The notes under the pieces are model-generated. The model saw nothing but the letters and a program-made list of their open reading frames with translations. It searched no databases and was not told where the DNA came from. The translations under genes and the position numbers were made by a program. This document shows, one piece after another, positions 1-64,000 of a stretch of DNA of 64,000 nucleotides (position 1 is the first letter of the stretch; each line of letters opens with the position of its first letter). This DNA comes from an uncultured bacterium (GTDB lineage Bacteria > Cyanobacteriota > Vampirovibrionia > Gastranaerophilales > Gastranaerophilaceae), in NCBI GenBank assembly GCA_949297715.1, contig CASFTJ010000004.1, positions 1-64,000 on the forward strand, given 5' to 3'.

Positions 1-276
1 GGTAATTGTATAGATATACATTTTGATATAAATGGAGACAGCAATCCAAATAAAGTTGGTTCTGATGTTTTTTTATTTTTAATCTGTCTTGATGATAGTA
101 GCAGATTATTACATTGCGGTAGTAAGAATAAAGCTTTTTGTTCTTATTACTTTAAATATAATAAAGACGGGCGAGAAAAATTGCTTGAGGTATGTAAAAA
201 TAATGCAGCATACTGTAGCAGTCTTTTAGAATATGACAACTGGGAATTTAAAAAAGATTACCCGTATAAACTTTAA
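1..276 (+). CDS. C-terminal part of a pseudopilin-like protein (5' end outside window)
   Basis: An open frame runs from base 1 to a TAA at 274-276 (91 residues visible). It contains D-I-N-G-D..NPNKVGSDVFLF followed by a Cys-rich tail ending in W-E-F-K-K-D-Y-P. The same layout (VDTNGLKGPNKFGYDVFYF) occurs in the complete prepilin-type protein at 9276-10049, so this is most likely the end of a paralogue with an N-terminal methylation helix outside the window. Such proteins would be assembled by a type IV pilus or type II secretion-like machine. The N-terminus cannot be seen, so the family call rests on the C-terminal similarity alone. Confidence 0.6.
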   Translation, partial: GNCIDIHFDINGDSNPNKVGSDVFLFLICLDDSSRLLHCGSKNKAFCSYYFKYNKDGREKLLEVCKNNAAYCSSLLEYDNWEFKKDYPYKL

Positions 277-282
277 ATATAA

Positions 283-541
283 GGGTGCGTCGTTTAACGC
301 ACTGAAAAATAAGTTTATAAAGCCTCCTGCAGGTCTTACGTAAGAAGGGTGGTCGATTTTTAAATATATTTTTAATTAAAGTCCTCCGGATGGGGGCACT
401 TTTTATGGAAAAAGTTTAGGGTGCGTTGTTTGACGCACCAAAAAATAGATTTATAAAGCCTTCGGCGTGTTTTGCGTAATACCCGCCGGAGGCTTCAAAT
501 AAAATTTATATAATAAATTTTGTGCGTCAGATGACGCATTG
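283..541. repeat. Gap with three related GTGCGTC/GACGCAC hairpins
   Basis: The 346-base gap between genes holds no convincing ORF but three inverted repeats with one core. These are 285-302 (GTGCGT, 6-base loop, ACGCAC), 420-439 (GGTGCGT, 6-base loop, ACGCACC) and 523-538 (TGCGTC, AGAT, GACGCA). The first two are followed at the same distance by nearly the same A-rich stretch and TTTATAAAGCC, so they look like two copies of one about 45-base unit. A further 11-bp stem with one G-T wobble lies at 457-467/484-494. Function is unknown: repeated operator, REP-like element or RNA hairpins are all possible. Confidence 0.6.
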
Positions 542-567
542 ACCAGAATAATTTGAATCACTATAAA

Positions 568-596
568 AGTGCCGAAAAACTTTGTTTTTCGGCACT
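568..596 (-). terminator. Terminator hairpin after the LysM gene
   Basis: A perfect 13-bp stem (568-580 with 584-596) closes a 3-base TTT loop 27 bases past the stop codon of the LysM gene. The T-tract is weak on the minus strand, while T-rich sequence follows on the plus strand, so it may work in both directions. Confidence 0.7.
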
Positions 597-622
597 GATT
601 TATCTTTATTTTAAAATATTAT

Positions 623-1180
623 TTAGTTCATCGGAATGGTCAATTTTTGTCCAATTGATAATTTATTCGGATTTGCCATATTATTTGCCTGCATAACTGC
701 TGTTGCTTTTGCAGGGCTGTAACCGCCGTAGAATCTAATTAATATGCTTTCTAAAGTATCGCCGTTCTGTACGGTGTAAACTTCTGAAGCTCCTGATGTA
801 GTTTCCGCTGTCACTGTTTCTGTTGTTGCAGGGATTAAGTTGAGTTTTTCATTTTGACCTTTTACACGAGCAGGATTAAATATCTGATTTTCGTCGTTTG
901 CTGCAATGTGACCTGTTGAAAGATGTATAATACCTACCAGAAGAAGTGTTGCTGCAACTCCTGCTATAAATCCGGTTGCCAGATATACACTTGGTGATTT
1001 TTCGGCTTTTTGGCTAATTTTAAAATTTTGCCACAATACATCAAGTTCTTTTTCTTTGTTAGGTCTTACGTAAACATTAGGAGTATTATCGTAACTCTCC
1101 TGTCTGTATTTTGAAAGCGCTTCCAATACAGCCATTTTCTCCTTAGATAAGTTTGATCTTCTTATTGTTGAACTTTTCAT
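623..1180 (-). CDS. Membrane-anchored LysM-domain protein
   Basis: This 185-residue protein has a charged cytoplasmic N-terminus (about residues 1-60), one transmembrane helix (about 66-88, GFIAGVAATLLLVGIIHL), a linker rich in Thr and Ala, and a C-terminal LysM domain starting YTVQNGDTLESI and ending in SIGQKLTIP. LysM domains bind N-acetylglucosamine polymers, so the protein probably contacts peptidoglycan from the inner membrane. A GAGGT Shine-Dalgarno sequence lies 5 bases before ATG. It is a single-gene unit transcribed divergently from ruvC. The exact role is not known. Confidence 0.85.
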   Translation of the reverse strand: MKSSTIRRSNLSKEKMAVLEALSKYRQESYDNTPNVYVRPNKEKELDVLWQNFKISQKAEKSPSVYLATGFIAGVAATLLLVGIIHLSTGHIAANDENQIFNPARVKGQNEKLNLIPATTETVTAETTSGASEVYTVQNGDTLESILIRFYGGYSPAKATAVMQANNMANPNKLSIGQKLTIPMN

Positions 1181-1217
1181 ATATACCTCACAACCCTAAT
1201 AAATTGTTCTTACAGGT

Positions 1218-1246
1218 ATGGTAGCATGAGAAATATTATTAATCAA
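1218..1246 (-). promoter_or_regulatory. Promoter of the LysM gene
   Basis: On the minus strand TTGATT (1241-1246) and TACCAT (1218-1223) are separated by 17 bases, upstream of the LysM start at 1180. Assigned by match to the sigma-70 consensus only. Confidence 0.5.
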
Positions 1247-1283
1247 GTTAAATGTTAAGTTTGTTCATATTTTTGACAAAATG

Positions 1284-1312
1284 TTGCGTACTAATGCGCA
1301 ATCGGTTATAAT
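1284..1312 (+). promoter_or_regulatory. Promoter of ruvC, leaderless layout
   Basis: TTGCGT (1284-1289), a 17-base spacer and a perfect TATAAT (1307-1312) place the expected transcription start at or within a base of the ruvC ATG at 1320. There is no room for a ribosome binding site. Confidence 0.6.
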
Positions 1313-1319
1313 TAATATT

Positions 1320-1808
1320 ATGAAAATTCTTGGGATAGACCCCGGCATGGCAATTGTCGGATATAGTTTAATAGATTTTTGTAACGATAATATAAAATTA
1401 AATGCTTCCGGTTCAATTCAAACTTCAAAAGGAGGCAGGGAATCTGCAAGACTTTTGGAAATATATAATGATATGTCAACTGTGGTTGAAACTTACAGAC
1501 CCGATGTCTGCGCTATAGAAAAATTGTTTTTCTTTAGAAATCAGACGACTGTAATGCCTGTGGCGCATGCTAGAGGGGTAATTTTGACGGTGCTTGAAAA
1601 ATTTAACATTCCTGTTTTTGAATATACTCCAATGGAAGTAAAACAGGTGTTAACAGGTTATGGAAGGGCTGATAAAAAGGAAGTTGAACAAATGGTTAAG
1701 CTGGCTCTTGGCGGAGTTGAGCTTCCTAAATTAGACGATACTGTTGATAGTATTGCAATAGCAATTTGTCATACTAGATCTTGTCTTGTGCAAGCAGTAT
1801 CAGCATAA
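1320..1808 (+). CDS. ruvC: Crossover junction endodeoxyribonuclease RuvC
   Basis: RuvC is the dimeric Holliday-junction resolvase that works with RuvAB in recombinational repair. The 162-residue protein has the usual family length. It begins with the signature MKILGIDPG (Asp7) and shows the other acidic catalytic residues at Glu67 (CAIEKLFF), Asp139/140 and Asp143 (LDDTVDSIAIAICH). I chose ATG 1320 because the N-terminal strand of RuvC starts here and because a more upstream ATG at 1281 would lie inside the promoter. No ruvA or ruvB is in the window. No Shine-Dalgarno is present, in line with a leaderless mRNA. Confidence 0.93.
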   Translation: MKILGIDPGMAIVGYSLIDFCNDNIKLNASGSIQTSKGGRESARLLEIYNDMSTVVETYRPDVCAIEKLFFFRNQTTVMPVAHARGVILTVLEKFNIPVFEYTPMEVKQVLTGYGRADKKEVEQMVKLALGGVELPKLDDTVDSIAIAICHTRSCLVQAVSA

Positions 1809-1846
1809 GTTTGCGTGAATAACAATAGGAAATATGAGGATAGATT

Positions 1847-3253
1847 ATGTACAGAAACAAAATTTTAGCTATTTTTACTGTTATGATAGTTATACTTTTA
1901 GGGGTTATGATCTGGAGTTCTAATGTTGTTGCAGATCATAATGCCGCTAAAAAAAGTACGGAAAATGAACAAAAAGGTAATGTTATAGGCGTTGAAATTC
2001 CGGAAGAACATAGAAAAGATTTTATAACTGAAGAATCTTTGGAAGATAGTGATGCGAAATCCGAAGAACAGGTTCATGATGAAATTGATGGCAAAAAACT
2101 TGTAATAGATACTAATGTTGATGTTCCAGAAATTGTACCGAGAGTATCTTCAGAAACTCGTTTGGATGCAAATTATATTGATAAAATTGATTTTTCGAAA
2201 AAATTGGTTTTGTGGAATGTTACGACATTTCCTTTGAATATATGTATAAAGAATGAAAACAATTTACCGGAAGGTATAGTTAATTCCATAAAAATAGCTT
2301 TTGGTAATTGGGAGCGTTTAAGTGAAGGGTTAGTAAAATTTCAATATATACAAGATGAAAATTTGGCAAACATAATAGTAAATGTTCCAGAAAATGCTTC
2401 GGAAAATTGTTCTGAAGTAAACGGTAATGATTATAAATTCAATATAAAAAATGGGATATTATTGAATGCAGAATTAATTGTACCGCAAAATGATTGCAAT
2501 GGTAATCCAGTTGATGTTGCGAATCTTTATGCACCTTTACAACACCAAGTCGGTCATATTCTCGGGATAAGTGCACATAGTAACAGAGCTTCTGATGTTA
2601 TGTATCCGACACCATCATATGAAAACATTAATATTACATATGTAGATGTTAATACATTGAAATTATTATATAATTTTGTTCCGAATATTACGAATAAATA
2701 TTACACGAAAAAAGAAACAGCAGATATGATAAAGCTAGTTTCTATAGCAGGTAAAAGTAATGATGAGATTAATAAAATTTTGCTTGAAACTATAAATAAG
2801 AAACGTGTTGCAACATCTTATGAAGTTGCTATTGATGAAGCTTATGAATTTTATAAAGCCAGAAAATATGATAAAGCTGCAACTAAATATTTAGAGGCTT
2901 CAGAAAAGGCAGATAAACCTTTAGATAAATCTTTCGCATTAAAATCACTTGCAATTTTGTATTTACAAATGAACAAAAATCAAGATGCGATAAAATATGC
3001 AAACAAAATGATTGATATTTCTAATACACCGTATAATCAATATATTCTTGCATATATTAATTATCAAAGTGGTAATAATGATGTTGCTTTAGCAAGGTTA
3101 GAATTATTAACAAATGAGTATCCGAAGCTTATGGGAGCATATCCTATTATGGCACAGATATACAAAACAAAAGGAGATTCCGAAAAAATTGATGAACTTG
3201 TAAAATTATCAAAGATACATTTTGGATCACAATCTCCGATTTATTATGAATAA
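1847..3253 (+). CDS. Matrixin-like secreted protein with altered zinc site and TPR tail
   Basis: This 468-residue protein has an N-terminal signal or anchor helix (about 8-28), an acidic linker, a metzincin-like domain (about 110-285) and TPR-like helices at the C-terminus (about 325-460, e.g. YEFYKARKYDKAATKYLEA). The expected metzincin motif HExxHxxGxxH reads HQVGHILGISAH here. The catalytic Glu is Gln234 (codon CAA) and the third His sits one residue later than usual (His244). The Met-turn SDVMYP is kept. Hydrolysis therefore looks lost or much reduced, so a binding or scaffold role is likely. It follows ruvC by 38 bases and may be cotranscribed with the next two genes. Confidence 0.7.
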   Translation: MYRNKILAIFTVMIVILLGVMIWSSNVVADHNAAKKSTENEQKGNVIGVEIPEEHRKDFITEESLEDSDAKSEEQVHDEIDGKKLVIDTNVDVPEIVPRVSSETRLDANYIDKIDFSKKLVLWNVTTFPLNICIKNENNLPEGIVNSIKIAFGNWERLSEGLVKFQYIQDENLANIIVNVPENASENCSEVNGNDYKFNIKNGILLNAELIVPQNDCNGNPVDVANLYAPLQHQVGHILGISAHSNRASDVMYPTPSYENINITYVDVNTLKLLYNFVPNITNKYYTKKETADMIKLVSIAGKSNDEINKILLETINKKRVATSYEVAIDEAYEFYKARKYDKAATKYLEASEKADKPLDKSFALKSLAILYLQMNKNQDAIKYANKMIDISNTPYNQYILAYINYQSGNNDVALARLELLTNEYPKLMGAYPIMAQIYKTKGDSEKIDELVKLSKIHFGSQSPIYYE

Positions 3254-3284
3254 GGAGCAGTAAGAATAATTTTTAAAGAGCTTT

Positions 3285-3773
3285 ATGAACAAGTCAATAT
3301 TAAAGATAATAATACTATTAAGTATATTTTTGGGCATAGTCAGCGGATTGCTGACTATTGTCCCGTATGCGGGCGAAGTTATATTTTGGTTGCTTCTTCT
3401 TATAGCGGCACCGGTAGTAATATTATTTATGACAAAAGTAGAAGTTTTAGAAATTGCGACGGTAAGACAAAGTGCTGTAATAGGTGGGATTATAGGGTTT
3501 ATATCATTTTTGGCCTTTTGTGCTGTTTATGTTCCTGCGGTAATTGTGTTAGCGAAGTTTTTCAATTACTCTGCTAATCTAGGTGTATCAATGTTTTTGT
3601 CAAATGCTACATTTGGTGTTATGATAATGCTTGCGATATTTATGGGAGTATTATCTGCTACTATAAATGCGTTTAGCGGATTTGTGACTTATTATTTAAT
3701 AGAATTTACAAAAACCCTTAATCCCCCGCAAAAAAACAGTTTTGATGAGTACGATATGAGGAATTACAAATAA
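3285..3773 (+). CDS. Four-helix integral membrane protein, function unknown
   Basis: A 162-residue hydrophobic protein with about four transmembrane helices (near 7-27, 31-50, 64-90 and 105-137) and a short polar C-terminus. No enzymatic motif is visible. Its stop codon lies one base before the mtnA ATG, so the two are probably translationally coupled. Confidence 0.7.
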   Translation: MNKSILKIIILLSIFLGIVSGLLTIVPYAGEVIFWLLLLIAAPVVILFMTKVEVLEIATVRQSAVIGGIIGFISFLAFCAVYVPAVIVLAKFFNYSANLGVSMFLSNATFGVMIMLAIFMGVLSATINAFSGFVTYYLIEFTKTLNPPQKNSFDEYDMRNYK

Positions 3774-3774
3774 A

Positions 3775-4845
3775 ATGGCAGAATTTCATTCAAAGATAAA
3801 GACAATTGAGTGGGTAGATAATTATTCAAAAATGGTAGATCAAACGCTTTTACCCTATGAATTTAAGTATGTAAAAATCACAAGCGGCGAGATGATGTAC
3901 GATGCGATAAAGACAATGATAGTAAGGGGTGCGCCTGCGATAGGAGTTGCGGGTGCTCACGGTATTATTTTATACGCTCAAGAACTAGAAAAACAAAATT
4001 TATCACGTGAGGAATTTATAGATCAGTTGTTGGCAAAAGCGGATTACATGGCAACCTCGCGCCCGACGGCGGTTAATTTGATGTGGGCATGTGAAAAGCA
4101 AAAAGAGGTTATAAGAAATTCAAAATCCGATATAAAAGGAATTGTAAAGGAATTAATTGCAAATGGCAAAAGGTTAGAGGATGAAGACATTGCAATAAAC
4201 AAAAAAATCGGAGACTATGGAGCAGAAGTTGTTCCAAAAGGTGCGACGATTTTGACTCATTGTAATGCCGGCGGGCTTGCGACTGTTGGGTACGGAACAG
4301 CGCTTGGGGTTGTCAGAAGCGCTTATGCAAAAGACAATACTATTCAGGTTTTTGCGGATGAAACCCGCCCACGCCAGCAAGGAGCAAGGATTACAACATT
4401 TGAACTTACAACGGATGGAATTCCGACAACTTTGATAACTGATGGGATGTGCTCTTATTTTATGAAAAAAGGCATGATAGATATGGTGTGCGTAGGTGCC
4501 GACAGAATTGCCGCAAACGGTGATGCTGCAAACAAAATCGGCACATATACACTTGCAATTGCCGCAAAATATCATAATGTCCCATTTTATGTTGCGGCAC
4601 CTCTTTCGACGATTGATACTTCAATTAAGTCAGGAGATGAAATTCCGATTGAAGAACGCTCGAGAGAAGAAGTTACTCATATAAACGGCAAGATTATTTG
4701 TGCCCCGCAGGTTAACGTAATAAATCCCGGTTTTGACGTAACTCCGAATGAATTGATTACGGGAATTATTACAGAAGTCGGGATTTTAAGGCCTTCTTAC
4801 ACTGAGTCAATTGCAAAAGCTTTCAAGACTGCTCATACTGCATAA
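3775..4845 (+). CDS. mtnA: S-methyl-5-thioribose-1-phosphate isomerase
   Basis: MtnA converts methylthioribose 1-phosphate to methylthioribulose 1-phosphate in the methionine salvage pathway. The 356-residue length is standard and the family motifs are clear: VRGAPAIGVAGAHG, the catalytic Cys in LTHCNAGGLATVGYGTALG, ETRPRQQGARIT, and the catalytic Asp in VGADRIAANGDAANKIGT. The other salvage genes are not in this window. The start immediately follows the upstream membrane protein gene. Confidence 0.95.
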   Translation: MAEFHSKIKTIEWVDNYSKMVDQTLLPYEFKYVKITSGEMMYDAIKTMIVRGAPAIGVAGAHGIILYAQELEKQNLSREEFIDQLLAKADYMATSRPTAVNLMWACEKQKEVIRNSKSDIKGIVKELIANGKRLEDEDIAINKKIGDYGAEVVPKGATILTHCNAGGLATVGYGTALGVVRSAYAKDNTIQVFADETRPRQQGARITTFELTTDGIPTTLITDGMCSYFMKKGMIDMVCVGADRIAANGDAANKIGTYTLAIAAKYHNVPFYVAAPLSTIDTSIKSGDEIPIEERSREEVTHINGKIICAPQVNVINPGFDVTPNELITGIITEVGILRPSYTESIAKAFKTAHTA

Positions 4846-4903
4846 CTTTTTTTATATTATAATTTTCTTAAAGACAATATTAAGTAATTTAAGGGATTAA
4901 ATA

Positions 4904-6232
4904 ATGAAAAAAGTTTATATAGAAACTATGGGCTGCCAGATGAACAAATCGGATAGTGAAAGAATGTTTGGAATGCTTTCACATTTTGATTACGAACAGA
5001 CGGAAAACCCGAAAGAAGCGGATCTTTTGATGGTTAATACCTGTTCAATAAGACAATTAAGCGAAGATAAAGCTTTCAGCCAAATCGGAGTTTGGGGGCA
5101 GTGGAAAAAAACTTCAAAACCCGATTTAAAAATAGGTTTTTGCGGGTGTGTAGCCCAGCAAAAGATGAAAGAAGTTTTTCGTCGTGCGCCTTACGTGGAT
5201 TTTGTGCTTGGAACCCACAAAATTTATTCGCTTCCTGAAATTATAAAAAGGATAAACAACGGCGAAAGGGTTTTGGAATGCGAAGAAACAAATTTAACAG
5301 AGGATGATAAGGCCGCACAGTATGAAATCACAAGGGCAAAAAGCGTAAATGCTTGGATTCCGATAACGGAGGGCTGTAACAATTTTTGCACATATTGTAT
5401 TGTCCCATATACAAGAGGCCGTGAGCGTTCAAGAACTCCTGAAATTATTATAAAAGAAGCAAAAGACGCTTTGAGTGCCGGCTTTAAAGAAATTACTCTT
5501 TTAGGTCAGAATGTTGACAGTTACGGAAAGGATTTTAAAGACAGAAATTATCGTCTTGCAGATTTGTTGAGGGAACTGAATAATCTTGAAGGTCAATTTA
5601 GGATAAGATTTGTAACATCATACCCGACAGACATAACAGATGAACTTGTTGATACGGTTGTTGAACTTGATAAGGTTTGTGAGTATTTCCACATTCCGAT
5701 GCAATCAGGTTCAAGCGAAGTTTTGAAAAAAATGAACAGGCGTTATGATCGTGAAACTTACAAAAATATAGTCGAAAAAGTAAGAAACAAAGTTCCTGAT
5801 GTAACGATAACAAGTGACTTTATAGCAGGTTTTCCGGGAGAGACGGAAGAACAATTTGAAGAAACCTTGTCAGCGATTGAGGAATTTGAACTTGATTACT
5901 CAAATACAGCGGCGTATTCCCCAAGAGAAAAAACAGTTGCCGCAAAATGGACGGATAAGTTTATAGATGAAGACACAAAGACCGAAAGGCTTGCCAGATT
6001 GAATGAAAAAGTTCGCGAAAACTGCCTTAAATCAAACAAAAAGTACGTCGGGCGTACGATGGAAGTTTTGATTGAAAATTTTGAAAATCACAAGGGCAAA
6101 AACGTAATAACAGGAAGAACAAGAAATAATAAAATAGTTCATATTCCTTGTGAAACCGACAGAACCGGCGAATTTTTGAACGCAAAGATTACGGGAACAA
6201 AGACCTGGTATTTACAAGGCGAGCTTGTTTAA
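4904..6232 (+). CDS. miaB: tRNA-2-methylthio-N6-dimethylallyladenosine synthase MiaB
   Basis: A radical-SAM methylthiotransferase that adds the methylthio group to i6A37 of tRNAs. The 442 residues show the UPF0004 domain with Cys11 (MGCQMN), Cys47 (NTCSIR) and the FCGCVAQ motif, the radical-SAM CxxxCxxC in EGCNNFCTYCIVPYTRGRERSR, and a C-terminal TRAM domain (about 375-440). GRERSR is typical of MiaB rather than RimO or MtaB. It sits 58 bases after mtnA. Confidence 0.95.
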   Translation: MKKVYIETMGCQMNKSDSERMFGMLSHFDYEQTENPKEADLLMVNTCSIRQLSEDKAFSQIGVWGQWKKTSKPDLKIGFCGCVAQQKMKEVFRRAPYVDFVLGTHKIYSLPEIIKRINNGERVLECEETNLTEDDKAAQYEITRAKSVNAWIPITEGCNNFCTYCIVPYTRGRERSRTPEIIIKEAKDALSAGFKEITLLGQNVDSYGKDFKDRNYRLADLLRELNNLEGQFRIRFVTSYPTDITDELVDTVVELDKVCEYFHIPMQSGSSEVLKKMNRRYDRETYKNIVEKVRNKVPDVTITSDFIAGFPGETEEQFEETLSAIEEFELDYSNTAAYSPREKTVAAKWTDKFIDEDTKTERLARLNEKVRENCLKSNKKYVGRTMEVLIENFENHKGKNVITGRTRNNKIVHIPCETDRTGEFLNAKITGTKTWYLQGELV

Positions 6233-6438
6233 TCAATACAATCAATTTTAGAACATAGTTTGTCAGAAAGATTAAATATACATTTAGAAATAAAATCAAC
6301 ACTTTCAGCGTCATGCTGTGCAAAGGGTCGGTTTTCGCTTATGACACACAGAATATGAGCGCAAACCCTTATGTTTTGTGCAAGTATTTCAACGCTGTCA
6401 GATTGGCTTTGAATGAATGAAAGATTTTGATTATTCAT
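6229..6438 (-). CDS. Small hypothetical protein
   Basis: A 69-residue ORF on the minus strand whose 3' end overlaps the end of miaB by 4 bases. It is mildly amphipathic (SVEILAQNIRVCAHILCVISENR..DAESVDFISKCIFNLSDKL), consistent with a small helical protein, and has four Cys. An AT-rich TATAAT lies just 3 bases before the ATG, and no Shine-Dalgarno is seen. It may be a real small gene, but it could also be chance. Confidence 0.4.
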   Translation of the reverse strand: MNNQNLSFIQSQSDSVEILAQNIRVCAHILCVISENRPFAQHDAESVDFISKCIFNLSDKLCSKIDCID

Positions 6439-6534
6439 AATATTATAAAAATGATAATTTAATTATATTTATATGTTAATTTAAATGACATAAAAAGTCA
6501 ATAATATATATTATAATTTTGCCTAGAGGTAGTA

Positions 6535-6690
6535 ATGCATAAGAAGCTAAGATCGCTAGGCACAAGTTGGGGAATAATAATCCCCAAGGCAATATTGGAA
6601 TTATTGAATGTAAATCCGGTACTTGATGAGGTGGAGCTTGTTGTGGAAAATGACGAGTTGAAAATCCGCAAGTACAATGGCGATAAGTAA
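6535..6690 (+). CDS. AbrB/MazE-type SpoVT-AbrB domain protein
   Basis: A 51-residue ORF starting at ATG 6535 with an AGAGGT Shine-Dalgarno 4 bases upstream. It reads KLRSLGTSWGIIIPKAILELL followed by a DEVELVVENDELKIRK strand, the compact swapped-hairpin fold of AbrB/MazE DNA-binding proteins (LGxSxGIxIPKxxLxxL). Such proteins are transition-state regulators or antitoxins. No toxin gene of the MazF or VapC kind is adjacent: the next genes are convergent. It is a candidate orphan regulator. Confidence 0.8.
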   Translation: MHKKLRSLGTSWGIIIPKAILELLNVNPVLDEVELVVENDELKIRKYNGDK

Positions 6691-6734
6691 TCAAAAATTA
6701 AAAAAGAAAGAAAACGCAGGTTTTTGAAAATAAA

Positions 6735-6761
6735 GCGCCGGCTTTGTTCAAAAGCCGGCGC
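6735..6761 (-). terminator. Rho-independent terminator of the 6777-7097 gene
   Basis: An 11-bp stem (6735-6745 with 6751-6761, GCGCCGGCTTT and its complement) closes a 5-base loop. On the minus strand it is followed by TTTATTTTC. It ends the small secreted protein gene that stops at 6777. Confidence 0.8.
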
Positions 6762-6776
6762 CTCCTCTTAAAATGA

Positions 6777-7097
6777 CTATTCACTGGCACCTGCACCCGG
6801 ATTAACCTCCGGCAGACAAACTCCGAATTGGCAGTTAGAATTGTAATTATTCCCGCCCTGAACAGAATCTGCCGCCGCACCTGTTTCTGTATTTATCAAT
6901 TCATCGTAATACGGTTTTATATACTGTGGTCTGAAAGCATCCGGCTTTTGTATATCCTGAACGTAATTTGGCAGATATTTTTCCTGCAGCGGAGGAGCCA
7001 TACCAGAATATGCACAGGAGCTTCCGGAAATTGCGCAAGAAGCATTCGCAGGAATCCCAGCAGTCATTATAAGAGTGATTAAGAATATTTTTTTCAT
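6777..7097 (-). CDS. Small secreted Cys-containing protein, unknown function
   Basis: I chose the internal ATG at 7097 (106 residues) because it begins with a clean signal peptide (MKKIFLITLIMTAGIPANA) and has AAAGG 8 bases upstream. The mature part has four Cys (two near the N-terminus, two near the C-terminus) and an NYNSNCQFGVCLPEV stretch. No domain recognised. It is probably periplasmic or surface-exposed. Confidence 0.65.
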   Translation of the reverse strand: MKKIFLITLIMTAGIPANASCAISGSSCAYSGMAPPLQEKYLPNYVQDIQKPDAFRPQYIKPYYDELINTETGAAADSVQGGNNYNSNCQFGVCLPEVNPGAGASE

Positions 7098-7239
7098 TTT
7101 TACAGCCTTTCTACTATCCAACCATTTATATCTTAAATGTTTATGACAAGGTTTTCATTGCCCGAAAGTGGAATTTTTTATTATTTTAAACGATTTGTTA
7201 ATTATAAATTTTGTATATGATGCTTGCTTGGAGGTATGT

Positions 7240-7647
7240 ATGAAAAATATTATTAAATTAAATATTCTTTTTATAATGTTGTTTGTGTCTGTTCAAGCTT
7301 GTTCTGCCGCTACTTGTCCGACAGATGATGAAGTTAAGGCAAAAATGAGAAGTTTTCAAATGCAGGCAATAAAAAATATGAATAATAATAATGCATCTTC
7401 GAGTGATGCTTTAAAATTATTGGAAGAACAGGAAAAGTACAGTAAAAATATGTTCTATGGCTGTGTTGAATATTTTAAAACGGCAGCGAATCCTGATTGC
7501 AGTCGTTTTAGTACATTATCAACAGGTTATATGTTATTAGGTAATTCAGAAAAGGGAAATGCAAAAACTCAACTAGATATATTAATAAACAGACTAAATA
7601 ATAAATGTCCAAACGAAACAAATACTCTTGAATTGTTAATGAAATAG
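7240..7647 (+). CDS. Small secreted protein, unknown function
   Basis: ATG 7240 is preferred because GGAGGT lies 4 bases upstream and a signal peptide follows (MKNIIKLNILFIMLFVSVQACSA). The protein has 135 residues. The mature chain is mainly helical (EVKAKMRSFQMQAIKNM, ALKLLEEQEKY) and has four Cys that could form two disulfides. No family recognised. The neighbour upstream is a divergent small secreted protein. Confidence 0.65.
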   Translation: MKNIIKLNILFIMLFVSVQACSAATCPTDDEVKAKMRSFQMQAIKNMNNNNASSSDALKLLEEQEKYSKNMFYGCVEYFKTAANPDCSRFSTLSTGYMLLGNSEKGNAKTQLDILINRLNNKCPNETNTLELLMK

Positions 7648-7657
7648 CAAAAAAAAA

Positions 7658-7686
7658 GACCTCTTATTTTTATTTTATCAGAGGTC
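7658..7686 (+). terminator. Possible weak terminator hairpin
   Basis: GACCTCT (7658-7664) pairs with AGAGGTC (7680-7686) across a T-rich 15-base loop just after the secreted protein gene. The following sequence is not a clear T-tract. Confidence 0.35.
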
Positions 7687-7805
7687 AAGGTTGGTTATTT
7701 TGGTTATGTTATAGTATGTTAATTTATTCAGGGGTACGTCTTATTAATTCTCCTGAAAAAATTTATTTGCCAATTTAACGTCAAAGAATTTACAAAACTT
7801 AATAA

Positions 7806-7833
7806 TTTAAAATATTTAAAACTCTGCTATCAT
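7806..7833 (+). promoter_or_regulatory. Promoter of the YkgJ-like gene, leaderless layout
   Basis: TATCAT (7828-7833) lies 6 bases before ATG 7840, with a weak -35 TTTAAA (7806-7811) 16 bases upstream. The predicted transcript starts at the ATG. Confidence 0.45.
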
Positions 7834-7839
7834 GTAGTT

Positions 7840-8265
7840 ATGTTTTTAAAATTAAAGAAATGGTTTTTATCAACAATACTTCGGCGCAAATATTATCGTA
7901 CAGGAAAATGCAAGGCATGCGGCAAATGCTGTACCCAAATTTATGTTAAACATTTTAAACACGTAATTCAGGACGAAAAAGAATTTGAAAAACTTCAGCT
8001 TTTGCATCGATTTTATACATACTTAAAAGTTATCGGAAAGGATGACATCGGTTTGATTTTTGAATGTACAAATCTTGATCCTGAAACTCACAAATGTAAA
8101 ATTCATAAAAACCGCCCCGGAATTTGTAGACGCTATCCTCAGGAAGAACTTTTTTCAATGGGCGGGGCGTTATCTGAAGATTGCGGATATAAAATGGAGC
8201 CGATTATTCCATTTTCAGAGGTGCTAGAAAAAGCAAGAAAGAAAAGCCATCGTTTACCTTTTTAA
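7840..8265 (+). CDS. YkgJ-family cysteine-cluster protein
   Basis: A 141-residue protein with the Cys cluster of the YkgJ/UPF0153 family (putative zinc- or iron-chelating). It has CKACGKCCTQ near residues 23-32, then CTNLDPETHKCKIHKNRPGICRRYP, then SEDCGYKM. The Cys spacing suggests a bound metal or Fe-S cluster. The family's biochemical role is not settled. It is a single gene with no Shine-Dalgarno and a leaderless-type promoter. Confidence 0.85.
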   Translation: MFLKLKKWFLSTILRRKYYRTGKCKACGKCCTQIYVKHFKHVIQDEKEFEKLQLLHRFYTYLKVIGKDDIGLIFECTNLDPETHKCKIHKNRPGICRRYPQEELFSMGGALSEDCGYKMEPIIPFSEVLEKARKKSHRLPF

Positions 8266-8374
8266 AAAAATGAGAATAATTCCTACTTTACAAAAAATAT
8301 TTTGTGTTGTATAGTAAAACATGTAAAAGAGATAGATATAAAATTTTAGACGAAATTGAGAAAGGTGGTAAAAA

Positions 8375-8914
8375 ATGGCAAAATTTGTATGTACAGTATG
8401 CGGCTGGTCAACAGAAGCGGATAAAGCACCTGAAAGATGCCCACTTTGCGGAGCTACTACATTTAAAGAAATAGGCGGCGACGAAAAAGTTTACGCTTGT
8501 GAACACAATGTAGGCGACGGTGTTGTTGAAGATAAAGAAGTTATGGAAGGTTTAAGAGCACACTTTAACGGAGAATGCACCGAAGTAGGTATGTATCTTG
8601 CAATGGCAAGAGTTGCTGAAAGAGAAGGCTATCCGGAAGTTGCAGAAGCTTACAAAAGATATGCTTTTGAAGAAGCAGAACACGCTTCAAAGTTCGCCGA
8701 ATTGTTGGGTGAAGTTGTTACAAATTCGACAAAGAAAAATCTTGAACTTCGTGCGGAAGCAGAACACGGCGCTTGCGAAGGCAAACTTGCTATTGCAAAA
8801 CGTGCTAAAGAATTGGGGTATGATGCAATTCATGACACAGTTCACGAAATGGCAAAAGACGAAGCTCGCCACGGAAAAGGTTTCGACGGTCTTTTGAAAA
8901 GATACTTTTCATAA
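8375..8914 (+). CDS. Reverse rubrerythrin (peroxide reductase)
   Basis: 179 residues with the rubredoxin-like domain first (CxxC at 6-9 and 22-25: CTVCGWS, CPLCGAT) and the ferritin-like di-iron domain second. The latter has Glu/His ligands in [31 protein letters not shown] and [10 protein letters not shown]. This order marks a reverse rubrerythrin, an NADH-driven peroxide reductase of anaerobes. It suits an anaerobic or microaerobic host. A strong GAAAGGTGGT Shine-Dalgarno is present. Single-gene unit. Confidence 0.92.
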
Positions 8915-8937
8915 ATTATTAAAAGAAGAATAAATTT

Positions 8938-8970
8938 AATCCCATCGAATTCTGTTCGGTGGGATTTTTA
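8938..8970 (+). terminator. Terminator of the rubrerythrin gene
   Basis: A 12-bp stem with one T-G wobble (8938-8949 with 8955-8966) is followed by TTTA. It overlaps the stop codon of the convergent XRE gene, so it mainly serves the plus strand. Confidence 0.8.
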
Positions 8971-9177
8971 TTTGAATAAATCTATAACCTCAATACCTAA
9001 AAAATCTGCAATACTGATAATTTTATCAATTGTTATATTTAACTTGGCATTTTCAACTTTCCCGATATAAGATCCATCAAGCTCAAGTTCTAATGACAAA
9101 TCTTCCTGAGAAAGTCCTTTCAATTTTCTGTATTTTTTTAAATTTTTCCCAAATTTTTTCTTCACATTTTTATTCAT
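8968..9177 (-). CDS. XRE-family helix-turn-helix regulator
   Basis: A single Cro/C1-type HTH domain: FGKNLKKYRKLKGLSQEDLSLELELDGSYIGKVENAKLNITIDKIISIADFLGI. I prefer ATG 9177 (69 residues). A GTG at 9213 would add 12 residues, but AT-rich promoter-like sequence lies in that stretch. It is divergent from the pseudopilin-like gene, and the gap carries that gene's promoter, so autoregulation or control of the neighbour is possible but not shown. Confidence 0.85.
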   Translation of the reverse strand: MNKNVKKKFGKNLKKYRKLKGLSQEDLSLELELDGSYIGKVENAKLNITIDKIISIADFLGIEVIDLFK

Positions 9178-9215
9178 AAAAATATTTTCTGTTGTATTAT
9201 GATATAATTCCACGA

Positions 9216-9244
9216 TTGACAGTCGGGTTAAGTGGTGTTATACT
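9216..9244 (+). promoter_or_regulatory. Strong sigma-70-type promoter of the pseudopilin-like gene
   Basis: TTGACA (9216-9221), a 17-base spacer and TATACT (9239-9244), about 32 bases before ATG 9276. It is one of the best consensus matches in the window. Confidence 0.75.
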
Positions 9245-9275
9245 GGCTGTACATGCTTAATTGGAGGTAATATTT

Positions 9276-10049
9276 ATGAGAAGAATAAAAAAAGCTTTTA
9301 CTATGGCAGAAGTTTTAATCACACTTGGAATATTAGGAATAGTAATCGCTATGACTTTGCCGACAGTAATAAATAATGCTAAAAACAAGGAACTTGAGAC
9401 AAGGTTTAAGCAAGCATATTCACAAATATATCAAGCGGCACTTTTAATGGCAAATGAAGATCCTCAACTATGGCAGACATATTGCGGAGGGACGACAAGA
9501 CATTCGGAAATATTTTTTGAAAAATTTTCTGAGAAGTTTCAGACTGTGACTATATTTGATCCAAATATTGTAAATAAACGAAATCTTGAATTACTTGGAT
9601 ATAAACAAGAATATTTTTATACACCTGAATACGCTAAGAAAAAATTTAATCCTGATGGATATGATACGGGAGCTTTTGTTACAAAGAATGGAATGATTAT
9701 ATTTAACAGCGGGTGTTGGTGGTCAAGAGCTTTAGATATTGTAGTTGATACAAATGGCTTGAAAGGGCCGAACAAATTCGGATATGATGTTTTTTATTTT
9801 CAAATTTCTAAGAATGATCAACTTCTTCCATCCAGTATTAACAGTTCATTTACTGATGAATATTCACAAAATATGGGTTGCTGTTCTTTTACAGGTGTAA
9901 CTGACGGAAGTCTTTGTGATAGTAGTGAAAATGGGGCTTTAGCCGGAGATTCAAGCGATAACGGGAGTGCTTGTTCAAGATTTGCTTTAATGGATATTTT
10001 TCCGGGTGATGAAATAAAATCATATTGGAAAAATTTGCCAAGACCATAA
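9276..10049 (+). CDS. Pseudopilin-like protein with prepilin N-terminus
   Basis: ATG 9276 is chosen because GGAGGT lies 7 bases upstream. The 257-residue protein starts with a class III prepilin signal (RRIKKA then FTMAEVLITLGILGIVIAMTLPTV, with Glu at mature position 5). It would be cut by prepilin peptidase and placed in the inner membrane. The C-terminal globular part has VDTNGLKGPNKFGYDVFYF and a Cys-rich tail (MGCCSFTG.., SLCDSS.., SACSRF). It resembles the truncated gene at 1-276. The role could be a minor pilin or a type II secretion-like pseudopilin. No assembly ATPase is nearby. Confidence 0.8.
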   Translation: MRRIKKAFTMAEVLITLGILGIVIAMTLPTVINNAKNKELETRFKQAYSQIYQAALLMANEDPQLWQTYCGGTTRHSEIFFEKFSEKFQTVTIFDPNIVNKRNLELLGYKQEYFYTPEYAKKKFNPDGYDTGAFVTKNGMIIFNSGCWWSRALDIVVDTNGLKGPNKFGYDVFYFQISKNDQLLPSSINSSFTDEYSQNMGCCSFTGVTDGSLCDSSENGALAGDSSDNGSACSRFALMDIFPGDEIKSYWKNLPRP

Positions 10050-10050
10050 T

Positions 10051-10527
10051 TTAGTAATTAAGTTTGTCTATGACAATTCCTCTGTTTTTATAGTTTATTT
10101 GTTTGCGCTGCTGTTCGTACATTTCATTGCGTTCAAGTTCTGTTTTTCTGACACCTTCGTAACAATATGATTTTTCTTCATCACTAAGTGTTTTGCAATG
10201 ATTAATTGCTTTTTCAAAATTTTCACGTCTTTGCGCCCAATAATTGCTTTTTGTTTGTTCTGCATCAACGAAATTTATGATATTAAAGATGTTTTTATTT
10301 TCTCTGAGTTTAGCATTTTCATAACCTGATTCGCAAAATTCCTCCCATTTGGGTTCTGCGACAATCTGGACTGCAGGTCTTATTTCTTTTTGTTCTGGTT
10401 TTTGCTGAAGTTCAAGGGTGTCTATTTCATCAAGCACAACTTCACCGCCTTCGCTGTTTTCATCTGCAATCGCTGGAAGTATCAGCATGCTCATTAAAAT
10501 TAAAAGTATAAATCTTTTTTTAATCAT
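10051..10527 (-). CDS. Secreted hypothetical protein
   Basis: 158 residues with a signal peptide (MIKKRFILLILMSMLILPAIA), an acidic low-complexity linker, and a helical Cys-containing C-terminal part (EFCESGYENAK, AINHCKTLSDEEKSYCYEG). Last gene of the three-gene minus-strand unit that starts with the acyl-CoA synthetase. No family recognised. Confidence 0.65.
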   Translation of the reverse strand: MIKKRFILLILMSMLILPAIADENSEGGEVVLDEIDTLELQQKPEQKEIRPAVQIVAEPKWEEFCESGYENAKLRENKNIFNIINFVDAEQTKSNYWAQRRENFEKAINHCKTLSDEEKSYCYEGVRKTELERNEMYEQQRKQINYKNRGIVIDKLNY

Positions 10528-10535
10528 AATTTCTC

Positions 10536-10826
10536 CTAGATTCTGTTATGCCAAACTCCGCCTTTTCTGTCTACAAAAGCATCATAAGCTGACCATAACC
10601 TGAAAACTACAGTTAAACCAAGAAGGGCGTGTGTGCAGTTTTTTTCATAAGGATTGTCTAAGATAACCTGTCCAAGCCCCGGCCAAACAATAAGCGAAAG
10701 CGCTGCAGCTCCGACCGAAAGTCCTGAAATTTTTCCAGGATGTCCGACTGTTCTTTCTGCTTTAGCAGGTGTTAAAAATCCTATGAATGTGAATAAAAAA
10801 ATTACAACCAGAATTTTTTTCATCAT
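10536..10826 (-). CDS. Small exported or membrane protein
   Basis: 96 residues: signal peptide (MMKKILVVIFLFTFIGFLTPAKA), then one or two hydrophobic segments (ISGLSVGAAALSLIVWPGLGQ, HALLGLTVVFRLWSAYDAF) and a basic tail. The start is 2 bases after the synthetase stop codon and uses the AAAGG at that gene's end, so it is translationally coupled. The function is unknown. The proline and glycine pattern in IVWPGLGQ resembles small TM2-like proteins. Confidence 0.65.
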   Translation of the reverse strand: MMKKILVVIFLFTFIGFLTPAKAERTVGHPGKISGLSVGAAALSLIVWPGLGQVILDNPYEKNCTHALLGLTVVFRLWSAYDAFVDRKGGVWHNRI

Positions 10827-10828
10827 AA

Positions 10829-12505
10829 CTAAGCCTTTACAAGTTCCTTAACTTCTTTTCTTTTAACTTTTCTTGTAGCGGTTCTTGGTAGCGGAGATCT
10901 GCTTACAACAATGTTAATAGGACGTTTATACGGTGTCAAACGCTGAGAAAGGTGTTTAACTTCATCTCGGCAAAATTTTTCAATTGTGTCGTCATCGTAT
11001 TTTGAAATAAGTTCTTCGGATGGAACAACTACTGCTGCAATATCTTCAGTGCCGTCTTTAGAACCGAAAGTTCTTGATACTCCGATTACGCAGACTTCCG
11101 CAAAATAGGGGCTTTTTTCAAGTACAGACTCAACTTCTTCCGGAAAAACTTTTTTCCCGCCGGATAAAACAATCATGTTTTTTATGCGTCCTGTAATATA
11201 AATATGTCCGTCAGGTGTAATTTTAGCAATATCGCCGGTGTGAAGCCAGCCGTCTGGATCAATAGTTTGTGCGGTAAGTTCAGGCTGGTTGTGGTAACCT
11301 TTCATAATACATTGTCCTCTAAGCTGAAGTTCGCCGGTTTCAGGATCAATTCTTGCCTCAAAGCTTTTCAGCGGGCGTCCGACCGATGCTAAATTACGGC
11401 ATCTGTCTGTGTTAACCGATGCAACTGGGCTTGTTTCCGTTAGTCCATACCCTTGATAAACTTTAATGCCGAGTCTTTCAAAAAATTCGCCGACTGCAAC
11501 ATCTAACGGTGCTCCGCCTGATATACATCCCATAAAATGTCCGCCGAATTTTGCGTGTATTTTCTTAAACATAAATTTCTTTATTCTGTATGACGGAATG
11601 TATTTTGCAAGAGCATACATTATATTGAAAAATGCTTTCATTCTTTTGGAGCCTGAATTAATTTCTGCTTCAATACTTGTTTTTAAAAGTTTCAGAAATG
11701 CAGGAACAACAATCATAAAATCAATTTTTTTGGCTCTCATAATTCCTAAAATATCTTTCGGTTTCAAGCTTGGAGTATAATAAACGGAAAACCCGAAATT
11801 CAAAAATGTGCTAAATCCTACAGACATTTCAAAAAGATGATTCATCGGCAGAATTGAAAGAACTGTTCCGGATTCTTTACCCGGCAGAATTTTGTGCAAA
11901 ACATCTTCCAAATCATCAAGTTGAGTCATCATGTTTTGGAAAGAGATTTCAACTCCTTTGGGAGATCCTGTTGTGCCTGAGGTATAAATTATGAAAACGG
12001 TGGATTTTGCAGAACGCGGTTTCCATTTAGCTTCGTAATTTTCAGGCAGGTTGTGAAGGCTTATAAATTCATCCCCGAATGCCGGCTCATCCATAAGAAT
12101 AATATTTTTCAAAAACGGTAATTCTTTTTGAAGTTCGACAGCTTTATTTAAATAAGCTCTTGATACAAGCATAACAGAGGGTTCACAGTCCGATAAAATA
12201 CTGTTAAGTTCATATTTAGTAAGTTTTATATCTAAAGGAACAATTGTCATACCTGACATAATTGATGCAAAAACACATGCTCCGTATTCGGGTTTGGATT
12301 CTGATAATATTGCAACTCTATCACCTTTTTGAACTCCGATATTGTCAATTAGATAGCAGGCAAGTTTTCTTGACAAAAGCCCGATACCTTTGTAAGTAAA
12401 TTCCTTCCAGCCTAAAGATGTTTTTGTTCCGAGTGCAATTCTTTCACCATATTTTTTAGTTCTTTCATCTAATAAAGAAAGGACATTTTTTCTTTTTAAT
12501 ACCAT
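10829..12505 (-). CDS. Long-chain fatty acid-CoA ligase / AMP-binding protein
   Basis: An adenylate-forming enzyme of 558 residues that would activate a fatty acid or similar acid with ATP. Family motifs are in order: FIIYTSGTTGSPKGVEIS (P-loop, near residue 172), YQGYGLTETSPVAS, GWLHTGDIAKITPDGHIYITGRIKNMI, and LPRTATRKVKRKEV with the C-terminal catalytic Lys region. Closest in layout to long-chain acyl-CoA or acyl-ACP synthetases (FadD/AAS type). The substrate cannot be told from sequence. First gene of a three-gene unit. Confidence 0.88.
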   Translation of the reverse strand: MVLKRKNVLSLLDERTKKYGERIALGTKTSLGWKEFTYKGIGLLSRKLACYLIDNIGVQKGDRVAILSESKPEYGACVFASIMSGMTIVPLDIKLTKYELNSILSDCEPSVMLVSRAYLNKAVELQKELPFLKNIILMDEPAFGDEFISLHNLPENYEAKWKPRSAKSTVFIIYTSGTTGSPKGVEISFQNMMTQLDDLEDVLHKILPGKESGTVLSILPMNHLFEMSVGFSTFLNFGFSVYYTPSLKPKDILGIMRAKKIDFMIVVPAFLKLLKTSIEAEINSGSKRMKAFFNIMYALAKYIPSYRIKKFMFKKIHAKFGGHFMGCISGGAPLDVAVGEFFERLGIKVYQGYGLTETSPVASVNTDRCRNLASVGRPLKSFEARIDPETGELQLRGQCIMKGYHNQPELTAQTIDPDGWLHTGDIAKITPDGHIYITGRIKNMIVLSGGKKVFPEEVESVLEKSPYFAEVCVIGVSRTFGSKDGTEDIAAVVVPSEELISKYDDDTIEKFCRDEVKHLSQRLTPYKRPINIVVSRSPLPRTATRKVKRKEVKELVKA

Positions 12506-12761
12506 TGTTTTCTTAACCCCTCATTCCCGAGTATAAACCTTAATTTTAAGAATATAATTTATATCCCTAAAAGTCAAGTATTTAAAGAGGAAGACGGGAA
12601 AGTTTTGACTAAAATTTAACATAAATATTAAACAAATTATTATTGGAAATATTTATAAAAATGAAATATTAATTTTTTGTTTATTTTTTAAGGAATTAAA
12701 AGAAAGAGTGTTATAACAGAATTAAGGTAAGAGATAAATTATTTTGAAAAGGAGATAATAA

Positions 12762-14600
<1,839 letters not shown>

Positions 14601-14632
14601 TTTATAAATTCATACTTATTTGCTCAAAAATT

Positions 14633-14660
14633 AAGGCGAAGCCAAAAGGCTTCGCCTTTT
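14633..14660 (+). terminator. Terminator of dnaK
   Basis: A perfect 11-bp stem (14633-14643 with 14648-14658) with an AAAA loop and trailing T residues, 32 bases after the dnaK stop. Confidence 0.85.
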
Positions 14661-14770
14661 ATTACGTAATGTAACAAAATAACGGCATGCCGAAATTCCT
14701 TAACTTTCAAATTTTTATATAAATTATAAGAAAATGGTTGCATAAATTTATTTGAAAGAGAGGGTATTCT

Positions 14771-14956
14771 ATGGCAAATCTTAGCGCATTAAGAGCTATT
14801 GCAGAGCTTAACAAAGTTGAAGATTTAAACCAGAACGGTGAATTAGTTAATTCGGAACAAAATAATATGAAAATTTTATTGTTCGGGTTTGGGTTTAAAT
14901 CTTCTCAGATAATAAATCTTTTGCCTGAAGATAAAAATTGTGAATTTAAAGGATAA
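14771..14956 (+). CDS. Small hypothetical protein
   Basis: A 61-residue ORF preceded by AGAGAGGG about 6 bases before ATG. It has a helical N-terminus (ANLSALRAIAELNKVEDLN) and a short hydrophobic strand (KILLFGFGF). The good ribosome site and the free intergenic position support a real gene. No family recognised. Confidence 0.55.
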   Translation: MANLSALRAIAELNKVEDLNQNGELVNSEQNNMKILLFGFGFKSSQIINLLPEDKNCEFKG

Positions 14957-14972
14957 ATTTGACTGTTATAAT
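14945..14972 (+). promoter_or_regulatory. Possible promoter of the 15032 gene
   Basis: TTTAAA (14945-14950), a 16-base spacer and a perfect TATAAT (14967-14972), about 60 bases before ATG 15032. Confidence 0.5.
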
Positions 14973-15031
14973 TTTATGTGACCGTGGCATATTATAAATT
15001 AATTTCACCCCAAATAGTTAAGGAGTATATT

Positions 15032-15331
15032 ATGGCAGATTTAAAAAATGACGACAGAAAAGTAGTTTTGTCTGACAGGTACGAAGAATATGAGCCCAAA
15101 AGCGGTGAATATTGGTACAGTATAGTTTCTGCAAAGTATGGTGCTGACTGTGAAGAAGCTAAAGAAATTGTTAAAGATTTGAAAGAATTTAATGGAATAA
15201 ACACCCTTTCTTTAATTATTCAACCGGAGATTATGAAGCTGCCGCAGACTATTAAACTTGGTAACAAAGAATTTAATCTGGATTTTGAAAAACAGGTTGA
15301 TATCAGAAATTTTAGATTAAATGCGGTTTAG
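15032..15331 (+). CDS. Small LysM-like hypothetical protein
   Basis: ATG 15032 is chosen for the AAGGAG 6 bases upstream; this gives 99 residues. The middle (SGEYWYSIVSAKYGADCEEAKEIVKDLKEFNGI) has the shape of a LysM repeat (x-G-x-x-W-Y-S-I...N-G-I), followed by a short strand-rich tail. No signal peptide is visible, so it may act in the cytoplasm or as a domain-only adaptor. The LysM assignment is tentative. Confidence 0.6.
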   Translation: MADLKNDDRKVVLSDRYEEYEPKSGEYWYSIVSAKYGADCEEAKEIVKDLKEFNGINTLSLIIQPEIMKLPQTIKLGNKEFNLDFEKQVDIRNFRLNAV

Positions 15332-15383
15332 TTTGTTATATTTTGAAGGCTCAATTTTATGATGGATTTTTTTCAAATAGTTA

Positions 15384-15412
15384 TTGACTTTTTAGCAATA
15401 TACATTTATTCT
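15384..15412 (+). promoter_or_regulatory. Promoter of the 15420 gene, leaderless layout
   Basis: TTGACT (15384-15389), a 17-base spacer and TATTCT (15407-15412). The predicted transcription start coincides with ATG 15420, and there is no Shine-Dalgarno. Confidence 0.55.
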
Positions 15413-15419
15413 AATAGTT

Positions 15420-16043
15420 ATGGCGCGTTATGTATTTTATACGCAGATTAAATCTTCATTGTTATATAATGAAAGATTAATGGATTGGATAATGTTTGCT
15501 TCCTTTATATGGGCGGCAACAGCATTATTTGTTTATCATACGAGTACATATGTTTTTATACCGTTTTTTGCGCTTGTATTGTATAATATTTTTCTTTATA
15601 AACCGACATTAAGAGAGTGGGATGTTGGCGGCTTTCAGAAAATGGTAATTGATACAGATAAAAAGATTGTAACTTTTGATGACAAAATGAGTTTACCGCT
15701 TGATAGAATAGAACGTGTCAGAATTGATGCTGATGAAAGACCAAGATTGTTTTGGCTTTTAGGGTTGGGTGCTCAATATACTAGTATCGTTAATTGCGAA
15801 GTTATGTTTAAGCTTGATAACAAAAACAATATGGTTTGTCCTTTGCAGTTTAGGAAAGATATTTTTAGGTTTATGGATGTAATGAAGAGTATTGGCAAGC
15901 CTTGCAGGATTCAAAATGAAGAACTCTTAAATCAAGGGGTTCCTGATTATATTTGGTATTTGCTTGTTATTGTTTTTATTGTCGGGGTAATTGTTACGGG
16001 CATAATGAACTTTTTTAGAAATTTAATGTCTATATCACATTAA
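15420..16043 (+). CDS. Membrane protein with cytosolic PH-like domain
   Basis: 207 residues: two N-terminal transmembrane helices close together (about 21-60), a strand-rich soluble region (MVIDTDKKIVTFDDKMSLPLDRIERVRID.., VMFKLDNKNNMVCPLQF) that looks like a bacterial PH-type fold, and a C-terminal helix (about 176-197). Function unknown. It stands alone, ending at a shared terminator with gatA. Confidence 0.6.
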   Translation: MARYVFYTQIKSSLLYNERLMDWIMFASFIWAATALFVYHTSTYVFIPFFALVLYNIFLYKPTLREWDVGGFQKMVIDTDKKIVTFDDKMSLPLDRIERVRIDADERPRLFWLLGLGAQYTSIVNCEVMFKLDNKNNMVCPLQFRKDIFRFMDVMKSIGKPCRIQNEELLNQGVPDYIWYLLVIVFIVGVIVTGIMNFFRNLMSISH

Positions 16044-16054
16044 TTAAAGATAAA

Positions 16055-16082
16055 AAAAGGCGGACTTTTCAACCCGCCTTTT
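16055..16082. terminator. Bidirectional terminator between the 15420 gene and gatA
   Basis: A 9-bp stem AAAAGGCGG/CCGCCTTTT (16055-16063 with 16074-16082) with T-tracts on both strands, between two convergent genes. Confidence 0.8.
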
Positions 16083-16100
16083 ATATTCATAAATTTAAAA

Positions 16101-17564
16101 TTATATTTTTGCAAGCTGCAAATAATAATCGTTTGCACGTTCAAATTTGTGAGCGGCATTAAACAATTTCTTTTCCTGCAATTGAGGAGCAAGAATTTGA
16201 AGTCCTATTGGCATTCCGTCTTTATCAAACCCTGCCGGAACGCTCATCCCGGGAATTCCTGCAAGGTTAGCAGAAATTGTTGCGATATCCGTCAAATACA
16301 TTGAAAGCGGATCACTTGATTTTGCACCAAGATCAAATGCCGTATTCGGGCAAGTTGGTGAAATTAAAATATCAACTTTCTTGAATGCTTCAATAAAGTC
16401 TTGAGTTACTAATGCTCTCATCTGCTGTGCTTTTTTGTAGTAAGCATCATAATAACCTGATGATAAAGCATAAGTTCCAAGCATTATACGACGCTTAACC
16501 TCGGGGCCAAATCCTTCTGCTCTTGTTTTTGTGTACATTTCAAGAAGATTTTTAGCATCCGGCGTTCTGTAGCCGTATTTTACACCGTCAAATCTTGCAA
16601 GGTTTGATGAGCATTCTGCTGTTGCCAAAATGTAGTATATTCCGATTGAGTATTTAAGTTTCGGAAGTGAAATTTCTACAATTTCAGCGCCAAGTTTTTT
16701 GTAATCTTCAATAGCTTTTTCCATTGCTTTTTGAACGTCATCAGAAAGCCCTTCTGTCATAAGTTCTTTTATAACGCCGACTTTCATACCTTTAATATCT
16801 TTATTAAGGTCTTCTGCATAATGTTCTACCGGAAGATTTAAAGAAGTGCTGTCTTTCGGGTCGTGACCTGAAATTACTTCCAGTAAATTTGCCGCATCTT
16901 CAACTGTTCTTGCAAATGGTCCGATTTGATCGAGTGATGATGCAAAAGCAATCAAGCCGTATCTTGAAACCCTGCCGTAAGTCGGTTTCATACCTACGAT
17001 TCCGCAGAAAGATGCGGGAAGTCTGATTGAACCGCCGGTGTCAGAGCCAAGTGCAAGAGTTGCTTCACAAGAGGAAACACTCGCTGCTGAGCCGCCTGAG
17101 GAACCTCCCGGAACTTTGTTCAAATTCCAAGGGTTGTGAACTTTTTTAAATGCCGAGTTTTCGTTTGATGAACCCATTGCAAATTCATCCAAGTTTGCCT
17201 TTCCGACAATCGGTACAAGGTTGTTTAAAAGTTTTTCGCTTACTGTTGCGTTGAAAGGCGATACAAAATTTTCAAGAATTTTACTTGAGGCTGTTGTTTT
17301 TGAACCTTTCAAATTCATATTGTCTTTTAGTGCCAACGGAACCCCTGCAAGTAGCGGAAGTTCTTCACCATGCGCAATTTTTTCGTCAACTTTTTGGGCT
17401 GTTTTAAGCGCAGTTTCTTTGGTTAAAGAATTGAATGCGCCAAGTTTTCCGTCAAGTTCTTCTATTCTTTCAAACGCAGCGTTCGTAAGTTCCACTGCTG
17501 AAATTTCTTTATTTTTTAAAGCTTTGCTCTGTTCGGCTGCTGACTTTTTTAAAACCTCGTTCAT
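16101..17564 (-). CDS. gatA: Glutamyl-tRNA(Gln) amidotransferase subunit A
   Basis: GatA supplies ammonia from glutamine for converting Glu-tRNA(Gln) (or Asp-tRNA(Asn)) in the GatCAB complex. The 487 residues show the amidase signature and its Ser-cisSer-Lys triad: Lys80 (PLALKDN), Ser155 (PGGSSGGSAAS) and nucleophile Ser179 (GSDTGGSIR). AAGGAG precedes the ATG. gatB and gatC are not adjacent, so the complex is encoded at scattered loci. Confidence 0.95.
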   Translation of the reverse strand: MNEVLKKSAAEQSKALKNKEISAVELTNAAFERIEELDGKLGAFNSLTKETALKTAQKVDEKIAHGEELPLLAGVPLALKDNMNLKGSKTTASSKILENFVSPFNATVSEKLLNNLVPIVGKANLDEFAMGSSNENSAFKKVHNPWNLNKVPGGSSGGSAASVSSCEATLALGSDTGGSIRLPASFCGIVGMKPTYGRVSRYGLIAFASSLDQIGPFARTVEDAANLLEVISGHDPKDSTSLNLPVEHYAEDLNKDIKGMKVGVIKELMTEGLSDDVQKAMEKAIEDYKKLGAEIVEISLPKLKYSIGIYYILATAECSSNLARFDGVKYGYRTPDAKNLLEMYTKTRAEGFGPEVKRRIMLGTYALSSGYYDAYYKKAQQMRALVTQDFIEAFKKVDILISPTCPNTAFDLGAKSSDPLSMYLTDIATISANLAGIPGMSVPAGFDKDGMPIGLQILAPQLQEKKLFNAAHKFERANDYYLQLAKI

Positions 17565-17738
17565 ATCTTCTCCTTAAAGCTGATTTATTTCGGATTTATA
17601 ATTTCTCTAAAAAGGCTTTCTAAAACCTATTAAAATACTATGACAAAAATATTGCTTTATCAAGTAAATTTGTATAAAAGTATATTAAGATACCAAACCT
17701 TAAAAAGAATTTCAAAAGTTTTTTAAGTCAAGCTAAAA

Positions 17739-20723
17739 CTACTTTTTAACTTCAATCGGAATTTTGTTAAGATGGCAGAATGTTTTAAGAACAGCTTTTG
17801 CTTTTTGAATGTCCTGATGTACGCAATTGTTTCTTGTCGTTTTAATAATTTCTGAGGCTTTTTCGTACATTTTGGCTGCTGCTGCAAGGTAATCTTTTTG
17901 ACGGCTTGATTTTATTAAGCCTAATTCTTGGAAATATCTTCCGTATTGCAAATAAAGTCTTGATAAAAGATCATTTAAACCGTACTGGCGGGCTGTTATA
18001 ATTGCATTTTCAAGATGAATTTTGGTGCTTTCAAAATCCGATAATGCTAAAGTTGCTTTTGCCATAACCGATTGAAGCAGGCAGGCAAAGAAATGGTTAT
18101 TAATTTTAGGGTTTTGTGCAACTTCAAGAGCTTGGGATGCTATATCTAAAGCTTGCTGAGGCCCTTCTGTTATTATTGTGGCATCTGCTATTAAATACCA
18201 AGTTAAAAGTGCGCCGAGTGCCATTTTTTCTTTCGAAAAATACGCAATCTGGTCATTATAAATTTCCATTGCCTGACTGGTTTGGTCATTGTGTCTGAAT
18301 ATTATACCAAGCATGGTCTTTAGCATGTTTTTTGTAAAGTTATCGCCGTTGTTGTTTGCGAAAGTTACAATCTGGAATAAATCCTCCTGCAAGCCGTTAT
18401 ATCTTTTGCGGAAGAAATTGTTTATTATGTTAATAAAATTCCATCTTGTAACGCATTCGTTATCCATTGATTTTGACTGGTATTCTTTTTGAATTTCTTC
18501 AAGATTTTTTTCGGACTCAGGAATGTCACCCTTCATAGTGTTTGCAAATGCAAGTGCTAACTGGCTTTTGCATATAAGATTTTCATCTTCAATGCGATTT
18601 CTTTCCAAAACATCAAATAGTATTGTCAAAATTTCAAATGAGCGGTTGTTGCCTTGTATAATAAGCGCATTTGCCAGTACCAGATAAGTTTTTATCCAGG
18701 TTTCAAAAATTATATCCATCGGAATTGTCGGATGGGGTTCATTTTTGCTTAAAAAGTCATCAAATGCAGGCATTATGTCGTTGTCTATAAGGTTAATTAT
18801 TTGCCCGCAGTTACCAATATTTAATAGCGCATTAAGTTTTGTGGATCTTACAAGTGCAAGCTCAAGTTTGTCATCTGGATTCATTTTTGCTAATACTGCA
18901 TCAGTACATTCGACTTCTCCAAAATAATTACCTGTTTTGCGGCAGCAGCTTGACATATATCCGAGAAGTTCTATTTCTCTCGGGCTGTCTCCCATATTCT
19001 TGGCATTTGAAATCGCATCAGGAAGATAATCCATTGCTTCTTTCGGATTGAAGTCAGCAAGAAGTTTTCCTAGTCTTTCACAAATGTTATATCTGATTTT
19101 TAAAGTCTCAGTGTCATCAAGTTCGTTAATTAGAGCAAGACACTGTTTTTGTGAAATTGCATAAAGGTTTGTGTCGCCTATGAATGACGCAAGTCTTGTA
19201 TTCTTTGTCCATATATCCAGCGCAAGTTTGGGATGTTTAAGATTCTGCGCAATTATTCCGAGGATTGCCGTCGAATTCATTGTGAAATTTGTTATCGCAA
19301 GAAATATTTTCTTATTTATTTCCTCATAACGGTCATCCGTTTTAACCGCTTTTACTATCGTTTCCCATAAATAAAGACTCTTAAACCGATAGTAAATATC
19401 GTTCATCGGTTCTATGAAATTCCTCTGCTGAAGATAGGCAATTACATCACTAAAGTCTTCATCTCTGTATTGGAAAATTTGTTTAATAAGATTAAGGTTA
19501 ATTTTGTCGCCTATCATTGCGCTGCCCATTAAAGTCATATAGGCTCTTAAATTCCTATCTTTTAATATCGCAAGACGCCTTGAAACAACATCTGTATATG
19601 TTTGAGGGATTACAAATGCATTATGACGGATTTTTGACGTTTCTTCTTTAAATAGTTCAAGTGTTTGCTCTAAATATGCCGGATTTCCGTTGCTTTGTAA
19701 AAAGATTTTTCTTTTTGTCGTGTCGTCAATTTTTGGAAAATCTTCTTCTGCTTCTTTTACATCTGCAAATGCAAACATCTGTTTCGCATCCAATGGCGCA
19801 AGATATACGTCTGTGAATATCCCGTCAGCTTTGTTTTCCGGAAAATAGAAAAAGCCTTTTGAAGGTTTATGTTCGTTATAAACTATTAAAAGTTTTAAAT
19901 CTCCGAATACATTATCTTTTTTTATAAAATTGTTTAAAAATTCATACGAATATCCGTCTATGTATTCAAAATTGTTTACGACTATTACAAAACGGCTGTA
20001 TTGAATTATTTTGTCAAATATTTTGGCTAAAAGTTCAAAATATCTTGTTTTGCCCGCAAGCATGGTTTCAAATGTTCCGATTTTGGTTGGGTATAAAAAG
20101 TTCAACAAATCCCCGACTTCCTGCGATTCAAGATATGGAAATTCGTTTTGAAAATATTTTGTTGCATCTTTTCTGAATTTGTTGTTGTTTATACAAAAAT
20201 TCGGAAGATTAAATAAATTTAAAATTATATCCTGCAAAAGCCCGCCCGGTGTAAGCTGCGTTATCGGAGTGCAGTTGCCGTAAAACCAAATGTAATTTTT
20301 TTCTCTTAATTCGTTTATTATATGGGAGATGACAAGAGTCTTCCCTGTGCCTTTGGGACCGCTTAATGAAAATATTTTTTTATCTTCTGATAATATGTTT
20401 TTGACAAGAATGTTTTTAGCACTCTGTTGGGCTACAAGGTTCTGGGTTGCAAATTCAAATAAGTTCGGTTGTTTGTTTTCTGTTTCTTCATCTTTGGGGG
20501 CAAACGGATATTTACATTTTCTGCAGTTTAGTGCATTTGGAAAATTTACACTCTTGCATTGCGGACAAATTTTTAAAATTTCTTGACCGCAATTTTTGCA
20601 AACTAAATCAAAAATGGTATTTACTGTGTTGCAATTTTTACAAACTAATCCGGTTCTTGTTTTACAATAAGGGCACTTTAGCGCATTGTCCGGAATGGTT
20701 TTTTTGCAAATTGGACATTTCAT
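17739..20723 (-). CDS. Zinc-ribbon / P-loop NTPase / TPR signalling protein
   Basis: 994 residues in three parts. Residues 1-70 hold six CxxC pairs (3/6, 17/20, 28/31, 42/45, 53/56, 67/70), i.e. three tandem zinc ribbons. Residues about 90-450 form a STAND/AAA-like NTPase with Walker A GPKGTGKT (122-129) and a Walker B-like hydrophobic strand (FVIVVNNFEYID). The rest, to about 970, is helical and TPR-like (NTMKGDIPESEKNLEEI, ATLALSDFESTKIHLENAI). The closest general architecture is that of STAND regulators and ATPases linked to adenylate cyclase or kinases, but no output domain is present. It starts 15 bases after the sigma-like gene, so it is probably cotranscribed. Confidence 0.75.
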   Translation of the reverse strand: MKCPICKKTIPDNALKCPYCKTRTGLVCKNCNTVNTIFDLVCKNCGQEILKICPQCKSVNFPNALNCRKCKYPFAPKDEETENKQPNLFEFATQNLVAQQSAKNILVKNILSEDKKIFSLSGPKGTGKTLVISHIINELREKNYIWFYGNCTPITQLTPGGLLQDIILNLFNLPNFCINNNKFRKDATKYFQNEFPYLESQEVGDLLNFLYPTKIGTFETMLAGKTRYFELLAKIFDKIIQYSRFVIVVNNFEYIDGYSYEFLNNFIKKDNVFGDLKLLIVYNEHKPSKGFFYFPENKADGIFTDVYLAPLDAKQMFAFADVKEAEEDFPKIDDTTKRKIFLQSNGNPAYLEQTLELFKEETSKIRHNAFVIPQTYTDVVSRRLAILKDRNLRAYMTLMGSAMIGDKINLNLIKQIFQYRDEDFSDVIAYLQQRNFIEPMNDIYYRFKSLYLWETIVKAVKTDDRYEEINKKIFLAITNFTMNSTAILGIIAQNLKHPKLALDIWTKNTRLASFIGDTNLYAISQKQCLALINELDDTETLKIRYNICERLGKLLADFNPKEAMDYLPDAISNAKNMGDSPREIELLGYMSSCCRKTGNYFGEVECTDAVLAKMNPDDKLELALVRSTKLNALLNIGNCGQIINLIDNDIMPAFDDFLSKNEPHPTIPMDIIFETWIKTYLVLANALIIQGNNRSFEILTILFDVLERNRIEDENLICKSQLALAFANTMKGDIPESEKNLEEIQKEYQSKSMDNECVTRWNFINIINNFFRKRYNGLQEDLFQIVTFANNNGDNFTKNMLKTMLGIIFRHNDQTSQAMEIYNDQIAYFSKEKMALGALLTWYLIADATIITEGPQQALDIASQALEVAQNPKINNHFFACLLQSVMAKATLALSDFESTKIHLENAIITARQYGLNDLLSRLYLQYGRYFQELGLIKSSRQKDYLAAAAKMYEKASEIIKTTRNNCVHQDIQKAKAVLKTFCHLNKIPIEVKK

Positions 20724-20738
20724 TCTGTTAAATCCTGA

Positions 20739-21302
20739 TTAGTTAAACGCTTGTTTAACCTTTTCCATTAATCTGAACAAACGTTTAGAGATTTCCGATT
20801 GTGAAAGATTCAAAATTTTTGCAATCTCTTTTTGTGTCATACCATTATCATATCGCAACTTAAAGATTTGTAAATAGTTTTTGTCAGGTTCTTCTTTATC
20901 TATTTTTTCCAATGAGTTAATTACGTGCTGCAAAATCTCTTTTCTTAAAAGTTCATCCTCAGGCGTTGTGCTTAAATCTGCAGGCTCATATACAATTTTT
21001 GCATTTGCATAATTGCTGTATGATTCTTGTGCATCAAGAGAAACTTCTCCGGTCGGAATAAAACCTTCTCTGGTTCTGCGAAGTCTGCCAGAATCTTTTA
21101 ATACATTAAGAATCGAAGTCGTTGCAATTTTTTTCAGATATGCTTCTAATGTTGCATCTGAAGTTATCGTTCTTACAATGTTGACGGATCTTTTACAAGT
21201 TTCGTTGAAGAAATCATCGTACAAATCTTCATTGTTTACAAACTTTCGGTCAGTTTTTATTATGCGCTCTATTAAATCTATCTTATCCTGTGTGAATTCC
21301 AC
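20739..21302 (-). CDS. Sigma-70-family-like RNA polymerase sigma factor
   Basis: 187 residues. The N-terminal half (DLYDDFFNETCKRSVNIVRTI...LEAYLKKIATTSILNVLKDSGRLRRTR) resembles sigma region 2. A linker follows, and then a C-terminal region 4 helix-turn-helix (FKLRYDNGMTQKEIAKILNLSQSEISKRLFRLMEKVKQAF). This is the size and order of an ECF or SigB/F-like factor. No anti-sigma gene of a known family is beside it; the neighbours are a TonB-C membrane protein upstream and an NTPase downstream, either of which could control it. Confidence 0.75.
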   Translation of the reverse strand: MEFTQDKIDLIERIIKTDRKFVNNEDLYDDFFNETCKRSVNIVRTITSDATLEAYLKKIATTSILNVLKDSGRLRRTREGFIPTGEVSLDAQESYSNYANAKIVYEPADLSTTPEDELLRKEILQHVINSLEKIDKEEPDKNYLQIFKLRYDNGMTQKEIAKILNLSQSEISKRLFRLMEKVKQAFN

Positions 21303-21341
21303 TAATTACAATCCTTTACAACTTTCAGTATTATAACATAA

Positions 21342-24300
21342 TTACAAATTAATTATAAGCCCTAACTTGAAATTAGGCGTAGGAATCTCTCCTGGTGCGG
21401 GTTTCACTACTTTTAGAGTGTCTTTAACAGTTCGTAACACAATGTCATTTATCTGGGTTGAACCGCTGGATTTTGTTATTTGAGCATCTTGTACGGTACC
21501 GTCATTTTTTAGTTTTATTTCTACTTTAACCTGATTTGAGTATGCGTATTCTGTAGCAAGAAGCAAGTCGCTTGATAATGTCAAACGAATACTCTTTCCT
21601 GCTGTTTGTAAATATTTTTTAACTTTGTCACTGTAGGATAAATAATCCGGTACTTCCCAAGCTAAACTCCTTACAGTTACGTACGGAAGTGGTGTGTTTT
21701 TAGATGGTTGGGCGGGTGAGGTCGATGGTTTTGCCTTTGCTTGTTGTGCCTGCTGCGGTTTTGGTTTGGAAGGTTGGGCAGGTGCTGTGTCCGGAGTTTT
21801 TTGTGCCGACGTTGGTGTGTTTATATCAGGTGCGTTAGTCATTAAATTTGTGTTGTCACCTTCAGTTTGGTTTTCTGATGGGTTTGAAATGTTTGTCCCA
21901 TCTGATTCTATTGGATTTTGTGCAAGTATATCCGTTGAATTTTTGTTTTTTAACAAGAAAAATCCTGCACCTCCAACTATTGCTAATATTGCAACAACTG
22001 CTGCTGCAAGTATTGCTTGTTTTCCCTTTTCCTGTATCGTATTCCCAGAAGGTATTTCCTCCTGTGAATTATCTATTTCTGTTTCATAATCAAAATTATT
22101 TGAATTGTTGTCCATGTCATAATTTTGTGTATTAAAAAGTACTCCCAGTTTATCGTCTTTTTCGTTGGATGATTCTTCTTTTAGGGTTGAACTGTTCATT
22201 GATTGGGTTTCTGTGTTAGAAAATGTTTCTGCTGATCCAGTTGTGCTAAGAAGATCATCAATTTGTGAAATTAATTCGTCTGTTGAAAGATCAGTATTAT
22301 TTTTAGGTTCATTGAATTCTTCTACTCCGGCTATATCGTCGGTAACTGTTGATTTTTCAATCTCATCAGCATTAAGATTTAAATCGGTTATAGTATCTTC
22401 TGTTTGGATAGATTCAATAGTATCAGATTGTGCGGAAAGTGTTTCGGACTGCTTTTCCAATGCTGAAAAATCAGTAAGGTCTTCAGTTCCTGATTTTACT
22501 TCCGTTAGTAATTCTTGATTAGAGGTATTATTTTCAATTGATTGGTCTTCAATATTTAAAATGTCGGTTTCTAATTCTTCAGATAAAGGCTCAACAGGTG
22601 AGTCGTTTGCTGTAGTTAAATTTTCGTCTGCAAGCATTCTGTCAAGTTCAATATCTTCAGGTAAAATATCAGGCTGTTCTTCTTGTTTTGCATTTTGGAT
22701 AGGCTCATTTGTTTTTTCTATTTTATGAGTTTTTTCATCTTCCTGTATAAGATTGTTGAAATCTTCTAGTGGAGAAGTTTCATTTGATTGAATTGATTCT
22801 GATTTAGGTGATGGTGCTTCTGGAGATGGCGTTTCGTCCAAATCTTCTGATATTTCCAAAAGTGGTTCATCAAGTGATAGTTCTGTGTCATCAAATGATA
22901 ATTCCTGTAAGGGTTCTTCAAATAATAATTCAGGTTCTTCTGATAGGTTTTCTGAAGACTGTTTTAGGATATTTGTATCAGTATTTGGAACGGTATTGGT
23001 GTCTGTTAGTGGTGTATTCATAGAAGTTTCATCGGAAGAAGATGACAAACTTTCAAAATCTTCAAGTTTATTTTCTTGAAGTGTTAAATTATTTGATTCT
23101 GTATCAGCTTCTATTTCTCCTATGTCTATAGAAGTTTCATCGGAAGAAGATGACAAACTTTCAAAACCTTCAAGTTTATTTGCTGAAATCGTTTGATTAT
23201 CTATGTTTGTGAATTTTTGTTCAATTTCTGCTGAATTAGTTTCTGTAAGATTTGTGTTTGTTGTTATATCATCAAAATCCATTGTTTCCGAAGGTGTCGT
23301 ATCTGTTTTTATAATTTTATTATCTTGTAATGATTCGGAGATATTTTCAAGATCACTAAAATCTATAGTTTCATTTTTTGAAATTTCTGTTTTAACTGTG
23401 TTTGATGATGTTTCTGCTGTTTGTGTTTCAAAAGGCATTATCTCATCAAAGTCTAATGTTTCTGGGGTATTTTTTTGTTCAATTATTCCTTTGGTTGTTC
23501 TTGGTTCTTCTGTGTTATATTCATCTGTTTGTGAAAGGTTATTAAAATCCATTGTAAAAGATTCTAAATCTTCGTTTGTTAAAGTTTCAATATCTTCATT
23601 TTGTATAATTTCCTGAGGATTGGAATCTTCAATATTTTCAGACTGAAGATCTTCAGTTGATGTTTCTTCAATTGAATTTTTTATAATTGATGATTTTGAT
23701 TTGGTTGTTTCTTTATTCATAATTTCATCAACAGTCATATCCGAAAGATCTGAAAAATCATCCAGTTCGTTTAGCATATCATCTACTGACGATGAAGAAG
23801 CTTCGGACAAATTAAATTCTGGAGTTAAGTCCGGAATATTTCTTTCTAAATTATTAAAACCGTTAATTATAGCATTTTCGTTTGGAAGATCCTGAGTGTT
23901 GGCACTTCCTGCAAAGTCAAGTTCTTCAAGAGCTTCTGCGGTTGCTGCAGCAGCTATTTCTATTGAAGGATAACCGCTATCGGGTTCTGATTTTTTCACT
24001 TCAGGTGAATGTTCTGCTCTATAGGAAAGAGTTTCAAAATTTTCAAATTCTATAAAACGATCTCTTAATTTTGCCGATTTAACAAGATTTTTGAGAAGTT
24101 CTTTTTTGTCAACTTCGGTTATGTCATGGTCTATCATTGATAGAATAAGCATATCTGAAGTATCAATTTCGTCATTGGAGAGGGACTGATCTGTATTTCC
24201 TTTGAAATTTTTGATATATTCTTTAAGGTTTGAGGCAGGAGTTAATTTTTCTTTTTCAATAAAATAATATTCATCATTTTGATTCTTTTTGTTGATGAGC

Positions 24301-24692
24301 TTAGGTTCAAAAAATCCTAAAAATTTTACATATTTTTTATCATTTGACATTAAAAGGACAAGATATATGTCCGGTAAAATTTCGTATTTGAAATGGCTTT
24401 TGGGAATAAATATAAAATTTTCATTGAAGACAATACGAACTTCTAAATGGATGTTTTTAAGCATGATGTCTGAAATATCCAATTCTTCAAGAACTTTCTT
24501 TATGGAGTGGATATTGTAAGTGTTTGTTGTATCAACATTTTCACTTGCTAAGAATTTCTTTATTAACTGCGCGCCTAATGTATTATAATAAGCTCGGTTT
24601 TGAATATCTTCTTTAGCAAAATGCCTTGCATTTATACCTGCTTCGTTTTTGTCATTTTCTTCAATGTAAATTAGTGTTTCCTGTCCTGCCAT
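21342..24692 (-). CDS. Giant acidic single-pass membrane protein with TonB-like C-terminal domain
   Basis: 1116 residues. Residues 1-165 form a folded cytosolic domain, tentatively like cyanobacterial DUF1822. Residues about 200-885 are acidic and low in complexity, rich in Ser, Thr, Glu and Asp with repeated phrases such as FESLSSSSDETS and TMDF/TLDFDEI. A transmembrane helix follows (about 890-912, AILAAAVVAILAIVGGAGFFLL), then a Pro/Ala/Gln/Lys-rich periplasmic linker, and a TonB-type C-terminal domain (about 1005-1116: VKVEIKLKNDGTVQDAQITKSSGSTQINDIVLRTVKDTLK). It could link an envelope component to cytoplasmic signalling. First gene of a probable operon with the sigma-like and NTPase genes. 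Confidence 0.75.
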   Translation of the reverse strand: MAGQETLIYIEENDKNEAGINARHFAKEDIQNRAYYNTLGAQLIKKFLASENVDTTNTYNIHSIKKVLEELDISDIMLKNIHLEVRIVFNENFIFIPKSHFKYEILPDIYLVLLMSNDKKYVKFLGFFEPKLINKKNQNDEYYFIEKEKLTPASNLKEYIKNFKGNTDQSLSNDEIDTSDMLILSMIDHDITEVDKKELLKNLVKSAKLRDRFIEFENFETLSYRAEHSPEVKKSEPDSGYPSIEIAAAATAEALEELDFAGSANTQDLPNENAIINGFNNLERNIPDLTPEFNLSEASSSSVDDMLNELDDFSDLSDMTVDEIMNKETTKSKSSIIKNSIEETSTEDLQSENIEDSNPQEIIQNEDIETLTNEDLESFTMDFNNLSQTDEYNTEEPRTTKGIIEQKNTPETLDFDEIMPFETQTAETSSNTVKTEISKNETIDFSDLENISESLQDNKIIKTDTTPSETMDFDDITTNTNLTETNSAEIEQKFTNIDNQTISANKLEGFESLSSSSDETSIDIGEIEADTESNNLTLQENKLEDFESLSSSSDETSMNTPLTDTNTVPNTDTNILKQSSENLSEEPELLFEEPLQELSFDDTELSLDEPLLEISEDLDETPSPEAPSPKSESIQSNETSPLEDFNNLIQEDEKTHKIEKTNEPIQNAKQEEQPDILPEDIELDRMLADENLTTANDSPVEPLSEELETDILNIEDQSIENNTSNQELLTEVKSGTEDLTDFSALEKQSETLSAQSDTIESIQTEDTITDLNLNADEIEKSTVTDDIAGVEEFNEPKNNTDLSTDELISQIDDLLSTTGSAETFSNTETQSMNSSTLKEESSNEKDDKLGVLFNTQNYDMDNNSNNFDYETEIDNSQEEIPSGNTIQEKGKQAILAAAVVAILAIVGGAGFFLLKNKNSTDILAQNPIESDGTNISNPSENQTEGDNTNLMTNAPDINTPTSAQKTPDTAPAQPSKPKPQQAQQAKAKPSTSPAQPSKNTPLPYVTVRSLAWEVPDYLSYSDKVKKYLQTAGKSIRLTLSSDLLLATEYAYSNQVKVEIKLKNDGTVQDAQITKSSGSTQINDIVLRTVKDTLKVVKPAPGEIPTPNFKLGLIINL
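23020..23180 (-). repeat. Direct repeat inside the giant membrane protein gene
   Basis: A 53-base segment at 23020-23072 recurs at 23128-23180 with one mismatch, 108 bases (36 codons) apart. It encodes the repeated KLE-[D/G]-FESLSSSSDETS phrase. This points to recent in-frame duplication in the disordered region. Confidence 0.8.
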
Positions 24693-24879
24693 TATCCTAA
24701 TTTCCTCCCTCTTGATATATAAGATGACACGGGAATTGAAAATATTCCATTTTTTCTGTAAACTTTTGTAACAAATATTGAAAAAATAATTTTTTTAGGA
24801 CAAAATTAATCTTGTTCAGGTTTTATTTTAGTGTTGATAGAAATAAAGCAAGTGTATATATGTATAAGGAGGTTTTCTC

Positions 24880-25314
24880 ATGATAAGTGCTGTTTCAAGT
24901 GTTAGTTTCCGTGGTGAGGCTGGTGCTCAAAAAGATTTAAATTCTTTAATTAATGATCCGGGTAAGTTCTCATCTGCGGCACCCGCTCAGACAACTGCAC
25001 AACAGCAGCCAAAAGCTGATGAAGCGGTTTTTTCTACTAAAGATGAAAAAGGGAAAAATAATACAGCAAAAATTATTGCGGGTGTAGTTGGTGCACTTGC
25101 TCTTGTTTGGATTGGTTTAGGTTATGCTGTCGGACATAAAGGTTCACAGTGGACTAAAATCGAAGCTCCGGAAGGTATTACTCAAAAATGCAAAAACTTC
25201 TTCTATGCTATCGGTGAATCTGCTGTTAAAACTTACGACAATACGCTTGGCAAATGGTTCGGCAAAAAAGCGGGTGACGCTGCGGAAGCTGCTGCTGATA
25301 CAACAAATAAATAA
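24880..25314 (+). CDS. Small single-pass membrane protein with VSFRGE N-terminus
   Basis: 144 residues with a textbook AAGGAGG Shine-Dalgarno. The N-terminus MISAVSSVSFRGEAG is followed by an Ala/Gln-rich disordered region, a transmembrane helix (about 69-87, IIAGVVGALALVWIGLGYAVG) and an amphipathic C-terminal helix region. Function unknown. The F-[R/K/x]-G motif near the N-terminus recalls the gene at 41656 and may mark a lineage-specific group. Confidence 0.65.
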   Translation: MISAVSSVSFRGEAGAQKDLNSLINDPGKFSSAAPAQTTAQQQPKADEAVFSTKDEKGKNNTAKIIAGVVGALALVWIGLGYAVGHKGSQWTKIEAPEGITQKCKNFFYAIGESAVKTYDNTLGKWFGKKAGDAAEAAADTTNK

Positions 25315-25335
25315 TAGCAAAGTTTCGTTAAATAG

Positions 25336-25370
25336 TAAAAAATCCGCTCTTTTGCAAGCGGATTTTTTTA
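25336..25370 (+). terminator. Terminator of the 24880 gene
   Basis: AATCCGCT (25341-25348) pairs with AGCGGATT (25357-25364) around an 8-base loop, with flanking A and T tracts extending the stem and ending in T residues. Confidence 0.85.
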
Positions 25371-25400
25371 TTTGAATTTATTGTTTAAGTAGAAAATTTT

Positions 25401-26483
25401 TTATTCCAAAAAATCCGATAAAATATAATTGCTTACAAGAACTCCTTCAACTGTCAATTTGCAGCCGCATGTGATTTTTTCAAGGTGTGAGCTTTTGAAA
25501 TATTTTGAGAGAATTTTTGAATATTTTTCTTCAAAATTTATCCCGAATTTTTGGTTTATCAAGGCAAAATTTATCCCTGATTTTCGTCGAAAACCAAGAA
25601 AAATTTCTTCTTCCAGTTGTTCTTGTTTTGAAAGTGTGTGAGTTTTATTTTTTTTGAGCGGATTTATGATGTAATTTTTTAAATTTTCCTGATTTGAGTA
25701 TCTGGTATTTTCTTCATAACCGTGGGCTGCAACTCCAAAGCCATAGTAATTTTCATTATTCCAGTAATTGAGGTTGTGGCGTGAAAAATATCCGGATTTT
25801 GCAAAGTTGCTTATTTCATAATGCTCAAAATCTTTTAGTGTTTCAATTGCTGCAAGATACATCTCTGATTGAAGCTCATCGTCGGCAATTTCTGTCGGAG
25901 GGTTTTTATAAAAATAGCAGCCTTCTTCAATTTTTAGCCCGTAAAGAGAAATATGACTGACACTCAAATTTTTGGCATGGATTAAGTCATCCGTAAAGCT
26001 TTTAAGAGTTTGTTTTGGTAGCCCGTATATAAAATCAAGATTTATATTTTTAAATCCTGTATTTTTCGCATAACAAACAGCATTTTCAACATCTTTAGAT
26101 GAATGTTTGCGTCCGATGATTTTCAAAATTTCATCGTCAAAACTCTGGCATCCGATACTTAATCTGTTGATTCCAGCTTGCTTAATTTCTGACAAATATT
26201 CTTCACTCAAGTGCTCGGGATTAAGCTCCATTGTGACTTCTGTATTTTCATTGAATTTAAATTGAGATAAGATTTTTTTAATTTGTTTTGCTGTTAAAAG
26301 AGAAGGGGTTCCGCCTCCAAGGTAAAGTGTGTCAAGAAGTTCTCCTTTATAAAAATGATGAATTTCTTTTTCAAGAGCTTCAAGGTAATCCTCAATCAAA
26401 TTTGGCTCGGCAAACGAGATAAAAGAACAGTAACGGCATTTTTGCCTGCAAAAGGGTATGTGAATATAAGCGCTTTTTGTCAT
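25401..26483 (-). CDS. hemW: Radical-SAM heme chaperone HemW (HemN-like)
   Basis: 360 residues. The radical-SAM motif is C12-x3-C16-x2-C19 (IPFCRQKCRYCSF) and the HemN-type GGGTPSLL follows. There is no fourth Cys after YC, so the CxxxCxxC-S-F form fits HemW rather than true coproporphyrinogen dehydrogenase HemN. HemW is known as a heme-binding chaperone, although it is often annotated as an oxidase. No Shine-Dalgarno: the -10 TATAAT lies 6 bases before the ATG. Confidence 0.85.
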   Translation of the reverse strand: MTKSAYIHIPFCRQKCRYCSFISFAEPNLIEDYLEALEKEIHHFYKGELLDTLYLGGGTPSLLTAKQIKKILSQFKFNENTEVTMELNPEHLSEEYLSEIKQAGINRLSIGCQSFDDEILKIIGRKHSSKDVENAVCYAKNTGFKNINLDFIYGLPKQTLKSFTDDLIHAKNLSVSHISLYGLKIEEGCYFYKNPPTEIADDELQSEMYLAAIETLKDFEHYEISNFAKSGYFSRHNLNYWNNENYYGFGVAAHGYEENTRYSNQENLKNYIINPLKKNKTHTLSKQEQLEEEIFLGFRRKSGINFALINQKFGINFEEKYSKILSKYFKSSHLEKITCGCKLTVEGVLVSNYILSDFLE

Positions 26484-26489
26484 ACAAAA

Positions 26490-26495
26490 ATTATA
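26490..26495 (-). promoter_or_regulatory. -10 box of hemW, leaderless layout
   Basis: A minus-strand TATAAT (26490-26495) ends 6 bases before the hemW ATG. The -35 region is T-rich and weak. The predicted transcript is leaderless. Confidence 0.45.
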
Positions 26496-26514
26496 TCACG
26501 GCTTTAAATCTTAA

Positions 26515-27297
26515 TTAAAAAATGTTCGCATAAGTTAGAAAATAATTTGAAATTACATCCAACAGCATCGGCAAAATCCATACCATAATCGCCGCCCCAA
26601 AAACAGGTTTAAATAGGAAGCTTAACTGAAACACGTTAACCTGTGGTGCTGTTTTTGAAATTACACCAAGAATTATGTCTTGCCCAAGAGTTGCGAGAAG
26701 AACGGGTGAAGCAATTTGAAGTCCCATAAAAAGAACATTTGAACTCATTTTGATTAGATAATTCATATTCACAAGCTCTTTTAAAGGTAAACTTGTTGCA
26801 AAAAGCGGAAATATCTCAAAGCTTCTCAAAAACGCCCTCACAAGCCAATAAACTCCTCCGATGTGCATAAAAATTAATACACCCAAAAGTGACATAACTC
26901 TTGTTAAAATAGAAACCTGACTTGAAGTTGTCGGATCAAGAACCATAGCTGATGAAAGTCCCATCTGCATATTAATCATATCGGCGCCTGCGTCAACCGC
27001 AAGCAAAATTAACTGCGCAAGATAACCTATCATTGCACCTACTGCAAAGTTTAAAAGAATTGAAAGTATAAAAGAATCTGTTGTTCCCGCTAATGTATCC
27101 GGTCTTAAAAAAGGTCCGATTATAAATGTGAAAAGAAGTGCAAGACAAATTTTTACCATTCCCGGAACTTCTTTTTTGTTAAAAATCGGGGCAAAACGGA
27201 AAAATCCAAGCAATCTTGCAAAAATATATATCCCTGTTGCTAATGCCGCATTCAGGTGAGGAAACATTTTCATTAATTCGACATAAATTGTTTCCAT
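26515..27297 (-). CDS. fliR: Flagellar export apparatus protein FliR
   Basis: 260 residues with the FliR/SctT pattern of about six transmembrane helices and the conserved N-terminal ARLLGFFRFAPIF and ..MVKICLALLFTFIIGPFL segments, followed by a DAGADMINMQMGLSSAMVLDP segment. FliR joins FliP and FliQ in the export gate. Last gene of the minus-strand flagellar cluster, 7 bases after fliQ. flhB does not follow. Confidence 0.9.
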   Translation of the reverse strand: METIYVELMKMFPHLNAALATGIYIFARLLGFFRFAPIFNKKEVPGMVKICLALLFTFIIGPFLRPDTLAGTTDSFILSILLNFAVGAMIGYLAQLILLAVDAGADMINMQMGLSSAMVLDPTTSSQVSILTRVMSLLGVLIFMHIGGVYWLVRAFLRSFEIFPLFATSLPLKELVNMNYLIKMSSNVLFMGLQIASPVLLATLGQDIILGVISKTAPQVNVFQLSFLFKPVFGAAIMVWILPMLLDVISNYFLTYANIF

Positions 27298-27304
27298 TTA
27301 AAAA

Positions 27305-27796
27305 TTATCTCCCGAGAATTGTTGTCGTTTCAGTAAAGTCAGGCTTCGGATTTGGCATCATATTGGCAGGCGAATCCTTTAGGCGCTCTTGATTGTTGAT
27401 AAAAGGAATTTTGCCCGGATGACGCATAATGTAATCAATATTTGTGCTGTCTTTAAATCTGTCCTGCATTTCACCTTTGAAAGGCGATGTGTATTTATAA
27501 TAATCACTGGAAAGGGCATAATTGTCGTTTTTGGTAACTCCGTTAAAGGCAAGCGCCATGCCTTCGTAAAAAAGATTTGTTAGCAATCTGATAAACCCGA
27601 ATCCGCCTATTATAATAATCAGAAATACTCCTAAAATTTTAGGTGCGGCTGCAATTGTCTGTTCCTGAACCTGTGTAACGGCTTGTAAAATACCTACAAC
27701 AAGACCTATTCCCGCCGCAACAAGTACGCAGGGCATTGAAATCGCAAGCATTGTTATAAATCCTTTTGACAAATATTCAGCTAAAACTTCTATCAT
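27305..27796 (-). CDS. fliQ: Flagellar export protein FliQ with long C-terminal extension
   Basis: ATG 27796 is chosen for the AAAGGA just upstream (163 residues). Residues 1-88 match FliQ: two helices, SMPCVLVAAGIGLVVGILQAVTQVQEQTIAAAPKILGVFLIIIIGG, and a GFIRLLTNLFYEG end. FliQ is normally about 89 residues. Here about 75 polar residues follow (KYTSPFKGEMQDRFKDSTNIDYIMRHPGKIPF..), which have no match I recognise. FliQ sits at the inner membrane with FliP and FliR. Confidence 0.85.
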   Translation of the reverse strand: MIEVLAEYLSKGFITMLAISMPCVLVAAGIGLVVGILQAVTQVQEQTIAAAPKILGVFLIIIIGGFGFIRLLTNLFYEGMALAFNGVTKNDNYALSSDYYKYTSPFKGEMQDRFKDSTNIDYIMRHPGKIPFINNQERLKDSPANMMPNPKPDFTETTTILGR

Positions 27797-27815
27797 ATTA
27801 TTTCCTTTAAAATTT

Positions 27816-28457
27816 CTAGTTGTAACTTGTGACAAGCCCTTGAACAATTAACGCCCAGCCGTCTACCGCAATGAATATAAGAAGCTTGAACGGAAGCGAA
27901 ATAATCGTCGGTGATAACATAAACATACCTAATGCAAGAAGTATGTTTGCAACTACAAGGTCTAATACTATAAACGGTACAAATATAATGAACCCGATTT
28001 CAAAAGCTGTCTTTAATTCGCTTATGATATATGCGGGTGCCACTTGCCAAATGGTTATTTCTTCAGGTGTTTTTGGGGGAGTTTTTTGAGAAAGTTCTAC
28101 AAAAAATGCCAGGTCGCTTTCTCGTGTTTGTTTCATCATAAACTCTTTTAAAGGTTTTGAACCTTCATTTACTGCTTCAATTATGTTGTGATTTTGTTGG
28201 TATGGTACATTTCCCATATCGTACATCTTTTGAAAAGTTGAGCCCATTGTGAAAAAGGTTAATATAATTGAAAGTCCGATTATAACGATTGACGGAGGTA
28301 CCTGTTGGGTTCCCATTGCGGTTTTCAGCATTGAAAATACCACGACAAATCTTAAAAAACTTGTCATACAGCAAAATACAAACGGTAATAGTGAAAATAA
28401 TGTCATCACTATCAGCATTTGTATTACGGGATTTATATCTTTTATTACGGAATCCAT
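27816..28457 (-). CDS. fliP: Flagellar export protein FliP
   Basis: 213 residues with the FliP/SctR signatures: TSFLRFVVVFSMLKTAMGTQQVPPSIVIIGLSIILTFFTMGS, then RESDLAFFVE, then PAYIISELKTAFEIGFIIFVPFIVLDLVVANILLALGMFMLSP. No long N-terminal signal peptide. It forms the core of the export gate. The start follows the fliO gene by 30 bases. Confidence 0.95.
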   Translation of the reverse strand: MDSVIKDINPVIQMLIVMTLFSLLPFVFCCMTSFLRFVVVFSMLKTAMGTQQVPPSIVIIGLSIILTFFTMGSTFQKMYDMGNVPYQQNHNIIEAVNEGSKPLKEFMMKQTRESDLAFFVELSQKTPPKTPEEITIWQVAPAYIISELKTAFEIGFIIFVPFIVLDLVVANILLALGMFMLSPTIISLPFKLLIFIAVDGWALIVQGLVTSYN

Positions 28458-28487
28458 TTATTATATACCTTCAGCTTGTTGTTACTT

Positions 28488-29000
28488 TTACTTTATTTTG
28501 TTTACCATACTTTTCAGAACATTGTTTGGCTTTTTATTGTTTTTCGGAAATGCTTTAATCTCCGGTAAATTATCAATTCCCGATAAAGAATTATCGGTTA
28601 TTGTTTCGGGTATGTGCTGTTGTTTTGGCGCAGCCTGATTAATATTAGTTACTTTTCTTTCAACGTTGGACGGTCTGTAAACAGTGTTTGCCGCTGCTAT
28701 AAGTTCTCTGTCAAAATTTGATGAAAAATTGCTATCTTGAGTATTAGTAGTGTCTTCCAGTTTTGATATAAGAGAAGTTTTGTCAGCATCTGAGGCTATC
28801 AGAAATCTTTCTTTTCCTGCTCTTATTACATAAAGCATTTTTCTTGGCGCAAGTGCAAGTGTATCTTCAATATTTAAGAAATTGGAGTTTCTCATACCGA
28901 AATTCCCGCTTGAGAATTTTTTGTATACAAACAATGCGAAAAATATAAGTCCGCACATTGCCATTGTGTATACTCCGAAATTTAAAATGTAACTTCCCAT
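28488..29000 (-). CDS. fliO: FliO-like flagellar biosynthesis protein
   Basis: 170 residues: an N-terminal transmembrane helix (about 8-27), then the FliO-type strand region (LNIEDTLALAPRKMLYVIRAGKERFLIASDADKTSLISKL) and a long polar C-terminal tail. FliO is weakly conserved and is assigned by size, the LAPRK..VIRAG..FLIAS pattern and its position just upstream of fliP. A GAGGA ribosome site lies before ATG. FliO is flagellar-specific, which argues against a non-flagellar type III system here. Confidence 0.8.
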   Translation of the reverse strand: MGSYILNFGVYTMAMCGLIFFALFVYKKFSSGNFGMRNSNFLNIEDTLALAPRKMLYVIRAGKERFLIASDADKTSLISKLEDTTNTQDSNFSSNFDRELIAAANTVYRPSNVERKVTNINQAAPKQQHIPETITDNSLSGIDNLPEIKAFPKNNKKPNNVLKSMVNKIK

Positions 29001-29056
29001 AATCTATCCTCTACCTTGCTAAATTGTTTTTTAAGTACCTTTTAGTGAAATTGAAA

Positions 29057-30274
29057 TTATATATCTTCATCTTCAAGTTCAAAATCACTGTAGTCAAATT
29101 CTTCTTCTCCTCCGGCTTGCGGTTCCGGTGCAGGCATGGGTTCTGCCGGAGTTTCAGGTTGAGGTGCCTGCTGTATTTGAGAAGGCTGCTGGTGTAGTGG
29201 TGAGGCTTGCTGAGCATTTTGCATATCTTCAACTTCCTGCTGGCCTTTTTCTACTATGTCAGAAATTTTGACGCCGTAACGATCGTTTATTATTACAAGT
29301 TCACCGTGCCCGATAACTTTGTTTTCGACTCTTAAGGTTACTTTATTGTCGTAAAGTGCTGCAATATCTACCACAAGCCCTTCTTCTATTTTCTTTAAAT
29401 TGCCGAGAGTTATCTTTACAGGATCAAATTCTGCGTACATATCGACTTCGATACTGTCCCATAAAGTATTTGTATTTTCGGTATTTTCGTCCATTTTATA
29501 TCCTCCGTCCCCGTCAAGCGGATGTTCAAGTCCCATATTCGGGTTTATGTTAAAGTCTTTTTCGTAATCTTTTAATATGAATCTCATCATATCAAGCCGG
29601 CTGTTTTCAAGAAGTATAATGTCTTCAGGAGCAAGCTCTTTCATTTCTTTTACCGTAAATCTTGTCGAACCGATTTGAATTTTAGCTTTTATAGGGCATT
29701 GGTAAAAGTCGGAATATTCAAATTTGTCTTCTGTTGAAATTACTTTATTTGCTTCCAGTCGTACTGATGGAATTGATATGATGAATTTGCCGGCTTCTCC
29801 GTCCTCTTTGTTTTTAACGATAAAAGTCAGATGAATCATATCAAAATTTGTACGTTTAATGTTGACAACAGGGGTTGGGGTTAGGAATTTAGCCATTATT
29901 CTAAACATGTAATCATTAAATGCTGTTAAAACTTCGCCTTCCAAGTCGGTCATTCTGTTTATGTTGAAGGCTCGATTGCCTCTGCCAAGGGCTTTTTCAA
30001 GCAGCATGCCCACTGTTTTTGAGGAAATCCTAAAGAACATATCATAAAGTTTGTCTATTCTGATTTTGGTTACAAAATAGGGTTCTTTCGTCATTAAAAG
30101 GTTAATATTTTTACTTACCGCAACAAGTTCAAATCTGAATCCAGGCAGGAAAAATCCGTCGCTCGACTTTTGTGCTGCGATTGGAAAAACTTTTTTAAAC
30201 CAGTCGTATTCTGCATATAAATTGTCGCTGACCGGTATTTTTGTATGCTCCAGAGCTTGTAAGATATTTTCCAT
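29057..30274 (-). CDS. FliN/FliM-like switch protein with two SpoA-type domains
   Basis: 405 residues. A middle domain with a first SpoA-like part (about 195-235, IKAKIQIGSTRFTVKEMKELAPEDIILLEN) is followed by a clear C-terminal SpoA domain (about 270-345: VDMYAEFDPVKITLGNLKKIEEGLVVDIAALYDNKVTLRVENKVIGHGELVIINDRYGVKISDI) and a Pro/Gln-rich acidic tail. FliM (CheC-like domain) and FliN (SpoA only) normally form the C-ring. This single protein looks like a SctQ/FliMN-type combination. It heads the fliN/M-fliO-fliP-fliQ-fliR cluster. Confidence 0.8.
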   Translation of the reverse strand: MENILQALEHTKIPVSDNLYAEYDWFKKVFPIAAQKSSDGFFLPGFRFELVAVSKNINLLMTKEPYFVTKIRIDKLYDMFFRISSKTVGMLLEKALGRGNRAFNINRMTDLEGEVLTAFNDYMFRIMAKFLTPTPVVNIKRTNFDMIHLTFIVKNKEDGEAGKFIISIPSVRLEANKVISTEDKFEYSDFYQCPIKAKIQIGSTRFTVKEMKELAPEDIILLENSRLDMMRFILKDYEKDFNINPNMGLEHPLDGDGGYKMDENTENTNTLWDSIEVDMYAEFDPVKITLGNLKKIEEGLVVDIAALYDNKVTLRVENKVIGHGELVIINDRYGVKISDIVEKGQQEVEDMQNAQQASPLHQQPSQIQQAPQPETPAEPMPAPEPQAGGEEEFDYSDFELEDEDI

Positions 30275-30398
30275 TATTTTTGGCTATCCCTTTAAACTAA
30301 GAAATGTATAATTTCCCTCTGATACAGTATAATATTTTTTTTCACACCGTTTCAACTTTGTAATGTATTTTAACGAAAAGTCAATTTATTTTGTTAAT

Positions 30399-31556
30399 TT
30401 AAAAATTTTTTACAAATTCAGCGATGTCACAGGCGTCAATTGTGCCGATTATAATTTCAAAATCCAAGCCGGAGGTATTTATTTCTGTTTGCAATTCCTT
30501 TTTCATGTGCGCCAAAAGCCCGGGAATTATGATTTTTCTGGTTTTAACTTTTGAGGCAAGGTCGTAATCTTTTAAAGTTTTTACAACCATTTGTGCTGTG
30601 AATTTTTCTGCTGACCAGGCAGTTAAAACACTCATACCGTCTGCCGGCGTTACTATCAAATATGAAGGACGAGGAAGTTTTTCCAATTCATTTGCGACCG
30701 CAAAAAAAGTTAGAGCAAAATTTGTCGTTAAAAATATAAGTGCGTTTTTGTCCCTGCCGTTAAATTCATAAATTTTCGGCTCAACTTTTAGGGGTTTTCT
30801 CGGATCTGTAAAAATATTTTCTCTTAACAGCATAAGTGATGCCGACAAACATTCATTAAAATCTTCAAACAAAAGCATATTTGCATATTTGCAAATGTAA
30901 AATGACGCTTTTGCTCCAAGTTCATTGAAATTCGGATTTTGTGCTTTGGGAAAATGTACGCAAACAGGATTTGAGAAATTTTCATCTTTTTCTTTAACCG
31001 CTTTTTCTCTTATTAATTTCAATTCTTGCGCTGTTTGAGTAAAATTTTTATCCTCAATTATTTTTATCGGCAGTTTTTCAAATTCTTCAAAAGTTATTAT
31101 CTGATTTTTGGTAAATTGTTCTTGTAATTTTTTAACTTTTTCTGATGTTGAATTTTTTAAAACTATCAAGTCAATTCTTTTTGATTTGTTCAAAATATTT
31201 ATTTCATAATCAGAAATTCGTTTGAATTTTTTATCAAAATCTTTATCTTCACAATCTATTAAAACGCAAAGAGCTGTTGGATTTATGAAAGTTTTTTCAT
31301 GACGAAAAAGAACATTTTCTCCGCCGATTTTTAACCCTTTAATTTCAATTGTTTTTTGCGCAATTTTGTTTGATTGTTCGACTAAATTTTTAAGTTCTTC
31401 AGGAAAAAACGGACATTTTTTTGTTTCGGTTTCTCCTTTTGCAAGTTTTAGGGCATAAGCCATGCAAGTCGGAAATCCGCATTTTTTGCAGTTAGAATTC
31501 TCCGCTTTTTTTGCGGCCGGAAGATATTTGAAAATTTTTAAACCTGTTAATTCCAT
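30399..31556 (-). CDS. Corrinoid iron-sulfur protein large (gamma) subunit homologue
   Basis: 385 residues, shorter than typical AcsC/CdhE (about 440-450). The N-terminus has the [4Fe-4S] motif C23-x2-C26-x4-C31-x16-C48 (CKKCGFPTCMAYALKLAKGE..KKCPF) typical of this subunit. A shortened TIM-barrel region follows, then a C-terminal part similar to the cobalamin domain (MSVLTAWSAEKF.., KIIIPGLLAHMKKELQ.., EIIIGTIDACDIAEFV). In acetogens this protein passes a methyl group from methyl-tetrahydrofolate to acetyl-CoA synthase. Here only the small subunit homologue is beside it, and no CODH/ACS gene is in the window. It starts directly after the delta homologue's stop. Confidence 0.8.
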   Translation of the reverse strand: MELTGLKIFKYLPAAKKAENSNCKKCGFPTCMAYALKLAKGETETKKCPFFPEELKNLVEQSNKIAQKTIEIKGLKIGGENVLFRHEKTFINPTALCVLIDCEDKDFDKKFKRISDYEINILNKSKRIDLIVLKNSTSEKVKKLQEQFTKNQIITFEEFEKLPIKIIEDKNFTQTAQELKLIREKAVKEKDENFSNPVCVHFPKAQNPNFNELGAKASFYICKYANMLLFEDFNECLSASLMLLRENIFTDPRKPLKVEPKIYEFNGRDKNALIFLTTNFALTFFAVANELEKLPRPSYLIVTPADGMSVLTAWSAEKFTAQMVVKTLKDYDLASKVKTRKIIIPGLLAHMKKELQTEINTSGLDFEIIIGTIDACDIAEFVKNF

Positions 31557-32426
31557 TTATTTTAGTCCTTTTAGGGTTTGTAATGTTTGCGGATGATTTA
31601 TTGCAATAAGGTTTGCGCCTGCGGCTCTTACGGCACTAGCAGCTGTAATTTCAAGAAAAATTCTTCGTTCTGCTAAATTCCCCCAGCTATTTGAAAAATC
31701 TTCTGATTTTGATTCTTTGGTTTTTAAAGCTTCTTCCCCTGCAAATGAGATTATCGGCATATTCAGGTATTTGTCTTTTGAAGCTTCCTGTTTTATTTTT
31801 TCAATTATGCTGTAACCGTATTCAAATCCGTAACCAAGGCCTCCTATATCTGTATCTATAATAATCTTTTCCATTGGTTGTCCAAGTTCTGAAGATAAAA
31901 TATTTAATTCCTTTGTAAGATTTATGTCAATCGGTGTCTTTAAAACTACATAATGGTCATCTTTTGTATAGGGAATAATACTTTTATAAGTGTTTTCGTT
32001 TGCTGAGGCAATTATTGCTTCTCTGTCAAGATTTTCAATAAGCTTTGGAAGCAGTTCACTATCAAATTCGTCATCTCCGCAGCCCCTTATCATTAAAGGT
32101 AAATTTATATGCGGAAGAAGTTCCTTTAGTGTGTTAATCGCCTTTGAAATTTCATTTTTGCTCTTAATATTGAATCTTAATCCAATTATATCGGGGGATA
32201 AGTTTTGCGCATAATTAATGATTTTTGAGGCGCCTGCGCTGGTGCAGGATAAGGTGTTTTGTGCAAGTTTTTCGGCGCAGGCGCCTTTGTCTTCCTCAAA
32301 AATCCCTTCCAAAAAAGGAAATCCGTTTTCAGAATTGAAAACAGGAATTTCCATAATATATTTTGAATTTTGCGGAAAGCCTTCAAGTGATTCTTTTATT
32401 ATGCTTTCCAAAGATTTGTCAGGCAT
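31557..32426 (-). CDS. Corrinoid iron-sulfur protein small (delta) subunit homologue
   Basis: About 289 residues (family about 310-320), a TIM-barrel protein matching AcsD/Cdh[80 protein letters not shown], and a C-terminal [24 protein letters not shown] 32426 gives an 8-base overlap with the ftsH end; a GTG at 32435 is the alternative. It sits in one unit with ftsH upstream and the gamma homologue downstream. The partner enzymes are not visible. Confidence 0.8.
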
Positions 32427-34314
32427 TTCTGTCACTTTTTACTTTTTCCATTAATTCGTTAAATTCTTTTTCGTCTAAAGTTTCACGCTCAAGAAGATTT
32501 TTAGAGATATATTCAAGCATGTCACGATTTTCGGTTAAGAGTTTTCTTGCTATTTCATATCTTTCATCGACAATCTTCTTAACTTCTTTATCTATTTCAG
32601 CTGCAATTTCGTCGGAATAATCTCTTTTCATGCCAAAATCACGGCCGAGGAAGATATTTTGTTCGTTTTTGCCGTATGCCATATTGCCCATTTTTTCGCT
32701 CATGCCGTAAGCGGTTACCATATTGCGAGCCATATTGGAAACTTTTTCAAGGTCGTTGCTGGCACCTGTTGTGATAGAATCTTTGCCGTAAACTATTTCT
32801 TCCGCAACTCTGCCGCCCAGCGTCATTGTGATTGTATCCAAAATTTGTGATTTTTTCATTGTAAGGTGGTCTTTTTCAGGTAAAACCATTGTAATACCGA
32901 GTGCCATGCCTCTTGGTATTATTGAAACTTTATGCAATGGATCACAGTTTTTGAGAAGTTTTGCAAGAAGGGCATGACCGACTTCGTGGTAGGCTGTGTT
33001 TTCTTTTTCTTCATCAGTAATCATTCTGCTTTTCTTTTCAGGGCCTGCCATTACTTTATCAATTGCTTCTTCAAGATTTTCCATTGTTATAAGCTTTTGA
33101 TCATGGCGTGCTGCAAGAAGTGCCGCTTCGTTTAACAAATTCTGCAAGTCTGCACCTGAAAATCCCGGTGTTCTTTTTGCAAGAGTTTTAAGCTCAACAT
33201 CTTTATCAAGCGGTTTGTTTTTTGCATGAACCTGTAAAATCTGTTCACGACCCAAGATGTCGGGTTTGTTAATTACAATCTGGCGGTCAAAACGTCCAGG
33301 ACGTAACAGTGCGTTATCTAAAATATCCGGTCTGTTTGTGGCTGCAATTACGATAATATTTGTGTTTTCGTCAAATCCGTCCATTTCAACAAGAAGCTGG
33401 TTTAAGGTTTGCTCTCTTTCATCGTGGCCTCCGCCCATTCCGGCACCTCTCTGGCGGCCGACGGCATCAATTTCGTCTATAAATATAATGCAGGGCTGGT
33501 GTTTTTTGGCTTGGTCAAACAAATCTCTTACACGACTTGCTCCGACACCGACAAACATCTCGACAAAATCAGAACCGCTTATTGAGAAGAACGGAACTCC
33601 CGCTTCTCCTGCAACTGCTTTTGCCATTAAAGTCTTACCTGTTCCGGGAGCGCCTATTAAAAGTACGCCTTTGGGGATTTTTGCTCCAAGTTTTATGTAT
33701 TTGTCGCCGTTTTTCAAAAAGTCGACGATTTCTTCAAGTTCTTTTTTCTCTTCATCAATTCCAGCAACATCTTTGAAAGTTGTTTTTACTTTGCTGTCAA
33801 GCATTAATTTAGCTTTGCTTTTGCCAAACGACATCGCTTGAGAGCCTCCTGCTTGAATGCTTTTGGCGGTTACTACAAGAAGGATTATGAATAATAACGG
33901 CAAAAGCAGAGAACCGATTAAACTCATTACCTGAGAGGATTCGCTCGGTTTTTTGACCGCAATTTCAGCACCTGACTCTTCCAATTTTTTCATAATATCA
34001 GGGTCATAAGGGGTTAATACTTTATATTGCAGTACAGGCCCTTGCTTTTCAACTGCAGGCATGAACGGGTTCGGTGCAATATTCGGGTCGCTTTTGGGAC
34101 TTTCCTCTTTTGGTTGGTCTTTTGGTATCGCTATTAAAAAATTGTCAGCTTTTTCTATTCGGCTGAATTCTTTATTGCTGAGTTTTTCCAAAAAATTGGA
34201 GTACGAAAGTTCTTTTGTTTTTGTAACAGGGCCGCCCATAAATACTGATGCCGTAAAAATTACTACGACTATTGCAAGTATTATGTAACCCGCAGATTGG
34301 CTTTTATTCATCAA
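32419..34314 (-). CDS. ftsH: ATP-dependent zinc metalloprotease FtsH
   Basis: 631 residues of standard layout: two N-terminal transmembrane helices (about 9-27 and 128-150) around a periplasmic domain, an AAA+ domain with Walker A (GAPGTGKT, about 219-226), Walker B ([14 protein letters not shown]) and SRH ([21 protein letters not shown]), and the M41 protease domain with HEVGH (about 442). It degrades membrane and regulatory proteins. The 3' end overlaps the corrinoid protein gene, so the three genes are probably one transcript. Confidence 0.97.
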
Positions 34315-34445
34315 GTTCTCCCTTAAATAATTATATGCAACTCAAGTAAGTTTATTATAACGCAAAAATTTTATATAGTATAGCCATTTGGTAAAAAACC
34401 TTAATAAAAATCTCATTAGTTATTCTTTTCCATCTATACAAATGA

Positions 34446-34473
34446 TTGATTTCGGTTTAAAAAACGTTAAAAT
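34446..34473 (+). promoter_or_regulatory. Promoter of the 34480 gene, leaderless layout
   Basis: TTGATT (34446-34451), a 16-base spacer and TAAAAT (34468-34473). The predicted start coincides with ATG 34480, and no Shine-Dalgarno is present. Confidence 0.55.
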
Positions 34474-34479
34474 ATTTGT

Positions 34480-35043
34480 ATGAAAAAGTTATTAATTTTA
34501 ATAATGATAATTTTTACAGGATTGGCAGCCGATGCCAAAAATGTTGATTATGAAGAAGTTTATCGCAGTCTTGAGGTTCCGACACACAGGTACATCCATG
34601 ATGTTGACCCCGGTGAATATTATGATACCCAAACTTCTACCTGGTCGCCTTATCCTTTATTTAGGCTTTCAAGCACGATTTATTTTAAGACTATTGCAAT
34701 AGAACCCGGATATTATGTGCTTACCCCGAGAGAATATGAGGGGAATTGGTATATCCTTTTTAAAGACAGCGGAAAAGTAAGGTATATTATTCCTGTTTAT
34801 GAACGAGATATTGTGCCAGAAACATTTTATGAAGATAATATCCCGCAAAAAGAATTAACATTTACACAAAAGTGGCATATAAAAGCTCTTGATACTATCG
34901 GTAAACTTTACCCAAGTGCAAAAAGGAAACCTACTCCGCAAACTTTTTTAGAAGCAACCGATCTCGATCATAATTATCTTTCACTTGTTATTTATTGGGG
35001 AAATTACAGGTATTATACGATTTTTAGAACAATTCAGCTTTAG
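34480..35043 (+). CDS. Secreted hypothetical protein
   Basis: 187 residues with a signal peptide (MKKLLILIMIIFTGLAADAK) and a strand-rich mature part containing many Tyr and Pro (VDPGEYYDTQTSTWSPYPLFRLSSTIYFK, IEPGYYVLTPREYEGNWYILF). No family recognised. It is a single gene ending at a strong hairpin. The host may export it to the periplasm. Confidence 0.65.
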   Translation: MKKLLILIMIIFTGLAADAKNVDYEEVYRSLEVPTHRYIHDVDPGEYYDTQTSTWSPYPLFRLSSTIYFKTIAIEPGYYVLTPREYEGNWYILFKDSGKVRYIIPVYERDIVPETFYEDNIPQKELTFTQKWHIKALDTIGKLYPSAKRKPTPQTFLEATDLDHNYLSLVIYWGNYRYYTIFRTIQL

Positions 35044-35078
35044 AGTTCGTAAAAATGTTTTAATATGTAAAGGTACAA

Positions 35079-35110
35079 AAAGGGCGAACATTTTCAAATG
35101 TTCGCCCTTT
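35079..35110. terminator. Bidirectional terminator between the 34480 gene and HU
   Basis: A near-perfect 14-15 bp stem (35079-35093 with 35096-35110) with a minimal loop, between convergent genes. Confidence 0.85.
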
Positions 35111-35127
35111 GTTATTAAACAAATTAA

Positions 35128-35400
35128 TTACTTAACAAGTTCTTTGAATTTTTTACCGGCAGTGAATGCAGGAACTGTTTTAGCAGCAATTTTCAAAGCA
35201 GCACCTGTTTGAGGGTTTCTGCCTGTTCTTGCAGCTCTTTTTCTCGGTTCAAAAGTACCAAAGCCTACTAGAGTTACTTTTTTGCCTTTTGAAACTGTTT
35301 TTTGAATTGTTTCCAATGTTGCAGCAATTACATCACCTGTTGCTTTTTGTGAAACTTTAGCTTTTTTTGAAACTTCTTTTACCAATTCTTCTTTGTTCAT
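35128..35400 (-). CDS. HU-family DNA-binding protein
   Basis: 90 residues with the HU/IHF layout: MNKEELVKEVSKKAKVSQK, GKKVTLVGFGTFEPRKRAARTGRNPQTG (DNA-binding arm) and ..KTVPAFTAGKKFKELVK. It bends and compacts DNA as a dimer. AGGAGG precedes the ATG. Single-gene unit with its own promoter. Confidence 0.95.
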   Translation of the reverse strand: MNKEELVKEVSKKAKVSQKATGDVIAATLETIQKTVSKGKKVTLVGFGTFEPRKRAARTGRNPQTGAALKIAAKTVPAFTAGKKFKELVK

Positions 35401-35484
35401 TACGAACCTCCTTCTTACCTTTTTCGCCTACGGGTTAACAGAAACCATTCTCTCTTCCGCATGCATTTTGTATTCGACAAAGCT

Positions 35485-35512
35485 ATTATATCATTTTATT
35501 AGTTTTTGGCAA
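35485..35512 (-). promoter_or_regulatory. Promoter of the HU gene
   Basis: Minus-strand TTGCCA (35507-35512), a 16-base spacer and TATAAT (35485-35490), giving a predicted leader of about 78 bases before ATG 35400. Confidence 0.6.
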
Positions 35513-35607
35513 GGGGTTTCAGGAATTTTTTTTCGTTTTTTATAAATATATTGAGGCTTTTAGCTGTGTAAAAATGCTTAAAACCCTTTATTTTCTTGCG
35601 ATAAGGG

Positions 35608-36486
35608 CTAATTAACAGAATTCTCGTTTACTTTAGCAAATTTTATATTTTGGAAGAAGTAGCTTAGGATTTGGTAGGCATTGTAACCTTCTTTTGCAAG
35701 GTTATTTGCACCATGCTGCGACATGCCAACGCCATGACCGTTCTTTTTGACATTGCCGTCAAATGACGGAACAGAACGGATAAAAGGTAAATCATTTCCC
35801 CAAGCGGCAGATGCGTTTATTGTTTGCCCGCCTGCTGAGGCTGAATAGTATGCAGGAACTACCTTCATGTTGTAGGTTAAGACAAGTCCTGAGGTGCTTT
35901 CAACGGCTTCATTTGTTTTTGTGGTTTCTGCTGAAGCTCCACCGTAGGCTTGATCTTCAGGGGTATCTTTTAGGTCAAAGCCTAATGAGGCTCGCTTGCC
36001 AAGGTTTGCAAGTGCATAACTTCTTGCGGCTATCGCTTGTGCTTTAAGCGCTTCCAGTTCCCAGCTCGAGGGCATTTCTGACGGGACTACGCCTTTTAAG
36101 TAATCCTCTAAATCCAAATCGTTTATAACTGTTAACTTTTTATTTTTATTTTGAATAATTAAAATTCCGCGATACCATTTGTCTTTAGCGCTCACAAAAC
36201 CGTTCGAGGGTGCTTTTAAGACAACATAATCCGAATATATCTGATAAAATTTACCTTTTAACCCGATTGCCATTGTGTTTTTGTAGGGGATAATTTCGTA
36301 TCCCTTCATTGCTTCTAAGGTCAAGACGGTTTTATTTGTATTGGCATCAATTAGCGAAGTTTCGGCGGAAGCACCGACACCTATGCGGTCAACACCCGAT
36401 TGCAAACCGATTTTTATTGCGTAACAGGGGTTTGCTATGGATGACAGCATAAAAATTATTGCAGCTGAAAATAATGCCCTCTTCAT
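35608..36486 (-). CDS. SpoIID/LytB-domain secreted protein
   Basis: 292 residues with a signal peptide (MKRALFSAAIIFMLSSIANPCYA). The SpoIID/LytB domain shows DLEDYLKGVVPSEMPSSWELEALKAQAIAARSYALANL, YGGASAETTKTNEAVESTSGLVLTYN, YYSASAGGQT and HGVGMSQHGANNLAKEGYNAYQIL. SpoIID is a peptidoglycan lytic transglycosylase or its activator; in non-sporeformers related proteins act on the cell wall. The conserved Glu in PSEMP and His in GHGVGMSQ are present. No Shine-Dalgarno: TATAAT is 7 bases before ATG. Confidence 0.9.
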   Translation of the reverse strand: MKRALFSAAIIFMLSSIANPCYAIKIGLQSGVDRIGVGASAETSLIDANTNKTVLTLEAMKGYEIIPYKNTMAIGLKGKFYQIYSDYVVLKAPSNGFVSAKDKWYRGILIIQNKNKKLTVINDLDLEDYLKGVVPSEMPSSWELEALKAQAIAARSYALANLGKRASLGFDLKDTPEDQAYGGASAETTKTNEAVESTSGLVLTYNMKVVPAYYSASAGGQTINASAAWGNDLPFIRSVPSFDGNVKKNGHGVGMSQHGANNLAKEGYNAYQILSYFFQNIKFAKVNENSVN

Positions 36487-36493
36487 ACTTTAT

Positions 36494-36499
36494 ATTATA
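36494..36499 (-). promoter_or_regulatory. -10 box of the SpoIID-like gene, leaderless layout
   Basis: A minus-strand TATAAT (36494-36499) ends 7 bases before ATG 36486. The -35 region is weak (AGTCCA). It supports a leaderless transcript. Confidence 0.4.
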
Positions 36500-36506
36500 A
36501 CACATA

Positions 36507-37220
36507 TCAAACTTTTTGGACTAAATCTTTTGATTGATTTTCGGTATTGTCGGCTTTTTCGTCAGGTTTTTGCTGTTTATTTGTTTGGGTTTCTTTATTT
36601 TCGGGTTTAACTTTTCTTTCTATGCCAAGTTTTCTCATAATGTCATCTGCGTAGAATTTACCGACTTCCTGAGCTGCTGCGTAGGAACCCATTGAACCGC
36701 ATACAAATAATATCCCTTTTAGAATTGAAGCGGCTTTTCCTGTGTGTTTTGAGTGTAAGATTGTTTCTGAAAGCCACTTTAGGACTGATTTTTGCGGAAC
36801 TTTTTTGGCTGCTGTTTTGAAGGCGGATTCTGAAAATATTCCGTCAAAGTGCATTTTCATAAGAGCTTCACCTAAAAACATTCCTGATAGTGCTGCGGTT
36901 TCCGTAATTCCGTCGTGAACTTTGTCATCTGACATTGCAACTTTAATTACGCCTGAGGCACAAATAAGAGGGTTTACGTTGTCCGCCGTAAATTTCAGTG
37001 CTTTCCCTGCGTACCCCGCAAGTTTATTGTCAGCAGCAAAACTTTCAAGTGCTTTCATTGCGCTTCGGGCTGAGGCTGAAAATATGTTGTCATATTTTGA
37101 TATTTCCTGAATAACCCCCGTGCATTGTCCGACGGTTACAACACTTCTGCCGATTTCTCCGTTTTTGGTCTTTTCGGCATTTCTATATGCAAATATTGTT
37201 GATGCTACCGGACTGAACAC
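36507..37220 (-). CDS. Helical hypothetical protein
   Basis: 237 residues starting at GTG 37220 with AAAGG about 9 bases upstream. It is Ala/Lys/Gly-rich and mostly helical, with weak hydrophobic segments (NVNPLICASGVIKVAM, ETAALSGMFLGEALMKM, GKAASILKGILFVCGSMGSYAAAQEVGKF) and a basic, charged C-terminal tail. No family recognised. It lies 20 bases upstream of the SpoIID-like gene on the same strand. Confidence 0.6.
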   Translation of the reverse strand: MFSPVASTIFAYRNAEKTKNGEIGRSVVTVGQCTGVIQEISKYDNIFSASARSAMKALESFAADNKLAGYAGKALKFTADNVNPLICASGVIKVAMSDDKVHDGITETAALSGMFLGEALMKMHFDGIFSESAFKTAAKKVPQKSVLKWLSETILHSKHTGKAASILKGILFVCGSMGSYAAAQEVGKFYADDIMRKLGIERKVKPENKETQTNKQQKPDEKADNTENQSKDLVQKV

Positions 37221-37420
37221 GATATTTAACCTTTACACACTACATTACATATATATAAAGTTTTTGTTGAGGTGAAAATTGCTTTAAGTTAAAATTTTTT
37301 TACATTTGTTACATTAGGATATTACAAATTGGCGGTAGTTTTTATCCTTGTCAATTGACGGTTGATGTGATGTAAATTTGTTTTTGTAGTAAAATAAAAG
37401 AGAGTATAGGAGATAAAAAG

Positions 37421-38257
37421 ATGTTGAGCGGACCATTTTTAGACAGAAGCTGGATGGGGCAGAACCCTGATTATGATAAGTCTGATGTTATAATGTTAGG
37501 TTTACCTTTTGACGGAACTGTTTCTTATCGACCGGGGTCAAGATTTGCACCGGAGCAGATAAGACTTGCAAGCTGGGGATTGGAAGAATATTCGCCGTAT
37601 TTTGACAAGGATTTGGCGGAGGTGAATTTTCATGATGCAGGCGATTTGGAATTTCCGCTCGGCAACACTTACAAATCTCTTGATGTTATCGAAAGAAATG
37701 TTACGGAAATTTATCGTGACGGAAAGATGGTTTTTGGAATCGGCGGGGAGCATCTTGTGACTTTGCCTGAGATTAAGGCGGTTTCTAAATTCCATAAAAA
37801 TCTCGCTATTGTGCATTTTGATGCGCATACAGATTTAAGAGAAGAATACATAGGTGAAGAAATGTCGCATTCTGCCGTAATCCGCCATTGTTCAAAGATT
37901 GTAGGCCCTCAAAATATCCGCCAAATCGGTATAAGATCAGGTATGAAAGAAGAATTTGAGTTTATGAAAACTCATAACACTCTTGCTAAGAAATTTTCAG
38001 ATCTTGATGCCTTGAAAGATAAAAAAATATTCGTAACGGTTGATTTAGATGTGCTGGATCCTTCCGTAATGTCAGGAACAGGAACTCCGGAAGCGGGCGG
38101 GTTTGAGTTTAACCAGCTTATGGATTGGTTTAAGTATCTTAAAGATTTTGATATTGTAGGAGCTGATGTTGTTGAATTGGCGCCTGATTACGACGCATCC
38201 GGTGTTTCAACCGCTGTTGCTACAAAAGTTATACGTGAATTGTTGATGATTTTATAA
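37421..38257 (+). CDS. speB: Agmatinase / ureohydrolase
   Basis: 278 residues of the arginase/agmatinase family, probably agmatine to putrescine plus urea. Motifs: FGIGGEHLVTLPE (metal His), HFDAHTDLRE (metal ligands), DLDVLDPSVMSGTGTPEAGG and DVVELAPDYD. The length and GTGTPEAGG fit agmatinase better than arginase, though formimidoylglutamase cannot be excluded. A GGAG ribosome site lies before ATG. ligA follows 41 bases later. Confidence 0.85.
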   Translation: MLSGPFLDRSWMGQNPDYDKSDVIMLGLPFDGTVSYRPGSRFAPEQIRLASWGLEEYSPYFDKDLAEVNFHDAGDLEFPLGNTYKSLDVIERNVTEIYRDGKMVFGIGGEHLVTLPEIKAVSKFHKNLAIVHFDAHTDLREEYIGEEMSHSAVIRHCSKIVGPQNIRQIGIRSGMKEEFEFMKTHNTLAKKFSDLDALKDKKIFVTVDLDVLDPSVMSGTGTPEAGGFEFNQLMDWFKYLKDFDIVGADVVELAPDYDASGVSTAVATKVIRELLMIL

Positions 38258-38262
38258 ATTAA

Positions 38263-40732
<2,470 letters not shown>

Positions 40733-40736
<4 letters not shown>

Positions 40737-41500
40737 AAAGATTTTTGGTTTTAGCTGCAGCTGCAGCTGTTGTTGCAGGTTTTGCCGTAAGTTCGACAAA
40801 TGCTGCAGTTACTGTTACTGAAAGCCCAGAGCGCGGGTATGTAACAATCAGCGGTTCTGCTAACAAAGAATTGACACCTGATTTGGCAGAGATTTCGATA
40901 TCTGTTGTCACATCAGATAACAAATCAATGCAGAATGCAACTTTGGAAAATAAAGAAATTTCCGGCAAAGTTTATACTGCTTTAAAAGAAATGATTAATA
41001 CAGAAAACGGGGATTATGTAAAAACTTCAAACTTTAGAGCAAACCCGATTTATACTTATACATCAAACGGTAAAAAAAATCTTAATAAGTATGAAGTTTC
41101 AAATACCGTAACTGTTCATACTAAATCAATCGACAAAGTCGGAGATATGATAGATAAAGCAATCTCTTTAGGGGCAACCGATGTAAGTAATTTAAGCTTT
41201 ACGCTTTCAAAATACGAAAAGGAATGTGATGCGCTTTTGGCGACCGCAACCCAAAGAGCACGTACACAGGCTGACAGTATTGTAAAAGCTGCTGGATCAT
41301 CAATTACTGGCGTAAAAACAATTAACGGAAGCTGTACTCCGAATACACCTTCAAGAGTAACCTACAGAAATATGACGCTTAATGCAAAAGCGGCAGATTC
41401 TGCTGCATCGGAAGGAGCTTCCTATAGTGAGTCTGTTCCGGTTCAGGCAGGAGCCGTAAAAATTTACGCTAATGTAAATGCCAGCTTTTTTGTTAAATAG
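40733..41500 (+). CDS. SIMPL (DUF541) domain secreted protein
   Basis: 255 residues. A signal peptide (MKRFLVLAAAAAVVAGFAVSSTNAA) precedes a SIMPL domain (YVTISGSANKELTPDLAEISISVVTSDNKSMQNA.., KYEVSNTVTVHTKSIDKVGDMIDKAISLGATDVSNLSFTLS..) and a C-terminal VPVQAGAVKIYANVNASF strand. It overlaps the previous gene by 4 bases. SIMPL proteins are periplasmic and linked to interaction or stress roles, but the function is poorly defined. Confidence 0.88.
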
Positions 41501-41534
41501 CTAAGAAGAAAATTTGTTTTATAATTTAAATTAC

Positions 41535-41570
41535 GGAGATTCTTCACATTTTTTGGGGGGAATCTCCTTT
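41535..41570 (+). terminator. Probable terminator after the SIMPL gene
   Basis: GGAGATTC (41535-41542) pairs with GAATCTCC (41560-41567) across a 17-base loop, followed by TTT. The long loop makes it moderate. Confidence 0.55.
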
Positions 41571-41655
41571 AACTAAAAATCTTGTAAACTTTTGCAAACT
41601 TTTTAGCAAAAAAAAACTTTTAGGGATTTTATAATATTGGCTAAAAAGGTTAACC

Positions 41656-44124
41656 ATGAACGTATCAAAAATATACAATTTTAATGTAACTAAATCGGGA
41701 GTTGCGCCATTTGGCGAAAATATTTCTACTGAGCCCAGAAATTACGCTGAGGAGAGAAGGCGTTCTCAAAAAAAAGCTTCAGATTTTTTAAAAGGCGCTT
41801 TAACAGTTTCTGCTGTAATTTTAGCTACAACTTACGGAATAAAGCATGGTGTTTTTAGAAGACCTCCCAAGCCTCAGCCGAAACCTGTTAAAAAGCCTGT
41901 AGAACCAGTGGTTACAGAAACTATACAGGAGATTTTTGCAAAAAGAGAGCCGGTTCCGCAAATCCCTATAAGATACACGCAGAGGGAAGTTCCTGTTGAA
42001 AATAACAGAGCCGACAGACTTAGACGCAACTCTATTGATCATTTGATTCCTGTATCGTTGGTTGATACCGCCAAGTATGCAAAATGTAAAGATCAGGATT
42101 CGAAAAATGCGTTTTGGCTGGATTTTCGAAATAAAGTCGGTGATATGTCCTATTATCGTCAATATGAAGCGTTAGGTTGTTTCTGTGATTTTATTAAAAC
42201 TTTAGAGCCTGGTGAAGTTACTGTAACACCTGTGTCAGAAAGATTAAAACTTGACAATTATGAGCGTTTTATGAAAAGAATACTTGATTTCGTGGAAAAA
42301 AATCCAAAATATCACGAAGTATTTTTGGAAGATGAAGTTAAGTATGCAAATAATTATAAGAAATTTATAGAAAATAGTTCAAGACTGGATTCGAGGTTGA
42401 AGAATTTGATTTTTCCGCCAGTAGGTTCAAAAGAATTTGCAGATACACGTTATCGTAATAATTTTTGCAGAAATAGCATGCATTTGATTTCGTCATTACC
42501 TGAAGATAAACAATTAGAGGAATTCAAAATTTATCTTGAATTTATAAAGCAAATTGGGGCAGATAAGCTGCAAGGTATAAGAATCTTTAGTTTGAGGGGA
42601 ATTTCACAACGCAATCTTGACAGTATAAGAAAAGAAGTTACAGCTTTAGCAAAATCTGATTCGAAATTTAAGCCTGCAGTTATAGAGACTCTGTCAGAGG
42701 AATATACAAATTATTCAGTGAAATGTCCTGAATTTCAAGATGAAATTAAAGCCTTTATATTTGATCCAACGAAAAAGGATGACTATTTAAATAAAAGGCG
42801 AAGAAATGACTTCTTTATGAGCAGTAAAAATTACATAATAAGTCAGCCGCAAGAAAAGCAGGTAGAGGAATTTAAAAATTATCTTGAATTTATAAAGCAA
42901 ATTGGAGTTGAGAACCTGCAAGGTGTAAAATTCTTTAGATTTGATGGCTTACCAGAAAATAGTCTTGATGGTATAAGAAAAGAACTTTCAGCGTTTGCAA
43001 AATCAAATCCGGAATTTAAGCCTGCAGTTATAGAAGTTCTGTCAGAGGAATATACAAATTATTCAGTGAAATGTCCTGAATTTAGTGATGAAATTAAAGC
43101 TTTGGTATTTGGTTCTAATAAAGACGGTAAATATATAAATACAGGACATATAGCAGCGTTCTTTACAAACAGTGAAAATTATATTGTAAAACAATCACCG
43201 GAAAGACAAGTAGAAGAATTTAAAAATTATCTTGAATTTATTAAAAATTTAGGTTCAGAGCGAGTTAAAAATTCAATATTGTTTATACCCGGCAAATATG
43301 CTGATGAAAATAATGTTAAGATAGCAGAAGAAGCCATTAATTTTGCAAAGAATAATCCTGAGTTTAAAGATACCATTACAAGAAATCTGATTGCGTATGA
43401 ACCGGATCACTCTTTTTCAATAAGTAAAAAAGATGTAAGCCATAAAGAGATATTCGAAATGGATATCAATAATCCTCGATATATTATGCATGCGGATAAT
43501 ATAATGAAAATCCGTAAAATGCTTATGGATTCAGGGATTGTATTAAGTGAAGATGTAAGATTAAAAAATCGTCAGGATTGGTTGGCTATAGGTATGCCGA
43601 CTTCTAATCATTACATGGATGTATTTCAATATAGTTCAAAGATTGTAGATATGAGGCGTGCAGCTTTTGAATTGGATATGAAACAGGGTATTACAAGGGC
43701 TGAAGCAGACGAAATGATAGATATACTATCAGCGGATACTTCTGTTAAAAAGAGATCTATGTCTGATATTTTAGAAGAATTAAAGAAGGAAAATATTTCA
43801 TCGGATAAAGCTCAAAATTTATTTAATCAGTTGATAGAAAACAAATCCAAAGTAAGGCAGAAAATAGCTGAAGTTAATTGGTCAATGGTTGCAGAGGACA
43901 AAAGACAAACCACCGTAGATTGGCTGGAAAATTGTATAAATGAAATAAATTCAGGTTCAGATAAAATATATCAAGAATTTGAGCAAATGGGGTTGACAAG
44001 AAAAAGAGCAGAAACAATGTTAAGAGCGCTCACTACATCAATAGAGCGTACAAACACAGAAGTTAAATACGGGATGACTTTGGATGAAATGATTGCAAAA
44101 ATAAACAATTCTGTTATTTCGTAA
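41656..44124 (+). CDS. Repeat-built 822-residue hypothetical protein
   Basis: The N-terminus (MNVSKIYNFNVTKSGVAPFGENIS) is followed by a hydrophobic helix (about 44-62, FLKGALTVSAVILATTYGI) and a Pro/Lys-rich segment. The centre holds three about 116-residue repeats carrying EEFKNYLEFIKQIG, KPAVIE.LSEEYTNYSVKCPEF and DEIKA. The C-terminus is helical and charged (DAEEM-like, IEERT..). No family recognised. Exported or membrane-attached helical scaffold is possible. The repeats are described separately. Confidence 0.7.
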   Translation: MNVSKIYNFNVTKSGVAPFGENISTEPRNYAEERRRSQKKASDFLKGALTVSAVILATTYGIKHGVFRRPPKPQPKPVKKPVEPVVTETIQEIFAKREPVPQIPIRYTQREVPVENNRADRLRRNSIDHLIPVSLVDTAKYAKCKDQDSKNAFWLDFRNKVGDMSYYRQYEALGCFCDFIKTLEPGEVTVTPVSERLKLDNYERFMKRILDFVEKNPKYHEVFLEDEVKYANNYKKFIENSSRLDSRLKNLIFPPVGSKEFADTRYRNNFCRNSMHLISSLPEDKQLEEFKIYLEFIKQIGADKLQGIRIFSLRGISQRNLDSIRKEVTALAKSDSKFKPAVIETLSEEYTNYSVKCPEFQDEIKAFIFDPTKKDDYLNKRRRNDFFMSSKNYIISQPQEKQVEEFKNYLEFIKQIGVENLQGVKFFRFDGLPENSLDGIRKELSAFAKSNPEFKPAVIEVLSEEYTNYSVKCPEFSDEIKALVFGSNKDGKYINTGHIAAFFTNSENYIVKQSPERQVEEFKNYLEFIKNLGSERVKNSILFIPGKYADENNVKIAEEAINFAKNNPEFKDTITRNLIAYEPDHSFSISKKDVSHKEIFEMDINNPRYIMHADNIMKIRKMLMDSGIVLSEDVRLKNRQDWLAIGMPTSNHYMDVFQYSSKIVDMRRAAFELDMKQGITRAEADEMIDILSADTSVKKRSMSDILEELKKENISSDKAQNLFNQLIENKSKVRQKIAEVNWSMVAEDKRQTTVDWLENCINEINSGSDKIYQEFEQMGLTRKRAETMLRALTTSIERTNTEVKYGMTLDEMIAKINNSVIS
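42430..43473 (+). repeat. Three tandem in-frame repeats of 348 bases
   Basis: Matching points (EEFK...YLEFIK at 42514, 42862 and 43210) are each exactly 348 bases (116 codons) apart. The segment beginning CCTGCAGTTATAG at 42673 recurs at 43021 with very few changes. The first two units are closest; the third and an earlier unit before 42430 have diverged. Confidence 0.85.
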
Positions 44125-44920
44125 TCTGCATAAAAGATTTTACACTTCTTCCGGTTGAATTTTCTTCAGTTGAAACGACTTCAATTTTGTCCTTGTAATT
44201 AAAAGATGTAGAGCTACCGCCATCGAACGCCATAGCACGAGTAAGTCCGAGGTCTTTACAATACTTTTGAACTTCATACAAATCCATCGGATGCTTGTCT
44301 GTAATTATTAAAATATGGAGTTCGTCGCCTTTAAGACCGATTATTGTTCTTGCTGTTTTATGAAGGACAGAAGCGGATTCTCTGATAACTTTGCCGTCTT
44401 TTTTTACGACAAAGAATTCTTCTTCAAGTCTTAATTGCGGGAGAATTAAAGGGCCGCCTTGGGCGGAGGTTTTTATAAAACAGCTGAAGTCTGCTGAAGT
44501 ATTGTGCGGAACAATTGCGTATTTCAAATCCTTTTCAGAGGAGCATTCTAAAATCCTGAATTCGGTACGGTTAAGGATTTTAGTCAAATTTTGTCTTAAT
44601 TCGGGGTTATTAAGAAGGTTTTCATTAAAATGCGGATCTTCAGATGTTATGCTGTCCGTGACTACGTAAGAAATAGATTTGCCGTTATCGGGATCGAAAA
44701 ATCCGGCATTAATTGTAAGTATTGCATCAGGATTAGCTTTATGGGCTTCGCTGTTTGTTATAAGGCTTTCACTAGAAATAAATTTTATTTTTTTCTTTAT
44801 TTTATCACCCGTGACAGTTATATGGTAAATCCCGTCATTAAAATCTACTTTGACAGGATCTGCTGCAAAGCATAAATTTCCGATAAAAATAACCAAAATA
44901 GCAAGCAATATTTTTTTCAT
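44114..44920 (-). CDS. Phosphodiester glycosidase (NAGPA-domain) family secreted protein
   Basis: ATG 44920 is chosen because it begins a signal peptide (MKKILLAILVIFIGNLCFA) and sits 4 bases after the LptF/G-like stop; an earlier ATG at 44956 would overlap that gene by 32 bases. The 268 residues contain the NAGPA/DUF2233 motifs AILTINAGFFDPDNGKS, SAQGGPLIL, TARTIIGLKGDELHILIITD and AFDGGSSTSF. The family cleaves phosphodiester-linked N-acetylglucosamine in some members. The 3' end overlaps the convergent repeat-protein gene by 11 bases. Confidence 0.85.
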   Translation of the reverse strand: MKKILLAILVIFIGNLCFAADPVKVDFNDGIYHITVTGDKIKKKIKFISSESLITNSEAHKANPDAILTINAGFFDPDNGKSISYVVTDSITSEDPHFNENLLNNPELRQNLTKILNRTEFRILECSSEKDLKYAIVPHNTSADFSCFIKTSAQGGPLILPQLRLEEEFFVVKKDGKVIRESASVLHKTARTIIGLKGDELHILIITDKHPMDLYEVQKYCKDLGLTRAMAFDGGSSTSFNYKDKIEVVSTEENSTGRSVKSFMQITK

Positions 44921-44924
44921 AATT

Positions 44925-46037
44925 TTATAAGTCCTTTGATTTGTAAAATCCGACAATTCCGCCGAAGAATGCCAATGGCGGGAACAGAGCCGTAATTAAA
45001 GGAGGCAAAATTCCTTTTTCAGCCAGAAGATCGAAAAACGGCAGAGTTATATAATATAAAAATATGCAGCCTATCGCAATAGTAAACCCCACTAATCTTT
45101 GTTCTCTAGGTTTGCTGAATCCAAGTAATGTTCCCATAATTGCAAGCAATACACATACAAACGGATGGAAGAACCTTTGCAGATACTTGTTCAGCATAAA
45201 TCTGTATTCTTCGGTTAATCCTTCTTTTTTAAGTAGTTCAATGTAGTTTTTTAAATCGTAATTTGTGATATCTCTGTCACGCTTTGTACTGTAAGACATA
45301 AGTGTGTATGCACTTTTAGCCGATTCTCCGTTTAGAATATCCATCTGATTAATTTTTTTTATGCTCTGGAATATTCCGTCTGAATTAACTTTATATTCTG
45401 TTAAATCCTTCAAATCCCAATGGTCATTGTAGCATTTACCGGTTTTGGCAACATAAATTTCTGATAATTGATGAACGTCGTCATATTCCTTTTTTGAAAA
45501 ATCAAGCACAATTATGTTTGACATATCACCCATTGAAAATCTTGAAACGACAACTGCAAGTTTTGGATGTCCGCCTTCATCTTTTTGAGTATAAATATAT
45601 TGTGTTACAGGTTTGCTTCCTTTAATATCCATAAGTTTTTGGCAAGATAGAGGAATAAGCTTATCATAAGTTACAAAACATAGGGATGTTACTATAAGAC
45701 TGAGAATAAAAACAGGCGCCAGAATCCTGAAAAACGACATTCCGACAGCTCTGAATATGGTAAGTTCACTGTCTTTGCTGAGTTTATCAAAAGTAAAAAG
45801 TGTTCCCAGAAGCAATCCGACAGGAAATGCTTTCCCTAAGATTTTGGGTAATTCATAAAATAATATAAGTATTGCTGTTTTTGCGGAATATACCCCTTCC
45901 AAAGTTTTTTTAATTGTGTTAAGAAGCATTTCCGGCGCAATCCAAACGACAGTAAATAAAAGTATAGCGGCAAATGTTGCCCAGAATACCTGTGAAAATA
46001 TGTATTTATCGTAAATTGTGATTTTAAAAGACTTCAT
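44925..46037 (-). CDS. LptF/LptG-type permease of LPS export
   Basis: 370 residues of the YjgP/YjgQ family: N-terminal helices (KYIFSQVFWATFAAILLFTVVW, LPKILGKAFPVGLLLGTLFTFDKLSKDSELTIFRAVGMS), a periplasmic beta-jellyroll region (VTQYIYTQKDEGG...) and C-terminal helices (FFHPFVCVLLAIMGTLLGFSKPREQR). With LptB it would form the inner-membrane LPS extractor. Only one such permease is in this window. The start codon overlaps the lptB stop (TAATG). Confidence 0.9.
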   Translation of the reverse strand: MKSFKITIYDKYIFSQVFWATFAAILLFTVVWIAPEMLLNTIKKTLEGVYSAKTAILILFYELPKILGKAFPVGLLLGTLFTFDKLSKDSELTIFRAVGMSFFRILAPVFILSLIVTSLCFVTYDKLIPLSCQKLMDIKGSKPVTQYIYTQKDEGGHPKLAVVVSRFSMGDMSNIIVLDFSKKEYDDVHQLSEIYVAKTGKCYNDHWDLKDLTEYKVNSDGIFQSIKKINQMDILNGESAKSAYTLMSYSTKRDRDITNYDLKNYIELLKKEGLTEEYRFMLNKYLQRFFHPFVCVLLAIMGTLLGFSKPREQRLVGFTIAIGCIFLYYITLPFFDLLAEKGILPPLITALFPPLAFFGGIVGFYKSKDL

Positions 46038-46762
46038 TAAAGTGCGAAATCCTTTCCGAGATAAAATTCTTTTGCAACCGGATCAACTGCAACGTCAGCA
46101 CTTTTACCTTGAATTTTAATTTTACCGTCAAAGATAACATAGGCTCTATCTGTAATCGAAAGAGTTGCTTTCGGGTTGTGGTCAGTAATCAATACTCCAA
46201 GCCCTTTGTCCTGCGAAATTTTTCTAATGTTATCCTTAATTTCACCTATTGCAATCGGGTCAATACCAGCAAAAGGTTCATCAAGAAGCATAAAGTCAGG
46301 ACTTGCCGCAAGTGCTCTTGCTATTTCAACCCTTCTGCGTTCACCGCCTGAAAGTGATACGGCAGCATAATTTCGAAGCCTAAGAATTCCAAATTCCGTT
46401 AAAAGTTCTTCCAGTTTTCTTTTCTTTTCATCTTCGGTTAATTTTTCGTTCATTTGTAAGACAAGTTTTATATTATCTTCAACCGAAAGTTTTCTGAAAA
46501 TTGAGGCTTCCTGCGGAAGATATCCGATACCTGCTTTAGCTCTTATGTTCATTGGCCAGGAGGAGATGTCTTGGTTGTCAAGCATAATTTGTCCGCTGTT
46601 TGGTTTTACAAGTCCTACGACCATATAAAATGTTGTGGTTTTTCCGGCTCCGTTAGGCCCTAAAAGGCAGACAACTTCGCCCTTGTTGATGTTAAATGAT
46701 ATATCATTTACAACACTTCTGTCGCCGTAAATTTTTATCAGGTTTTTAGCTCTAATCTCCAT
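46037..46762 (-). CDS. lptB: LPS export ABC transporter ATPase LptB
   Basis: 241 residues from ATG 46762 (a codon 18 bases upstream is possible). ABC motifs: Walker A GPNGAGKT, signature LSGGERRRVEIARALA, Walker B FMLLDEPFAGIDP, and the LptB-like end DPVAKEFYLGKDF. Couples ATP hydrolysis to LPS extraction with the LptF/G homologue next door. An AAGG sequence lies just before the start. Confidence 0.93.
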   Translation of the reverse strand: MEIRAKNLIKIYGDRSVVNDISFNINKGEVVCLLGPNGAGKTTTFYMVVGLVKPNSGQIMLDNQDISSWPMNIRAKAGIGYLPQEASIFRKLSVEDNIKLVLQMNEKLTEDEKKRKLEELLTEFGILRLRNYAAVSLSGGERRRVEIARALAASPDFMLLDEPFAGIDPIAIGEIKDNIRKISQDKGLGVLITDHNPKATLSITDRAYVIFDGKIKIQGKSADVAVDPVAKEFYLGKDFAL

Positions 46763-46922
46763 TTCCTTACCCCGTTTCATTCAATGACAACATTTTACTT
46801 AAAATATTTTCCCTTTGCAATTTAATATTACGGAATGAAACGAATTACAAAACTGTATATTATTAAGATATGTTAAAGATATATAAAATATATGTTACAT
46901 ATAAAAAACATGAGGGTATACC

Positions 46923-46970
46923 ATGAATATAAAACCATTTTCTTTTTCTTTATTTTCTCCTACACACTAA
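46923..46970 (+). CDS. Tiny 15-residue ORF (leader peptide or microprotein)
   Basis: ATG 46923 with a GAGGG sequence 6 bases upstream encodes MNIKPFSFSLFSPTH. It is too short for usual gene calling. A strong terminator follows 18 bases after its stop, so a short independent transcript is likely. It is rich in Ser and Phe, but lacks the runs of one amino acid typical of biosynthetic attenuator leaders. A small regulatory RNA with incidental coding is an alternative. Confidence 0.45.
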   Translation: MNIKPFSFSLFSPTH

Positions 46971-46988
46971 CCTTTTACAATGAGATAA

Positions 46989-47015
46989 AGCCGCGAAAGC
47001 GGCTGTTATTTTTTT
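46989..47015 (+). terminator. Strong terminator after the tiny ORF
   Basis: AGCCGC (46989-46994), GAAA tetraloop, GCGGCT (46999-47004), then GTTATTTTTTT. A textbook intrinsic terminator. Confidence 0.85.
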
Positions 47016-47162
47016 ATGGGGTATGAAATTTATATAGAGAGAACTTTTAGCGGCAGTTGTTTGGGTGGTTTTGTTAAGAAATTGTATAATTCTTATAAAA
47101 AAGGCAATAATTTGCAGGTTTATGTTTTTATATTATTGTGTGTATAGATTTTTAATAAGGTT

Positions 47163-48212
47163 ATGTCAACAGTAAATAATTCTCAAATATCAACAAAAGA
47201 TAATTTAATAACATCATCAGCTACAGGATTACTTGCAGGTGCAGGATTTGCTCTTGCAGGGTATAATTCAAGACCGTATCTTAAGGATGGAGTTATTTCG
47301 GATGCTTTTGTGCGGAATGTCGAAGGTCATTTGGCGAATAAACTTTCTGGCGGCAGTGATAATAAAAAATTGATTGAAAGTTTTAGCAGCTTTATTGATG
47401 AGATAGGCAAAGCGACTTCATATTCAAAAATGGCAGAGGCAAATTACAATTTTTTTAATAGAATTTCTCCGGATAAATCGTTTAATGGAGTTAAAGAGGT
47501 AATAAAGCAGAGTTTGCTAACAATGATGGAGAATCTTGCAATTCCCAACACATATACAACTGATGTTATGCTTGATTATTATAATGATATAAATAAAGCT
47601 GAAAATATACAGGAACTTAAAGCTGCAATTAATGATTATTATATATCTGGCAGTTACAAATTTGAAAACTTTGAAAGCATGCGAAGTTCTCTGAAAGAAG
47701 CACTGGAAAGAAATAAGAATGAATTGCTTGGATTTGATGCTGATGTATCCGTAAAAAAAATTATAGAAGCTCTTTTTGACTGGAAGAGTGGAAAATTTGT
47801 TCAAAGGCCTGATAGCGGGGTTACTAAAGACATATTCAATGTTATAAGCGATACTGCGAAAAGTATGCAATGGAAAACTGCAGCTAAATGGGGAGGTATT
47901 GCGGCAGCAATATTTGGCGGGGCTATGTTTTTATTACAGAAATTCTCAAATCCAAAATCAAAGCCGGTAAAATCTAAGCCTCAATCAAAGGTTAATCAGC
48001 AAGTTAAAGACCGCTCAAAAGCCAATACTCAGTCGCAATCTGCATCGCAACATAAATCCTCAATACAATCTAAATCTCAAACCGATGTCCAAAAACAAGG
48101 TCAGCAGAATAAATTGGCGAATCCGCAAGCGCAAGTTACACCTAAAACAGAAAATACTGAACAAGAACAGAGTACGAATTTATTGCAAATTTATAAAAAA
48201 AATAAAAACTAA
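47163..48212 (+). CDS. Hypothetical membrane-associated protein with Lys/Ser/Gln-rich tail
   Basis: 349 residues. An AAGG lies just upstream of ATG. A weak hydrophobic N-terminal stretch (ATGLLAGAGFALAG, about 19-32) is followed by a helical domain (about 50-220), one transmembrane helix (about 228-246, WGGIAAAIFGGAMFLLQKF) and a disordered tail rich in Ser, Lys and Gln ending in IYKKNKN. No family recognised. Ends at a bidirectional terminator shared with the exbD genes. Confidence 0.65.
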   Translation: MSTVNNSQISTKDNLITSSATGLLAGAGFALAGYNSRPYLKDGVISDAFVRNVEGHLANKLSGGSDNKKLIESFSSFIDEIGKATSYSKMAEANYNFFNRISPDKSFNGVKEVIKQSLLTMMENLAIPNTYTTDVMLDYYNDINKAENIQELKAAINDYYISGSYKFENFESMRSSLKEALERNKNELLGFDADVSVKKIIEALFDWKSGKFVQRPDSGVTKDIFNVISDTAKSMQWKTAAKWGGIAAAIFGGAMFLLQKFSNPKSKPVKSKPQSKVNQQVKDRSKANTQSQSASQHKSSIQSKSQTDVQKQGQQNKLANPQAQVTPKTENTEQEQSTNLLQIYKKNKN

Positions 48213-48242
48213 AAAAGACGGATTAATTAAACCCGTCTTTTT
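48212..48242. terminator. Bidirectional terminator between the 47163 gene and the exbD genes
   Basis: AAAAAGACGG (48212-48221) pairs with CCGTCTTTTT (48233-48242) around an 11-base loop. T-tracts on both strands, convergent genes. Confidence 0.8.
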
Positions 48243-48260
48243 AAATATATGTTTTAACTA

Positions 48261-48650
48261 TTACACCTGAGAAACCGAAATGCTTGTGATACCTGAGTTT
48301 CTAGCACTGTCCATAAGTTTTACGACAGCGCCGTGAGTAGCTTCACCGTCGGATTCTATCATCATGCCGTCAGGAAAATTTGCTGCATTTTGCTTAATAT
48401 AATTTTCAAGTTCGTCGACGGGAATTTCTTGACCTTCAATATAATATTTATCCTCAGAAGTTACATTGACCGTCAAAATCTTCGTGTCCTGTTTAACCTG
48501 TTCTTCCGCGACATTTTCCGGTACTGTCAGGTTAAGCCCCTGTTGGTCAAGAAGTGGCGCTATTACCATCATTATAATCAACAGTACAAGAAAAATATCT
48601 GTTAAAGGTGTTATGTTTATTTCGTTAAATTCTCCGCGGTTACGGCTCAT
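48261..48650 (-). CDS. exbD: ExbD/TolR-family protein (second copy)
   Basis: 129 residues with the conserved start EINITPLTDIFLVLLIIMMVIAPLL, in which the Asp is the proton-path residue of ExbD/TolR. The periplasmic rest includes YIEGQEIPVDEL and SDGEATHGAVVKLMDSARNSGI. Last of the TonB cluster (409-residue TonB-like, exbB, exbD, exbD). The paired exbD genes follow one another by 2 bases, so both are probably expressed and may heterodimerise. Confidence 0.9.
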   Translation of the reverse strand: MSRNRGEFNEINITPLTDIFLVLLIIMMVIAPLLDQQGLNLTVPENVAEEQVKQDTKILTVNVTSEDKYYIEGQEIPVDELENYIKQNAANFPDGMMIESDGEATHGAVVKLMDSARNSGITSISVSQV

Positions 48651-48652
48651 TT

Positions 48653-49105
48653 TTAGACTCCTTGTTTATTTTCTTCTTTCAGCTCTTTTTGTTCTTTCTT
48701 ACTCAAAGGTTCGCCGGCAACGATAAGCTTTTTGTATTCTGCATCCTGTGCGGCGTTCATAACTTTCATAATCTCGGCACTTTTTACTTTTTCATCTGCT
48801 TTAACTACGACTTCAGGTTTTTCAATGGATTCTTTCAGGGCGATAAGTTCGTCGGTTAATTGTTCTTCTGTTATCGGAGTTCCGTTTAAGAACATTTGAC
48901 CGTCCCTTGTGATAGCGATTGTTGCATTTTTCTGCTCAATTGCAACCCCGCTGTTAATCTCAGGTACCGTTATCGCATTATCCATTGACTGAAATGTCGG
49001 TGCTACAACCATCATTATGATTAACAGTACAAGGAAAATGTCTGTTAAAGGTGTTATGTTTATTTCCGTAAAAAGTTTTTCTTTTTTGTTTGAACTGAAT
49101 GCCAT
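48653..49105 (-). CDS. exbD: ExbD/TolR-family protein (first copy)
   Basis: 150 residues with TEINITPLTDIFLVLLIIMMVVAPTF near the N-terminus and a periplasmic part (INGTPITEEQLTDELIALKESI.., VVKADEKVKSAEIMKVMNAAQDAEYKKLIVAG), then a Lys/Glu-rich C-terminal tail not seen in the second copy. Energises a TonB-type transporter with ExbB using the proton gradient. Confidence 0.9.
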   Translation of the reverse strand: MAFSSNKKEKLFTEINITPLTDIFLVLLIIMMVVAPTFQSMDNAITVPEINSGVAIEQKNATIAITRDGQMFLNGTPITEEQLTDELIALKESIEKPEVVVKADEKVKSAEIMKVMNAAQDAEYKKLIVAGEPLSKKEQKELKEENKQGV

Positions 49106-49122
49106 TTGAGTTTTCCTTTTGT

Positions 49123-49767
49123 TTACAACGAAACATTTGATGTTGTTTTGTTAGATTCTTCTTCTGAATCTACAAAGCTTAAGAATAACAATTTAATAAG
49201 CTGAAAATCGTCTTCGTAGCGTTTTACTATTGATTGGAAAGAGTTGTAGAAAACAACCGCAACAATAGCAACTCCAAGACCGAAAGCTGTCGCAATCAAG
49301 GCTGATCCGATACCCATCGCAACTGCTGCAGATTGGTTTCCTTGAGTTGCAAGATCCTGGAATGTATAAAGAATTCTTACAACAGTTCCGAACAACCCTA
49401 AAAACGGTGCAACACCACCGATTGTACCGAGAATTGTAAGGTGGCTTTCAAGTTTTCTTGTTGCAAGCGCTGCTGCAATATCAAATGATCTTGAAAAACC
49501 GTTCTTTTGTTCAGAAAAGATTCTGACTGCTTCTTCTGTAACTTCTCCGATTACGCCTCCGCAATTTTCAGCGATGCTTTGAGCTCCTTGAAGATTGTTT
49601 TTGGCGAGTTCTCTTTGAAGTTTTGGGATGAATAAAACAACATCTCTTTTGTTTGCTTTGTAAAACTGAAATCTGTTAAATACAACCGCTACGACCAGTA
49701 TTGAACAAACCAATATCGGTAAAAGTACCGGCCAGTCTAGTTGAATTGAGTGTAATAGTAGTTCCAT
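49123..49767 (-). CDS. exbB: ExbB/TolQ-family proton channel protein
   Basis: 214 residues of the MotA/TolQ/ExbB family: an N-terminal helix (LLPILVCSILVVAVVFNRFQFY), a cytoplasmic middle, and two C-terminal helices (LTILGTIGGVAPFLGLFGTVVRILYTFQDLA, AVAMGIGSALIATAFGLGVAIVAVVFYNSF). It drives TonB with the ExbD pair. A Ser/Asn/Thr-rich C-terminal end follows. Confidence 0.93.
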   Translation of the reverse strand: MELLLHSIQLDWPVLLPILVCSILVVAVVFNRFQFYKANKRDVVLFIPKLQRELAKNNLQGAQSIAENCGGVIGEVTEEAVRIFSEQKNGFSRSFDIAAALATRKLESHLTILGTIGGVAPFLGLFGTVVRILYTFQDLATQGNQSAAVAMGIGSALIATAFGLGVAIVAVVFYNSFQSIVKRYEDDFQLIKLLFLSFVDSEEESNKTTSNVSL

Positions 49768-49812
49768 TTTTGGTATCCTCTCCTTTATTTTTCTTCTAAT
49801 CTTTATTGCTTT

Positions 49813-51042
49813 TTATTGGTAACCTGCGGCACCAAATACGTTGTAGTCAAATGTGAATTGAATATCAATGCTTGCGCCTTTGTATTCTGCCGGAAGCGGT
49901 TTAAAGGGTGCTGTGAGTTTTACTGCATTTAAAGCCGCATCATCCGCACTTTTAAGTCCTGAAGATTTGTATACACTGCAGGAAAGAAGTCTTCCGTCTT
50001 TTGCAATTTTAAACAATAATACAACTCTTTTACTTTCGTTACCTTTTGGCGGATCCCAGTTCATTTTAATTCTTCTCTGGAGTTCTCTCATATAAGGGCC
50101 GAAGTCAGGTTCTCTTATTGTATCAATTCCGGGTGCGCCTTTAGGGTTTCCGGGGCCAGGATTACCTACACCGCCTGTTCCGCCGCCACCGCCTCGTGCA
50201 AGCTTTTGTCCTGATGAACTTCCGCCGCCTGTCGGGGCTAGGGATGGTGCAGGGGTGTAACTTCCGCTGCCGCTTCCGCTTATCGGGCCGCCTGAACCTC
50301 CGCCTTTATTTGAAGTTCCTGAACCGCTTATCGGGCCTGTTGCGTAAGTGCCTGTTTTTGTTCCGCCTGAAGGTACTGGAACTTGGAATGCACTGCTTGG
50401 TTTTGCAGTCGGTTTTGGTGTTAAAGGCGGTTTTATTGAAGGTTTAGCAGTTGGAGGAGCAGGCTTTGCAACTTCAGGTGCCTTTGTTGGTGCCGGAGGT
50501 TGCTTATTTACTTTTGGCTGTTCAGGTTTTGGCTGAACTGCCTGCTGAATTTGTTCTGCTATAGTCGGTTTTTTAACCGGTTGTTGTTTTGGTTGAGTTT
50601 GCGTTTTTTGAGGTGCAGGCTGCTTCGCTTTTGCCGGCGGTTGAGGTGCAGGTGATGGTTTTGGGGAGTCTGCAGGCGCCGGTGATGGCATTGAAACAGG
50701 TTTTGTCGGATCGTGATGTCCGCCTGCTCGTGAATTTATGTCTGAACGATATGGTGTGTTCTTGTTTATCGGAGTTCCTTCTTTCTCTACAAGAACAAAT
50801 TCTATATCCTTCATTTTGGGTTTCGGTCTGTCAAAAATACTCAGTTTGATTCCTAAAAGTAAAAGAATAAATGAAATAAGGTAAATTAACCCGACTACTG
50901 TGGGGTGAAGAATTGTTGAAATAACAATATCCTTTTTCAGATTATCCTCTTTACTCTTTTTGGCTGTTGCAGGAAGTGTAAAGCCGAGATTCTTCTGATT
51001 ATCTTCTTCTCTATCAACGGTATATTTTCCTATGATTGACAT
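49813..51042 (-). CDS. TonB-family protein
   Basis: 409 residues. A cytoplasmic N-terminus and transmembrane helix (about 47-68, PTVVGLIYLISFILLLLG) are followed by a Pro/Lys/Gln-rich spacer (PAPADSPKPSPAPQPPAKAKQP..), a Gly-rich stretch (GTSNKGGGSGGPISGSGSGS) and a C-terminal TonB/TolA-like domain (YMRELQRRIKMNWDPPKGNESKRVVLLFKIAKDGRLLSCSVYKSSGLKSADDAALNAVKL). It spans the periplasm to energise outer-membrane transport. A TolA reading is possible; no tolB or pal is adjacent. Confidence 0.85.
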   Translation of the reverse strand: MSIIGKYTVDREEDNQKNLGFTLPATAKKSKEDNLKKDIVISTILHPTVVGLIYLISFILLLLGIKLSIFDRPKPKMKDIEFVLVEKEGTPINKNTPYRSDINSRAGGHHDPTKPVSMPSPAPADSPKPSPAPQPPAKAKQPAPQKTQTQPKQQPVKKPTIAEQIQQAVQPKPEQPKVNKQPPAPTKAPEVAKPAPPTAKPSIKPPLTPKPTAKPSSAFQVPVPSGGTKTGTYATGPISGSGTSNKGGGSGGPISGSGSGSYTPAPSLAPTGGGSSSGQKLARGGGGGTGGVGNPGPGNPKGAPGIDTIREPDFGPYMRELQRRIKMNWDPPKGNESKRVVLLFKIAKDGRLLSCSVYKSSGLKSADDAALNAVKLTAPFKPLPAEYKGASIDIQFTFDYNVFGAAGYQ

Positions 51043-51151
51043 ATCCCTGATTAAACCTTTCGTTTAAGTGTTATTTATTTTATCGGTTACAGTTTTATCT
51101 CTGTCTGTGTAATTCTATTATAATTTAACAGTAAAATTATTACCCGATTTT

Positions 51152-51943
51152 CTAATAATTAGTATTATATATTGCGGGATTTACTGTAATTGCTTGGGTA
51201 AGTGTTAAAGAAATACCGGCATTTGCAGGGATTTCGACGTTATCTCCTTTGTCCCAGATAGATTTAACAAGTCCGCCGCCTGCGCCTACTGCTGTTCCAA
51301 GTGCTGTTCCTTTACCGATATTTCCTCCTGATATAGCACTCATAACAAGTCCTGCCGTCGCTCCGGCTGCTGAACCTACCGCAAGATCTTTACCGTAATC
51401 CTTTGCAACATCAAGTTTTGTGCCGCCTACAAGAACCCCTGTTCCGTCATCTGTTTTGATTACTGCTGATATCGGAATCTGTGTTCCGTATGGGGTTGTG
51501 ATTTGGGTAAATCTTATCATAAGCTTACCGTTCATACTGCCTCTTTTGGCTTTGGAAACTTCTAAAACTTGACCTGTTATTGAGCTTCCCGCTGGAGCTA
51601 TAAGACTTCCGTTATAATAAAAGTCAGAATTTAATGCTACAGTTACGTTTTGGCCAAGAGAAAGATTTTCAGAACTTAATGCCATTGTTGTGATTACAGG
51701 AATGTTTTGACCTGCCGGAACCGTTACAATGTGGCCTTTAAGAGTTGTGTTTGTATTTACTTGATTGTTATTATAATTTTGTCTTTGAAAATTATTTGAC
51801 TGTGAACCGAATTGAGGTGCCGGATTGTATTGCTGCTGTTGATATGCAGGGGTTTGTTCCGTATAAGTAAAATTGCTTGCCGCTATTGTTACATTTGCTC
51901 CAAATAAGACTGCTGCCAATAGTAAACTTATTTTTGCTTTCAT
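51152..51943 (-). CDS. Secreted beta-rich protein with glycine-zipper region
   Basis: 263 residues. A signal peptide (MKAKISLLLAAVLFGANVTIA) is followed by a Gln/Asn/Tyr-rich linker, a conserved beta-rich domain (IVTVPAGQNIPVITTMALS.., DFYYNGSLIAPAGSSITGQVLEVSKAKRGSMNGKLMIRFTQI..) and a Gly/Ala-rich zipper (GSAAGATAGLVMSAISGGNIGKGTALGTAVGAGGGLV) that could sit in or on a membrane. Shares its beta domain with the next gene (52014-52610). Confidence 0.65.
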   Translation of the reverse strand: MKAKISLLLAAVLFGANVTIAASNFTYTEQTPAYQQQQYNPAPQFGSQSNNFQRQNYNNNQVNTNTTLKGHIVTVPAGQNIPVITTMALSSENLSLGQNVTVALNSDFYYNGSLIAPAGSSITGQVLEVSKAKRGSMNGKLMIRFTQITTPYGTQIPISAVIKTDDGTGVLVGGTKLDVAKDYGKDLAVGSAAGATAGLVMSAISGGNIGKGTALGTAVGAGGGLVKSIWDKGDNVEIPANAGISLTLTQAITVNPAIYNTNY

Positions 51944-52013
51944 TTTTTATCCCTTCCCTTCTATATGTCTGATTAAACTTTTTATAATATTTTATTTTAA
52001 TTTAATTCTCTTG

Positions 52014-52610
52014 TCAATTTGTTAAAACGTGTGTGATTTCAAGCGGTTCGGTAAGAATTATAAGCAAATCAAGACCTGAGGGAAGTGTTGTATGTTCGCC
52101 CATTTTTCTTCTTTCTCCAGGTTTAATTTGAAGTGTTGCCGTACCTTTTAGTTTTTGCTGGTAATGAGGCATCCTTATCCAGTTTTCTGGTTCAGAAACT
52201 CCTCCGCCTATAAGATTGTTATTGGAAGTGTAAATATATCCCTTCATCGGAAGTTCATATCCGTCGGGTAATATCATTTTAGCTATTCGGATAATCATTG
52301 ATCCGTTTGTGCCGATTACGGGTTCATTCATTTTCTCGATGTAGCCTTCAAAAAGTGTGTTTTCGGGAACTATTTTGGTGTCATACATGAATAAGTCGGT
52401 TGTCGCAATAAATTTCACTTTATAACCTTCTGAATTATATTGTGTTGAAATTTCCTGCGCACTTATTACGGGGATGAAAGTTCCGGCATTCAAAACTACC
52501 GGATCCTGTTCTCTCATATCAAGCTGTATGTCCTCAAGAGGAGCTGCAGAATAAGCTTGGATACCGCATAAACTGCCTAATATTAATATACTCAATAAAG
52601 CTCTTTTCAT
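52014..52610 (-). CDS. Secreted beta-rich protein, paralogue of the 51152-51943 product
   Basis: 198 residues with a signal peptide (MKRALLSILILGSLCGIQAYS). The core follows the same order as its neighbour: NAGTFIPVISAQEIS, DLFMYDTKIVPENTLFEGYIEK, GTNGSMIIRIAKMILPDGYELPMKGYI, then a C-terminal LPSGLDLLIILTEPLEI. No glycine zipper. It has no Shine-Dalgarno and a TATAAT 7 bases before ATG. VirB10/TrbI-like lengths were considered, but the sequences do not clearly match. Confidence 0.65.
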   Translation of the reverse strand: MKRALLSILILGSLCGIQAYSAAPLEDIQLDMREQDPVVLNAGTFIPVISAQEISTQYNSEGYKVKFIATTDLFMYDTKIVPENTLFEGYIEKMNEPVIGTNGSMIIRIAKMILPDGYELPMKGYIYTSNNNLIGGGVSEPENWIRMPHYQQKLKGTATLQIKPGERRKMGEHTTLPSGLDLLIILTEPLEITHVLTN

Positions 52611-52617
52611 AAGTCCT

Positions 52618-52645
52618 ATTATAACATTTTTTACCTTAAAAGCAA
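52618..52645 (-). promoter_or_regulatory. Promoter of the 52014-52610 gene, leaderless layout
   Basis: Minus-strand TTGCTT (52640-52645), a 16-base spacer and TATAAT (52618-52623). The -10 ends 7 bases before the ATG at 52610. Confidence 0.55.
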
Positions 52646-52735
52646 GTTGTCAGGTTTTGATAACAGATAAATGTTTTAATTTTTCCATTTGTTTGTTTTT
52701 TGATATAATAAAGTTTGTAGAAAGGACGTGTAAAC

Positions 52736-53737
52736 ATGAATAAACGAATTGTATCAGGCATGAGGCCTACAGGAAAACTTCATTTGGGGCATTATCTCGG
52801 GGTTATTCAAAATTGGGTTAAACTTCAGACACAATATGAAAGCTTTTTCTTTGTCGCTGATTGGCACGCTCTTACTACAAAATACGATAAAACTGAAAAT
52901 CTTAAAGACGACGTTTTTGACGTTGTTGCAGATTGGTTAAGCTGCGGAATTGATCCTGAGGTTTCTACAATTTATGTTCAGTCTTTGATTCCAGAAATTG
53001 CGGAGCTTAATGTTTATTTGAGTATGGTTACTCCTCAAAATTGGGTTGAGAGAGATCCTTGTCTTAAAGATATGGCAAAAATTCTTCGCACAAAAGAAGG
53101 CGCTAATTCGCAGGTAAGTTACGGGTTATTGGGGTATCCTGTTTTGATGAGTGCGGATATTATGATGTTTAATTCTTCTTATATTCCTGTCGGAATTGAT
53201 CAGGTTGCGCATATCGAAATTACCCGTGATATTGCAAGAAGATTTAATAATATTTATAAATGTGACTTTTTTAATGAGCCTGAACCTTTGTTGAATAACT
53301 GTTCGTTGATTTGCGGGTTAGACGGAAATAAAATGGGCAAGTCTTTCCAAAATGATATAAAAATTTCCGATACGGCTGAAGTTACGGCAAAGAAAATTAT
53401 GACGGCTATCACTGACAGAAGCAGAATGAGAAAAGATGACCCTGGACATCCGGATGAGTGCGAAGTTGCGTTTAAGTATTGGCAGGTATTCGGTACGGAT
53501 GAACAGGTTCAACAAGTAAGATGTGAGTGCGAAAAAGGTTTGAGGGGCTGCGCTGATTGTAAAAGACAGCTTGCTCAAGTTATAAATAAAAAAATGGCGC
53601 CGATTCGTGAAAAAAGAGCTTACTATGAGCAGCACCCTGAAGTTGTTCATAATATTATCAAAGAAGGTTCTGAAAAAGCACGTGTTGAGGCGAAAAAAGT
53701 CTTAAAAGAAGTCAGAAAACTTGTTAAAATGTATTAG
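52736..53737 (+). CDS. trpS: Tryptophanyl-tRNA synthetase
   Basis: 333 residues of class I TrpRS. The HIGH-type motif is PTGKLHLGHYLG (about 10-21) and the KMSKS motif appears as KMGKS (about 199-203). VADWHALTTKY and GIDQVAHIEITRDIARRFN are also typical. GAAAGGACG precedes the ATG. Charges tRNA(Trp) in the cytoplasm. Confidence 0.96.
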   Translation: MNKRIVSGMRPTGKLHLGHYLGVIQNWVKLQTQYESFFFVADWHALTTKYDKTENLKDDVFDVVADWLSCGIDPEVSTIYVQSLIPEIAELNVYLSMVTPQNWVERDPCLKDMAKILRTKEGANSQVSYGLLGYPVLMSADIMMFNSSYIPVGIDQVAHIEITRDIARRFNNIYKCDFFNEPEPLLNNCSLICGLDGNKMGKSFQNDIKISDTAEVTAKKIMTAITDRSRMRKDDPGHPDECEVAFKYWQVFGTDEQVQQVRCECEKGLRGCADCKRQLAQVINKKMAPIREKRAYYEQHPEVVHNIIKEGSEKARVEAKKVLKEVRKLVKMY

Positions 53738-53762
53738 GATTTAACGATTACGGAGAGAGTTG

Positions 53763-54344
53763 ATGCATGATATTCTTATTAAAATAAATGATTTATTTCA
53801 GAGTTGGGGTGTTCCGGGGCTTGCTCTTAATTCTTTTATCGAAAGTTTTTTTCTTGTTCCGCCTCCTGATATATTGTTGATTTCTATGGATCTTGCAAAA
53901 CCTGATAAGGCACTTTATTATGCAACAATTTGTACGATAGCATCAGCTTTTGGAGGTGCTTTCGGGTATTTTATCGGGTATGTCGGCGGGCGTCCTGTTT
54001 TTAACTTTATTTTCAGAAATAAGCACGAACAGTTTGAACGTGTCGAAAAAATGTATGGCGAATATGGCTCTTGGGCAGTGTTTTTCTCCGCTTTTACTCC
54101 TATCCCGTATAAAATTTTTACTATTACAAGCGGAATTCTGAATATGAATTTCTGGAAATTCTTGGTAGCAAGCTTTTTTGGAAGAGGCTTAAGATTTTAT
54201 CTTGTAAGTATTGTACTTATGCTTTTCGGGGAAACGATTAAACATTACATCGAATGGGTTATATTAGGGGTTACGGTTCTGATTATTCTGTTCTTTGTTG
54301 TTCTATACAAGAAAAGACATATGTTTAAAAAAAATATAGAGTAA
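53763..54344 (+). CDS. DedA/YqaA-type (VTT-domain) membrane protein
   Basis: 193 residues from ATG 53763 with GGAGAG upstream. Five or so hydrophobic segments, including FIESFFLVPPPDILLISMDLAK, GGAFGYFIGYVGGRPVF, FFSAFTPIPYKIFTITSGILNMNFWKFLVASFFGRGLRFYLV, which are hallmarks of the SNARE-associated/DedA YqaA group. DedA proteins are lipid scramblase-like or affect membrane homeostasis. Follows trpS closely. Confidence 0.85.
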   Translation: MHDILIKINDLFQSWGVPGLALNSFIESFFLVPPPDILLISMDLAKPDKALYYATICTIASAFGGAFGYFIGYVGGRPVFNFIFRNKHEQFERVEKMYGEYGSWAVFFSAFTPIPYKIFTITSGILNMNFWKFLVASFFGRGLRFYLVSIVLMLFGETIKHYIEWVILGVTVLIILFFVVLYKKRHMFKKNIE

Positions 54345-54465
54345 TTTCATATATTTATATTAGTGTATATTTTGCCAAAAAGATATATAATAAAATAAAC
54401 TGATTTTACTGTTCAGTTGATATTAATAAAAAAATCATTAAGTTTAGAAAAAAAGGATGATTAAG

Positions 54466-55458
54466 ATGAATAGAAATTTAGCTTTATTTATTGCAACAGT
54501 TGTTATATTAGGTACAACTACGGGTGTTTGTTTGGCAGTTGATAGTAACAACTCTATGGGTATAAATCGTGCAACTATCCCTTCTGCGGATCCTGTTGAA
54601 CCTCCAATCAATGTTGGTGTTTTTGAATATAACCCGAAACTTTATCCAAATCCCAATTTAGCTCATGCGGTTGCAAGTTATAAGCAGGAAAATTATACAG
54701 GTGCTGCTCAGGAACTTTTGTCTTTTGTTGAGAAAAATCCTGAGGATGTAAAGGCATATTATTACTTGGCAATGGCTTTAGCTAACCTTGGCGATTCTGA
54801 TGCTGCTGTTACAGCTTATGAAAAAGTTATTGCTTTAAATTCAAATGAGGCTATAACTACTTATGCGTCAAAAGGCAGGGATTGTATTATTGGCGGGCCG
54901 CTTTGTGTTGATGCTGATTTGATGGACGGGGAAGAACCTGATCCTTTGGATGAATTTATTAATGCTCCTTACGGGGATGGATTTTCTCCTGAGTTGAAAG
55001 AACAAATGAAGTTGCAAGACCTCAAAACCATCCAGAAAAATATTAACAGAAAACCTGAGCTTGATAAAGATGAAATTCAAGATATTAAAAATTTTGATAA
55101 AGAAAATTCAGGGTATAATCTTACGGATAACTTGATTGCGCTTGCGGATGGCGAAGTTTCAAATGACGAAATTGTCGATGCTTTGAATACACTTAAAAAA
55201 GCAGGTATGACGGTTTCTATTCAACCATCTTCCTCAAATCCTGCAGCTTACCAAAATCCGCAAATGGCACAGATGAGCATGATGATGGGAAATTCTCAAA
55301 ATAATAACAATGACCCTATGGCTCAGATGCTTCCTTATATGATGCAGGCCGGAACAAAAGAGGGTGCGCAAAATGTTGATCCGCAAGTTATTCAGGCTAT
55401 GATGATGAGTTCTATGCTGAATAATTTTGATTTTAATGCGTCTGATAATAACAGATAG
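54466..55458 (+). CDS. TPR-containing secreted protein
   Basis: ATG 54466 is chosen because AAGGA lies 8 bases upstream; 330 residues. A signal peptide (MNRNLALFIATVVILGTTTGVCLA) is followed by TPR-like repeats (ASYKQENYTGAAQELLSFVEKNPEDVKAYYYLAMALANLGDSDAAVTAYEKVIALN), an acidic helix and a Met/Asn-rich C-terminal tail. Stops 2 bases before the next TPR gene. Likely a periplasmic or surface scaffold. Confidence 0.7.
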   Translation: MNRNLALFIATVVILGTTTGVCLAVDSNNSMGINRATIPSADPVEPPINVGVFEYNPKLYPNPNLAHAVASYKQENYTGAAQELLSFVEKNPEDVKAYYYLAMALANLGDSDAAVTAYEKVIALNSNEAITTYASKGRDCIIGGPLCVDADLMDGEEPDPLDEFINAPYGDGFSPELKEQMKLQDLKTIQKNINRKPELDKDEIQDIKNFDKENSGYNLTDNLIALADGEVSNDEIVDALNTLKKAGMTVSIQPSSSNPAAYQNPQMAQMSMMMGNSQNNNNDPMAQMLPYMMQAGTKEGAQNVDPQVIQAMMMSSMLNNFDFNASDNNR

Positions 55459-55460
55459 TT

Positions 55461-56069
55461 ATGATTATTAATACTTATGAAGAAGCGAAAAATAAACTTT
55501 TGACATTCTCTCTTGATGAGGAATGTCAAAGTTTTTTTGAAAAAAATAATTATTTGTTGGAACTTGCTTATTGTAAAATTTTTACCGGTAAGCTTGAGGC
55601 TGCCGAAAATCTTTTTGCTCTGACCTTAAATGAAAATACCCGTTCAAAATGGGGGTATAAACTTTCGGGAATTCTTTTAAACAAACCTGTGCAATATCCG
55701 ACGTATTTTGAGTTGAGAAACTTTCTTGAAATTGATTTAAACCTGCTGATTAACTACCAAAAAGGAGAATATGCTGATGAAGTTTTAAGTTATGCGGATT
55801 CGTTTTTTTCGGTTAATCCTGAGGTTTATAAGTATATTGGGCGGGTATTTTTAAAAAACGGTGTGTATTCTTATGCAAAGTTTTTTCTTGAGAGAGCTAA
55901 AAATTATTTTTATCAGGATCCGGAGCTTCACGTACATCTTGCCGAGTTTGCCATTTTAGAAGGTCGTTATGAAAGTGCTTTAAAGGCTGTAAATGCTTGT
56001 CTGGAAATTCTTCCGGAGTATTTTCCGGCAATCAAATTGAAAAGAAAATTAACGAAAAGTGTTTTATAA
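55461..56069 (+). CDS. TPR-like hypothetical protein
   Basis: 202 residues with TPR-type helices (LELAYCKIFTGKLEAAENLFALTLNENTRSKWGYKLSGILL, YIGRVFLKNGVYSYAKFFLERAKNYFYQDPELHVHLAEFAILEGRYESALKAVNACLEILPEY). No signal peptide. Starts 2 bases after the previous stop codon, so the two are likely coupled. Function unknown. Confidence 0.65.
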   Translation: MIINTYEEAKNKLLTFSLDEECQSFFEKNNYLLELAYCKIFTGKLEAAENLFALTLNENTRSKWGYKLSGILLNKPVQYPTYFELRNFLEIDLNLLINYQKGEYADEVLSYADSFFSVNPEVYKYIGRVFLKNGVYSYAKFFLERAKNYFYQDPELHVHLAEFAILEGRYESALKAVNACLEILPEYFPAIKLKRKLTKSVL

Positions 56070-56142
56070 ATTGATTGAAAAATAAGTTTGTGTTACTCTG
56101 GTAGCGCAAGTTTTTAATAACCCCAGGAGAGGAATTAAGTTT

Positions 56143-57189
56143 ATGATTATTATAATGGAGCGTAATGCGACAAAGGTTAACATTCAAAAAGTGTTGGATT
56201 TGTTAACTGATAACGGTTTTAAAGTAAGATGTACCGAAGGTGAAATTCATACAGTTATTGATGCAATAGGTGATAAAAATACGGTGTCACCCGGTAGAAT
56301 TGCGGCATTAGAAGGTGTAAAAGAGATTAAAGTAATAAGAGAGCCTTATCGTTTAGCTTCTCGTGACGGGCAGGATGAAGATACAGTTATTTCATTTCCG
56401 AACGGTGTTAAAATCGGCGGAAACAACAAACCTGTTGTAATGGCGGGGCCTTGCTCAGTTGAAGAAGATTTTGAAGGACTTTTGAAGGTTGCAGTTGCTG
56501 CAAAAGAAGCAGGTTGTCAGTTTCTTAGAGGCGGTGCTTTTAAGCCGAGAACTTCTCCTTATGATTTTCAAGGTTTTGGAGAAAAGGCGCTTCGATATCT
56601 GAAAAAAGCAAGTGAAGAAACCGGACTTTTAACGGTTTCAGAAGTTATGGATGCGTCTGACCTTGATATGATGTGCGATTATGTTGATGTTTTGCAGATT
56701 GGAGCTAGAAATGTTCAGAATTTCAAGCTTCTTCATGCTGTCGGGCGTTGTAACAAGCCTGTAATCTTAAAAAGAGGACTTGCAAGCACCATTAGAGAAT
56801 TTCTTCTTGCAGCTGAACATATTTTGTATCATGGCAACAAAAACGTTATTCTTTGTGAAAGAGGTATAAGAAGTTTTGACAGTGCTTTTACCAGAAACGT
56901 TATGGACATAGCTTCAATTCCGGTTATTAAAAAGTATTCGCATCTGCCGATAATTATTGATCCGAGCCACGGTACAGGGCAAAGATATCTTATTGAACCG
57001 CTTGCTAAAGCAGGATTAGTCGTTGGTGCTGACGGTATTATGATTGAAGTCCACCACGATCCTGAAAATGCTCTTTCTGATGGAAAACAAAGTTTGCCTA
57101 TTCCGATGTTTAAAGAAGTAATGGAAAGACTTAATCGTTTCAGTAACAGGCTTCATTACGAAAAACAATACCTTAGTGCGGATGTGTAA
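56143..57189 (+). CDS. aroF: 3-deoxy-7-phosphoheptulonate (DAHP) synthase
   Basis: 348 residues: an N-terminal ferredoxin-like regulatory domain (about 1-70, MIIIMERNATKVNIQKVLDLLTDNGFKVR), then the KDO8P-type DAHP synthase barrel (VVMAGPCSVEEDFEGLLKVA, GGAFKPRTSPYDFQG, VLQIGARNVQNFKLLHAVG, ILKRGLASTIREFLLAAEHI, IIDPSHGTGQRY). First step of the shikimate pathway, AroA(beta) type as in Thermotoga and Bacillus. AGGAGAGG precedes ATG. Confidence 0.92.
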   Translation: MIIIMERNATKVNIQKVLDLLTDNGFKVRCTEGEIHTVIDAIGDKNTVSPGRIAALEGVKEIKVIREPYRLASRDGQDEDTVISFPNGVKIGGNNKPVVMAGPCSVEEDFEGLLKVAVAAKEAGCQFLRGGAFKPRTSPYDFQGFGEKALRYLKKASEETGLLTVSEVMDASDLDMMCDYVDVLQIGARNVQNFKLLHAVGRCNKPVILKRGLASTIREFLLAAEHILYHGNKNVILCERGIRSFDSAFTRNVMDIASIPVIKKYSHLPIIIDPSHGTGQRYLIEPLAKAGLVVGADGIMIEVHHDPENALSDGKQSLPIPMFKEVMERLNRFSNRLHYEKQYLSADV

Positions 57190-57201
57190 TATTTATAAAT
57201 T

Positions 57202-57232
57202 AAAGGCGCCATACTAATAAGGCGCCTTTTTT
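57202..57232. terminator. Bidirectional terminator between aroF and the pentapeptide gene
   Basis: AAAGGCGCC (57202-57210) pairs with GGCGCCTTT (57221-57229) around a 10-base loop, with T-tract on the plus strand and A-rich sequence before it. Confidence 0.8.
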
Positions 57233-57263
57233 AAATCTTTTATTATATTTGTTTATTAATTGA

Positions 57264-57794
57264 TTAATAATCACTAACTGAAGCATCTTCTTCATCTTGT
57301 AGTGATGAAAGATCACGGCTGTATTTTGCATCAAAATCTTCGGGCATTAAATCCGTATCAGGCCATACCGTATCTTCATCAAACCTGCAGGCATGAAGGT
57401 TTACAGAGGCTGACAAATCTGAATTGCTTAAGTCACTTTCTGAAAATATACATCCTGCCATATCTGTATCAGTAAAGTTGCAGTAAGTCATTTCTGCATA
57501 ACTGCAATCCGCACCGTTTAAAAGAGCTTCTGTAAAATCACATTCAAGAACTCTTGCTCTTGTAAAGTCAACTGATGTTAAATCAGCTCCTGCAAATTTT
57601 ACAAAAGAAAGCGAACAATCTGCAAATGAACTTGAGTTTAAATCAACATCACTAAAATCTATTTCAGAAAGACTTATCCCTGAAAAGTCCACTTCACTAA
57701 GGTCTACGTCCTCCTGCTCCTGTTTCCATTCGTTGAATTTTTCGGGATATTTTTGCAATAATTCGACTAATTCTTCTTTTGTATAATCAATCAT
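57264..57794 (-). CDS. Pentapeptide-repeat protein
   Basis: 176 residues. After a helical start (MIDYTKEELVELLQKYPEKFNEWKQE) come about 18 [A/S/T/C]-[D/N]-[L/F]-x-x type repeats from about residue 31 to 135 (VDLSEVDFSGISLSEIDFSDVDL...GADLTSVDFTRARVLECDFTEALLNGADC), forming a right-handed quadrilateral beta-helix. Last gene of the response-regulator operon. The role of such solo repeat proteins is unclear. Confidence 0.85.
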   Translation of the reverse strand: MIDYTKEELVELLQKYPEKFNEWKQEQEDVDLSEVDFSGISLSEIDFSDVDLNSSSFADCSLSFVKFAGADLTSVDFTRARVLECDFTEALLNGADCSYAEMTYCNFTDTDMAGCIFSESDLSNSDLSASVNLHACRFDEDTVWPDTDLMPEDFDAKYSRDLSSLQDEEDASVSDY

Positions 57795-57821
57795 TCGTTT
57801 CTCCTTTATGTATATTTTTCA

Positions 57822-58451
57822 TTAATTTTTTATTAAATCTGCCTGCATTGCAAGTAATACTGCCTGTGTCCGGCTTGTAACATTCAGTTTCTTAAAGATA
57901 CTATTAAGGTGGCTCTTGACTGTCACCTCTCTTAATACAAGTTTTTCCGCTATATCTTTATTGCTTGCTCCTTTTGCTGCAAGTGCTAATACTTCTTTTT
58001 CCCTGTTTGTTAAAGATTTAATCGTGTTATTTGATTTAAATGACAAATTATTTTTTTGTGCAGATTCTTTTGTCCATTGGCTGCGTCTTAAAACTGCTTC
58101 CATACGGGCTAAAAGGTTTGGCAAAACAAATGGTTTTGTTATATAATCATCCGCACCGATTTTTAGTCCGGCTACAATTTTTTGTTCTTCGGATACTGCC
58201 GTTATCATTATAACCGGAATGTGATTTGTTGTTGAATGCTTTCTGATTGCTTTTAAAGTTGCCCAGCCGTCCATATTTGGCATCATTACATCCAACAAGA
58301 TTATGTCAAAATTTGTGTCTTCTCCTGTTAATATTTCAAGCGCCTGAATTCCGTCTATTGCTACTCGTACATTGTACCCGTAGTAGGGAAGGGCATCTTT
58401 TAAATATTTAGGATTGTCATCGACTAATAATACATTTGCCGTATTTGACAT
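57822..58451 (-). CDS. LuxR-type response regulator (second)
   Basis: 209 residues from ATG 58451, with AAAGGA 6 bases upstream. A receiver domain (NVLLVDDNPKYLKDA.., phospho-acceptor Asp in ILLDVMMPNMDGW, IPVIMITA, GADDYITKP) and a C-terminal LuxR-type HTH (SLTNREKEVLALAAKGASNKDIAEKLVLREVTVKSHLNSIFKKLNVTSRTQAVLLA). Acts as a DNA-binding response regulator. It follows the other response regulator by 10 bases. Confidence 0.92.
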   Translation of the reverse strand: MSNTANVLLVDDNPKYLKDALPYYGYNVRVAIDGIQALEILTGEDTNFDIILLDVMMPNMDGWATLKAIRKHSTTNHIPVIMITAVSEEQKIVAGLKIGADDYITKPFVLPNLLARMEAVLRRSQWTKESAQKNNLSFKSNNTIKSLTNREKEVLALAAKGASNKDIAEKLVLREVTVKSHLNSIFKKLNVTSRTQAVLLAMQADLIKN

Positions 58452-58461
58452 CTTAATTCCT

Positions 58462-59109
58462 TTACACAATGTTATTTTTAAGGGCTTTTAATGCGGCCTG
58501 AAGCCTGTCATCAACTTCTAATTTTTGCAAAATACTTGCAACGTGGGCTTTTGTTGTATTTATACTTATGACAAGAAGCTGCGCTATTTCCATATTTGAA
58601 TATCCTTCTGTCATAAGTTTCAGAATTTGTTTTTCTCTTGAGGTTAAATCGTAATCTTTTCCGCTTGCATCAGTGTCAAAATTGTGAGATGTCGTTGATG
58701 CTTTTAATACAATGTGTGCTATGCTCGGATCAAACCAGGCTGCTCCGTCTGCTACCGATTGAACTACTGATACAAGTCTTTGAGGGTTAATTTCTTTTGA
58801 ACAATATGCATTTGCGCCGGCCTTAAGGCTGTTCATAACTTCTTTTTCGTCATTGTGAGATGTTAGGATAATTATTTTTACATCTTTATTAGCCGAACGA
58901 ATTTGCTTGGTTGCCTCAATCCCGTTCATGTTTGGCAATCCCAAGTCCATTATTATGACATCAATAGGATGTTCCTTAAAAACCTCAATTGCTTTTTCGG
59001 CGGATTCTGCTTCATAAATATTCTCAATGTAATCGACTCCTTCAAATGTTGTTTTGAGCCCAAATCTTGTTAATTCATGATCTTCTACTATAAGAATATT
59101 GGTTTTCAT
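58462..59109 (-). CDS. LuxR-type response regulator (first)
   Basis: 215 residues: a receiver domain (ILIVEDHELTRFGLKTTF, phospho-acceptor Asp in DVIIMDLGLPNMNG, VKIIILTSH, GANAYCSKE) and a LuxR HTH (DLTSREKQILKLMTEGYSNMEIAQLLVISINTTKAHVASILQKLEVDDRLQAALKAL). The start overlaps the TPR gene's stop (ATGA, 59106-59109). No histidine kinase is encoded in the operon. Confidence 0.92.
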   Translation of the reverse strand: MKTNILIVEDHELTRFGLKTTFEGVDYIENIYEAESAEKAIEVFKEHPIDVIIMDLGLPNMNGIEATKQIRSANKDVKIIILTSHNDEKEVMNSLKAGANAYCSKEINPQRLVSVVQSVADGAAWFDPSIAHIVLKASTTSHNFDTDASGKDYDLTSREKQILKLMTEGYSNMEIAQLLVISINTTKAHVASILQKLEVDDRLQAALKALKNNIV

Positions 59110-60653
59110 ATATTCAATTCCTCTTTAGCGGGAGTATAATCCGGATTTAATTTAAGGCTTCTTTTAAAATTGGCATCGGCATTTTCGGTTTGTCCCTCAG
59201 CTTTCGCTATAAGCCCTTGATAATAATAATATCTAAAATCATTTTCGTCAATATATCCTGCGATTGAAAGATAAAATTTTGCTTGTCTGTAATTCTGTTT
59301 TTCTATTTCAACCCGTGCAAGATCTATCCAGGCATCTTTGTAGGTGAGATTTATTGAAATTGCGTGTTTTAAGTAATTCACTTCTCTGCTTTTGTCAAAA
59401 AGCGCCATGTAATAATAAGCTTCTGCACAATCTGAATGGGTTTTGAGAATTTTTGCTATAATATCTTTCGATTTTTTTTCATTATCAAGCATTTGGTATG
59501 TTTCTGCAACTTTTATTTCAGGAATTTGTGAATTTTTTTCTTTTGACGCTGCAGATTCATAATATTTTAATGCTGTTTTATAATCTTTGTTGCGGAAGTT
59601 TACATCTCCCAACACTAAAAGCGCCATCACGTTTCGCTTGTTTAAATCGTACGCTTTTTGCGCAAAATCTTCGGCTTTTTCGTATTCTTTCATTTCGTAA
59701 TATACTCTTGAAAGCAGTGCATATACTTCTTTGTTGCTTTTCTTTTTGGACGAAACTGCGCTTTGAAGTGCTTTCAGCGCTTTGCTCAGGTCTTTTTCGT
59801 AGTAATAATAATATCCGAGATGATAATTTTTTATAGATTCACTTTTTTGAGTTTTGTAGAGAATATATTGTTCAAGTGAATTTATTTTATTTGAGTATTC
59901 TGCTGATATAAAAGGCTGTTCCTTAATCGAGGCAACTATTTTTAGTGCATCTTTCGGATTTTTACCTTGGGATAGAATTTCTGCTTTAAGTCTTGAATAA
60001 TTCATGTTTGCCGGATTTTTGGAAATGGCTGTATCAATGTACTTGTTTGCATTTTCAAAATCTCCTGACTTTAAAGAACCAAGTGCCGCAAGGTAATTAG
60101 CATAATCGCTTCCCTGCATCAATATGGTATTTTTGACAAGTTCTGCCGTTGCTTCTCTGCTTTGGTCATTATAGATTATGTTAGAAAATACTTCCCCGAG
60201 GTATATTTCATCCTGTCTTGACAATTTTGCAGACGGAAAATAAAATCTTTTTATTTCTTCGGTTAAAATATTTGAAATTTCTTTATCGTAAACTTTTTTC
60301 AGTGAAAGTTCAGCAAGGTTAAAAAGGCCAATATCCGCCATTTTTGTTGCAAGCTGTAAATATGCGTAGTCACTTGGATTGATACTTTGTATCAAAACCG
60401 CAAAATCTGCGTATGCCGATCTTACGTTGCTTTGCATAAATCTGTTTAAGCCGATTGCATATTGGTTATATACTTCATTTTTGGTTAAAGTTGCTTTTTG
60501 GGGTTCCAGAAATATAAAGTCGTGTGATGGTTTTTTATTTAGAGGATTTGCCGGCTGAATTTTTGCGTAAGGGTTCTCTGCCGCCAATACTCTGCCGCAG
60601 CCTATACACAATCCCATTATTATCAACATTAACTTTATATTGTTTTTTATCAA
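59106..60653 (-). CDS. Secreted TPR protein of the signalling operon
   Basis: 515 residues with a signal peptide (MIKNNIKLMLIIMGLCIGCGRVLA) and many TPRs (YHLGYYYYYEKDLSKALKALQSAVSSKKKSNKEVYALLSRVYYEMKEYEKAEDFAQKAYDLNKRNVMALLVLGDVNFRNKDYKTALKYYESAA). Would be periplasmic. Sits between the HD-GYP gene (12 bases) and the first response regulator (4-base overlap), so it may link envelope state to the regulators. Confidence 0.8.
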   Translation of the reverse strand: MIKNNIKLMLIIMGLCIGCGRVLAAENPYAKIQPANPLNKKPSHDFIFLEPQKATLTKNEVYNQYAIGLNRFMQSNVRSAYADFAVLIQSINPSDYAYLQLATKMADIGLFNLAELSLKKVYDKEISNILTEEIKRFYFPSAKLSRQDEIYLGEVFSNIIYNDQSREATAELVKNTILMQGSDYANYLAALGSLKSGDFENANKYIDTAISKNPANMNYSRLKAEILSQGKNPKDALKIVASIKEQPFISAEYSNKINSLEQYILYKTQKSESIKNYHLGYYYYYEKDLSKALKALQSAVSSKKKSNKEVYALLSRVYYEMKEYEKAEDFAQKAYDLNKRNVMALLVLGDVNFRNKDYKTALKYYESAASKEKNSQIPEIKVAETYQMLDNEKKSKDIIAKILKTHSDCAEAYYYMALFDKSREVNYLKHAISINLTYKDAWIDLARVEIEKQNYRQAKFYLSIAGYIDENDFRYYYYQGLIAKAEGQTENADANFKRSLKLNPDYTPAKEELNI

Positions 60654-60665
60654 ATTTAACTCACC

Positions 60666-62396
60666 TTACTCTTCTATTTTACCAGAATAATAGTAATTAA
60701 ACAAATCTATAATATTTTTTTCTTCAGAATCTATATTTTCATTTACGCTGTAATTGTAAATGTCTAGTAAATTATAGCGGCTTAGCTTTTCAGCATCTTC
60801 TTTTTTAAAGCTGTGGTGGTTTTCGGTCAGGAATACTTTTATAATTTTATCAACCGAAATTTTTAAAAATACATCCACAAGGCTTTTATCAAAATGAGTG
60901 CCGGAATCTTTGATTAAAATATCTATAACATTTTTAATCGGCATTTTATCACGGTAGTGTCTGCGGGAGGTTATTGCATCAAAAACGTCTGCTACGGCAA
61001 GAATTCTTCCTCCATAGGGAATTTCTTCGCCCTTAAGATGTCTGTAATAACCGTTTCCGTCATATTTTTCGTGGTGGGTACAAGCAATTTCCGTTATTAT
61101 TCTAAAATCGCTCGACATACTGATGTTGTCAAGAATATTATGGGTAATCTTGACGTGTTCCTGTATGTGACTGTATTCTTCGGGGGTTAGTTTACCTTCT
61201 TTTTGAAGAACGCTGTCACGAATCCCGATTTTGCCAATATCGTGTAAAATTGCCGCTTTTTCAATTAGTTCTTTAGTTTTTTCATCAAGGTTAAGCGCAT
61301 TTGCAAGAAGCATTGCGTAAAGCTTTACTCTTTGCGAATGACCTGCCGTAATTTTGTCGCGGGCATCTATTGAGGAGGCAAGAGTGTTAATAAAACTTTC
61401 AAATAATTCCTTTTGCTCTCTGTAAAGTTGTTTTTGCTGTTCGAAAAGCTGGGCATTTTCCAATGCTATGCTTGCACTTCCGCCGATTGCAACAAGCAAA
61501 TCCTCATCGTTTTTGGTGAAGGTTCCGTTCGCTTTATTTAAAACCTGAAATGCGCCTATTATTTCCTGATTGTTGTTTTTTATCGGCATGCAAAGAATGG
61601 TTTTTGTTTTGTAGCCTGTTTTCAAATCGACATCTTTGTTGAATCTTAAGTCATTATAAGCGTCTGCAATATTAAGGGTTTCACCGGTTTTTACAACGTA
61701 ACCCGCAAGCCCTTTTGTTGCCGGAAATCTTATTTCCTGACTGTCCATGCCAAGCGCAACTTTTGACCAGAGTTCGTCTTTTTCCTTGTCATAAATGAAT
61801 ACTGTGCATCTGTCAGCTTGCATTGCATTTTTGGTTTCTTCCGCTATAACTTTCAAAAGTACATTTATGTCCGTCAGCGCCGTTATTGAACGTCCGATTT
61901 TGACAAGGGATATTAAAGGATCATTTTGTATGGAGATTGAGAAATTTTCCCCGTTTTTAATCTGTTTTATTCTTCCTGCTATGTATGTGCTTAAAGAAAA
62001 TTCATCTTCTTCTGAAGCATAGTTTCTAGCGTTTTCGTAATGCAGCAGTGCTACTTTGTCGTTACCTTCTGCATAACAGATGCTTCCTGACACAAATTCG
62101 TTTACAAGCTTTGCAGTCACTGAATTTGAATAATCTGCCATATACGCCCCGTCATGCATCAGAGCCAGTGAATTTTGGTAATTGCTTTTGTCTATTATAT
62201 AGTTTGTAAGTCCGAGAAAACTTAAACATACTGATATATAAGGGATAGAATTAATTTTTTTAAAACAATTAAGGGCAGAGTTAAAATCTTCTTTTGCCTT
62301 TGTTGCATTGTTTTTGTGCAGATCATTAAGAGCCTCTCTAATAAGTGCTCTTCCTTCTGAACCTGCATTATTGTCTTTTTCTTCCAACTTTTTCAT
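60666..62396 (-). CDS. GAF-domain HD-GYP-type phosphodiesterase
   Basis: 576 residues from ATG 62396 (a GTG two codons upstream is less likely). TPR-like helices at the N-terminus (about 1-150), then a GAF domain (about 180-320, IGRSITALTDINVLLKVIAEETKNAMQADRCTVFIYD), and an HD-GYP domain (about 340-545) with HDIGKIG and HHEKYDGNGYYRHLKGEEIPYGGRILAVADVFDAITS. The usual GYP triplet is GYY here. HD-GYP proteins degrade cyclic-di-GMP or other cyclic dinucleotides. First gene of the operon leading to the two response regulators. Confidence 0.88.
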   Translation of the reverse strand: MKKLEEKDNNAGSEGRALIREALNDLHKNNATKAKEDFNSALNCFKKINSIPYISVCLSFLGLTNYIIDKSNYQNSLALMHDGAYMADYSNSVTAKLVNEFVSGSICYAEGNDKVALLHYENARNYASEEDEFSLSTYIAGRIKQIKNGENFSISIQNDPLISLVKIGRSITALTDINVLLKVIAEETKNAMQADRCTVFIYDKEKDELWSKVALGMDSQEIRFPATKGLAGYVVKTGETLNIADAYNDLRFNKDVDLKTGYKTKTILCMPIKNNNQEIIGAFQVLNKANGTFTKNDEDLLVAIGGSASIALENAQLFEQQKQLYREQKELFESFINTLASSIDARDKITAGHSQRVKLYAMLLANALNLDEKTKELIEKAAILHDIGKIGIRDSVLQKEGKLTPEEYSHIQEHVKITHNILDNISMSSDFRIITEIACTHHEKYDGNGYYRHLKGEEIPYGGRILAVADVFDAITSRRHYRDKMPIKNVIDILIKDSGTHFDKSLVDVFLKISVDKIIKVFLTENHHSFKKEDAEKLSRYNLLDIYNYSVNENIDSEEKNIIDLFNYYYSGKIEE

Positions 62397-62501
62397 AACC
62401 ACACCTAAAAAAACTATAATTTGATTATAACGTATTTTATGTTAGAATTCAATCATATAACAGGTACAAAAAGTGTATTTTGGAAAAATAAGGAGGGTAT
62501 G

Positions 62502-63329
62502 ATGAAAAGAATTTTAATGTCGATATTTTTTGCATTTGTTATTGCGTTGCCTACGTTTGCGGCATACGACACTGCAGAAAGAGTTCCTGTTGTCGGCAAG
62601 CAAATTGTTACAAAGAACGGTTTGCCTTCAACAATTACTTTTAAGATAGTTGATACGGATGCAGATAATTCAGCGGCTACAACCAGTAAAGTTATAGAAG
62701 TAAGTAAGCAGGATTTGATTTATGCCGGAAATGACAACGAAGTTGCGGCTGTTATTGCTCACGAAATAGGAACTGTTATGAATGCGCAAGTGTCAAAAGA
62801 AAACTTTCGTAACCTTGCAAAAGCAGCTTTGGCTAATACTTTGAGTGAAGATAATATTATCAATACCGCAGCAAACAGTGATTTTACAAATAATAAAATT
62901 TCGCAAAGTGATGCAATGGATGCTGATATTACGGGAGTTGACTTAATGATTGCAGCAGATTATAACCCGCTTGCAATGGTTGTTTGGGTTACTAAAATGC
63001 CCGGAAGCTTTTGGGAATCTATAAAAGGTGATCCTTCAAACTCCAAAAGAGCTATGAATATTTACGATTACCTGCTTTATAATTATCCTTCAAAAGTTAA
63101 AGCAGGATATGCTTGTAATGAATATCGCTTCTTCTTAACTTATGCAGATCCGATTGTTGAAAAAAGAAATTCCAGCGAGAAAAAATTGGAAAAATTTCAA
63201 AAAGAACAAGCTAAAAAGAAATCAGAAAGAGCTAAACAAATTGCAAGATATAAGGCTACAGGCGGGGTGAACGGCTGGGATGCGACTTATACCCTGCTTG
63301 AAAATTTCGCTAATTCATCTGAAAAGTAA
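62502..63329 (+). CDS. M48-like secreted protein with degenerate HExxH
   Basis: ATG 62502 is chosen (275 residues) with AGGAGGG a few bases upstream and a signal peptide (MKRILMSIFFAFVIALPTFA). The M48-like core reads AAVIAHEIGTVMNAQVS, so the second His of HExxH is Thr91 (H87-E88-x-x-T91). The downstream acidic ligand motif (ExxAD) reads DAMDADITGVDLM. The pattern of later GYxP-like elements (ADYNPLAMVVWVTKMP) is kept. Loss of zinc ligands predicts no peptidase activity. A Lys-rich coiled C-terminal helix (about 225-255) follows. Confidence 0.75.
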   Translation: MKRILMSIFFAFVIALPTFAAYDTAERVPVVGKQIVTKNGLPSTITFKIVDTDADNSAATTSKVIEVSKQDLIYAGNDNEVAAVIAHEIGTVMNAQVSKENFRNLAKAALANTLSEDNIINTAANSDFTNNKISQSDAMDADITGVDLMIAADYNPLAMVVWVTKMPGSFWESIKGDPSNSKRAMNIYDYLLYNYPSKVKAGYACNEYRFFLTYADPIVEKRNSSEKKLEKFQKEQAKKKSERAKQIARYKATGGVNGWDATYTLLENFANSSEK

Positions 63330-63342
63330 TTAATATAAAAAT

Positions 63343-63378
63343 AAAAAATCCGGCTTAATTTTTAAAGCCGGATTTTTT
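63343..63378. terminator. Bidirectional terminator
   Basis: AAAAAATCCGGCTT (63343-63356) pairs with its complement (63365-63378), with A and T tracts on either side, between convergent genes. Confidence 0.85.
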
Positions 63379-63395
63379 TATGGGTTATTTAAAAT

Positions 63396-63914
63396 TTAAT
63401 CAATACCCATCATTCCGTTAAATAAATTCTGAAGTGGAGAGCGTCTTGCTTTAGCCGCTGCCCATTCGGCATCTAAAGCATCCAATTTACCTCCGACGGC
63501 ATTGTATAATTCTTTAATGGCGGCTTCTGCACGGTCTTGTTCTGTTTCAAACTGTGCGCGAATTTTTTGGAGTTCTCCATTATCTAAAAATTTCCCGCCG
63601 CAGCCGTAGCATTCATCTATCTGGATTTGATGAAGTGAGCTTGCAAAGTTTTTGACCATTTTCATCCCGCAAACAGGACAGATTCTTGTTTGGGATTCGT
63701 CTACTTTTATAAAAGTTTTGCCTTGAATTGCGTTAAGAATTTCATCAATGCTTTCCGCTTTTTCATCAAATTTTTTGAACTCTCTATTGTCAAAGAAAAT
63801 TCCGCCGCAGCCGTTAAGACATAAATCCAGGTTTTTATTTTCCGCAGGTATCGGTATTTTTACCATCGGTTTGCCGCAAGCAGGACAATTTATTATTTCT
63901 TTTGTATCAGCCAT
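63396..63914 (-). CDS. Protein with two TFIIB-type zinc ribbons
   Basis: 172 residues with two zf-TFIIB repeats: CPACGKPM..LDLCLNGCGGIFFDNREFKKFDE and CPVCGMKM..IDECYGCGGKFLDNGELQKI, followed by a helical tail (ETEQDRAEAAIKELYNAVGGKLDAL). Such ribbon proteins bind zinc and perhaps nucleic acid or protein. An AGGAGG site lies 6 bases before the ATG. Confidence 0.88.
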   Translation of the reverse strand: MADTKEIINCPACGKPMVKIPIPAENKNLDLCLNGCGGIFFDNREFKKFDEKAESIDEILNAIQGKTFIKVDESQTRICPVCGMKMVKNFASSLHQIQIDECYGCGGKFLDNGELQKIRAQFETEQDRAEAAIKELYNAVGGKLDALDAEWAAAKARRSPLQNLFNGMMGID

Positions 63915-63941
63915 TTTAATCCTCCTAATTTTATACAGGCT

Positions 63942-63970
63942 ATCTTAATATATTTTAACATTTCTGTCAA
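63942..63970 (-). promoter_or_regulatory. Promoter of the double zinc-ribbon gene
   Basis: Minus-strand TTGACA (63965-63970), a 17-base spacer and TAAGAT (63942-63947), about 28 bases before the start codon at 63914. Confidence 0.7.
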
Positions 63971-64000
63971 TGCTTTTGCTTTTTAAACCGTGCCGGCAAA

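Follow-up and report, generated by a model that had tools for sequence, protein, structure and literature searches.

A probable autoregulated ECF sigma/membrane anti-sigma module with DUF1822 and TonB-type domains in Gastranaerophilales

The association of an ECF sigma factor with a membrane anti-sigma factor is a classic arrangement. SigW/RsiW from Bacillus subtilis and AlgU/MucA from Pseudomonas have in common with the locus described here an ECF sigma factor, a cytosolic class I anti-sigma fold and one membrane helix, as well as the clustering of the genes and a putative autoregulated promoter of the GGAA type. In FecI/FecR/FecA, as predicted for our locus, an envelope signal is conveyed to an ECF sigma factor via a one-pass anti-sigma factor. 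Additionally, neighborhoods comprising an ECF sigma factor and a DUF1822 protein, in part with EACC2/caspase genes, have been described in cyanobacteria and multicellular bacteria (PMC8195603). The locus analyzed in this work lies in a 64,000-nt stretch of DNA (hereafter the window) from an uncultured member of Gastranaerophilaceae. It differs from SigW/RsiW and AlgU/MucA in that the anti-sigma domain follows a DUF1822 domain and precedes an acidic linker of several hundred residues and a TonB-type periplasmic domain, the zinc ligands of the anti-sigma domain have been lost in the present genus, the anti-sigma gene is the first in the operon, and the operon additionally encodes a zinc-ribbon STAND/TPR ATPase. 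Based on domain identities, the predicted fold, gene linkage and promoter conservation, all established computationally, we regard it as likely that the operon is an autoregulated ECF sigma/membrane anti-sigma module for envelope signaling via the TonB-type domain, in which the ATPase likely serves as a cytosolic co-regulator.

The three genes occupy positions 21342-24692, 20739-21302 and 17739-20723 of the minus strand, with intergenic gaps of 39 and 15 nt, and encode, in operon order, a membrane protein (the probable holder of the sigma factor), an ECF sigma factor and a cytosolic ATPase. The initial annotation of this DNA had described three close minus-strand genes for a giant acidic single-pass protein with a TonB-type domain, a sigma-70-like factor and a three-zinc-ribbon P-loop NTPase with a TPR tail, and the coordinates and domain matches reported here agree with every element of that description, the TPR similarity being weak. 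The product of the second gene (20739..21302, minus strand; 187 aa) is, judging by its sequence, an ECF sigma factor (sigma70 group 4). The TIGR02937 sigma70-ECF model matches residues 15-185 (7e-21; 74.6 bits, cut-off 42.9), and Pfam Sigma70_r4 (8.5e-10; 38.4 bits, cut-off 24.1) delineates the DNA-binding domain of region 4 at residues 145-183 (20754..20870, minus strand). The Sigma70_r2 match to region 2 (13.9 bits) falls below the Pfam cut-off of 24; the NEDL...F..E motif of this region is nearly invariant among orthologues. The sigma profile also matches SigW (8.7e-4).

The first gene (21342..24692, minus strand) encodes the predicted membrane anti-sigma factor of 1116 aa, in which a DUF1822 domain, an anti-sigma domain, an acidic linker, a membrane segment and a TonB-C domain follow one another. 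The Ser/Thr-rich linker (residues 229-885; 22038..24008, minus strand) is predicted to be cytosolic, with 26% D+E and a net charge of -137; it comprises 657 residues in the window protein and 65-868 residues across orthologues. It is followed by a single membrane segment at residues ~894-914 (21951..22013, minus strand; hydropathy maximum 2.57) and, at the C-terminus, by a predicted periplasmic TonB_2 domain at residues 1050-1102 (21387..21545, minus strand; 2e-7, 31.4 bits, cut-off 22). A single-sequence search of the TonB-C end against PDB returned no useful match.

The initial annotation stated that none of the known anti-sigma families is represented here, but residues 173-228 of the membrane protein (24009..24176, minus strand) are predicted to adopt a class I anti-sigma fold of the RsiW/MucA/RslA type, a putative sigma clamp. 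When the window copy was scanned alone, no zf-HC2 match was reported and the Hx3Cx2C zinc motif was absent, the ligand positions being occupied by I176, N202, S206 and L209. Among 33 aligned members, however, 11 orthologues match zf-HC2 at the same place with the Hx3Cx2C motif intact, three of them above the Pfam cut-off. The zf-HC2/Hx3Cx2C motif is optional for class I anti-sigma domains (ASDI), ~44% of the class being without it (PMC7406223). The profile of the domain identified RsiW as its best match in PDB (1.4e-4), and the structure model contains helices at 173-187, 193-205 and 207-227 that form a three-helix bundle. In structure comparison, the top four places are taken by RsiW (Z 7.3; 2.1 A across 64 residues), MucA (Z 7.2 and 6.8) and RslA (Z 5.6); for a small helical bundle, such values are modest. 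The sigma and anti-sigma profiles, each on its own, thus match the two respective partners of one solved complex, SigW/RsiW.

The sigma profile was matched in 132 of the 146 genomes of the order Gastranaerophilales searched, and the locus is near-universal and single-copy within the order. A neighborhood survey of 55 relatives found the sigma and anti-sigma genes adjoining in 48 genomes from several families, mostly with a gap of 33-126 nt, so that the synteny of the trio, which the initial annotation had proposed to check, extends beyond the strain. The gene for the ATPase is joined to the pair in 34 of the 55 relatives, in families f1, f5 and f7; it is unlinked in f2, f3, f4 and f6. The sigma/anti-sigma linkage is kept in f2, f3 and f4 despite the absence of the ATPase gene from the locus, while in f6 this pair, too, is separated.

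The ATPase (17739..20723, minus strand; 994 aa) begins with three zinc ribbons formed by six CxxC knuckles at residues 3-70 (20514..20717, minus strand; DZR, 1.9e-7), whose twelve cysteines are invariant in 18 orthologues. These are followed by an AAA_16-like P-loop domain (4.6e-7; 30.9 bits against a cut-off of 32.6, with 38.4-44.1 bits in two orthologues) that contains the Walker A motif GPKGTGKT at residues 122-129 (20337..20360, minus strand), with G125, G127 and K128 invariant in the 18 orthologues. The tail exhibits weak similarity to TPR_MalT (0.0018). Because an AAA_16-type P-loop with a Walker A motif is combined with predicted superstructure-forming TPR repeats, the protein can be classified as a putative STAND NTPase. 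It shares the P-loop domain and the TPR-like tail with bacterial STAND NTPases of the AAA_16/TPR_MalT kind, but differs from them in its three N-terminal zinc ribbons and in its membership in a sigma operon. Its invariant Walker A motif and the position of its gene, 12-44 nt from the sigma gene in most linked genomes, would fit a model in which the ATPase is the main sigma-binding switch, holding or releasing the sigma factor according to its ATP state, with the membrane protein acting only as a sensor. We consider such a role unlikely, as the membrane protein already holds a class I anti-sigma fold and the sigma/anti-sigma linkage outlasts that of the ATPase. The initial annotation had offered retention of the sigma factor by the NTPase as an alternative, for which we found no positive evidence; the NTPase gene is unlinked in four families.

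The membrane protein could also belong to a trans-envelope machine (for GltJ-like motility or TolA-like envelope maintenance), with the sigma gene as a mere neighbor. The TonB-C domain is consistent with this, as is the weak similarity to the NCBIfam model GltJ in the area of the membrane segment (1.2e-5, 24.6 bits); the equivalog cut-off for GltJ is, however, 450 bits, and we rejected membership in that family. The sigma gene adjoins across several families, a linkage for which the anti-sigma fold in the membrane protein accounts, which makes a machine of this kind very improbable.

The N-terminal domain of the membrane protein corresponds to the N-terminal half of DUF1822 (PF08852; residues 8-159; 24216..24671, minus strand), with 40.1 bits against a cut-off of 25 and coverage of only model positions 1-159 of 370. 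It was missed by the Pfam scan of the full-length protein and recovered by a scan of the N-terminus alone. This part was modeled with pLDDT 90, and structure comparison revealed that the predicted fold resembles PD-(D/E)XK nucleases (Hjc, SPARDA and DpnI; best Z 7.1). A (D/E)xR motif is conserved across the order in place of (D/E)xK and is absent in the cyanobacterial members. Of 117 genomes sampled from the phylum, 80 contain DUF1822, and in photosynthetic cyanobacteria its gene adjoins a sigma gene in 17 of 18 and 12 of 15 loci. In the cyanobacterial pairs (PMC8195603) the two genes are on the same strand, as they are here; however, the sigma factors there have ~390-450 aa as compared to 187 aa, DUF1822 is full-length (370 positions) and, at the loci inspected, accompanied by neither a membrane segment nor TonB-C, the gene order is reversed, and caspase genes rather than a STAND/TPR gene lie nearby. 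An identification of the DUF1822-linked cyanobacterial sigma factor with SigJ was dropped, since SigJ is reported to be apparently monocistronic and SigF-like (PMC6495340, PMC2758279).

The shared sigma/DUF1822 core, the caspase genes that adjoin two cyanobacterial pairs examined, and the frequency of STAND proteins in such systems raise the question of whether the trio is a defense or programmed-death device like the neighborhoods of multicellular bacteria (PMC8195603). We find this hard to credit: a domain scan of the three products detected no caspase, no peptidase and no effector domain of another kind, PADLOC gave weak and fragmentary matches only, and the near-universal, single-copy occurrence of the locus contrasts with patchy defense islands. 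Cell-surface signaling of the FecI/FecR type, suggested by the ECF sigma factor, the one-pass anti-sigma factor with a TonB-type domain and ExbB/ExbD/TonB-like genes within the window, is largely refuted and was rejected as extremely improbable, as the domain scan found no FecR match in the trio and the whole genome has no Plug domain of a TonB-dependent receptor (E. coli, Caulobacter and Bacteroides controls being positive). The two systems also differ in that the TonB-like domain here resides on the anti-sigma factor itself.

For the autoregulated sigma/anti-sigma module, further evidence comes from a putative ECF-type promoter, GGAATATTTT-N9-TGTCATCT (24722..24748, minus strand), which lies 29 nt ahead of the start codon of the anti-sigma gene. 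Its footprint, with the consensus GGAATAWWTT-N9-TGNNNTCT, is conserved in the genus and in three further genera, and the motif also occurs upstream of orthologues in several other families. Each of 14 genomes of the genus has one exact site at the trio operon, and the sole additional exact match in these genomes precedes another DUF1822 gene. Across 21 loci with 614 kb of strand, where no exact match was expected, 10 were counted, and every one of them is located just upstream of the anti-sigma gene. This conservation implies that the operon is autoregulated from the putative GGAA-type promoter. Two genome-wide searches with the pattern revealed no convincing targets beyond the operon, the one-mismatch sites looked at being mostly intragenic or without a clear promoter position, and matches from a simple scan for sigma-70 promoters in this region were no more frequent than expected by chance.

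We infer the following scheme for sigma binding, topology, the signal, the release step and the role of the ATPase. Residues 173-228 of the 1116-aa anti-sigma factor, a class I fold without zinc, would clamp the 187-aa sigma factor, probably aided by the preceding DUF1822 domain, while the long acidic linker would join the clamp to the membrane helix and the periplasmic TonB-type domain. A periplasmic cue, such as the state of the envelope or cell wall or contact with an outer-membrane partner, may release the sigma factor via proteolysis or a conformational change of the anti-sigma factor. The freed sigma factor could then direct transcription of its own operon, with GGAATA...TCT as the promoter, and of other targets, and the co-transcribed ATPase most likely supplies an ATP-dependent cytosolic input. 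The trans-envelope path suggested in the initial annotation is thus well supported in silico as far as a cytosolic part holding the sigma factor and a periplasmic domain relaying the signal are concerned, but the predicted holder is residues 173-228 instead of 1-165.

The accompanying statement that no system of this composition had been described needs qualification: sigma/DUF1822 neighborhoods (PMC8195603) and sigma/membrane anti-sigma pairs are known, but our literature search retrieved no report of a fusion of DUF1822, an anti-sigma domain, a membrane segment and TonB-C, or of a link between such a fusion protein and a zinc-ribbon STAND protein. The search likewise found no paper on an anti-sigma factor combining zf-HC2 and TonB or on Gastranaerophilales sigma factors, and no sigma/anti-sigma system described for the order. 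Near-universal in the order and equipped with its own putative promoter, the pair therefore seems to be a widespread version, as yet undescribed, of an established type of signaling device. Much more tentatively, we speculate that it may represent a new mode of ECF control. DUF1822 would then be a domain that associates with sigma factors, uses the PD-(D/E)XK nuclease fold for a new purpose and is ancestral to the phylum, and its fusion in this order to a class I clamp, a long acidic tether and a TonB-type periplasmic domain would allow envelope mechanics or the cell-wall state, gated by the zinc-ribbon STAND ATPase, to release a sigma factor devoted mainly to its own operon. The proposed module gives DUF1822 a testable role in the control of sigma factors and defines a near-universal transcription switch for an order of non-photosynthetic, gut-type relatives of cyanobacteria; as a conserved promoter accompanies the switch, E. 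coli could serve as a host in which to reconstruct and test the circuit. A functional tie to the neighboring flagellar genes was considered and rejected: of the other genera checked, just two have fli genes around the trio, in part with rearrangements, and the flagellar neighborhood is therefore probably incidental.

The three-gene trio that the initial annotation had read as a trans-envelope signal path was borne out on the minus strand of the window (membrane protein, 21342-24692, 1116 aa; sigma factor, 20739-21302, 187 aa; ATPase, 17739-20723, 994 aa), with intergenic gaps of 39 and 15 nt, in a low-GC genome (G000) of 2.02 Mb and 99.6% completeness. With 74.6 bits, the sigma protein lies above the 42.9-bit cut-off of the ECF model. 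The 1116-aa protein reveals a single strong hydrophobic segment, a 657-residue linker with a net charge of -137, and a TonB_2 domain at its C-terminal end. The ATPase protein combines three zinc ribbons and a P-loop with weak TPR similarity; its twelve ribbon cysteines and the Walker A residues are invariant in 18 orthologues, and the AAA_16 match is above threshold in two orthologues. The system is real and conserved, and is a new form of an already known sigma/anti-sigma type. The central inference of the initial annotation was near the mark, but the supposed absence of an anti-sigma factor of a known family was wrong, as this factor lies within the membrane protein itself.

A phylum-wide PF08852 search identified DUF1822 at residues 8-159 of the 1116-aa protein. 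When 28 orthologues from the order were aligned with five DUF1822 proteins of cyanobacteria (33 rows), a segment like HDRTKELFLSYLDNEISNVDKEYLVRHIANCDECR emerged directly C-terminal to DUF1822 in other genera and families. The segment shows the Hx3Cx2C signature known from zinc anti-sigma domains, and 11 of the 33 rows give a Pfam zf-HC2 match there, three of them above the cut-off. The zinc ligands are substituted in the window's genus (H to I176, H to N202, C to S206, C to L209), which is compatible with a class I anti-sigma domain, since ~44% of these lack the Hx3Cx2C motif (PMC7406223) and zinc is thus dispensable. The AlphaFold2 model of residues 1-240 (mean pLDDT 90) includes helices 173-187, 193-205 and 207-227. 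Foldseek, queried with this whole model, reported MucA (probability 0.87, 1.0 A over 51 columns, but E 1.7). In a structural comparison with the anti-sigma domain alone, the top four hits all belong to the class I anti-sigma factors: RsiW (Z 7.3, 2.1 A over 64 residues), MucA (7.2 and 6.8) and RslA (5.6). RsiW is also the best PDB match of the domain's sequence profile (1.4e-4), and the sigma profile independently matches SigW, the partner of RsiW (8.7e-4).

The DUF1822 survey suggests that the order of the window's close relatives falls within the phylum of photosynthetic cyanobacteria; G000 is probably a Gastranaerophilales-like member of the Vampirovibrionia. In photosynthetic cyanobacteria, the DUF1822 proteins of the loci examined are soluble, and the gene directly adjoins a sigma gene in 12 of the 15 best DUF1822 loci and in 17 of 18 sigma loci; the sigma factor encoded there measures about 390-450 aa. 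Two loci tested also have caspase genes close by. The co-occurrence of ECF sigma genes and DUF1822 in the vicinity of EACC2/caspase systems has been mentioned (PMC8195603); thus, DUF1822 may be a general sigma-associated domain. Structural comparison of its N-terminal half returned PD-(D/E)XK nucleases in nearly all top rows; because Z values (up to 7.1) below 8 are not decisive, the predicted nuclease fold is only a lead. Most of the order's members carry (D/E)xR rather than (D/E)xK.

Alignment of upstream regions from the window's genus and three further genera revealed a fixed block, GGAATAWWTT-N9-TGNNNTCT, spaced as in ECF promoters. It occurs at the trio operon exactly once per genome in 14 genus genomes, and in 21 loci of the order 10 of 10 exact matches lie directly upstream of the anti-sigma gene, against zero in resampled sequence. 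The consensus is absent from the f3 and f7 family loci examined and from some others. This conservation is strong evidence, at the level of sequence, for autoregulation of the operon through this putative promoter; a wider regulon was not found. The sole extra exact match in the 14 genomes, in another genome of the genus (G002:C172), precedes a second DUF1822/anti-sigma open frame that continues past the contig end (L192:3537-4157). This frame shares its promoter with the trio operon and has kept the zinc motif intact; it is possibly contamination from another genus. Small proteins adjoining it resemble one encoded divergently from the trio operon (24880-25314, plus strand), which begins MISAVSSVSFRGE and has one membrane segment.

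The sigma profile is matched in 132 of 146 genomes of the order. Gene-order conservation holds for the sigma/anti-sigma pair (neighbours in 48/55 genomes) but less so for the ATPase, which adjoins sigma in only 34/55. The pair thus forms the core, with the ATPase more loosely associated. Sigma-ATPase linkage is found in nearly all of f1, and in f5 and f7, with none in f2, f3, f4 and f6. Because three families retain it, the trio may be ancestral, with the ATPase gene separated later. Outside the order, in two outgroup genomes of family f8 (L191:3346-6085 and L193:2819-5546), a DUF1822/anti-sigma-like gene directly follows one whose 480-aa product has helix-hairpin-helix repeats and bears a faint resemblance to sigma factors.

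In the most likely mechanism, the anti-sigma domain would tether sigma to the membrane, the TonB-type domain would serve as an envelope sensor, and sigma release would lead to transcription of the operon; co-transcription makes the ATPase a plausible cytosolic gate. Signalling from a nutrient receptor is disfavored, because G000 encodes ExbB/ExbD and a separate TonB/TolA-like protein without any TonB-dependent receptor detectable by its Plug domain. The complete TonB/Tol-type energising set lies at 48261-51042 (minus strand), where ExbB-like (MotA_ExbB), two ExbD and a 409-aa TonB_2 protein are encoded consecutively.

The f5 and f7 ATPase orthologues (L061:3908-7594 and L062:4173-7895) contain an additional region between the ribbons and the P-loop that by eye resembles a decayed nucleotide-cyclase domain, with no Pfam match. 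A 1171-aa zinc-ribbon paralogue (DZR and Zn_ribbon; G000:C3, L144:1637-5152, plus strand) is flanked by aminotransferase-like and glycogen synthase-like genes, and has relatives in nearly all genomes searched. Within its 2 Mb, G000 encodes thirteen sigma-70 proteins that score above the cut-off of the ECF model; two come from open frames of unusual length (528 and 759 aa) on contig C8. Flagellar fliR, fliQ, fliP, fliO and a FliM/FliN-like gene lie near the trio (26515-30274, minus strand), a neighborhood partly kept in two other genera.
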